From: a bacterium
Lineage (GTDB): Bacteria > Patescibacteriota > Dojkabacteria > JAKAPS01
NCBI GenBank assembly: GCA_021806925.1
Contig: JAKAPS010000008.1
Coordinates: 1-42,104 of the forward strand
Length of the DNA: 42,104 nucleotides
Direction of reading: 5' to 3'
Shown: positions 1 to 42,104 of the stretch, piece after piece
Numbering within the stretch: the stretch's first letter is position 1
Layout of the letters: every line of letters starts with the position of its first letter
Notes under the pieces: model-generated
Told to the model about the DNA's origin: nothing
The model's input: only the letters and a program-made list of their open reading frames with translations
Databases searched by the model: none
Position numbers and translations under genes: made by a program

Positions 1-2
1 CA

Positions 3-188
3 GAAGAGCAAAAAGCACAAAACAAGATTGTTTCCTCTATTCGTATTGGAGTAGAACATGCTATTGGAGGAATCAAAAGAAATCACATTGTTCATGATTT
101 GTTTAGAAATCATAAGGATAGTTTTATAGATCAGGTTATGCTTGTTTCGGCTGGACTCCATAATCTCAGAATTGACTCTCGAACTTAA
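3..188 (+). mobile_element. C-terminal fragment of an IS5-like / DDE_Tnp_4 transposase, cut by the window edge
   Basis: Frame 3 reads EEQKAQNKIVSSIRIGVEHAIGGIKRNHIVHDLFRNHKDSFIDQVMLVSAGLHNLRIDSRT*, typical of the VEHxIGxIKR...LHNLR transposase C-terminus. Confidence 0.75.
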
Positions 189-266
189 CTCCTTTCCTCT
201 TTTGGATAACTCTTACCTTCTTTTTCCCCTTATTCCCGATAATCTCTAATATTTCCCTATTTTCCA

Positions 267-1184
267 CTATATCAATATACTTCCAATAACAACAAGAACA
301 AGTGCAATTACCTTCTCTTTCAATTTTTCCCTTTCCTTAAAGACAACAATAGCAAGGAGTCCAGCAATGATTGTTGATAATGAAGATAGTGCAATTATTG
401 TACTTCTATTAGTTGGTGTAAATGCTAAGAGATTTACTAAATATGATAGTGTTAAAAATAGAGGATTTAATAATATGTGAACTTTAAGTGTTGAAAATAT
501 TTCCTTAACCCCACTGTATATAGAGTTCCTAAGAATACCTGCTAAAACAGCAAATTGAACAAATGATACAAAAAGAGTATACATAATTGGACTGAATTGA
601 CTAATGTTTCTACTATCAATTGAAATTGATATTCCAAGTGATAAACTGCTTGCTAATGCAAATATTAGCTCTTTTGATAGTCTTATCCTAAAATTCCTAA
701 AATCAAATGTGATTAAAACAATACTGATTATAATTAGAAAGAATCCAAGCAACAATTTTGATGTAATAATATAGTTAAAAAATATCCATCCAATAATCAT
801 TGTAAATATAGAGCTAATTGATAGAATAGTTACGATTGCTGATATATTGTTTTTTGAAGTTAAAGCATTAATTCTAAAGAAATTCACGCATATATATGAT
901 ACTGCTGATACTGTAAGTAAAATAAGTGTATATGGATTTAACGAGTATGTAAGAATACTCTTCACATGAAATAGGCTATAGTCAAAGATTAAAAACGTTG
1001 CCGTATATATTAGCATTAATATGTTTGAAACTAGTAAATATACATAATAGTTTTTAATCGATTTAGATATATATGATGAATGTAATAGGTATACAGCAAA
1101 TAGAACATCGGAGATTAGTATCAATAATATATCCATACTTGAGGAGTATAACACTAATACTATATATGTTCTAAATATATACAA
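267..1184 (-). CDS. EamA/DMT-like multi-pass membrane transporter
   Basis: 305-aa ORF, about 10 hydrophobic helices, C-terminal LxTIIAGLLAIVVFKEREK...VIALVLVVIGSILI typical of EamA. Confidence 0.6.
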   Translation of the reverse strand: MYIFRTYIVLVLYSSSMDILLILISDVLFAVYLLHSSYISKSIKNYYVYLLVSNILMLIYTATFLIFDYSLFHVKSILTYSLNPYTLILLTVSAVSYICVNFFRINALTSKNNISAIVTILSISSIFTMIIGWIFFNYIITSKLLLGFFLIIISIVLITFDFRNFRIRLSKELIFALASSLSLGISISIDSRNISQFSPIMYTLFVSFVQFAVLAGILRNSIYSGVKEIFSTLKVHILLNPLFLTLSYLVNLLAFTPTNRSTIIALSSLSTIIAGLLAIVVFKEREKLKEKVIALVLVVIGSILI

Positions 1185-1208
1185 TCAAAGACAGCTAGAA
1201 AAATACAA

Positions 1209-1649
1209 TTATTTAGGATGTACAATATCATATGAGAATACCGATTCTTCTCCTCTTTGATTCTTTGAAAAATCACCTTTTAATGAAGCAGCAAGATCTA
1301 TAATGCTACGAACTAAATGTTTAATTTTACTATTCCTTAAAGTTAATTTATAAAATGGGTCATTTTTATTTTCAAGGTTAGAATTTGGCTGTACAACAGC
1401 CTTAATTCCCCCGAGATAATCGGGAACTCCTCTTCTGTGAAATAGCTTAGAAAGATAATTTGTGTTTTTTCTTATATAAATTATATAAAGATTGTTTGAT
1501 ATGGCATCTAAATACGATATGGTTGTTTTTTCTTCATTTGTAACTTCAATACCAACAACACATCCATCTGGCAGTTTAAAAACACTAGTATCACCTTCTA
1601 CTACATAAACCTTCTTATCAGACACACGACTTAAGCTATTCTCACTCAT
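1209..1649 (-). CDS. hypothetical protein
   Basis: 146-aa ORF with no recognised motif. Confidence 0.5.
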   Translation of the reverse strand: MSENSLSRVSDKKVYVVEGDTSVFKLPDGCVVGIEVTNEEKTTISYLDAISNNLYIIYIRKNTNYLSKLFHRRGVPDYLGGIKAVVQPNSNLENKNDPFYKLTLRNSKIKHLVRSIIDLAASLKGDFSKNQRGEESVFSYDIVHPK

Positions 1650-1793
1650 ACAGGCTATTTTACTCTCTCTCTCTTAGAAAGTCAATGTTCATCAAAAGCT
1701 CATAATAGAGTACTTGTTGTTATTACCTAATGTCTTTTTTAGATAAAAACAATTCAACAAGTAAAGGTCTATGGTAATTGGCAAAATAGGGTC

Positions 1794-2240
1794 TCAATTT
1801 ACTTTGATAAATCCATCTCTAATTTGTAGCCATATGTATATAAGAGATACATCAACTAAGAATAATAATATATTAACCGTTATTAGACTTGATAGAGTCA
1901 AGCATAGTATACCTAAAAATGAGTATCTCCATCCGCTTAATTTCAATAATCTTAATGTAGTATTAGAGTAAAGTAATATTACAGATCCTATGACCTCAAG
2001 CAGTGAAAAAATATTTCTAAAGAGTGCTGTAAACAAAATATACTGAGTTACATAACCAAATACTCCGGTTAAATTCAATGAGGTTAATCCCGCAAATAGT
2101 GACACAGCCCCAAGTAATAAAGAAATTATTCCAGAATACTTTACACACGTATCAATAGTTGTTTTCTGAAATTTAGGTAATGGTGACATGACATCATTTA
2201 GTATATCAGCTATTTTATCTATAAACTGCTCCATAAGCAA
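1794..2240 (-). CDS. small multi-pass membrane protein
   Basis: 148-aa ORF with four hydrophobic segments; longer than the antisense ORF 1771..1971. Confidence 0.55.
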   Translation of the reverse strand: MLMEQFIDKIADILNDVMSPLPKFQKTTIDTCVKYSGIISLLLGAVSLFAGLTSLNLTGVFGYVTQYILFTALFRNIFSLLEVIGSVILLYSNTTLRLLKLSGWRYSFLGILCLTLSSLITVNILLFLVDVSLIYIWLQIRDGFIKVN

Positions 2241-2283
2241 ATGTATTATACCTTTTGTAAATTAATATTACAAAATACTTAAA

Positions 2284-2358
2284 TGGACAATACAGGACTC
2301 GAACCTGTGACCTCTCCAATGTGAATGGAATGCTCTAACCATGCTGAGCTAATTGTCC
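2284..2358 (-). tRNA. tRNA-Val(CAC)
   Basis: Reverse complement GGACAAT-TA-GCTC..GAGC-A-TTCCA-TTCACAT-TGGAG-AGGTC-ACAGG-TTCGAGT-CCTGT-ATTGTCC-A folds as a cloverleaf; anticodon CAC. Confidence 0.9.
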
Positions 2359-2433
2359 AATATCTTTTTAATTATATACTATATATGTGATTATTTGAAT
2401 AATATAACTAGTATATTCTACAATCATATAGAT

Positions 2434-3057
2434 ATGTATAGTTGTAAGAATGTAATTATGGGGAGGTATATAGAAGCCTCGCACATTATTTTATATACAG
2501 ATATACAAAAGAATGAAAATATATTTGTATTACTTCCTATGTATCTTCTTTTAGAAAGTAGAAAAAAAACATCAATATGTATCGACAAGGAAGATGTATT
2601 TACACAAACTGAATTAATAGATATTTTAAAAAAATTCAATATAGGTGTAAATATAGACTATACTGATAGATTTGATAAAGATAACTCTTTAATCATTTAC
2701 ATAACTGATAAATCAAATATTGATATTGAAAAAATTCCAAAAAATAATACACTTGTAATACAAAATCATGATATAAATGAAACACGTGAATATTTATATA
2801 TAGCAAACCAACAAGGTCAATCAATTTATGAATTTTTATCGGATATATTCATATTTAATGATAATAGCAACAATCTATTTTCATTACAGTTAAGTAGCAA
2901 TATTTCAACACTTCTTCTAACTGGAATTCTTCTGTCAACAAATTATCTAAAGGATACATATAACTCGAGAACATATTTAACAATATCAAGATTAATTAGT
3001 GAAGGAACTGGAAACATGAAAGATGCTCAAGCTTTCTATGAAAAATATAGAAAATAG
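2434..3057 (+). CDS. hypothetical protein, DHH-phosphoesterase-like with degenerate motifs
   Basis: ORF called from 2353 overlaps the tRNA; a later Met near 2434 is more plausible. C-terminal LLTGILLSTNYLKDTYNSRTYLTISRLISEGTG resembles the DHH-family LLTGIxxDTxxF...T region. Confidence 0.45.
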   Translation: MYSCKNVIMGRYIEASHIILYTDIQKNENIFVLLPMYLLLESRKKTSICIDKEDVFTQTELIDILKKFNIGVNIDYTDRFDKDNSLIIYITDKSNIDIEKIPKNNTLVIQNHDINETREYLYIANQQGQSIYEFLSDIFIFNDNSNNLFSLQLSSNISTLLLTGILLSTNYLKDTYNSRTYLTISRLISEGTGNMKDAQAFYEKYRK

Positions 3058-3064
3058 GAGTATA

Positions 3065-4093
3065 TTACTTGACTCCTAATGCTTCAATATATTCAATTGA
3101 ACTATGCCAATTCCATGCTGACTGTATAATTTGTTTTAAGGAAGCTGTTGGACGCCAGTTTAATACTTCCATTGCTTTTGTATTATCCGCTACAAGTTTG
3201 TCAGGATCACCTGGTCTCCTATCAACTGTTTCATAATTCAAAGTTTTACCAGTTACATCTTCACATGTCTTTATAATTTCTAAATTACTATATCCAGATT
3301 TTGTTCCTAAATTAATAGGAATAGAAAAATCATTTTTTTCATTTGATTCAAGAACTTCAATAGCTTTAACATGAGCAAGTGCTAAATCACATACATATAT
3401 ATAATCTCTTACACACGTACCATCTTTCGTATTATAGTCATTACCAAATAACTTAAACCCGTTTTTTATTCCAAGGATGTTAAGTAATATATTTGGTATT
3501 AAATGAGACTCACTCCTATGTGCCTCACCTATCTTAATAATCTCGCTTGCACCTGCTACATTAAAATACCTCAATCTGATGGATCTGATACCATATGCCC
3601 TGGAAGCATCTTCAAGGATTCTTTCAACCATGTATTTTGCTTTACCATATGTATTTATTGGATTTATTATTGTATCTTCTGAAATAACTGAAACATTCGG
3701 TATTCCATACACACCTGCTGTAGATGAGAAAACAATATTCTTGACATTGTATTTATTAGCTAACTCAACTAAATTTATACTACCACTAACTATGTTCTTA
3801 TAGTATTTAATAGGGTTTATCATTGATTCACCTACTTCAAGACAACCGGCAAAATGAACTATACCATCAAATCCATATTGTTTAAATACTTCATCAAGAT
3901 CTTCCATATTAATAATATCGCCGTTAATAACAGTCAACTCTTTTTTGAAATATTCATTAATTAGTTTCAATGACTTATCAGTCGAATTTGAGAAATTATC
4001 AAATACTATTGGATTGTATCCTTTTTTTATCAACTCAATAATCGTATGAGAGCCTATGTATCCTGCTCCTCCTGTAACTAGAATGTTTTTCAT
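3065..4093 (-). CDS. galE: UDP-glucose 4-epimerase
   Basis: 342 aa; GGAGYIGSHT NAD-binding motif, YGKAK (YxxxK), GDGTCVRDYIYVCDLA, RRPGDPDKLVAD. Confidence 0.95.
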   Translation of the reverse strand: MKNILVTGGAGYIGSHTIIELIKKGYNPIVFDNFSNSTDKSLKLINEYFKKELTVINGDIINMEDLDEVFKQYGFDGIVHFAGCLEVGESMINPIKYYKNIVSGSINLVELANKYNVKNIVFSSTAGVYGIPNVSVISEDTIINPINTYGKAKYMVERILEDASRAYGIRSIRLRYFNVAGASEIIKIGEAHRSESHLIPNILLNILGIKNGFKLFGNDYNTKDGTCVRDYIYVCDLALAHVKAIEVLESNEKNDFSIPINLGTKSGYSNLEIIKTCEDVTGKTLNYETVDRRPGDPDKLVADNTKAMEVLNWRPTASLKQIIQSAWNWHSSIEYIEALGVK

Positions 4094-4236
4094 ATTAATT
4101 GTACTTTCTTTAATACAAATCCTACATCAAAACATTTTTTAAATCAATAAACTATCGAGATAAAAAAATAAGAAAAAAAATAAATAGATAAAAATAATAT
4201 AAAGCAAAAGATATAACACAAGAATAAAAATATGTT

Positions 4237-5886
4237 TTATCTGTCAATTAAAGAAATCAATTTCTTCAATTGCTCATTAGGAGTGAAATACTTATTTATA
4301 TATTCTGTTGCTGTTTTTATTGTTCCATTTGAATAGACATCTACAATTTCCATGAAGCTTTCATCAAGATAATCTAAAAATTCATTTATATTATCCTCTT
4401 TTCCAACATCTATAAAATATTTTCCATTTATATTTTTTACAATTCCGAATGATAGGAATCCGTTAAATGCCAGAATTGCGTAATTAACATATGGTAATAC
4501 AGATGTCTCCCCTATCTGATGAAGTTTCTTTAAAGAGTATCCAATCTCATATAGAATAACAGTTCTAATATCATCAATTGAATAGCTTCCTCTTAATGAA
4601 GTTAAAATTGCTAAATTTGCTTTATTCTCTTCAAGGCTGGAATATATTGTCGGAGAAATCATGCCAGATACGTCATGTGCAACGAGTAAATTATGCGATA
4701 TCTCATGTCCTCCAACTGCAACTATGGCTGCTGTTTTAAATAACGATCCATCGTCTACAATATTTTTATAATTAAGTGAAATGTTATCATTATCAAATAA
4801 TTCCAATAGAGACTTCTCTTCACCATGCCATCTTTCAAATGCTGTATCAAAGAATATCATAACTCTGATACCAGTTTCTATTCTTACTTCTCTAAAGTTT
4901 GGACAATTTTGACCAAAGGGGTTCAAAGTCATAGAACTTCCTGATTTATACAATACAAGGTAAACATTTGCTTTACTCTTTTCCATTAACGGAATTGAAA
5001 GCTTATATTTTTCATTATTCTTTAGTTTCTTGTTAAAACTTTTAAATAGTATTTTTCTAGTTTCTTCAATCCTATTCTTTATATCTTCATTATCCTCATC
5101 CACTATACAAAACTTCAACTCTGGAGATACCATAAATCTATTAATATCCTCATACGTTTCCATTCCGTGAATTGGAAGCAATCTTGATTCTGTCTGCACC
5201 CAATATTTATCCATTGATTTAGCATACTCAATTGATTTTATAGGATCAGTACTCTTGAAGAATAATATACTAAAACGAATATATTCAATAAAATTTGATT
5301 CATAATTGTTCTTCTCTAGTTGAGAAAGAATTTGAGATAGCATTTTTACTATATCTTTGGTTATACTTGGAAATAGTTCATTCCATGTTCTTTCAACAAA
5401 TACACCTTTCTTATACTCTGGAATTGAGAATACATATTCATCAGTAATGAGGTTATTTTTTTTTCTGAATGACAACATGTCATTTATATCATTCTCAGGA
5501 TCATTGCTGTAACTCTTTATTGAAGAATAAAATTCATCGACCTTCTTTCTCCATTCAATATATAGAGTGTTTATTTGCATGCTTATAGGTATAAATCCAG
5601 CAAAGATTACATTCTCTGCGTGACTAAATTTATATCTCTTAGAAATCAAGTTGATATTTGATAAGACATAGCATATGAAGGTATTTTCCTTTTCACATAC
5701 AATTTCTGATAAAAATTCATTTTCTAGATCTTTAGGTATTCCAGTTAGATTATTACCAATCAATGCTTGTCTCATAACCTCGACTGAGACTTCCTTATGT
5801 TTATTTGAGAACTCAATAATAGAAGTACTCATATCATTGATAATACTAGAGTTAATGTCTTTTAATAATTCATGAATGCTATTCAT
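4237..5886 (-). CDS. HExxH zinc metallopeptidase-like protein
   Basis: 549 aa; VGGHEISHNLLVAHDV with downstream EENKAN (HExxH...E), resembling the M49-type layout. Confidence 0.55.
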   Translation of the reverse strand: MNSIHELLKDINSSIINDMSTSIIEFSNKHKEVSVEVMRQALIGNNLTGIPKDLENEFLSEIVCEKENTFICYVLSNINLISKRYKFSHAENVIFAGFIPISMQINTLYIEWRKKVDEFYSSIKSYSNDPENDINDMLSFRKKNNLITDEYVFSIPEYKKGVFVERTWNELFPSITKDIVKMLSQILSQLEKNNYESNFIEYIRFSILFFKSTDPIKSIEYAKSMDKYWVQTESRLLPIHGMETYEDINRFMVSPELKFCIVDEDNEDIKNRIEETRKILFKSFNKKLKNNEKYKLSIPLMEKSKANVYLVLYKSGSSMTLNPFGQNCPNFREVRIETGIRVMIFFDTAFERWHGEEKSLLELFDNDNISLNYKNIVDDGSLFKTAAIVAVGGHEISHNLLVAHDVSGMISPTIYSSLEENKANLAILTSLRGSYSIDDIRTVILYEIGYSLKKLHQIGETSVLPYVNYAILAFNGFLSFGIVKNINGKYFIDVGKEDNINEFLDYLDESFMEIVDVYSNGTIKTATEYINKYFTPNEQLKKLISLIDR

Positions 5887-7205
5887 TTTGAGAAAAATAT
5901 TCTACTAAATTCTAATGATTTTTTAATCTGCTCAATTGAAAAATTTTCATTTGCAGCATGCATTTTACAATCTTCATTAGCTAATGGAATTAATACATTT
6001 GGTATTCTCAATATATCACTGAAAAATGTAACAATTGGTAATCCGCCACCACAGTATTTATATATTGGTTTATTTCCAAACGCCTGTTCAAGTGAACTAT
6101 ATGCTCTCTCAACCCATTTGTTCTTTATATCAACTTTTATTCCGTTATAGGGATTTGTTGTTATAAGTTCATACTTAACATATTTTGGTATTTCTTTATC
6201 CAAAAACTTTTTGAAAAGTTTAATTATTTTATCAGGTTCCTGATTCAATACAAGTCTAAAATTAATTTTTGCAACAGCACTTCCAGATATACTGTTTCTA
6301 AAACCGATTCCAGTATACCCGCTATTAATACCAGTGACATGTACTGTAGGCTTCAATGAAACTGCTGTGTAATAATCAATACCTTCTTCAAGCAGTAGTC
6401 CACCATCAAATGTTCCAGTTAAATTCATATATTCTTCAATAGAAAATGGAATACTTCTGTTATTTTTAAGAATATTCTCTTCAATTTCCTCTACATCATC
6501 ATAGAACCCTTCAATATTAACCTTGTATGTTTTACTATCATACAATTTTGATAATATTATTGATAACTCATGTATTGCGTTTGGTACAGCACCTCCAAAT
6601 ATTCCAGAATGCATATCTGTAGAAGATGTTGTTATCTTTAACTCAGCATTAAAGCCGCCTCTGAATCCTACCTCAATTGTAGGAAGATTTGATACTATTT
6701 CCCCATCAGAAATCATTACAAAATCAGATTTCAATAACTCTTTATTATGCTTTATGAATGATTCAATTTTCGGAGAGCCAGTTTCTTCATTCCCTTCAAT
6801 CATAAATTTCACATTAAATTTAAGTTTCTTTTCTTTTATTAACTTAAATATGTTCACAATATGAATAAGGTTCTGCCCTTTATTGTCAATTGCACCTCTA
6901 CAATAGAATCTACCTTCAAATTCTGTTGCTGAAAATGGATCAAACATCCAACCGTCTGATTTATCAGCTGGTTGTACATCATAATGACCATATATTAGAC
7001 ATGTTTCTACCTTAGGATCAACTTCATAATACGCTACTATGATCGGATTATCATATCCAGTCACAATATCAACACGAAAATCATGTTTTAAAAATAGATC
7101 TTTCAGGAATTCTACTGTTTCATCAATTCCATTTTGGAAAGAAGAATCAGTCGATATACTCTTCCCTTTTATATATGGTTTTATTAATTTCCTATATTCA
7201 TTCAT
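5883..7205 (-). CDS. M20-family metallopeptidase (dipeptidase/deacylase)
   Basis: 440 aa; YGHYDVQPAD, GAIDNKGQ, EGNEETGSP motifs; overlaps the downstream gene by 4 bp. Confidence 0.9.
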   Translation of the reverse strand: MNEYRKLIKPYIKGKSISTDSSFQNGIDETVEFLKDLFLKHDFRVDIVTGYDNPIIVAYYEVDPKVETCLIYGHYDVQPADKSDGWMFDPFSATEFEGRFYCRGAIDNKGQNLIHIVNIFKLIKEKKLKFNVKFMIEGNEETGSPKIESFIKHNKELLKSDFVMISDGEIVSNLPTIEVGFRGGFNAELKITTSSTDMHSGIFGGAVPNAIHELSIILSKLYDSKTYKVNIEGFYDDVEEIEENILKNNRSIPFSIEEYMNLTGTFDGGLLLEEGIDYYTAVSLKPTVHVTGINSGYTGIGFRNSISGSAVAKINFRLVLNQEPDKIIKLFKKFLDKEIPKYVKYELITTNPYNGIKVDIKNKWVERAYSSLEQAFGNKPIYKYCGGGLPIVTFFSDILRIPNVLIPLANEDCKMHAANENFSIEQIKKSLEFSRIFFSK

Positions 7206-7286
7206 GACTCTATCTAATTATTTCATTAATTATACACAAAAAGGAAATATATTGATATATAACTAGCACATAAATAATTATTTATT

Positions 7287-9185
7287 TTACATATACCCTT
7301 TAGCTTGAGTCTCAAACATTCTCTTGTACATTCCATCATCTATGTTCATAAGCTCCTCATGTGTCCCCTCCTCTTTTACACGACCATTATCTATCACTAT
7401 TATTTTATTAGCTGTTCTTACTGTTGAAAATCTATGTGATATTATCAGTACACTCGATTTTCCTTTAAACTCTTCTTCTATCTTTCTAAATAACAGCTCC
7501 TCATTTAATGCATCTATTGCACTAGTAGGCTCATCTAATACTAGAAGCTTCGGTTTCTTGTACATTACCCTTCCTATTGCTACCTTCTGCCACTCTCCTC
7601 CTGATAGATCAACTCCTCCTGAAAATTGCGAACTTAACATAGTTTCCACTCCATTCGGTAATTTGTCTTTCACTATACTACTTAACCCTGTATTATCCAA
7701 AATTGATTTTACTAGTTCCTCTGACTTCTCTTCATCTTTATTCTCAATATCTCCCAATTTTATATTCTCCTTTATATTTAACCAATATGTCCCAAACTCC
7801 TGCATTAATATTCCTACTAACTTATAATATGATTCTAAATTTATATCCTTTATATCAACTCCATTTACTAGTATACTTCCTTTATCCGGATCAAATATCC
7901 TTAATAACAATCTAACTATAGTTGTCTTTCCTGCTCCATTCACTCCTACTATAGATACACTCTTTCCGCTTTCTATTTTAAAACTTACCCCTTTTAATAC
8001 ATATTTTCCATTTTTTGTTCCTTTTACACTTGGATATTTAAACCATACATTCTGAAACTCTATTGATATACCTTCGTTTGTTCTTTCTACAAGTGTGCTT
8101 CCTTCCTTAGATTTTATTTCATTCCTACTATTCATAAAATCATAAAAATCTTTTACAAATGGTAAATCAGACGATATCTCTCCATATGTATTAAAAATAT
8201 ATGAAAAATCACCCTGTATTGAACCAATATTAGATATCAAATATGTGAAATTTCCAACTTGCAATGTTTTTCTAAACAATACAAGAAATAGAATATATGA
8301 ATAAATCGATAATGTTATCACATTATTTAAAGTACCAATTATTAAGTCGCCTTTTAATTTATTTCTTATTGCCTTTAATTGCTCATTGAAGAAATTACCG
8401 AAGAACTTGTTGTATACATCAAGGAAATAATTCGATGTATTGTTTATTTTCATCTCAACTTTGATATTATTATTCATAAATACATGTTTTGCTTGAGTAA
8501 TATTCTTCTTATCGTCGCTATTTGTATCCCATAGCGACCATATTTTGTTACCATATATTCTTGCATTAACATAATCAAAAACAGATGGAATTATTATAAG
8601 GATAATTAAATATGGTGATATAGTAAACATTAAAGATATATTGACAAATATGCCTATGATAGCATTAAATATACCTAATAGATCAAAACCGTTCTTATTG
8701 AATATATACCCATGGGTAGAGTAGATCTTCTCCATCTTCGTCATTTCATCTGGATTCTCCCAGAGCGACAGATCGACATCAGATATCTTTCTAAGAAGTA
8801 TATTATCAATGTATTTACGTATATTTATACTTAATATATTTATTGATGTATTGTATATACTCCCTAAGACTGAATTTATAAAGGTTAAAATCGCATAAAC
8901 TATTGCCCATACAAGCAAATGAGAAGAATATATTGTTGCTTTAGATGTTGTTACTTCTATAATAATATTGATTAAAATATTCATTAGTATATACATCTGA
9001 ACTGCTCCGCTGACTACTTGGTAAATAGAAACACATTCAGTAATTATGAATTCTTTCTTAGATGATAAGTAAATCAATTTCAGTATATACATATCCAATT
9101 TGAACTCATCAAAAATTACCTTTAATTTTGTTCTTATTTTTTCTATTTTCTTCATTTTAAAAATATCTATATACAAAAATAACAA
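7287..9185 (-). CDS. ABC exporter, fused permease and ATPase
   Basis: 632 aa; N-terminal TM domain, Walker A GVNGAGKTT, signature LSGGEWQK, Walker B LLVLDEPTSAID. Confidence 0.93.
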   Translation of the reverse strand: MLFLYIDIFKMKKIEKIRTKLKVIFDEFKLDMYILKLIYLSSKKEFIITECVSIYQVVSGAVQMYILMNILINIIIEVTTSKATIYSSHLLVWAIVYAILTFINSVLGSIYNTSINILSINIRKYIDNILLRKISDVDLSLWENPDEMTKMEKIYSTHGYIFNKNGFDLLGIFNAIIGIFVNISLMFTISPYLIILIIIPSVFDYVNARIYGNKIWSLWDTNSDDKKNITQAKHVFMNNNIKVEMKINNTSNYFLDVYNKFFGNFFNEQLKAIRNKLKGDLIIGTLNNVITLSIYSYILFLVLFRKTLQVGNFTYLISNIGSIQGDFSYIFNTYGEISSDLPFVKDFYDFMNSRNEIKSKEGSTLVERTNEGISIEFQNVWFKYPSVKGTKNGKYVLKGVSFKIESGKSVSIVGVNGAGKTTIVRLLLRIFDPDKGSILVNGVDIKDINLESYYKLVGILMQEFGTYWLNIKENIKLGDIENKDEEKSEELVKSILDNTGLSSIVKDKLPNGVETMLSSQFSGGVDLSGGEWQKVAIGRVMYKKPKLLVLDEPTSAIDALNEELLFRKIEEEFKGKSSVLIISHRFSTVRTANKIIVIDNGRVKEEGTHEELMNIDDGMYKRMFETQAKGYM

Positions 9186-9240
9186 TTATATAAATTGAAT
9201 ACTCAATTTAATATATATGTATATTTTGAATAAACTGTTT

Positions 9241-11133
9241 TTACATATACCCTTTAGCTTGAGTCTCAAACATTCTCTTGTACATTCCATCATCTATGTT
9301 CATAAGCTCCTCATGTGTCCCCTCCTCTTTTACACGACCATTATCTATCACTATTATTTTATTAGCTGTTCTTACTGTTGAAAATCTATGTGATATTATC
9401 AGTACACTCGATTTTCCTTTAAACTCTTCTTCTATCTTTCTAAATAACAGCTCCTCATTTAATGCATCTATTGCACTAGTAGGCTCATCTAATACTAGAA
9501 GCTTCGGCTTCTTGTACATTACTCTTCCTATTGCTACCTTCTGCCACTCTCCTCCTGATAGATCAACTCCTCCTGAAAATTGCGAACTTAGCATTGTTTC
9601 AACTCCATTTTGTAATTTATCTTTCACTATATTAGTTAATCCTGTATTATCAAGAATATATTTGATTGTCTCTTCTTGTCTTTCTAAATCATTATTAACA
9701 TTCTCAATATCTCCCAATTTTATATTCTCCTTTATATTCAACCAGTATTTTCCGAATTCCTGCATTAATATTCCTACTGAATTATAGTAGGACTCTAAAT
9801 TAATATCTTTTATATCAACTCCATTTACTAGTATCTTTCCTTTATCTGGATCAAATATTCTTAACAACAATCTAACTATAGTTGTCTTTCCTGCTCCATT
9901 CACTCCTACTATAGATACACTCTTTCCGCTTTCTATTTTAAAACTTACCCCTTTTAATACATATTTTCCATTTTTTGTTCCTTTTACACTTGGATATTTA
10001 AACCATACATTCTGAAACTCTATTGATATACCTTCGTTTGTTCTTTCTACAAGTGTGCTTCCTTCCTTCGATTTTATTACATTCTCACTGTTCATAAAAT
10101 CATAGAAATCTTTTATAAATGGTAAATCTGATGATATAAATCCATATGTATTCATAAGTCCAGTAAAATCGCCTTGAATTGTTCCAATGTTTGAAATTAA
10201 GTATGTGAAACTACCTAACTGCAAGCTTCTTTTGAATAGTACCATGTATAAAATATAAAAATATATTGAAAGTGTAATTATATTGTTAAAAGCACCAATT
10301 ACTACGTCTGTCCATAGCTTTTTTATTATTGCTTTTATCTGCTCATCCATGAAATTCCCAATGGATCTGTTGTATACATTAACAAAATATCCTGATGTAT
10401 TATTTACCTTCATTTCTACCTTTGTATCCGTTTTAGAGAATATTTTATTGACCTGTTCAGCATTTTTCCTATCGTCACCATTTGTATTCCATATACTCCA
10501 AATGGCTTTGCCATACTTCCTTAAATTCAAATAATTTAAAATCGATGGCAATATAATAAGTAGAATAAAGAATGGTGATATTGTAAATAGCAAATATATA
10601 TTAAAAAACATTCCAATAAACATATATATAATTTCAAGTAAATTATACGAATTTTGATATACTTTATATTCTGCTACCTCCTTTATTTTTTGCATCTTAG
10701 TCATTTCATCTGGAGTTTCCCAGAATGATAAATCAATCGATGCCATTTTGTTATAAAATATATTATTAATATATTTCTCAAAATCCATAACTAAAATTCT
10801 GTATGATACATATTTGAAATTAGAAAAGAATGTACCTAAGAAACTGATTATTGCATATATTGTCAGCCATACAAAAAGATGTGAAGATGATACTGTTTCG
10901 TGAGATGAAAATATCTGCACCATAATGTTAAGTACAACATACATAAGAATATATGATTGAAACGTATATGTAATTGTCTGATATATATTTATAGAAACAG
11001 TTATTATAAATTCTTTTCTGTTAGATAAATAAAGTAATTTAAGGAGATATAAATTCAGTTTTAATTCCACATAAACGCCATTTAGCCTTTTTTTAATTTT
11101 ATTCATTTTAAATACGTAAAAAAATATCTTCAA
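9241..11133 (-). CDS. ABC exporter, fused permease and ATPase (tandem paralogue)
   Basis: 630 aa, same motifs; NBD nearly identical to the 7287..9185 protein. Confidence 0.93.
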   Translation of the reverse strand: MKIFFYVFKMNKIKKRLNGVYVELKLNLYLLKLLYLSNRKEFIITVSINIYQTITYTFQSYILMYVVLNIMVQIFSSHETVSSSHLFVWLTIYAIISFLGTFFSNFKYVSYRILVMDFEKYINNIFYNKMASIDLSFWETPDEMTKMQKIKEVAEYKVYQNSYNLLEIIYMFIGMFFNIYLLFTISPFFILLIILPSILNYLNLRKYGKAIWSIWNTNGDDRKNAEQVNKIFSKTDTKVEMKVNNTSGYFVNVYNRSIGNFMDEQIKAIIKKLWTDVVIGAFNNIITLSIYFYILYMVLFKRSLQLGSFTYLISNIGTIQGDFTGLMNTYGFISSDLPFIKDFYDFMNSENVIKSKEGSTLVERTNEGISIEFQNVWFKYPSVKGTKNGKYVLKGVSFKIESGKSVSIVGVNGAGKTTIVRLLLRIFDPDKGKILVNGVDIKDINLESYYNSVGILMQEFGKYWLNIKENIKLGDIENVNNDLERQEETIKYILDNTGLTNIVKDKLQNGVETMLSSQFSGGVDLSGGEWQKVAIGRVMYKKPKLLVLDEPTSAIDALNEELLFRKIEEEFKGKSSVLIISHRFSTVRTANKIIVIDNGRVKEEGTHEELMNIDDGMYKRMFETQAKGYM

Positions 11134-11309
11134 CTGGTGATGAAGCGCAAACTATTTTTAGTTTAAATAGTGCGATAAATTGAATCTAGATAACGAGTAC
11201 CATTTCGTATGGTATTGTATCAGAAACATATATACATTTGCAAATATTCATTGAATTTTAATGAATATATTTAGATTCAAAAAAGATATATATACGTAAT
11301 ACTGAAATA

Positions 11310-12182
11310 GTGCTATTGTATAGATGTATATATGTTATGCAAAATACTGCTATTGAAGCAATTAATTTAACCAAAAGATATAATAAATTACTTGCAATTG
11401 ATAATATTTCATTTAACATACCTAAAGGAAGTATAGTAGGAATCCTTGGATCTAATGGAGCAGGCAAGACTACATTAATAAAGTCATTAATTGGAATAAC
11501 CAAACCAAATCATGGAACTATATCATTATTAGGATATGATCTTATGAAGAACATGTCATATGTCAGAGACCTTATAGGGTATATGCCACAAGATCCATCA
11601 CTCTATGATGACCTAACAGTAGAAGAAAATATATCCTTCTTTGGAAAAGCCAAAAGCAAATATTTCTCAAGGGATAATCTAGAGGAGGTTTTAGAGTCTA
11701 CAGAGTTAAAGTATAGAAGAAAATCAAAGGTAGGTAATTTATCAGGTGGATTAAAAAAAAGGGTTTCTCTTGCATGCTGTTCTGTTAATAAACCTCAAAT
11801 ACTATTTCTTGATGAACCAACAGCTGCTATTGATCCAATTCTAAAGGTAAAAACATGGAAAATATTCAGAGAATTTGTGGCAAACGGAAAGACTATAGTA
11901 ATAAGTACTCATTTAATGGATGAAGCAATTTTATGCGATTACTTGTTAATACTCAAGGACGGTAAGTTACTTATGTATGATACGCCTGATAATATTATAA
12001 AGGGCGGTAAGGCAACAATTTATGTAAATAAGGATAATGTTGAGACAGTTCAGAATACACCAGAATCAATTGCAGATACACTACATAAATTCGGATTAAA
12101 CAATGATATACATTCAGTTCAAATAAGTAATCAGAATATTGAAGATATAATGATTGAATTAATAGAAAGTAAAAACATATGA
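11310..12182 (+). CDS. ABC transporter ATP-binding protein
   Basis: 290 aa; GSNGAGKTTLIKSL, LSGGLKKRVSLACC, ILFLDEPTAAIDP; true start probably the Met at 11337. Confidence 0.92.
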   Translation: MLLYRCIYVMQNTAIEAINLTKRYNKLLAIDNISFNIPKGSIVGILGSNGAGKTTLIKSLIGITKPNHGTISLLGYDLMKNMSYVRDLIGYMPQDPSLYDDLTVEENISFFGKAKSKYFSRDNLEEVLESTELKYRRKSKVGNLSGGLKKRVSLACCSVNKPQILFLDEPTAAIDPILKVKTWKIFREFVANGKTIVISTHLMDEAILCDYLLILKDGKLLMYDTPDNIIKGGKATIYVNKDNVETVQNTPESIADTLHKFGLNNDIHSVQISNQNIEDIMIELIESKNI

Positions 12183-12916
12183 ATATATTTTGGATTGCAC
12201 AAAGGGTATTAAAGCAAATATTAAATAACAAAAGATACATCACGTTTTCAATACTTGCTCCAATATTAATAATATATTTTTTGAAGATATTTTTAGATAG
12301 TCTGCCTTCTCAGATTAATGAAAACTCATATTTAATTCCGTTTATTGCATTTGTGATGCATTTTATAGGGTTTCTACTCTGTGCAATTGTTCTAGTACAG
12401 GAAAGAACAAAAGGCACACTACAAAGAATGTTTATATCAAACTATAAAAAATATGAGGTTATTATTGGATATATGCTGGGGTATATGTTTCTAGGGACTA
12501 TACAAACAATCATTGTTATATCATTTTCAAACATTGTTTTTTCATTGAAATACAGCATATCATCATTAACAATGCTTTTCATCATAGTATGGGTTCTTGT
12601 ATGTACATCTGTTATGCTAGGGATATTTATTTCTACATTTGCAAGAACTGAGGCTGAAGTTATACCGTTTATACCAGTTATAATACTGCCGTCTATATTT
12701 CTTTCGGGGATAGTCATACCGATAGATAAACTACCGTCATGGGCACAGTCTTTAAGTCATATTATACCTATGTACTATGCAAATAATTTACTGCAAAATA
12801 ACGTTATAAATACAGTTAACAGCAATATTTTCTCAGATAGTAATTTTTATTCACTAATATTGTTCGGACTTGTTTTAATAGTGGTAGCTAGATTCACATT
12901 GATAGATACTGAGTAG
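12179..12916 (+). CDS. ABC-2 type transporter permease
   Basis: 245 aa; six hydrophobic segments, ERTKGTLQRM and PSIFLSGIVIPIDKLPSWAQ; ATGA overlap with the ATPase gene. Confidence 0.88.
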   Translation: MNIFWIAQRVLKQILNNKRYITFSILAPILIIYFLKIFLDSLPSQINENSYLIPFIAFVMHFIGFLLCAIVLVQERTKGTLQRMFISNYKKYEVIIGYMLGYMFLGTIQTIIVISFSNIVFSLKYSISSLTMLFIIVWVLVCTSVMLGIFISTFARTEAEVIPFIPVIILPSIFLSGIVIPIDKLPSWAQSLSHIIPMYYANNLLQNNVINTVNSNIFSDSNFYSLILFGLVLIVVARFTLIDTE

Positions 12917-13005
12917 AATGGTATATATATTTAGATATAAAAATTTAATCTGAATTCTTCAAAAAGTCCTTCAAATTTAATTTTAAATTTAATCATTATG
13001 TATAT

Positions 13006-13773
13006 TTAAGTATAGTTTTCAAGTAAATATTTAATATTTCTAAATGATTCATTTGTTCTACCATGTATGCCGTGTACGTAATAGGCAGTACTCTTTCTGA
13101 ATAATTCACATAACCTGTCTATATACTTAAAATCAGTATATTCTTTGTCCCAATACATAAAAATTGCAGGAATATTACACCTTTCTGTTTGTAATTTTTT
13201 GTGGTTTATTGCAAGATATTGCAACTTATTTGCTAATTCAGTTACGTTTATTTTATAGTCCCCTATATTTTCGTATTTAGGATCAGGTTTAAACATGTGT
13301 TTAGCCATATACATTGCAGCCCATTTTGATACAAGATTGAATGTACCTGCACCGAAAATACTATTGATTCTCCTTGAGTATTTAATCGCTGATCTAAATA
13401 ATTTTGATTTAAAAAATTCCGGTTTATATATTACTCCTAAAAATATATATTCACGAATATACTTCGGTGCATATTCCCATATCCATTCTTGCGACCCTTC
13501 TATTAATTTAAATATAAGGAATGAACCAAATGATAATGCAATCATGTCAAATTTAATGTCACCATATGCCTCAAATATCTGTTTTAGAGATTCTAATAGA
13601 TTTTCCTTAGAACAATCAGTTGGATCATAATCAAGATATACAATCACCTTGTATTTATGTTTAAAAAATTCATTGTATTTATTGTATACTATATGCGATG
13701 TGAAGACTATTCCAGGGAGAAGAATAACACCTTTTACAGATTTATCGTTTCCATGTAATATATCTACTTTCAT
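13006..13773 (-). CDS. alpha/beta-hydrolase-like protein
   Basis: 255 aa; VILLPGI and MIALSFGSFLIFKL (GxSxG-like region); overlaps the M1 peptidase by 4 bp. Confidence 0.5.
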   Translation of the reverse strand: MKVDILHGNDKSVKGVILLPGIVFTSHIVYNKYNEFFKHKYKVIVYLDYDPTDCSKENLLESLKQIFEAYGDIKFDMIALSFGSFLIFKLIEGSQEWIWEYAPKYIREYIFLGVIYKPEFFKSKLFRSAIKYSRRINSIFGAGTFNLVSKWAAMYMAKHMFKPDPKYENIGDYKINVTELANKLQYLAINHKKLQTERCNIPAIFMYWDKEYTDFKYIDRLCELFRKSTAYYVHGIHGRTNESFRNIKYLLENYT

Positions 13774-16274
13774 TTTGTATACATTATAACATGATTTCTC
13801 TGTTTTATATCCTCCATTGATGATTGAATAGCAGTTGAATATAACATGTTTCTACGAACATTAAATGCTTTAATATATTCCTCAAATGAATTCAAATCAT
13901 TTAATTTCAGTACTGGCATGACTCTTGTTATTATATTTGATATATTCTTTATATTCTGCGATTCTACAATATATTCAAAATTATTTATCAGAAATTTCTC
14001 AAAACTCCTAAGACACTTTGGATTAAATATATATCCTCCATTTACAAAATTTGTTATAAAGATAACAATGTTTTGCTTTTTCACCCTTTTCTTTACTGCA
14101 TCATAAAGCAAATTATTAAGCATTTCATCTGTTTCAAATACAAATATATTTGAAGCGATTATTAACATATCTTCTTCTGACTTACATTCGTTAACTAATT
14201 TAATATATTTGCTATACTTCTCATCTTCATTCATTGAATTAATAAGATAACTTCGAATGTACTGTTTTCTTAGATTCGCATCTACTTCATCTAATTTGGT
14301 ATATCTTTCAAGAATAGAATCCCTCCACTCATCAGATATATATGATAGGATATCCGTTGCATATTGATATGTTGTATCTCCAATATTTTTTTCTCCCTTA
14401 TCTACAATATCACACACACTCTTTAGCATCTCCAATATACTTTTATTTCTGGTCATTGCATATATACTCGATAATTCTGCAATCACAAACTCATTTGTTA
14501 ACTTATTCGTTACAGAAAACTTCTCTTTCAACAAACTAAAGAAATCTGTAAGATTAATATTTTCCAAATCACCTCTGGATGCGATCATATAGACATCAAA
14601 TATTAACTTTGATATATTGAAGTCATTTCTGTCATTCATGATGATATTTTCAATTTGCTCTCCCGTGTGTTTAATTACATAGTAACCATAAAATGAATCT
14701 GAATAAATATAGTCAAACTCTTTATCAAGAGTTATAACGCATACACTACCATTAAATGATATTTTTTCATTACTTCCGTCTTTGTACTTAATGTTTAAAG
14801 CTATATATCTATTTGATTCTTCCCCACTAAGGTATTCACTTTGCTCAATTTTAAGTTCCATAGTACTTGCTGAATATTCATATTTAATTACTGGAAAACC
14901 AGTAATATTGATATAGCTAGCTAAGGAGTTATAACTGTCTGAATCGTTATTCTTAAATAATACATTTAGGAAATCACTGCTTGTAGTGTTTGAATACATA
15001 TATTTGTTTAGATACTCACATACTCCAGATCTGAAATTCTCTTCTCCCAGTATATATTCTATATATCTCAATACACTTCCTCCTTTAGAGTAACTTATAG
15101 AATCAAATGCTTCATATATCTTTTCTCCTTCAAGAGTTCCATCTAATTCAATAGGGTGCGATGTATTAATAGAGTCTCTAATAAATGCATTTTTTGTTTC
15201 ATTAAAAATATAGTCAAAATATACTTCATTAGATCTCTCTTTATTATACACATATTTATATGCCAAGAATGTTGCAAAACTCTCATTTAACCAGATGTAG
15301 TTCCAATATTTAAGAGTAACTAAATTCCCAAACCATTGATGTGCAATCTCATGTGCAATAACTATAGTAGATCTCTTTAAATCCATACTTGTAGTTGATT
15401 TAGTATTTACTATATATTTTGATCGGAATGTTATTGCACCCCAATTCTCCATTGCTCCTGCAGAAAATTCTGGAACTGCAATCAAGTCTAATTTATCAAG
15501 AGGATATCTTATACCGAAATATTCTTCGAAATACTCCAATACGCTACAAGCAACTTCTATTGCATTTTTGGAATTATCTTCTGTTATTTCCTCTTTTAAT
15601 CCTATTGCAGAAACTTTGACTCTTGAATCATAAAGTGTAGAGTAACTGGAAAATTTCCCAACACCTATATACAAAAGGTAGGTTGACATCTTTGGTGTAT
15701 CAAAAAACTCGTATCTAGTATAACCATTTGTGCTATTTATCTTTTTCTCTAGGTTCATATTAGAGATACATTCTCTTTCATCAGGAATATTTAGTATAAC
15801 CTTAAAGATTGATTTTTTATTTGGTTCATCAATACAATAAAAACATTTCCTAGCTGATATTGGTTCAAAATGTGAAGTTATCATGAAATCATTGTTGAAT
15901 GACGCTCTGTATAGGGCATCTAATCCTTCTCCAAATTTATCTACTCTATACAGAACATCAACCTTAAAATCAATTTCCACAATACTCTCAATTGATATCT
16001 CAAGTAGTTCATTATTAATTATTCTATACTCATCATATATTTCATTATTAATTTTTATACTTTCAACACTCAAATTCTCCCCATTTAAAACTAATTTCTT
16101 TTGTTTATTATTATTATTATTATTATTGCTATTATGAACGTATATAGTTTCATGAACTTCATATGATCTGTAATCTGTAGCAAACGTAAAATCTAATATA
16201 TATTTATTGATTTCCATTAAAAAATATTTATCATAGAATTGAAGAAATTGCAAAAAACAATGTATAATAAGCAA
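13770..16274 (-). CDS. M1-family aminopeptidase
   Basis: GAMENWG and HEIAHQWFGNLVTLKYWNYIWLNESFATF motifs; likely start is the internal Met at 16217 (MEINKYILDF). Confidence 0.95.
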   Translation of the reverse strand: MLIIHCFLQFLQFYDKYFLMEINKYILDFTFATDYRSYEVHETIYVHNSNNNNNNNKQKKLVLNGENLSVESIKINNEIYDEYRIINNELLEISIESIVEIDFKVDVLYRVDKFGEGLDALYRASFNNDFMITSHFEPISARKCFYCIDEPNKKSIFKVILNIPDERECISNMNLEKKINSTNGYTRYEFFDTPKMSTYLLYIGVGKFSSYSTLYDSRVKVSAIGLKEEITEDNSKNAIEVACSVLEYFEEYFGIRYPLDKLDLIAVPEFSAGAMENWGAITFRSKYIVNTKSTTSMDLKRSTIVIAHEIAHQWFGNLVTLKYWNYIWLNESFATFLAYKYVYNKERSNEVYFDYIFNETKNAFIRDSINTSHPIELDGTLEGEKIYEAFDSISYSKGGSVLRYIEYILGEENFRSGVCEYLNKYMYSNTTSSDFLNVLFKNNDSDSYNSLASYINITGFPVIKYEYSASTMELKIEQSEYLSGEESNRYIALNIKYKDGSNEKISFNGSVCVITLDKEFDYIYSDSFYGYYVIKHTGEQIENIIMNDRNDFNISKLIFDVYMIASRGDLENINLTDFFSLLKEKFSVTNKLTNEFVIAELSSIYAMTRNKSILEMLKSVCDIVDKGEKNIGDTTYQYATDILSYISDEWRDSILERYTKLDEVDANLRKQYIRSYLINSMNEDEKYSKYIKLVNECKSEEDMLIIASNIFVFETDEMLNNLLYDAVKKRVKKQNIVIFITNFVNGGYIFNPKCLRSFEKFLINNFEYIVESQNIKNISNIITRVMPVLKLNDLNSFEEYIKAFNVRRNMLYSTAIQSSMEDIKQRNHVIMYTK
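16105..16125. repeat. (TTA)7 microsatellite inside the M1 aminopeptidase gene
   Basis: Seven perfect TTA units encoding a poly-Asn run near the N-terminus. Confidence 0.95.
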
Positions 16275-16595
16275 AATATGAGAATAACTGCATCAGATTT
16301 AAATAAGAATATTGATAAATATATTTTGATTGATATAAGAGAGAAATATGAAAGAGAAGCTGATGGACATATACCTAATGATATTCATTACCCCATGTCA
16401 ACAATTGGAGATGATTTTATTGAATTACTTAAGAAACAAACTGCTGAAAATTTTGTAGTTATATATTGCCACTCATCTAACAGATCCTCAAAGCTTTTGA
16501 TTGAATTAGATAAAATAACTGATACTTCAAAAATATATGATCTCATTGGTGGATACAGCATATATAAAGGGAGTGGATATATAACAGATAAATAA
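16239..16595 (+). CDS. rhodanese-like domain protein
   Basis: LIDIREKYEREADGHIPNDIHYP and VIYCHSSNRSSK active-site loop. Confidence 0.88.
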   Translation: MKKLQKTMYNKQNMRITASDLNKNIDKYILIDIREKYEREADGHIPNDIHYPMSTIGDDFIELLKKQTAENFVVIYCHSSNRSSKLLIELDKITDTSKIYDLIGGYSIYKGSGYITDK

Positions 16596-16637
16596 CAGCT
16601 ATATTCCTAACACAGTTGTTTTAAAGTTATTGATTTT

Positions 16638-16874
16638 TTATTGTTTTAATTCAAGAATTAAATTGTCAAAATCTTCCTTATTCAAGCTGATTAGAGACTT
16701 ATCTCTTCCAACAAGAGAATCTGTTATTTCCTTACCAAACCATTCTAACGGAATAAATGACTCATCTATAGGTACATATATATCTACTAAAGCACATATT
16801 ACACCATACAATGCAAAAACTTTTAATACACCTGTGAAAAAGTATAGGAACATATTTAGAACGTTTGGACTCAA
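16638..16874 (-). CDS. small hypothetical protein
   Basis: 78-aa ORF with one hydrophobic segment. Confidence 0.35.
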   Translation of the reverse strand: MSPNVLNMFLYFFTGVLKVFALYGVICALVDIYVPIDESFIPLEWFGKEITDSLVGRDKSLISLNKEDFDNLILELKQ

Positions 16875-17380
16875 GTGTGTACAAAATCATAAAGATAAAA
16901 TTATCAAATAAGTATATATGTATTATCTTTATAAATTCAAAGGTTGGTAAATGGATCATTCAAAAAACAAAAGTATTAAATACCGTGAAAAGCTAAGGAA
17001 TAGTGCGATAATTTCAAATTTAGATGTACTTTATTAGGTATTACCATAGTAACCTGAAAGGTCACAAATACCTTGGAAGATTTGTATAAGAAAAGAAAGA
17101 AGTTCTTCTTTTCTATTAGTGTTTATATATATAATATTTAATTTCATTTTATAGATAAACCCTCTGTTTTTATCGAATTTAATATATATATTTTATACCA
17201 TAGTTCTTATTATTTCTTTTTGTTAGATGATCAGTTTGCTGTAAGATTATGTATGCAAACATACATACACATTGTGCACATGTGCAATTAGTTATTCCTG
17301 CATCCATTTCTTCTGTTTCTAAGGAGCGTCATACCAATTAGAACAATATTCAAAGACATCATAGAAAATGGGCTTATCAG

Positions 17381-17393
17381 TTCAAATCGGGAT
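17381..17393. repeat. putative left attachment core of an integrated element
   Basis: TTCAAATCGGGAT, identical to 22999-23011, which overlaps the tRNA-Pro 3' end. Confidence 0.7.
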
Positions 17394-17507
17394 GTAGAAC
17401 CTGTGCTTGAACTTTTTAAATTTGTACAAAATTTGAATTTTGATAAGGCATTAAGAATTTATGAAATGCCTCCAAAAATTATACAGATAAATGATATTCG
17501 TCTTTAA
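17394..17507 (+). pseudogene. displaced 3' coding segment of the recombinase (37 codons plus stop)
   Basis: Reads VEPVLELFKFVQNLNFDKALRIYEMPPKIIQINDIRL* in the same phase relative to the att core as the recombinase ORF. Confidence 0.55.
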
Positions 17508-17593
17508 ATGAATTTTAAGCTAACACGAGAGTTTTGATATTATCTTTTACGATATAGTTAGGTTATAATCAAAATATATAGCAAAAGATAATT

Positions 17594-18637
17594 ATGAATA
17601 AAGACAAAATAGAAAAGATTCTTAAGATCTATAATATTAATGGACTAGTTTCATCAGTGAAACAGCTTCAATCATTTGCTAATGAAGTTTACTTCGTAAA
17701 TGTTAGTAACTTATCTTTTATTTTGAAAAAACATCTAGTTAGCAATAAGAAAGATTTATTAGAACGACTAACTATTATTCAAGAATTAAAGAATAATGGA
17801 ATAAACATTCCATCTATTTTGGTAAATAGTAAGAATGAATATATAACTGCATTTGGGGATGGAATATACGAATTAGATGAATATATAGACCATAAAAGCT
17901 TAAATTACCCCGAATATAACATTACACTTCAAGAGTTAACACAAGCAGGAATTGAATTAGCAAAGATTCATAACACAAGCAAGTTGCAAGCTTTTCTTAA
18001 AAGTATTGATTTTACAAATATTAATAATAAAGTAGTAAAACTTATTGACGAATTTGATACACTTTATGAATCCGATGCTTCTATTAATGAAAAAACACAG
18101 AGAAAAGCTGAAGTAATTTATAAATTTCTTGAAAACACCAAAGAAGGTAGGAATGAATTATTGAAAAACTCCTTACTATATAATGTTTCTAATTCAGATT
18201 ATGTATTAATTCATGGGGATTATAGTTTGACAAATCTCCTTCCATCAAAGAAGGATGGAAAATTGTACATCACTGACTGGGATGGAATGAAGTATGCTCC
18301 GAGAATGTTTGAGGTACAAAGAGCGATTGGACTTTTATGCAGTAATGGTAAATGTAATGCTAATTTAGATGAATATAATGTAGATAGAGTAAAAGCATTC
18401 CTTTCTGGATATAAACAAAATTATACCTTTACATCAAGGGATATAGATATATTAGGAGCAGTTGCTAATTATTGTTTTTACATTTACTGGCTTGAATTCA
18501 GTCTTTCACAGACAATAAATGGAGATTATCGCATATTAGACATTTTTCCTAATAAACTTGAAGATGCGATGTTTTGGAAAACGAATGTTGAAAAATATAT
18601 AACATTTCTAAAATCTGAGGTTATAATGGATGTATGA
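17594..18637 (+). CDS. APH-family phosphotransferase/kinase-like protein
   Basis: 347 aa; HGDYSLTNLL and ITDWDGMKYAPRMFEV (Brenner/DxD motifs). Confidence 0.85.
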   Translation: MNKDKIEKILKIYNINGLVSSVKQLQSFANEVYFVNVSNLSFILKKHLVSNKKDLLERLTIIQELKNNGINIPSILVNSKNEYITAFGDGIYELDEYIDHKSLNYPEYNITLQELTQAGIELAKIHNTSKLQAFLKSIDFTNINNKVVKLIDEFDTLYESDASINEKTQRKAEVIYKFLENTKEGRNELLKNSLLYNVSNSDYVLIHGDYSLTNLLPSKKDGKLYITDWDGMKYAPRMFEVQRAIGLLCSNGKCNANLDEYNVDRVKAFLSGYKQNYTFTSRDIDILGAVANYCFYIYWLEFSLSQTINGDYRILDIFPNKLEDAMFWKTNVEKYITFLKSEVIMDV

Positions 18638-19614
18638 TTGATTTATTTATTGATACAAATGTATATCTGACATTTTTTCACTTTTCAAAGGATGACTTAG
18701 AAGAGCTAAAGAAGTTAGCGGTTGCAATAAAACATGATAAAATTAGGCTTTATGTAACTGAGCAAATAAAGTCTGAGTTTTATCGCAATAGGGAGTTAAA
18801 AATAAATGATGCAATTAGAAATTTACAGCCTTTACCAAAAAGTTTTCCTCAGATATTCAAAGAGAATGAGCAACAATATAAAATTATTCAACACTCTATT
18901 TCATCTTATGAGGTTGCTTTAAAAGAGATTCTAGCAACTGTTCAAACGAATGTAAAAAATAATTCTTTCAATGCAGATGAGATAATTAGTGAACTTTTTC
19001 ACAGTGCAACTTGCTTTGAAATGACAGATGAAATATACAAAAAAGCAAAGAAGAGAGTAACACTTGGTAATCCTCCAGGAAAAGATAATTCATATGGAGA
19101 TGCAATAAACTGGGAATCATTATTAGCACTGTTTCCAAATGGTGAAAGGCTATATTTTATATCTGCCGATAAAGATTATACTTCTCCTATAGATGAAAAC
19201 GCTTTAATGCAATTTTTGGATAATGAATGGATTAAAAATAAATCATCTAAAATACATTTTTATTCAAGATTATCACTATTTTTTAAAGACAACTTTCCTA
19301 ATATCAAATTAGCTTTAGACTTAGAGAAGGAAATTGATATCGAAGATTTAACAAATTGTTGGACATTTTACAGTACACATCAATGCTTAGCACGATTATC
19401 CAAATATAATGAATTTTCCAAAAGTCAGGTAAATAACATTATTCAAGCAGCAATTAAGAATGATCAGATATACTCAATAAGGGGAGATTCTGATGTGAAT
19501 TATTTCTTTAAAAACCTTCATGCACAATATAGCGATTTAATTAGTGATGAATTTATAGAAGAATTTCAGAAATATTACATAATTGAAGAAGCTGAGCCAG
19601 TACTAAACTTTTAA
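18634..19614 (+). CDS. PIN-like domain nuclease (DUF4935-like)
   Basis: 326 aa; N-terminal MIDLFIDTNVYLTFF, VTEQIKSEF, NPPGKDNSYGDAINWESLL, FISADKDY; overlaps the kinase gene by 4 bp. Confidence 0.8.
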   Translation: MIDLFIDTNVYLTFFHFSKDDLEELKKLAVAIKHDKIRLYVTEQIKSEFYRNRELKINDAIRNLQPLPKSFPQIFKENEQQYKIIQHSISSYEVALKEILATVQTNVKNNSFNADEIISELFHSATCFEMTDEIYKKAKKRVTLGNPPGKDNSYGDAINWESLLALFPNGERLYFISADKDYTSPIDENALMQFLDNEWIKNKSSKIHFYSRLSLFFKDNFPNIKLALDLEKEIDIEDLTNCWTFYSTHQCLARLSKYNEFSKSQVNNIIQAAIKNDQIYSIRGDSDVNYFFKNLHAQYSDLISDEFIEEFQKYYIIEEAEPVLNF

Positions 19615-19650
19615 ATATTGAAGTAAATATAAGTATTGTTAAAAAGATAA

Positions 19651-20070
19651 ATGTATAAAGTTGATAATAACAAAAGACAACATTTTGGGAACCTTATGGC
19701 AGAGCGTAAGGCTTGTAATAAAATGAATTGTCATTGTGCTATAGATAATAACTTGCATATTGCTACCTATCTTTATTACAGAAGGTTAGAAGATGGAAAA
19801 TGGAAGCTCCATAAAAGATATGTTAAGCAAAATGATATTCCTAAAATAAGAAAGAAAATAGCTTATCATAAGCTCAAATATCAAAAGTTGCGTGAAAAAG
19901 AAAGAGCTAAAATTGAAAAAGAAAAGGCTCAATCAAGAGAAACAAGAGCATTTCTTGCCGAGACGAATGACTTTCTCCGTTTTCTTACTAAAAAGAGGAT
20001 GGAAATGCTTCTGCGTGGGGAATACTCTCCTGAACTGTACCATAGACTTCGTATGGAGCATCTTGTGTAA
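19651..20070 (+). CDS. DUF6788-like small protein
   Basis: 139 aa; CNKMNCHCA....YLYYRRLEDGKWKLHKRYVKQ resembles the CxxxxCxC...Y...G....RYV pattern. Confidence 0.5.
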   Translation: MYKVDNNKRQHFGNLMAERKACNKMNCHCAIDNNLHIATYLYYRRLEDGKWKLHKRYVKQNDIPKIRKKIAYHKLKYQKLREKERAKIEKEKAQSRETRAFLAETNDFLRFLTKKRMEMLLRGEYSPELYHRLRMEHLV

Positions 20071-20260
20071 CAAAATTTTCACTATTTTTTAAATCATGTT
20101 TAAAGATGTTTTTATCCTATATTTAAGGGTATTTAGTCAGAATACTTTGGAGGAACTTCTACATACCACAATACCTTCTACTTTGTAGCTTTATTGGTAT
20201 GGGCTATTTCCTGATTCTATAAATTTTCATTTTCTTTATTATTTGTGCTAATATCAAGAT

Positions 20261-20382
20261 GGATACAACTAATACAAGGCATTTTTTATAGCCTCATTGT
20301 TACACACAATGCAGTGTTTGAATGCATTAAGGTCAGTCCTCACCCGACTTTCCTGACATTCAAGCCTGTGTTAGTTGTATCC
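20261..20382. other. large imperfect palindrome / structured element
   Basis: GGATACAACTAATACAAGGC (20261-20280) pairs with GCCTGTGTTAGTTGTATCC (20364-20382): 19 paired positions, one G-U, one bulged A; smaller hairpins inside. Confidence 0.8.
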
Positions 20383-20444
20383 AATGGTGGGGCTGGCCTC
20401 TTTTAATTCCGTTCCATCAAGAAGCTTATTTTATTCATATTCTT

Positions 20445-21065
20445 ATGGAACAACCAACACCGGATTCAAGTACCCAAAAGCCCAAGGAAAAACGAAAGAT
20501 AAATAAGTTTCTCGGATGTCTCATCATTATTGTTTTTGTTATTGTTGTTAGTGCTATTGTTCAATCTATTTCTGGGGTTAAGATGAATAGTAATACTCCT
20601 TCTCAATCAACAACTGCAAGCTCTCTTAATGTAGATAATGCCACTTTAAAACAAATTAATCAGTATCCAGGTCTTGCCGATCTTTTAAGTGGTGATAATG
20701 GCCGGAATCAGCCCACATTAAAGAGTTTTGCTTATGATTTGAGTATGAGTTCTATCACAATAGAATTTAATATGAAATCAGATATGTCTCAAAAAGATGC
20801 GATTGGCGTTATGCATACTAAAATGAGTGATATCTATATGGCGATTTATAAAGGTACTGTGAAACAGCCTAACTTTGTTATTCTGAAGGCTGATGCTCCT
20901 TTAACTGACCAATATGGAAATAATTCTTATGATACTGTTTATACTACTAGATTAGGTGTAATAACAGCAGATAAAATAAATTGGAATGATGATACAAGTG
21001 ATTTAGAAAATAGAATTATTCCAAACCCATGGACTATTGTTTACAATGATCAAAATCAATATTAA
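20445..21065 (+). CDS. hypothetical protein with one N-terminal TM helix
   Basis: 206 aa; FLGCLIIIVFVIVVSAIVQSISG TM segment followed by an extracytoplasmic-looking domain. Confidence 0.6.
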   Translation: MEQPTPDSSTQKPKEKRKINKFLGCLIIIVFVIVVSAIVQSISGVKMNSNTPSQSTTASSLNVDNATLKQINQYPGLADLLSGDNGRNQPTLKSFAYDLSMSSITIEFNMKSDMSQKDAIGVMHTKMSDIYMAIYKGTVKQPNFVILKADAPLTDQYGNNSYDTVYTTRLGVITADKINWNDDTSDLENRIIPNPWTIVYNDQNQY

Positions 21066-21129
21066 TTAAATTTCTTGTAGGCTCGAAATAGAAGAGGTAT
21101 TATAAGAACAATATATTAGTACAACTTAT

Positions 21130-21348
21130 ATGGAAGTAACAAAGGATAATCTTACTGATGTAGCTCAAGCTCTACAATCACAGCAAGTAATTCAGCCACA
21201 AGACAATTCATCCTCTGGAAATAATAATTCAGTTAATCCAGTTCAGGGAAATTCTAATTTAGCTAATAATCAGTCGTATTCACCCGATGGAGATGTGATA
21301 AATTTGAGTCAAAATCCACTTATAGATCCTACTTTAATAGAGAAGTAA
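21130..21348 (+). CDS. small Asn/Gln/Ser-rich hypothetical protein
   Basis: 72-aa ORF between collinear genes of the element. Confidence 0.4.
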   Translation: MEVTKDNLTDVAQALQSQQVIQPQDNSSSGNNNSVNPVQGNSNLANNQSYSPDGDVINLSQNPLIDPTLIEK

Positions 21349-21379
21349 AAAGGTTCAATATTATTTATCCTATATACAG

Positions 21380-23023
21380 ATGACGCCTAATTATTCAGTT
21401 GATGATTTAAAAAACTTCTTGAACGAGGTATCAATGCCAGATGATGATGAGATTGATCCTCATAAACTTAGATATGTCATATATGCCAGAAAATCAACAG
21501 AAGATAAGAAAAGACAAATAAAGTCAATTAAAGATCAGATAACTGAATGTCGAAACTATGCGGAAGATAATGGATATAGAGTTACTAAAATCTTTCGTGA
21601 AGAAATGTCAGCAAAGGAACCTGATATAAGGCCTGTTTTTTACTAGATGATTGAAGGTATACGTAAAGGCCAGTATGATGCAATTTTGGCATGGCATCCT
21701 GATAGGCTTGCAAGAAATATGAAAGATGCTGGAGTAATAATAGATTTACTCGATAAAAAAATCATAAAAGATTTACAATTTGTGACTTTCCATTTTCAGA
21801 ATAATAGTATGGGAAAGGTACTTCTTGGGATAGCATTTGTTTTATCAAAACAATATTCAGATAACTTAAGTGATAATGTAAAAAGAGGAATAAAAAGAAG
21901 AATTTTGGAAGGGAAGGTACTCAACAAACCTAAGCACGGATATTACAAAGATATTAATTCTTTTTTGCAACCAGATGGCCGTAATTTCACATTAATTTCT
22001 AAAGCTTGGAAAATGCGTCAAGAAGGTAAAACGCTTGATCAGATAGCTGAATATCTTAATGAACAGGGATATGAAAAAGCTACAGACAATCTTGGTAAAA
22101 ATCATAAGCCTTTTGAGATGAATAAGAAAAGAATGTTTGAGGTATTTACCGATCCTACGTACGCTGGCGTTTTAAGCTATGGAAGCACAAATGTTAATCT
22201 AATAGATATTTATGATTTCACACCAATAGTTACCCCTGATGAGTACTTTGCGATTACCAAAATTGATGACTCGACAGGAGATAAGAGAATGAGAAGCGCT
22301 GGCACAAGCCGTGAGCGGAGACAAGCAGAATTTATGAGAGGTATGATTCAATGTGGTATATGTGGCCTTACAATGACCGCAGGGATCACAAATAAGTATT
22401 TAAACAGTGGGAAGGTAAATAAATATCTGTACTACCGTTGTGATAATAAAGGTTGTTATTTTCATGGAAAATCAGTAAAACCACAAATGATATTGGATTT
22501 TATAGTTGATTTTTTAAGAGAAAACAATTTTACCACAGAAGAGGCGTATAATGATTACTTAGCGGAGATGAAAAGTTTAAATATTGGCAAAAATGAAGAG
22601 TTAAGTGGAATGCTTAAATCTTTTAATAAGAGATTAGAAAGTGTAAAAAACACAATAGAAGACGATAAGAAACTGTTAAGAACAGAAGAAGATGAGACTA
22701 TGAAGAGTGTGTATAAGGATGACTTAAAAGAGGCATTAAAAAAGCAAGAAGAGATTGAAGGATATATTGCTCAAACGAAAGAGGAGCTAACCAAACTTAA
22801 AGATGGATTTTTGTCGTTTACAGAATTTCTTGAACTTTTCCAAAAATTACCGTCAGTAGTGGAAAATTCAAAGGATTTAACTGAAAGAGATTTCTATATC
22901 AGAAAAGTGTTCTTGAACCTTACAGTAAATAAAGAGAAAGTACTGTCATACCAACTCAATGAGCCATTTGCTGAACTAATAAAAAGAGGGTTTGTTACTT
23001 CAAATCGGGATAACAGGACTTGA
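21380..23023 (+). pseudogene. large serine recombinase interrupted by an in-frame TAG
   Basis: YVIYARKSTEDKKRQIKSIKDQI (catalytic Ser) then RPVFY*MIEGIRKGQYDAILAWHPDRLARN; both ORFs (21380..21646, 21647..23023) share one frame. Zinc ribbon CGICGL...CDNKGC present. Confidence 0.85.
22999..23011. repeat. putative right attachment core
   Basis: TTCAAATCGGGAT, overlapping both the recombinase 3' end and the tRNA-Pro 3' end. Confidence 0.7.
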
Positions 23024-23078
23024 ACCTGCGACCTTAGCGTCCCGAACGCTACGCTCTAGCCAACTGAGCTATATCCCG
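23005..23078 (-). tRNA. tRNA-Pro(CGG)
   Basis: Reverse complement CGGGATA-TA-GCTC..GAGC-G-TAGCG-TTCGGGA-CGCTA-AGGTC-GCAGG-TTCAAGT-CCTGT-TATCCCG-A; anticodon CGG. Confidence 0.92.
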
Positions 23079-23610
23079 AATGCAATATAAATATTACATA
23101 AAATATGAGAAATATAGCAAATATAAATGAAAATACAGAAATAATGAGATAAATCCATGTCTCTATAAGATATGTTATTCTTTCAACCATTTCAAGCATA
23201 TGTATATAGTATCATATTATAGGTTATCTGTCAATGTCTTACCAACTATATTTGAGCACCTAGTCAGAGAGAGGAAAAAAAGAATAGGAATAGAAGTAAT
23301 TATCTTGGATTTGAGAATAACCCAAATAAAGGACTAGTCTACACAATGAGAATAGAACAATTCTTTTTAGAAAGAGTAAAATTGTTCAAGTAGTACCTAC
23401 AATTTCTGACAACTATATTTTGTCAAGAATTTATAGATTTTTTTCTTGCGTAAAAATGATTCAGAAAGACAGTAAATCCGCCATTTATCAATAATAAACC
23501 ACAGTCTGTTTGTCACACATAGAAAACCATTTAAATTTAGAAAACTGCCTAGAAAAGAAAATTGATTTTTAGTACTCTAATTAATTTTAATTGTGTATAA
23601 AAAAAGACTT

Positions 23611-23687
23611 TGGTGACCCCGGAGGGATTCGAACCCTCAATTACTGGAATGAAAATCCAATGTCCTGAACCGTTAGACGACGGGGCC
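23611..23687 (-). tRNA. tRNA-Glu(TTC), CCA encoded
   Basis: Reverse complement GGCCCCG...TTGGA-TTTTCAT-TCCAG...GGGTTCGAATCCC..CGGGGTC-ACCA. Confidence 0.92.
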
Positions 23688-23830
23688 ACACCAAAATTTC
23701 TTATATATTTATACCAAAAAACATATAAATAATCAACTTATAGCTTGATATATAAGGCAATTTTATTGAACACGGATTGAATTATCAACACAAATAAGGT
23801 ATAATTTGTTGGAAGGAAGCGTATATTTAT

Positions 23831-24829
23831 ATGAAGATCTCGTTTAAATTATTATTTATTGTGTTCTTGCTAGTTGTTTCGTTTACAATCCTTCCCAAAG
23901 TATTATTTGTTTTCTTTATATTCTTCTCTTCGTTTTTAATATCATCTGCATTAGATCCATTTGTAATATTTCTAAATAATAAAGGAATACCAAGATCAGT
24001 TACAATTGGTGGATTCTTTATATTAATGTTATGTTTATTGCTTTTATTAATTATTACAATAATACCGTTCTTTAGGGAATTAATAGCATTAACTAATCAG
24101 CTACCAAGAATACTTGATAAAAGTGTTATGGCATTAAAACCTTTGCTTGGAAACAATACATTGGCAATCAATAATAATATAGGGAACATATCAAAGTACA
24201 CAACTCAAAACATTAAAAATAATATAACATCTATAGATACAATATCAAAAACAGCTTTAGGAATAATTAAGATTGTTTCTTCCTTTATTTCTCTAATAGT
24301 ACTATCAATATATCTGCTTGTTGACAAGGATCAGAATTATAAGAATTTCAGTGAATTTTTCCCAAATGATTATCAGGAGAGAGTTTTGAATACTCTATAT
24401 GCAACTGAAAAAGCACTTGGAAAATGGGTGCAGGCACAATTACTTTTATCAGTCATTGTATTTGCAATGTACTATTTATCTATGAGTATACTAAAAATAA
24501 ATTTTGCATTTACAATAAGCCTATTAGCAGGATTTTTGGAGGTTATACCAATAGCAGGACCATTTATCTCCGCTACAATTGCATTTATTATCGCGCTTCT
24601 ATTTAGACCCGATATTGCAATAATTATGCTTATACTATCATTTATAATTCAGGAAACAGAAGCTCATTTATTGGTTCCAAAAATTATGCAGAAGGTTAAC
24701 AACATTAATCCAATAATAACAATACTATCACTGATATTAGGGACAGAGTTATTTGGAATTACAGGGGCAGTTCTTTCTGTTCCATTAGCAACAACAGCCC
24801 AGATTATATATTTATCACTAAAAAAATGA
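23831..24829 (+). CDS. AI-2E family transporter
   Basis: 332 aa; conserved FLEVIPIAGPFISATIAFIIAL and ETEAHLLVPKIM...INPIITILSLILGTELFGITGAVLSVPLA. Confidence 0.93.
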   Translation: MKISFKLLFIVFLLVVSFTILPKVLFVFFIFFSSFLISSALDPFVIFLNNKGIPRSVTIGGFFILMLCLLLLLIITIIPFFRELIALTNQLPRILDKSVMALKPLLGNNTLAINNNIGNISKYTTQNIKNNITSIDTISKTALGIIKIVSSFISLIVLSIYLLVDKDQNYKNFSEFFPNDYQERVLNTLYATEKALGKWVQAQLLLSVIVFAMYYLSMSILKINFAFTISLLAGFLEVIPIAGPFISATIAFIIALLFRPDIAIIMLILSFIIQETEAHLLVPKIMQKVNNINPIITILSLILGTELFGITGAVLSVPLATTAQIIYLSLKK

Positions 24830-25605
24830 TTAACATAAAAGATTTTACATCTCTGGATATCTCATACAACAATGCAAAAAGGAAAATTTTAATTTCAGAT
24901 TCAGTACGTGTTGAATTTATGTCCGAGAGAAGTCTTGAACAAATGAGAGATGTTGTATTAAATGAAAATTTAACATGCCCAGATATATTTTATACATCAT
25001 ATCTATCTGTAAGTAGATACAAGGATATAGATATCTGGACAAAAGGAAAATATACATACGATATAACAATAATGCAATCTAATCTTGCAGGAATTGAATA
25101 TATAAAAACATATGGACACTATAATATAAGTGCAGAAACAAATATGTGTGACCAAACTGAGGTAATTGAAATACTCTATGGTGGATGTATTGCACTGATT
25201 CAAAAACCTTTAAGGATAGATGAGAATAATTTCGATTATTCGTCTACCGAGGAGATTAATTTATTAAAACTAGGACGACATGACAAGATATTAATTCCAA
25301 AGGGATATGCTGTAACTCTTATAAACAACAAGTCAAATGTTTTAATATTTGGAAGTTTTGGAACAAAGAAAAGGAAATCATATACATCACCTCTTAGTTT
25401 AATGCATGGTATGAGCTATTATATAATAAGGAAGAATGCAAGAACTGAGATAGTTAAGAATTCAAATTATACAAATGTCAGCAAAATTAAGAAGCCAAAA
25501 CTTTCAGATTTTAATGATAAAATAACATCAAAGATATTAAAAACAAAGAAGAGTGTATATCTAGACTATATAAAAAATCAGAATAAATTTGATTCATTGT
25601 TTTAA
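24826..25605 (+). CDS. cupin-type glucose-6-phosphate isomerase-like protein
   Basis: YDITIMQSNLAGIEYIKTYGHYN...TEVIEILYGGCIALIQKP...KILIPKGYAVTLINN...YYIIRK matches the archaeal cupin GPI layout. Confidence 0.6.
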   Translation: MINIKDFTSLDISYNNAKRKILISDSVRVEFMSERSLEQMRDVVLNENLTCPDIFYTSYLSVSRYKDIDIWTKGKYTYDITIMQSNLAGIEYIKTYGHYNISAETNMCDQTEVIEILYGGCIALIQKPLRIDENNFDYSSTEEINLLKLGRHDKILIPKGYAVTLINNKSNVLIFGSFGTKKRKSYTSPLSLMHGMSYYIIRKNARTEIVKNSNYTNVSKIKKPKLSDFNDKITSKILKTKKSVYLDYIKNQNKFDSLF

Positions 25606-25616
25606 CAATTATTAAG

Positions 25617-27533
25617 CTAGTCTATATTATCTTTTTCACCTTCATTACTATATTTCTCTTCATAATATCTTTTTAGTTCTTCTGCTAAATCATTAGGAAC
25701 ACCAAAATGAGGTCGATAGTTAGAACTATCAGCGTACTTCTGGATTTGTATCTTAGCTTCTTTAATGTACAACATTAATCTTCTATAAACACTACGAGGA
25801 GCCACGTCAGGATGAAGTAATTGAATATACTTTGCTAAATTAGCTAATGTAATATAGTTGGCTGGGAGTTCTGGAGTTTTTCTTACCTCCAAACGGAATT
25901 CACCAAGAAATGACTCAACTCTTGAAGTCAGAACATAAAATTCTATATTACCGTTTGCACTCATATATTTCCCTACACTAGAATCATTTGGATGAGTTGC
26001 AATGTAATTTTCTATAAAATTAATAAATTCATCCCTTTTATATCTACTGATATGTCTTCTAAAATAATATAAACCACAATAAGGCTCAGTTGGCTTTTCT
26101 CTTACTTGTACAGTTTTACCGTAATTTCTCTTTATAAAATCAACTAATTCAGAATGAAATAAATATTTAGATTTCCCATTAATAATACGTTCTTGCATTA
26201 ACTCATCCCAATCCCATTCTGGGTGTAATCTCTTTAGATCACCTACTATTCTATAGAGTATACCTATTCCCCTAACACCAGTCTCCTTCTGCAATTCTAC
26301 AAAGCCTACTATTCCTTCACCAGGTACAGTTGAGTCTTTATTAGTAAGTCTGGTACGCAGTTTTTCAAAGTATTCTGGGTTTAAAAAAATCCCTAATTTA
26401 TTCGTATTACAATTAAAGCGAGTCACAGCAATATTCGTAGGATTAGTGGTCTTACTTATGTCTCTAGCTATAATTTTTCGTAATTCACTATTTTTCATGT
26501 TTACACTTGAAATTAGTTCTTCAATAGATATCCAATCTCTTGGAATTTCACTTTTCTTTAAATTCTCTACCCTATATCTAATATATTTAATAACTTCTTC
26601 ATTATAAAATAACAAGTATTTTTGTAATTTTCCGCCATTCCTATGACCATATATTGTATATTCAGCATAAAACTCATCTGCATGTCTCACTTCCTTATAT
26701 TTGTAGAAGTCCTCAATAAATGAATCTATTTCATATCTAAATAATTTAAATTCTCTAGTTAATTCAAATATATTTTTGTAAGGATTTTCAGTAGATATTG
26801 TAAGTTCATCTTTAAATTTATCCTTTAGAAATAAAATTGCTTCATTTGTTAAAGAAAAACTTTGATTGTCAAAAATCTTAATATGCTTGTAATTATCAGA
26901 AAACATCTTTAATGCTTCTGTTATTTTATATATGGAAATATTATATATTTCTGATATTTTAATTGGTGACCACCCAACTGGAAAATTCTCTATATCAATC
27001 TTTCTATTGTATAATTCCTGTACTAATTGTTTTATTTTGTATTCGCTTAAACCAGTTGCAGTGGACACAATTTTAGTAAAATGACTAAAATTTCCACAGG
27101 TTGTTAATTTTGTATAATTAATCGCACTATTTATACCAATAAAACTTTCTTTCGATGAACGGAATAATATTAGAGGTTCCTTCTTTAATACATTCAATAG
27201 TCCTGTTATATTATTTTTATTTGCTTTATTACTCAATGCATTAATTAACGATCCGATATTAGATTTGGAAACTACTCTAAGCTTTATTTCATTTTGCTGT
27301 TGTTCTTCTAAATTACTCACTCTAACTCCATTAGGAAACATTATTACTCCAAATCCAACTATAATCATATCCATAATTTTGAATAAATTTGCACTTTGCT
27401 CACATGATAAAGTCTTAAACAATTCGTTTATATCAAATTGCTTACTATTCTCGGTTAATCTTGGTTCATTAGACATCGTTACGGATAATACAATACAAAT
27501 GCAAAAATTACAAACTATACACCTGTACTCCAT
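25617..27533 (-). CDS. large hypothetical protein with repeated HTH-like segments
   Basis: Intact ORF; likely start is the internal Met of MSNEPRLTENSK; repeated I-x-x-L...I..I helix patterns. Confidence 0.6.
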   Translation of the reverse strand: MEYRCIVCNFCICIVLSVTMSNEPRLTENSKQFDINELFKTLSCEQSANLFKIMDMIIVGFGVIMFPNGVRVSNLEEQQQNEIKLRVVSKSNIGSLINALSNKANKNNITGLLNVLKKEPLILFRSSKESFIGINSAINYTKLTTCGNFSHFTKIVSTATGLSEYKIKQLVQELYNRKIDIENFPVGWSPIKISEIYNISIYKITEALKMFSDNYKHIKIFDNQSFSLTNEAILFLKDKFKDELTISTENPYKNIFELTREFKLFRYEIDSFIEDFYKYKEVRHADEFYAEYTIYGHRNGGKLQKYLLFYNEEVIKYIRYRVENLKKSEIPRDWISIEELISSVNMKNSELRKIIARDISKTTNPTNIAVTRFNCNTNKLGIFLNPEYFEKLRTRLTNKDSTVPGEGIVGFVELQKETGVRGIGILYRIVGDLKRLHPEWDWDELMQERIINGKSKYLFHSELVDFIKRNYGKTVQVREKPTEPYCGLYYFRRHISRYKRDEFINFIENYIATHPNDSSVGKYMSANGNIEFYVLTSRVESFLGEFRLEVRKTPELPANYITLANLAKYIQLLHPDVAPRSVYRRLMLYIKEAKIQIQKYADSSNYRPHFGVPNDLAEELKRYYEEKYSNEGEKDNID

Positions 27534-27585
27534 TAGTAAGTAAATGTATTACTCTATACATACGTTCGTTGGATTAAATATAAAA

Positions 27586-27670
27586 TGGTGCCGAGGAGAG
27601 GACTTGAACCTCCAAGACTTGCGTCACTGGATCCTAAATCCAGCGTGTTTGCCAATTTCACCACCCCGGC
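27586..27670 (-). tRNA. tRNA-Leu(TAG), CCA encoded
   Basis: Reverse complement GCCGGGGTGGTGAAATTGGCAAACACGCTGGATTTAGGATCCAG...long variable arm...GGTTCAAGTCC..CCTCGGCACCA. Confidence 0.93.
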
Positions 27671-27748
27671 ACAAAGTAGTAGAGATATAATAAATAAGCT
27701 AAAATTCTGAATTTCAACTTTCTCTACACTAATATTTTATATATTATA

Positions 27749-28501
27749 CTACAATTGATTCATAAAGTCCCTAACAGTGTTAGCCCAATGATGATCGGAA
27801 TTATATGAAGGTGGAGTATACGTTCTTTCAATTATATAGGGGTCAGAAGTACCATAATCTTCAGCAATTGCTTTACCAACTCTATTAATAGCATCAGCCC
27901 ATGACGAGAAATTCAAAAACGAACCATTCCCTGGAACACCAAATCCAAACGCATTATACGATATACTCCCATCGTAATTTATTGGAACAATTCTGCCACA
28001 CCCAGATTCTGTACATGCTATAGCAGGAAGAAGTCTCCAATCTAAATTATATTTATCCGCAACTTCAAGGAATACATATGTATCACCTACCATTGGAGAA
28101 TTCATACTTTCTAAAAATGAATACAACGTATTATATCTATTATCATTACTAATATTCCCCTGTTTCATAGAAATATTTGCCTCTATAACACCAAACGTTC
28201 CTTTTGAAGCAATATATTCAGGATTAACAATGTTATTTGCATCTAATATATTTATTAATTGTGATGTTGCTATGGGTTTTATGCTAAGTTTATTACTACT
28301 CCCCAAGCTACCGCCTTTAGAACTTGTGACCTGAAGGTTACTTGTGACCTTTAAATTACTAGAGTAATTATGATATGAGAAGAATATAAAACCAATTGAA
28401 ATAATTATAAGGGAACAAAAAACATAAAGAAGTATTCTTTTATGCTTTAATTTATCCTTAAAGAAGTCCTTTCTTTCATCAAAAATAATGTCCATAAACA
28501 A
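27749..28501 (-). CDS. membrane-anchored lysozyme/glucosaminidase-like protein
   Basis: N-terminal TM, then VADKYNLDWRLLPAIACTESGCGR...YNAFGFG...FSSWADAINRVGKAI. Confidence 0.7.
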   Translation of the reverse strand: MFMDIIFDERKDFFKDKLKHKRILLYVFCSLIIISIGFIFFSYHNYSSNLKVTSNLQVTSSKGGSLGSSNKLSIKPIATSQLINILDANNIVNPEYIASKGTFGVIEANISMKQGNISNDNRYNTLYSFLESMNSPMVGDTYVFLEVADKYNLDWRLLPAIACTESGCGRIVPINYDGSISYNAFGFGVPGNGSFLNFSSWADAINRVGKAIAEDYGTSDPYIIERTYTPPSYNSDHHWANTVRDFMNQL

Positions 28502-28540
28502 AATTAATTTATCTACTACGCTTAGAACAGTATAGCATAA

Positions 28541-29047
28541 TTAACTTTTTCCTAGTAAATTTTTTATTAACCCTTTTATTTTATCTACCAATGATGCAGA
28601 TTTAGCATTTATCTCATTAAGCTCATTGATTTCTGTTTTCTGGTTTTGGATTACCCCCTTAAGCTCTTCACGTATTTTTGATATCTCACCGCTTTTAATA
28701 TTCAATAATTTATTCAATTCCTCAATTTCAACATTCTTATCCGTTATTATATTATTAATATTCTTTAACTCACCATTCAGTTCATCAACTTTTTGATTTA
28801 ATTCTTCGACTTTTTCCCTATTTGCAATTAGATTCTTGTGTTCTGTTGATTCAATCATCTGTTTTCTTACTACATTCTCATCAAAATCTTTTTGGTTGAT
28901 ATAGAAGTTTAATGATACGCCATCTGGTTTTCTACCAAAAACAGACATATATAAATCATTTATAATCTTAACCCTAGGGTTAGCAGCAGGTGGATTCCCA
29001 AATCCTCCAAATCCAGGATATTTAAAATTACCATTAGTTGGATCCAT
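28541..29047 (-). CDS. DUF4214-domain protein with coiled coil
   Basis: INDLYMSVFGRKPDGVSLNFYINQ plus long heptad-like region. Confidence 0.65.
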   Translation of the reverse strand: MDPTNGNFKYPGFGGFGNPPAANPRVKIINDLYMSVFGRKPDGVSLNFYINQKDFDENVVRKQMIESTEHKNLIANREKVEELNQKVDELNGELKNINNIITDKNVEIEELNKLLNIKSGEISKIREELKGVIQNQKTEINELNEINAKSASLVDKIKGLIKNLLGKS

Positions 29048-29166
29048 ATTATTAAGATGATATTCATTTTATATATTGGTGTCAAATAGCACCAAACAAT
29101 AGAGATTTATTGATATGAAATTGAACAATAAAAAATATGCTATACTTCATACACATATATTAACAA

Positions 29167-29991
29167 ATGGAAAAGATTGCAAAATTAAAGATCTACATAA
29201 GAAATAAGGTAAAAATGTACAAAGCTGTAAACGGAAAGATAGATATTATTGGACTGATAAACTACATACTAAAGATATACCCGCAGACTAAAACTGTAAA
29301 ATTTGGGAAATTAGAAGAAATAGAGTATAGGGTAAATAAATTTGATCTTGACGTAATTAATGAAGTTATTGTCGATGATTGCTACAAAATACGAAATTTG
29401 AAACTAACCCCAAAGAACATAATTGATATTGGTGCTTTCATTGGTGATTCTACAATTCTTATGGCGAGTAAATTTAATAATGCCAATATATTTGCCTTTG
29501 AACCAGAGAAAGATAATTTCGAATTACTCAAAAAAAATGTGGCAAATTACAAAAATGTAAAGATATTTCCATATGCAGTAAGTAAAATTGAGCATGCAGA
29601 TTTAAGCCTGGATAAAAGAAATAGTGGTGGCCATGTATTAATTCATACTAATGGAACAGCAAAAAGCAATATAGAAACAATTGAATTCGCGAGCATATTC
29701 AAGGAAAATAATTTGAAATCATGTGATATATTAAAAATAGACTGTGAAGGAGGAGAATATGATATATTCCTTAATAAAGAGAACCATAAATATATAAAAG
29801 ATATAAAAGTTATACTTATGGAATATCATATATTTGATGGAAGTAAATCATACCTGTTAAAAGCAAGAAAATTAGAGAATACACTAAAGGAACTTGGATT
29901 CAAAGTTCATACAAGAACATCAAAGAACATATTAGGTCAAATTAACAAAGATACAAGAATGCTTGAAGCTATAAACATATTTACAAGTTGA
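29167..29991 (+). CDS. FkbM-family methyltransferase
   Basis: NIIDIGAFIGDSTILMASKF, AFEPEKDNFELLKKNV, DILKIDCEGGEYDIF. Confidence 0.9.
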   Translation: MEKIAKLKIYIRNKVKMYKAVNGKIDIIGLINYILKIYPQTKTVKFGKLEEIEYRVNKFDLDVINEVIVDDCYKIRNLKLTPKNIIDIGAFIGDSTILMASKFNNANIFAFEPEKDNFELLKKNVANYKNVKIFPYAVSKIEHADLSLDKRNSGGHVLIHTNGTAKSNIETIEFASIFKENNLKSCDILKIDCEGGEYDIFLNKENHKYIKDIKVILMEYHIFDGSKSYLLKARKLENTLKELGFKVHTRTSKNILGQINKDTRMLEAINIFTS

Positions 29992-30028
29992 GTGGAAACA
30001 GTTAAATACAGTATACTTTAGAACTAAA

Positions 30029-30101
30029 AGCGAGAGACGGGACTCGGACCCGCGACGGCTGGTTTGGAAAACCAGTACTCTACCAACTGAGCTACTCTCG
30101 C
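30029..30101 (-). tRNA. tRNA-Gly(TCC)
   Basis: Reverse complement GCGAGAG-TA-GCTC..GAGT-A-CTGGT-TTTCCAA-ACCAG-CCGTC-GCGGG-TCCGAGT-CCCGT-CTCTCGC. Confidence 0.92.
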
Positions 30102-30176
30102 ATGTATACATTGGTATTTTAATAAAAAATGATAAATATTGCAATTCTTTAAAAATAATTACATAATTAACACATA

Positions 30177-30761
30177 GTGAATAAGGGAAACAATATCATA
30201 AATATAGTAATCGGTGCTTTTACAATAATAGTAGTTGCGATAATTGTGTTTATTGCTGTAAAAAATTCACCGCAATCATCAGGAACTCTTCAACCTGCAC
30301 CAACTGTAGGATCAAATGAGATTGATTTTACACTTCCATCATTTAATAACAATCAAAACTACACATTATCATCGTACAAAGGTAAAAAACCAGTAATTTT
30401 AGAGTTCATGGCATTCTGGTGTCCACATTGTCAAAATGAGACAAAGGTTCTAGACCAAGTTTATTCTCAATATAGCAGTGATGTTCAAATAATTGCAGTT
30501 CAAGCCAGTCCATATTACAGAGGTTATGAAAGTACTGGGTTAACTACCCCAGCTGGTGATTCTGATTATCAATATTTTAAAAACACATTAGGTGTACAAT
30601 ACCCTATATTAAAAGATCCTAATATAGCAACGGCAAATAAATATGGAGTTACAGGATTCCCTACATTTTATTTGATTGACAAGACTGGAAAGATTGTTAG
30701 CACGACATCAGGAGAACAACCTTTGAGTTACTTAACAACATTTATAAACAAATACAAGTAA
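30177..30761 (+). CDS. TlpA-like membrane-anchored thiol oxidoreductase
   Basis: N-terminal TM; FMAFWCPHCQNETKVLDQ and GVTGFPTFYLIDKTGKI. Confidence 0.9.
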   Translation: MNKGNNIINIVIGAFTIIVVAIIVFIAVKNSPQSSGTLQPAPTVGSNEIDFTLPSFNNNQNYTLSSYKGKKPVILEFMAFWCPHCQNETKVLDQVYSQYSSDVQIIAVQASPYYRGYESTGLTTPAGDSDYQYFKNTLGVQYPILKDPNIATANKYGVTGFPTFYLIDKTGKIVSTTSGEQPLSYLTTFINKYK

Positions 30762-30764
30762 ATT

Positions 30765-31274
30765 ATGTATTTTGCGATGTTTAAAATAGTGTTTAGGCAG
30801 GTTATTGTTGAACCTCTTGCTTTATTATCCAGAATTTCACTAGGGATAATATTCTTAACAGCTGGAATATCTAAAATATACGATTTACAATCTTTTTACA
30901 TAAACGTACTTAATTATAATATTATAAAAGGTGAAATTGCATATGTATTCTCTATGACGCTTCCATTTATTGAGGTCATACTTGGAATATACCTAATATT
31001 TGGAATATACAAGAAAATAACCAATTCTATATCCCTATTTCTTCTCCTCCTTTTTATATATGCTATTTCATATGCAATAATTACGAAGCAACCAGTATCA
31101 GGTTGTGGTTGTTTTGGTGCTCTTGTTCGAGAGAAGATTAGTGTGTGGGACATAGTTAGAGATGTATTCTTTGTTTTAATGAATATACTTTCTCTCACAT
31201 TTGATAGAATTCAAATGAAGAAAGTAAGAGAGAGATTTAAGAAACCTGAATTTAGCTATAGGCTAAATGAGTAA
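30765..31274 (+). CDS. MauE/DoxX-like membrane protein
   Basis: 169 aa; LSRISLGIIFLTAGISKIYD and VSGCGCFGALVREKISVWDIVRD. Confidence 0.75.
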   Translation: MYFAMFKIVFRQVIVEPLALLSRISLGIIFLTAGISKIYDLQSFYINVLNYNIIKGEIAYVFSMTLPFIEVILGIYLIFGIYKKITNSISLFLLLLFIYAISYAIITKQPVSGCGCFGALVREKISVWDIVRDVFFVLMNILSLTFDRIQMKKVRERFKKPEFSYRLNE

Positions 31275-31353
31275 CTTTTTGTAGTATTTCCCCAAAAGCA
31301 CATATTTTACTATACAGATGTAATAATTTTACATATATATCAAAGTAAGACAT

Positions 31354-32013
31354 ATGAAAATAAAGAAAAACAACAAACAGGAATTACCAAGAGAGAAAAT
31401 GAATTCAGTTGGAATAAATAACTTATCAAACAGTGATTTATTAGCACTTGTATTAGGAAGTGGAAACAGGAAGCAAAATGTTTTAGAAATCTCTAATATA
31501 ATATTTCCTGAATATTCTAAATACACTTATTCTGATAATTTTTCAATACAGGAACTTAGCAAAAAATTAAACATATCTAATGGATACATAATAAAATTGT
31601 TTGCAATACTTGAGATTGCAAGAAGGCTATATAACAAAAAAGAATACATTCAATCACTTAGTGATGTAATTGACAGATATACATATATATCAAGATATGA
31701 TAAAGAATATTTCTTTGCTATTCACCTAAATACACGGTCAAAGATACTACTAGAGGAAGTAGTAAGTATTGGAACAGAAACGTCAGCTATTGTATCTGTA
31801 AAAGAACTAATTGCAAAAGCTATCGAATTAAAGACATTTGCATTAATCATAATACATAATCACCCATCAGGTGAATCAGAACCTTCACACGAAGATATAA
31901 AGATTACGAATGAGTTGTTAAACGCATGTAGCTACTTTGATATAAAGTTGTTGGACCATGTAATTATATCTCAGATGAATAATTTCTCGTTTAAGGATAA
32001 ACAAATTATTTGA
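31354..32013 (+). CDS. radC: RadC-family JAB/MPN domain protein
   Basis: ALIIIHNHPSGESEPSHEDIKIT...LLDHVIIS. Confidence 0.92.
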   Translation: MKIKKNNKQELPREKMNSVGINNLSNSDLLALVLGSGNRKQNVLEISNIIFPEYSKYTYSDNFSIQELSKKLNISNGYIIKLFAILEIARRLYNKKEYIQSLSDVIDRYTYISRYDKEYFFAIHLNTRSKILLEEVVSIGTETSAIVSVKELIAKAIELKTFALIIIHNHPSGESEPSHEDIKITNELLNACSYFDIKLLDHVIISQMNNFSFKDKQII

Positions 32014-32693
32014 CAAATAATAATAGGGTACTATATATTTTATTTGTGATTGTTATAAACTTCAAGTCATATGAACAAACAACTGGAGCACATGCGTTAA
32101 GCCTTGCAAAGATAGCAAACAATGTAAGCATTGATACTGGTGTGCGTATTATTCTTTGTGTAGAATCATTTGATTTAAGAGACATAAAAAGAATGGTAGA
32201 TGTTGAAGTATACACTCAACATATTGATCAATATGATTCTGGTGCAAAGACTGGATATGTAACCGCATTTGCAGCAAGAAAAGCAGGTGCAGATGGAACA
32301 CTTTTGAATCATTCTGAACATAAACTTGATTGGAATACATTAGTTCTATCAACATCAAAAGCAAAGGAGGAAGGTCTTGGGGTTATACTCTGTGCAGAGA
32401 CAATTGCGTTTGCTCAAAAAGAACTTGAGCTATTTCCTAATGAAATTGCACTTGAACTTCCTGAGCTAATATCAGGTAACATATCAATAACTAAAGCTAA
32501 TCCTAGCATAATAAAAGAAGCTGTTCATGTAATTGGAAGTGATAAATTACTTGTAGGTTCAGGAATAAGAACAGCGGATGATATAAAGGCATCGATTGAT
32601 TTAGGTGCTAAAGGCGTTATACTTGCCTCTGGATATGATCTGTCTAACGATCCAGAAAAGTATATATATAATCTGGCAAAAGCATTCTATTAA
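32010..32693 (+). CDS. tpiA: triosephosphate isomerase, archaeal type
   Basis: VINFKSYEQTTG, TLLNHSEHKLDW, ALELPELISGNISITKANP, VGSGIRTADDIKASIDLGAKGVILASG. Confidence 0.85.
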   Translation: MTNNNRVLYILFVIVINFKSYEQTTGAHALSLAKIANNVSIDTGVRIILCVESFDLRDIKRMVDVEVYTQHIDQYDSGAKTGYVTAFAARKAGADGTLLNHSEHKLDWNTLVLSTSKAKEEGLGVILCAETIAFAQKELELFPNEIALELPELISGNISITKANPSIIKEAVHVIGSDKLLVGSGIRTADDIKASIDLGAKGVILASGYDLSNDPEKYIYNLAKAFY

Positions 32694-32696
32694 TAT

Positions 32697-34202
32697 ATGG
32701 ATAATACACAAATCATCAAAAATAACAGCTTAAAATCATTTATACCAGAGAATGGGTTATATAAATACTTCTCTGGAGGTGACTGGTTACAAAGCGTAAC
32801 TGGTGAAACTATACCAGTACAATCCCCTATTGATAACTCAATTGTGGGCCGTATTCAATCAATCAGTGTATCTGAATTAAGAGATACATTTGAAAATGCT
32901 TTTTTTGCATTTTCAAAATGGTCAAGTAAAACGATGGATGAGAGAAGCAATATACTTGTAAGAACAGCTGATATAATGAGTGAGAATATAGATATTTTGA
33001 GTCATGTTTTATCATATGAAATAGGGAAAACAGTAGCTGACTCAAATGATGAAGTGGAAAGAACAGTTAGCCTTATAAAATACTATGCTGAAGAAGGCAG
33101 AAGAATACATAATGAATCCCTATACTCTGAAAGTTTCCCTGGATATAATAACAAAAAGATCGCTATAACAAAGAGAGTTCCTCTTGGAGTTGTTGTAGCA
33201 ATTCCACCATTTAATTATCCAATAAATGAAGGTGCTCCTAAAATTGTTGGAGCTTTAATTGCAGGAAATACAGTTGTTTTTAAGCCATCAACACAAGGTG
33301 CAATAAGTGCATTACTTATGGTTGAATGTTTTAGATTAGCGGGAATTCCAGAAGGCGTGTTAAATGCTGTAACTGGAAAATCAGATGTAATTGGTGATGA
33401 ATTAGTCACAAACAGGCGTTGCAGTGCCATAAACTTTACTGGAGGGACAAATACTGCAAATAGCATAAAATCAAAAATTGGATTGATACCATTAATTGCT
33501 GGTCTTGGAGGTAAGGACGCATCAATTGTATGTAATGACGCTGATATTGATCTTGCTGTTAGCGAGATTGCAAAAGGAGCTTTTTCATATGCAGGACAAA
33601 GATGTACTGGTATAAAAAGAGTACTTGTACAAAGTGATATAAAAGATCAATTTGAAGAAAAATTTGTTAAATATGTATCAGAACACTTCGTACTTGGTGA
33701 TCCAAGGGAGAAAGAAACAACAATGGGACCAGTAATCAATATCAGGACTGTTGAATTATTTGATGAACTATATGATGACGCAGTTAAATTAGGTGCTAAA
33801 GTGTTACTTGGAGGTAAGAATCTTGAAAATGAAAATAGACTTTTCTTAAATGCAACTATTCTAACCAATGTCTCATTAGATATGAAACTTGCAAAAGAGG
33901 AGCCATTTGCTCCAATATTGCCTATTATTCAATTTACTACAATAGAAGAAGCAGTTGATATAGCAAATTCATCTGAATATGGATTACAATCCAGCATATT
34001 TACAAAGGATATAAATACTGCATTTACAGTATCAGAGGCTTTAGATGTTGGAACTGTACAAATAAATGGAAAAGATTCAAGGGGACCTGATCATTTCCCA
34101 TTCATTGGAGTTAAGGCATCTGGAATTGGACAAGTTCAAGGTGCAAAGTACCTTATTGAATCTATGACTAGGATTAAAACTATAGTGATTAACAAAAAGT
34201 AG
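32697..34202 (+). CDS. gapN: aldehyde dehydrogenase, probably GapN (non-phosphorylating GAPDH)
   Basis: 501 aa; IAGLGGKDASIV, YAGQRCTGIKRVLV (catalytic Cys), INGKDSRGPDHFPFIGVKASGIG. Confidence 0.85.
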   Translation: MDNTQIIKNNSLKSFIPENGLYKYFSGGDWLQSVTGETIPVQSPIDNSIVGRIQSISVSELRDTFENAFFAFSKWSSKTMDERSNILVRTADIMSENIDILSHVLSYEIGKTVADSNDEVERTVSLIKYYAEEGRRIHNESLYSESFPGYNNKKIAITKRVPLGVVVAIPPFNYPINEGAPKIVGALIAGNTVVFKPSTQGAISALLMVECFRLAGIPEGVLNAVTGKSDVIGDELVTNRRCSAINFTGGTNTANSIKSKIGLIPLIAGLGGKDASIVCNDADIDLAVSEIAKGAFSYAGQRCTGIKRVLVQSDIKDQFEEKFVKYVSEHFVLGDPREKETTMGPVINIRTVELFDELYDDAVKLGAKVLLGGKNLENENRLFLNATILTNVSLDMKLAKEEPFAPILPIIQFTTIEEAVDIANSSEYGLQSSIFTKDINTAFTVSEALDVGTVQINGKDSRGPDHFPFIGVKASGIGQVQGAKYLIESMTRIKTIVINKK

Positions 34203-34303
34203 TATAATGGATGACTTCCATATTAAGGGCTTAGGTTCAATTAAATCATCTGTATGATTCTTGTATTGGCCAGCACGTTCTATTCACAAAAGATAAATTA
34301 TAA

Positions 34304-34873
34304 TTAAAATGGTTTTGTATTATCAGGACATGTGATTCTACTACCATTCTCAAACACATCTGCAAGAATAATCTCATCATCACTATTAACAAAATATACT
34401 TTATTATTTCTAAGATCAATAATTAAATCTACAATTTGAGATCCTGCCGCAAATACCGTACATCCAATAGCAGATAATGTTTTGGCAAAATCTTTACTAG
34501 ACATTTTGCAAGATCTAAGTACTACTTTAATAGGCCCTAATTTGTCGAATAGTTTGATTGCATTATTTCCTACAATATCCTCGATGTTTATAAATTCTCG
34601 ACTCCCCAACTGAATAGAAGTACCATCACCGTGACCAGACATAATCAATATTGACATTTTTCCATATATACTATTGATTCTAAGTAGCCTATTTACTAAA
34701 CCATACAGATCTCCACACTCAGCAACTAATAAATTCATATGCTCATTACCTACTGCACGATTTATATAATCGACGAAAGAACAATTAGCCATTGATCCGT
34801 TATAGTCTGAATAAGGGTTTATTATAAGACAGTATGGAATATTATTAATACTGTTTAGTTCATTGGTATCCAC
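34304..34873 (-). pseudogene. caspase-like (clan CD) peptidase domain fragment, 5' end cut by the IS66 element
   Basis: MSILIMSGHGDGTSIQLG and IKVVLRSCKMSS give a His-Cys dyad; the called GTG start lies within the IS terminal repeat. Confidence 0.6.
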
Positions 34874-36245
34874 TCAATAAGTTTGTGTAAATAAGGGAAA
34901 GTAGAGTAAAATTGAAGAAGGATGGCGAGTAATTTAGAAGAAGCGATAGAAATAATAAGGAAGCAGTCAGAAAGAATAGAAGAACTAGAGGAAATAATAA
35001 GGAGATTAACGAATCAACCAAGTAAGCCAAAGTTTTCACAAGAGAACTATTCACAAAGTAGGAATGATAAAAAAATAAAAAAGGAATGGAAGAAAGGAAG
35101 TAAGAATGGGAAAATAGTAGTAACGGAGAGGAAAGAAATAAGAGGAGGGAATGGTCAATGCACATGCGGATGCAAGGAATTTAAGATCATAAGAACAAGA
35201 AGCAGAATAGTACAGGGAATAAGCATAAAATTAAACAATATAGAATATAAATTAATAGATGAAGAATGTATTAAATGTAGAAAAGAATATAGAGCGAATG
35301 TAGATGAAATAGGATACAATAAGGAAACACGAAGTTTGATATCAATATTAAAATATGGATTTAGGATGACACATCCATTAATAAAGAAATTCCTAGAAGA
35401 ACAAGGAATACAAATAAGTAGTGGAGAAATAAGTAAAATATTAATGGAGAATAGCAAATCACTACAAGATGCATATACATATTTAAGAACAGTAGGGATA
35501 AAAAAGAGTAAATACAATCAAACAGATGCAACAATAACAAGAAGGAGAAACACAAAAAGAATAAAAAGAGAACATTTACAATTTACAGGAAATAAATATA
35601 TATCAACATTTAAGATAACAGATAAGTATAATATAGAAAGTGTATATCATGCAGTGACAAAAAGAGGAGTAAATAAAGGATTTGTAGCAGATGATTCAAC
35701 AAGCAATCATATAGGAAAAAGACAATTATGCTGGGTACATGAATTAAGACATTATCAAAAATTAACACCGATATTAAGAGGAAATATAAGAATAAAGGAA
35801 GAAATAATAAATGAATTAAGAGGAGTTTATCATGAAGAAAAAACATATGGAAATAATGCGACACAAGAAAAGAAGGAAGAAATACAAGAATTATTTAGAA
35901 GAGTAGTAAATAAGACAACAGGATATCTACCAATAGATGAATGCTTAAAAAGAACAAGAAAAAAAGAAAAAGAATTACTAATGTTTTTAGATTATCCATA
36001 TATACCAATACATAATAATGAATCAGAGAATAGTTTAAGAGAAGCAGTGATAATAAGGAAGATATCACATGAGACGAAATCGAAAATAGGAGATAAATCA
36101 TTAGAGAGGCATTTATCAGTAATACAAACGATAAAGAAACAGAAACTAAATTTATATCGAACATTTAGGGAAATAATAGAAGGGACATTTGATTTGAGTC
36201 TATTAACCAGTCTAACTGTTTAACACTAACTTATTGAGTGGATAC
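34866..36245 (+). mobile_element. single-ORF IS66-family insertion sequence
   Basis: Terminal inverted repeats GTATCCACTCAATAAGTTtGTG (34866-34887) and GTATCCACTCAATAAGTTaGTG (reverse of 36224-36245), 21/22 identical, bracketing one transposase ORF. Confidence 0.92.
34922..36223 (+). CDS. IS66-family transposase
   Basis: 433 aa; N-terminal coiled coil, zinc-finger-like CTCGCKEF...CIKC, C-terminal IPIHNNESENSLREAVIIRKIS. Confidence 0.9.
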   Translation: MASNLEEAIEIIRKQSERIEELEEIIRRLTNQPSKPKFSQENYSQSRNDKKIKKEWKKGSKNGKIVVTERKEIRGGNGQCTCGCKEFKIIRTRSRIVQGISIKLNNIEYKLIDEECIKCRKEYRANVDEIGYNKETRSLISILKYGFRMTHPLIKKFLEEQGIQISSGEISKILMENSKSLQDAYTYLRTVGIKKSKYNQTDATITRRRNTKRIKREHLQFTGNKYISTFKITDKYNIESVYHAVTKRGVNKGFVADDSTSNHIGKRQLCWVHELRHYQKLTPILRGNIRIKEEIINELRGVYHEEKTYGNNATQEKKEEIQELFRRVVNKTTGYLPIDECLKRTRKKEKELLMFLDYPYIPIHNNESENSLREAVIIRKISHETKSKIGDKSLERHLSVIQTIKKQKLNLYRTFREIIEGTFDLSLLTSLTV

Positions 36246-36900
36246 AAATATATTGTTATTATTAGACTGCAAATAGTAGTAATGACCCCGTGATATCTAC
36301 ATTAGTAGAAATATATTGTTATTATTAGACGTCTCAAACTAACTTGATGTATCCGACATCTACATTAGTAGAAATATATTGTTATTATTAGACGTCTCAA
36401 ACTAACTTGATGTATCCGACATCTACATTAGTAGAAATATATTGTTATTATTAGACTAAATTTATAGACGGTCATTGGTACCATATCTACATTAGTAGAA
36501 ATATATTGTTATTATTAGACGCAATGGTGTTCGATCTCTTTCATTGCGATCTACATTAGTAGAAATATATTGTTATTATTAGACTAAAAAAGTGGAAAAA
36601 ACTGCCAAGATATCTACATTAGTAGAAATATATTGTTATTATTAGACGGAATTTCTAGAACTCTGCAGAATTAAATCTACATTAGTAGAAATATATTGTT
36701 ATTATTAGACGAAAATCTCACAATGGGTGCGGTTTACAATCTACATTAGTAGAAATATATTGTTATTATTAGACTTTAAACGATGTTGTTTCAAAAACTA
36801 GCATCTACATTAGTAGAAATATATTGTTATTATTAGACGCATTCAGGATTGATACTGATGGAAAATCTACATTAGTAGAAATATATTGTTATTATTAGAC
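36246..36900 (-). CRISPR. type V-A CRISPR array, 10 complete repeats plus one truncated distal repeat, 10 spacers
   Basis: 36-nt repeat (minus strand) GTCTAATAATAACAATATATTTCTACTAATGTAGAT, spacers 26-28 nt; full repeats start at 36295, 36358, 36421, 36485, 36549, 36612, 36675, 36739, 36803, 36865. 3' handle TTTCTAC-TAAT-GTAGAT is the Cas12a type. Confidence 0.98.
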
Positions 36901-37136
36901 AGCATTTTCATTGTAATATCAATATAAAATTATATTGTATACAAAAACACATATAGTATGGTATTGAAAAATGCCTTAATAATAACACATGTTTTTATAA
37001 AAAACATAAACACTCAGGTTTCGTATTTTTTACATAACCTTGGCTAAATGAAATGACCAAGGTTTCATAATAACAATTTATACCCACTAATTTAGTTACA
37101 TATTAAATTTTAAATGTGCATAAACATTATATACCA
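36901..37136 (-). promoter_or_regulatory. CRISPR leader region between cas2 and the first repeat
   Basis: AT-rich noncoding 236 bp with two inverted repeats (36989-37007; 37036-37064). Confidence 0.6.
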
Positions 37137-37415
37137 TTAAAAATATATCACATCTTTGTCTTCATAGCTAGCACTACCATATCTTAGTATGTTTTTCTCA
37201 CATTTTGAACATATTTGGAAAATTAAAATATTGTCTGTCTTTTTAAATTTACTTTTATACTCATTCTCAACTTCTGTAATTATTATGTCTAGTAATCTTT
37301 GACTATTTTTTATTCTAAATACAGAATATTGAATTCTTTCTCCATATTGTGAAAGAAATTTTGAGAACTTTTGCCTTCTCTTATTTGATGAGAAATCATA
37401 TGCTACTATAATCAT
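37137..37415 (-). CDS. cas2: CRISPR-associated endonuclease Cas2
   Basis: 92 aa; MIIVAYDFSSNKRRQKFSKFLSQYGERIQYSVFRI. Confidence 0.95.
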   Translation of the reverse strand: MIIVAYDFSSNKRRQKFSKFLSQYGERIQYSVFRIKNSQRLLDIIITEVENEYKSKFKKTDNILIFQICSKCEKNILRYGSASYEDKDVIYF

Positions 37416-38362
37416 CTTATTTCAAATGGTTTAAATTTATATTTATCAGGGTTTGATATATACCTGTAATAACAACCTATATAATTATATAACTCTTCCT
37501 TCTTTTTAACTATTAACTCAAACCACACATTAACATATTTTTTAGTTATTTCACTATTTTTAAATGAATACATTCCATTTTTTATTTTAAAATCATTCTC
37601 ATTAAGTATTCCTAATGAATACATCTTGTATAACTCCTTATCAATAATTGGGCGTATTGGTTCCATTAGATCACAACTCAAGGATTTTCTTTGGAAAAAC
37701 ATCTTATGATACACACCTTTGTATGTATCAAACCCAAATAGCTTTAATAGTGCATCTATATAGTTAAATAAAAACGTATATCCAATATCAAGGAGTAGAT
37801 TATTAATATCCTCCTTTGTTTGTGGTGCCCTCCTATTCCAATCTAACTCATTAAACAATGTAGAGAAATATTTTCTCGCCACAGTCCCCTCTAGACCTAA
37901 CAAAATTTTGTAATCAGTTACATCATCAACTCTTGTTATGTAATCTTTATAATTAAATCCCAATTTATTGTACTGCTTAAGTACTCTATGTTGATTAATT
38001 ATTTTATTTTTTATAATTAACTTTGCTATTGATAAATTAGAATCTTCAGGAAGTAAATATTGTTTGCTTCTAAGAATATAATTTGCCTCTGAATATGACA
38101 TAACCTCAGCATATTGTTTAAATGATCTATTGAGGAATATTATAGATATACCTCGCTCCTTAATTTTTCTCAATATTTGAGTTGTAATTGTTAAATCTCC
38201 AATAACAAATATAGCAAAGATAGAAAAAAGTGATATTTGATTTATTGGGATTGTATTATTATATAGACGTATATTTTCATTTGAAAATCTCAATGAGTTT
38301 ACTTCTTTATTCCCAAAAACAAACAAAATCTTTTTATTTTTAAAGTCATTTATTTGTAGCAT
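37412..38362 (-). CDS. cas1: CRISPR-associated integrase Cas1
   Basis: 316 aa; Cas1-like layout ISIIFLNRSFKQYAEVMS, GLEGTVARKYFSTLFNELDWNRRAP; between cas4 and cas2. Confidence 0.95.
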   Translation of the reverse strand: MLQINDFKNKKILFVFGNKEVNSLRFSNENIRLYNNTIPINQISLFSIFAIFVIGDLTITTQILRKIKERGISIIFLNRSFKQYAEVMSYSEANYILRSKQYLLPEDSNLSIAKLIIKNKIINQHRVLKQYNKLGFNYKDYITRVDDVTDYKILLGLEGTVARKYFSTLFNELDWNRRAPQTKEDINNLLLDIGYTFLFNYIDALLKLFGFDTYKGVYHKMFFQRKSLSCDLMEPIRPIIDKELYKMYSLGILNENDFKIKNGMYSFKNSEITKKYVNVWFELIVKKKEELYNYIGCYYRYISNPDKYKFKPFEIR

Positions 38363-38915
38363 TTGAATTTAAACATAATTTACTATATATGCATTTGTTA
38401 CATTTATTCCTATTTGTTTTAATAGTTGAATTTATTGGATCAAAATTTTCTATATCTATCAAGAAATCCTTAAACTGTCTTAAATCATCATATGTAGGAA
38501 TATCAATATTGTAACTTTTATTATTCTTAAGCGAATATATTTCAATGGATTCTATCTTGTACTTCATCTCAATCAAACATACATATTGCCCCCATAACTG
38601 ATATATATATCCTTGATATATTTTTGTTATATTATACTTTCTTTCAATTAATTTGTGATTTTTGACATTTAACAAATCTATTTTCCCGCATAAATTATAT
38701 TCATCGCTAAATACAGACATACCTTGAAATATATATTTACTTGTTGAATACATATTGCCATCTATATTTTTATGATTCAATGAACCGTTAAATTGGAATT
38801 TACTTTGATAATCAAATTTACCATAATTTTCATACACAGAATGTACATACAATGAATATGGACAAAATATAAAATCATTTAGTTTTGATATTTGTATGTA
38901 TGAGTCCATTATCAA
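38346..38915 (-). CDS. cas4: CRISPR-associated exonuclease Cas4
   Basis: 189 aa; FCPYSLYVH, GKIDLLN...LIERKYN, CNKCIYSKLCL four-Cys cluster. Confidence 0.93.
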   Translation of the reverse strand: MIMDSYIQISKLNDFIFCPYSLYVHSVYENYGKFDYQSKFQFNGSLNHKNIDGNMYSTSKYIFQGMSVFSDEYNLCGKIDLLNVKNHKLIERKYNITKIYQGYIYQLWGQYVCLIEMKYKIESIEIYSLKNNKSYNIDIPTYDDLRQFKDFLIDIENFDPINSTIKTNRNKCNKCIYSKLCLNSNATNK

Positions 38916-41878
38916 AATCCGCTACTTCTATATTCAATTTTATTATTATCAAGAAACTCATCCCACCTACTGTCTTCTATATATTTTACACCAGAATCAT
39001 TCCTAATATCATCGATTGCAATCAATCCTTTTCTAGCTATATTATATGCTCCATTAGAATCGCCAGAAACAGGATATTTAGCATTATCAGAATCATCTAG
39101 TTCATTTTTACCTTCTTTTTCGTATACTCTACTATCAAAAAATGGAGGAACTGGTGATTGAATAAAGTCATAATCATATGAATCTTTAGTTAATGTATTT
39201 CTTAACTGAATTACATTATTGAACATATATATAAAATCCTCTAAAAATTTATTAGTGACTTTATCCGTAATCTGATCAAGAATATTACTATTCTTATCTA
39301 TATTATTATCATAGAAGAATTTATTATATATATCTGTCATATTCATTATTTTTCTATCCTTATAGTCTTTTTTTTCAACAGAACTATCTGATACTACTCT
39401 ATCTACATTTGTATACACAATATAATTACGAGCATTTTCCTTGTCGCCATTCGAGTATTCTATTTTATATGAATTATAACCTGAATCCCACTCTATAGAT
39501 TTTATATACTTCTTTATATCCACAAACATTTTAGATTTACTTCCTTTCTTTATATAAACATCCTTTCTAAAATTACCAACTGGGTCAGTAATAGATGTGT
39601 AATTTGGTCGTACAAATAACAACATGCCTGCCTGATATTTATTTTTGTAGGAACCTTCTACTTTTGGGGTAAAAGTAATTGCACAATTAACACCACCCGG
39701 TTCATCATATTTTTTACCTTTAATAATTAAATAATGTAATTTATTCTCCAACGCTACCTCAAATTTCTTATATATGGACTTCTCGATTTTTTGCCTTGAT
39801 CTCATGAATCCGCTATTTAGATCTTCCAATACAACAACTGCATTATATTTAATCATTAGATTTGCAATATATGAAGTTACATTTGACATGTATCCATTTT
39901 TCAGATTTCTTATATTTTCTATTTTATCCCAATTTTTTCTTGCATTTTCTCTTTCTTTAGACTTATCTGTCAGCAACATGTTGTAATCCTTTCCATTCAT
40001 TTTGTTCATACTTCCCTGTTTAATTATTTCGCCTTTCATATTTATAACAGAATAATATAATAAGTTTCTCTCCCCCCTATCTATCCCAATTAAATTAATA
40101 TCATTATGCTTTATATATTCATTACATATTGTGTTTATGTCTATTTCTCTATTCTGTTTCCAATTCAAAGTAATTGGAACATGTAAAAAATATTTATCAA
40201 CTCTGAATCGTGCATTATGTACAGCTCTTTCATTTCGTTCAGTAATATTAATATGATCTTTTTCTGTTATAATGGATCTATTATCATTTATGAACTCTCC
40301 TGCTTTTCTATAAAATATTTCTGCATTACCATTTAATTTATTCACTGCATTGTCGTGAAAAAGCGATTCCCAATAAATTGTATGCAGATTACTAGTTCCA
40401 AAATCATGATTTTTCTTAATTAAATCCTTATTCTGTATCCTAAACATGTAGAAATCATTATTCTTCACTTTCTCATCAATATTAGAGAAGTTAATTAATT
40501 TAAAATTAGCTAAATATGATTGACTGTCTATATCACTATATAAATCAATATATATCTTTTTCATATCTGAATTTCCATCAAGAAGCTCACTAAATTTATT
40601 ATTTACATTATCTCTCCTCCATTGGAATATTTTTTCGTATTCAGCTTCCAAATGCCCAATCTTAAAAAATTCAATATTTCTAGATTTCATCTTCTCTTTT
40701 GACTCAGACTTACTAAATTTACTGCCAAAAAGTTGTTTGGGTAATGATTTTACAGATCCACCTCCCAATTGCTTGTATTCTAACCACTCCCACTCACTAG
40801 ATCCATGATCAATTTTAAGATTCTCAAAATAGTTACGTGAAATAGTAACACCATGTTTCAATATTAATAGGTAATATTCAGCTTTATTTCTCCTTATAAT
40901 TGCACCTCTGTTATCTACTATTTTGTTTTTATCCCACCCATTGAGTAAACTGCTACAGTCAAATGTTAATTTTTCACTTCTATTTACATAAACTGCCTTT
41001 GTAATATAGTTTCTAACACTGTTATACATTGAAAATATTGAAGAATATTCCTCTATGAATATATCAATATTATTATACAATGATTCACATTCATCATTAT
41101 CATAATTTATGCTGTTTGTTTTTTTTATACTGAATATTTTTAAGAACCTAATAAAATATACCAATTTATCTATATATAGTTTTATTGCATCCTTATTTTT
41201 TAAATCGTTTTTTAAAAAATATTCAGTCTCTTGATTCTCTAGATTCAATGATTCTCTTAATCTACTAAATTCACTGCACTCCTTTATTATACTCAACAGC
41301 TTCTCCTTAAATTTGTCTATGAATCCTTCAATCTCAATTACTTCAATTTTGAAGATATTTTTAAATTTTTTCTGTTCACTTAAATAGCTTAATTCATTCC
41401 ACTTTCTCAATATGCTGTATGAAAGGTCTGCTATCTTACTTTTATTTATATATAGATTAGGAATATTACTTTCCAATTGCCTAATAATATTTACATATTT
41501 TTCTTTGAATTCTTTTAAATTATTATCATCAAACGATAACAAAATTCCCTTTAGTTCATAGTCATCTTTTATTACTGCATATCCTCGAACAGATTCACCC
41601 TGCTGTGTTGGAGTCATACCTATTTGTTTGTATAGTTTCAACAATTTTTCTAATTTATTTCTATTACTGTCCTTATCTACCATGCTCTGATTAATCAAAT
41701 TTATATCTGAATTTATTTCACCAACAGCTAGATTATATACTTCAATTTGCTTTTGTGTAAAACACTTATTATATGAATATAGATCAAATACTTCACTATA
41801 TTTACTCAGTATATCTTCTTTATGCTTAGTTATTGCATTAAATCTTTCTATATTTTTTATAAATATAGATCTAACAAG
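38912..41878 (-). pseudogene. cas12a: Cas12a effector lacking its N-terminal part (5'-truncated by the IS630-family element)
   Basis: RuvC motifs IGIDRGERNLLYYS, VVLEDLNSGF, GDSNGAYNIARKG; NGWDKNK, YKQLGGGSVKSLPKQLF. The ORF stays open upstream of the called start (41698) to 41878, reading LVRSIFIKNIERFNAITKHKEDILSKYSEVFDLYSYNKCFTQKQIEVYNLAVGEINSDIN. Confidence 0.93.
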
Positions 41879-41882
41879 TCAA

Positions 41883-42104
41883 CTAAGCGTCAAGATTAAG
41901 AAAAGAATAATTGAATTTATGAGAGTTCAGATATTTCACAAATTCAATTCCAGTGTTATAAATATTCTCAATATATCTATTATGTGTGACTTGATGCCGT
42001 CCTTCTTTCCATACATGTTCTTGGGGATTTAATTCTGGAGAATAGGCTGGAAAGAATATTTGTTGTATATGTTTATTTTTTTTTATGTATTCTTGAACCT
42101 TTGA
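41883..42104 (-). mobile_element. C-terminal part of an IS630-family transposase, cut by the window edge
   Basis: Reads SKVQEYIKKNKHIQQIFFPAYSPELNPQEHVWKEGRHQVTHNRYIENIYNTGIEFVKYLNSHKFNYSFLNLDA*, the classic YSPELNPxEHVWK motif. Confidence 0.9.

What the first reader, a model, noticed from the sequence alone, without database searches (positions are those of the whole stretch)
34850..36300. IS66 element cuts the last CRISPR repeat and has no target-site duplication
The right inverted repeat ends at 36245 and is immediately followed by the final 22 nt (plus strand) of a CRISPR repeat. The left flank is unrelated (a caspase-like gene), and the 8 bp beside each end differ (GTTCATTG vs AAATATAT). 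IS66 normally makes 8-bp duplications, so this suggests an IS-mediated deletion or rearrangement that removed the older spacers and joined the array to the caspase-like gene.
Basis: partly seen in the sequence, partly recalled or inferred. Interest (0 to 1): 0.62.

Follow-up and report, generated by a model that had tools for sequence, protein, structure and literature searches.

The report
IS-scarred, broken type V-A CRISPR locus
A small jumping gene sits where the old end of a bacterial CRISPR array was cut off, most likely by a local deletion, and a second jumping gene has cut the cas12a gene in two, so this immune locus looks broken; it is a well-documented example of an ordinary kind of genome decay.

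Summary
A 1,380-bp IS66-family (ISBst12-like) element with 25-nt inverted ends (34866-36245) abuts the last 22 nt of a 36-nt Cas12a repeat at the leader-distal end of a type V-A array. Its 8-bp flanks (GTTCATTG / AAATATAT) match at 2 of 8 positions, and no other end placement gives a duplication.

New context supports a local deletion. In all 8 order-level relatives found to hold gapN, uvrC follows it directly (7 overlapping or within 45 bp, 1 with a 1-kb gap). Here that junction holds the caspase-like ORF, IS66, array, cas2, cas1, cas4 and cas12a. uvrC lies on contig C5, joined through a second element: an IS630-like insertion with a TA duplication splits cas12a (214 N-terminal codons on C5, the rest in the window). 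The joint therefore lies inside one island whose borders are collinear with relatives, which argues against a long-range rearrangement or assembly chimera. The missing repeat half occurs nowhere else in the draft genome.

Not shown: that older spacers were lost, that the 189-aa ORF is a caspase or truncated, or the route (adjacent deletion, IS-IS recombination, insertion at a break). IS-scarred CRISPR decay is known, so interest is modest.

The parts
32697..34202 (+). gapN (aldehyde dehydrogenase of the GAPDH type), left border of the island; directly followed by uvrC in relatives
   Evidence: tblastn in 8 order-level relatives, 49-63% identity
34304..34865 (-).
   Evidence: frame runs into the IS, in-frame TGA just before the GTG, first in-frame ATG is codon 28; no family match; no homologue
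34866..36245 (+). IS66-family, ISBst12-like insertion sequence
   Evidence: inverted ends; only complete copy in the draft genome
34866..34890 (+). left inverted repeat
34922..36223 (+). IS66 transposase, 433 aa
   Evidence: PF03050 E 1.8e-18 over profile 8-280 of 284; NF033517 E 1.4e-37 below cut-off
36221..36245 (-). right inverted repeat
   Evidence: 2 mismatches to the left end
36246..36267 (-). stub of the cut CRISPR repeat (5' 22 of 36 nt in the array's direction); hairpin half missing
   Evidence: identical to all ten intact repeats over these 22 nt
36268..36900 (-). CRISPR array: distal spacer 36268-36294, then ten identical 36-nt repeats with nine more spacers
36901..37136 (-). leader region
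   Evidence: AT-rich (22.5% GC) stretch between cas2 and the array; position only
37137..38915 (-). cas2, cas1, cas4 of type V-A
   Evidence: TIGR01573, TIGR04329 and TIGR04328 over cut-off
38912..41863 (-). cas12a, larger part (C-terminal); the first 214 codons are on contig C5
   Evidence: TIGR04330; PADLOC Cas12a E 1e-185 from profile position 239
41866..42104 (-). IS630-like element, one end; it splits cas12a (TA duplication at 41864-41865 and on C5)
   Evidence: PF13358 DDE_3 E 3.5e-8; matching inverted ends and frame restored across the joint with one TA

Best explanation
This is a decaying type V-A CRISPR-Cas island that this lineage carries between gapN and uvrC. An ISBst12-like IS66 element entered the island and a local deletion ending at one of its ends followed. 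The deletion removed the 14-nt hairpin half of a CRISPR repeat, any array beyond it, the target duplication, and probably the 5' part of the next ORF, so the array now ends at the IS. Shown: both joints, the absence of a duplication, the absence of the missing repeat half elsewhere in the draft, the collinear gapN and uvrC borders, and a separate IS630-like insertion that splits cas12a. Inferred: that the sequence was deleted rather than never present; that the route was an adjacent (intramolecular) deletion, with recombination between two IS copies as the close alternative; and that the locus no longer gives Cas12a interference.
For: Ends, stub and flanks. ISBst12-group ISDge4 makes an 8-bp repeat, so one was expected (PMC12898284). 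gapN is directly followed by uvrC in 8 of 8 relatives compared, while here both sides of the joint lie between these genes. The missing repeat half is absent from the rest of the draft. All intact repeats are identical, and the stub is exact up to the IS. Adjacent deletions and IS-IS recombination are frequent causes of missing duplications (PMC11708052). cas12a is split by a second IS, which fits a locus no longer kept by selection.
Against: No strain or species with the undeleted arrangement is held, so the lost DNA has not been seen. The draft is 92.7% complete, so the missing half could lie in an unassembled part. The IS has no close relative in which its own duplication length could be checked. 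The C23-C5 link rests on the split gene and synteny, not on reads.
Confidence: 0.72

Rival explanations
1. Recombination between two directly repeated copies of this IS, one in the array and one in the neighbouring ORF, deleted what lay between and left a hybrid copy with unlike flanks. Same outcome as the best explanation by another route.
For: The genome carries a 141-bp remnant and a left-end-like relic of the IS, so there were other copies; this route is frequent in E. coli (PMC11708052).
Against: Needs two insertions within a few kb; only one complete copy is in the draft.
Confidence: 0.3
2. The IS went into a double-strand break or a deletion in progress, without making a duplication.
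For: Proposed for IS5 and IS481 from laboratory lines (PMC11708052).
Against: Not known for IS66; the sequence gives no mark that separates it from adjacent deletion.
Confidence: 0.1
3. The array ended in a naturally shortened terminal repeat, and an IS with an unlike-flank insertion happened to land there; no spacers were lost.
For: Terminal repeats of three other type V-A arrays in the phylum depart from the consensus in the last 3-4 nt.
Against: Those keep the hairpin core; here 14 nt are gone and the break coincides exactly with the IS end. The missing duplication would remain unexplained.
Confidence: 0.12
4. Assembly chimera: two unrelated places joined at the IS.
For: Draft of 23 contigs; contigs do break at the IS630-like element.
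Against: The IS66 element is single-copy apart from a 141-bp remnant, and the two sides carry gapN and, through the split cas12a, uvrC, which are neighbours in 8 of 8 relatives.
Confidence: 0.04
5. A normal insertion whose 8-bp duplication has decayed by mutation.
For: Decay is one stated cause of missing duplications (PMC11708052).
Against: Only 2 of 8 bases match and nothing left of the IS is repeat or spacer, while the IS ends and the ten repeats are almost unmutated.
Confidence: 0.01

Closest known systems
IS66 family, ISBst12 group (ISDge4 of Deinococcus geothermalis, PMC12898284)
   Same: Single transposase ORF of similar length (433 against 449 aa), IS66-type transposase domain, ends of similar start (GTATCCACTCA against GTGACTACTCA / GTAACTGCTCA).
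   Different: Transposase divergent (below the NCBIfam cut-off; no close relative found); no 8-bp duplication at this copy.
IS-associated deletions without target duplication (Lenski lines, PMC11708052)
   Same: Complete IS, unlike flanks, missing sequence on at least one side.
   Different: There the ancestor is known; here the undeleted state has not been seen.
Degraded CRISPR-Cas loci with IS insertions in Escherichia and Shigella (PMC2886076)
   Same: IS in the array and in cas genes, loss of function inferred.
   Different: Type V-A rather than type I, and a small-genome uncultured lineage.
Type V-A CRISPR-Cas loci of the same phylum (G118, G232, G161, G274, G358)
   Same: cas4, cas1, cas2 next to an array (cas12a also found in four of the five stretches), Cas12a-type repeats where read.
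   Different: No relative of the 189-aa ORF nearby and no IS66 transposase match.

Membership tests
IS66 family insertion sequence (ISBst12 group) | IS66 DDE transposase (TnpC) | tested here: met
   PF03050 E 1.8e-18, bits 67.4 against cut-off 23.1; NF033517 E 1.4e-37 but below cut-off
IS66 family insertion sequence (ISBst12 group) | single ORF without tnpA and tnpB | tested here: met
   one long plus-strand ORF between the ends; length 1,380 bp
IS66 family insertion sequence (ISBst12 group) | terminal inverted repeats | tested here: met
   25 nt with 2 mismatches
IS66 family insertion sequence (ISBst12 group) | 8-bp target duplication | tested here: not met
   2 of 8 bases match; this concerns this copy, whose flank was changed afterwards on the best reading; no sister copy could be tested
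Type V-A CRISPR-Cas | Cas12a with RuvC domain | tested here: met
   TIGR04330 441.9 bits; PF18516 E 7.9e-68; gene split by an IS
Type V-A CRISPR-Cas | cas4, cas1, cas2 of the PREFRAN type beside the array | tested here: met
   TIGR04328, TIGR04329, TIGR01573
Type V-A CRISPR-Cas | working interference | not testable with these tools
   predicted lost, since cas12a is split
IS630-like element (second IS) | DDE_3 transposase, inverted ends, TA duplication | tested here: met
   the middle of the element is not assembled
Caspase-like (clan CD) peptidase | match to a peptidase family and the His-Cys pair | tested here: inconclusive
   SGHG and RSC motifs by eye; no match in Pfam, NCBIfam, PHROGs or PADLOC; model pLDDT 41

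The most novel reading that the evidence does not exclude
The 189-aa ORF is the remnant of a caspase-like accessory effector that belonged to this type V-A locus (same strand, downstream of the array), and the IS-linked deletion disarmed both at once. No other type V-A locus examined has such a gene, so this is only not excluded.
Probability: 0.04. Interest if true: 0.6.

Novelty: new member of a known kind. Interest (0 to 1): 0.25.

Why it matters
It shows, with joints, flanks and relatives, how a CRISPR-Cas12a locus in a small-genome bacterium decays through two unrelated insertion sequences. It also warns against reading the neighbouring ORF as a functional partner of the CRISPR system, since the present adjacency was made at an IS, and against listing this Cas12a as an intact compact 928-aa effector, since its N-terminus lies on another contig behind an IS.

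Tried and rejected
Close relatives of the transposase were sought in viral contigs, species genomes, 145 relatives and 380 phylum genomes (only 25-30% identity over part); plasmids gave at most 33% identity. So target duplications of sister copies could not be examined. Homologues of the 189-aa ORF: none in 97 relatives, genome contigs, phages or plasmids. Its AlphaFold model without an alignment was too poor to use (pLDDT 41), so no fold search was made. Three spacers and the repeat gave no exact match in viral contigs. Long-range rearrangement was set aside because gapN and uvrC remain the two borders of the interval. Decay of a normal duplication was rejected because nothing left of the IS is array. 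A C10 sequence resembling the left end has no clear right end nearby and was left as a relic.

Full report
What is there. The window is the whole of contig C23 (42,104 bp) of a 928,548-bp draft genome in 23 contigs, 92.7% complete. Between 34866 and 36245 lies a 1,380-bp insertion sequence. Its ends are GTATCCACTCAATAAGTTTGTGTAA and the complement of GTATCCACTCAATAAGTTAGTGTTA. Its one long plus-strand ORF (34922-36223, 433 aa) matches DDE_Tnp_IS66 over nearly the whole profile (E 1.8e-18) and the NCBIfam IS66 transposase model below its cut-off. It is a divergent IS66-family element of the single-ORF ISBst12 type.

The joints. To the right, 36246-36267 is the 22-nt end of a CRISPR repeat; all ten intact repeats are identical over 36 nt and share these 22 nt. 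On the minus strand, in which array and cas genes are read, the stub is the 5' part of the repeat. The missing 14 nt (CTACTAATGTAGAT) carry the Cas12a-type crRNA hairpin. To the left is unrelated sequence inside a 189-aa minus-strand ORF. The 8-bp flanks GTTCATTG and AAATATAT share 2 of 8 bases. Moving either end by up to 8 nt and testing lengths of 4-14 gave nothing that did not run into the IS itself, except a 4-nt ATTG. The ISBst12-group element ISDge4 of Deinococcus makes an 8-bp repeat (PMC12898284), so a duplication was to be expected.

Orientation. cas4, cas1 and cas2 of type V-A and a Cas12a lie at 37137-41863 on the minus strand, with a leader region at 36901-37136.

The island and its borders. 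In the one same-family genome held and in seven further genomes of the order, gapN is followed directly by uvrC on the same strand. The reading frames overlap or lie 5-45 bp apart in seven, and 1,034 bp apart in the same-family genome. In this genome gapN is at 32697-34202 and uvrC is at C5:789-2135. Everything in between is an island found in none of the relatives compared: the 189-aa ORF, the IS66 element, the array and the cas genes. Both sides of the IS66 joint thus belong to one interval whose outer borders are collinear with relatives. This speaks for a local event, against a long-range rearrangement, and against a chimeric assembly, all the more as the IS66 element is single-copy apart from a 141-bp remnant (C2:479-621, 92%) and a 25-nt left-end-like relic (C10:23510).

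The window's right edge is an IS630-like element (DDE_3, E 3.5e-8). Its other end starts contig C5, next to the N-terminal 214 codons of Cas12a. The two ends are inverted repeats, each with TA outside. Joining the two cas12a flanks with a single TA gives an open frame across the joint (...NRIVNENLDLFIKNIERFNAI...). This is an insertion with a TA duplication that splits cas12a. A further end of the same element closes contig C13, which explains the contig breaks. The 928-aa ORF in the window is therefore not a compact Cas12a but the larger part of a split gene. The effector is predicted to be lost in this assembly; other strains may be intact.

Mechanism. A complete IS with unlike flanks and a cut feature on one side is the usual mark of an adjacent deletion or of recombination between two IS copies. 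In the Lenski lines these are the frequent causes of missing duplications, and insertion at breaks without duplication has also been proposed (PMC11708052). The missing repeat half occurs nowhere else in the draft, which fits deletion better than inversion. The sequence cannot decide between adjacent deletion, IS-IS recombination and insertion at a break, nor which flank is the original insertion site. The confidence given for the best explanation covers the deletion itself and includes the recombination route, which is listed among the rivals only as a different route to the same outcome.

Limits of the claim. 'Older spacers were removed' is possible but not shown. In three type V-A arrays of other genomes of the phylum the last repeat departs from the consensus in its final 3-4 nt, so the cut repeat could have been the natural last one, with as little as 10-14 nt missing. 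That the 189-aa ORF lost its 5' part is likely, because its frame runs into the IS, its only upstream start (GTG) lies inside the IS end after an in-frame TGA, and the first in-frame ATG is codon 28. No homologue was found for comparison. 'Caspase-like' rests on SGHG and RSC motifs only: no family library matches and the structure model was unusable. No relative of this ORF lies near the other type V-A loci examined, so there is no sign of a functional link to the CRISPR system.

Known context. IS insertions in arrays and cas genes, and cas deletions bordered by IS, are described for Escherichia and Shigella (PMC2886076), and IS-linked rearrangements of CRISPR loci for Sulfolobus (PMC4390879). 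CRISPR-Cas systems are rare in candidate-phyla bacteria, but Cas12a systems there are known (PMC6509639). The finding is a well-supported case of a known process, hence the modest interest score.

Noticed in passing
window 41864-42104 and C5:1-768 (L028): cas12a is split by an IS630-like element across a contig gap; both ends and the TA duplication are present, and the frame is open across the joined flanks.
   Followed up: yes
window 36331-36357 and 36394-36420: Two neighbouring spacers near the distal end are identical (27 nt), so one spacer-repeat unit was duplicated.
   Followed up: no
L066, L068, L069: Terminal repeats of three other type V-A arrays in the phylum depart from the consensus in their last 3-4 nt.
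   Followed up: partly
C2:479-621 (L013) and C10:23510-23534 (L020): A 141-bp right-end remnant of the IS66 element (92% identical) and a 25-nt left-end-like sequence without a clear right end.
   Followed up: partly
window 21380-23023: A serine recombinase-like reading frame is split by one in-frame TAG at 21644-21646, directly followed by an ATG.
   Followed up: no
window 7287-9185 and 9241-11133: Two tandem ABC transporter genes have nearly identical C-terminal ATPase halves but diverged N-terminal halves, which suggests gene conversion.
   Followed up: no
L033:3171-4010 (G001): In the same-family genome a 279-aa ORF unrelated by tblastn to the island lies between gapN and uvrC, so this junction has taken up different cargo in two genera.
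   Followed up: partly
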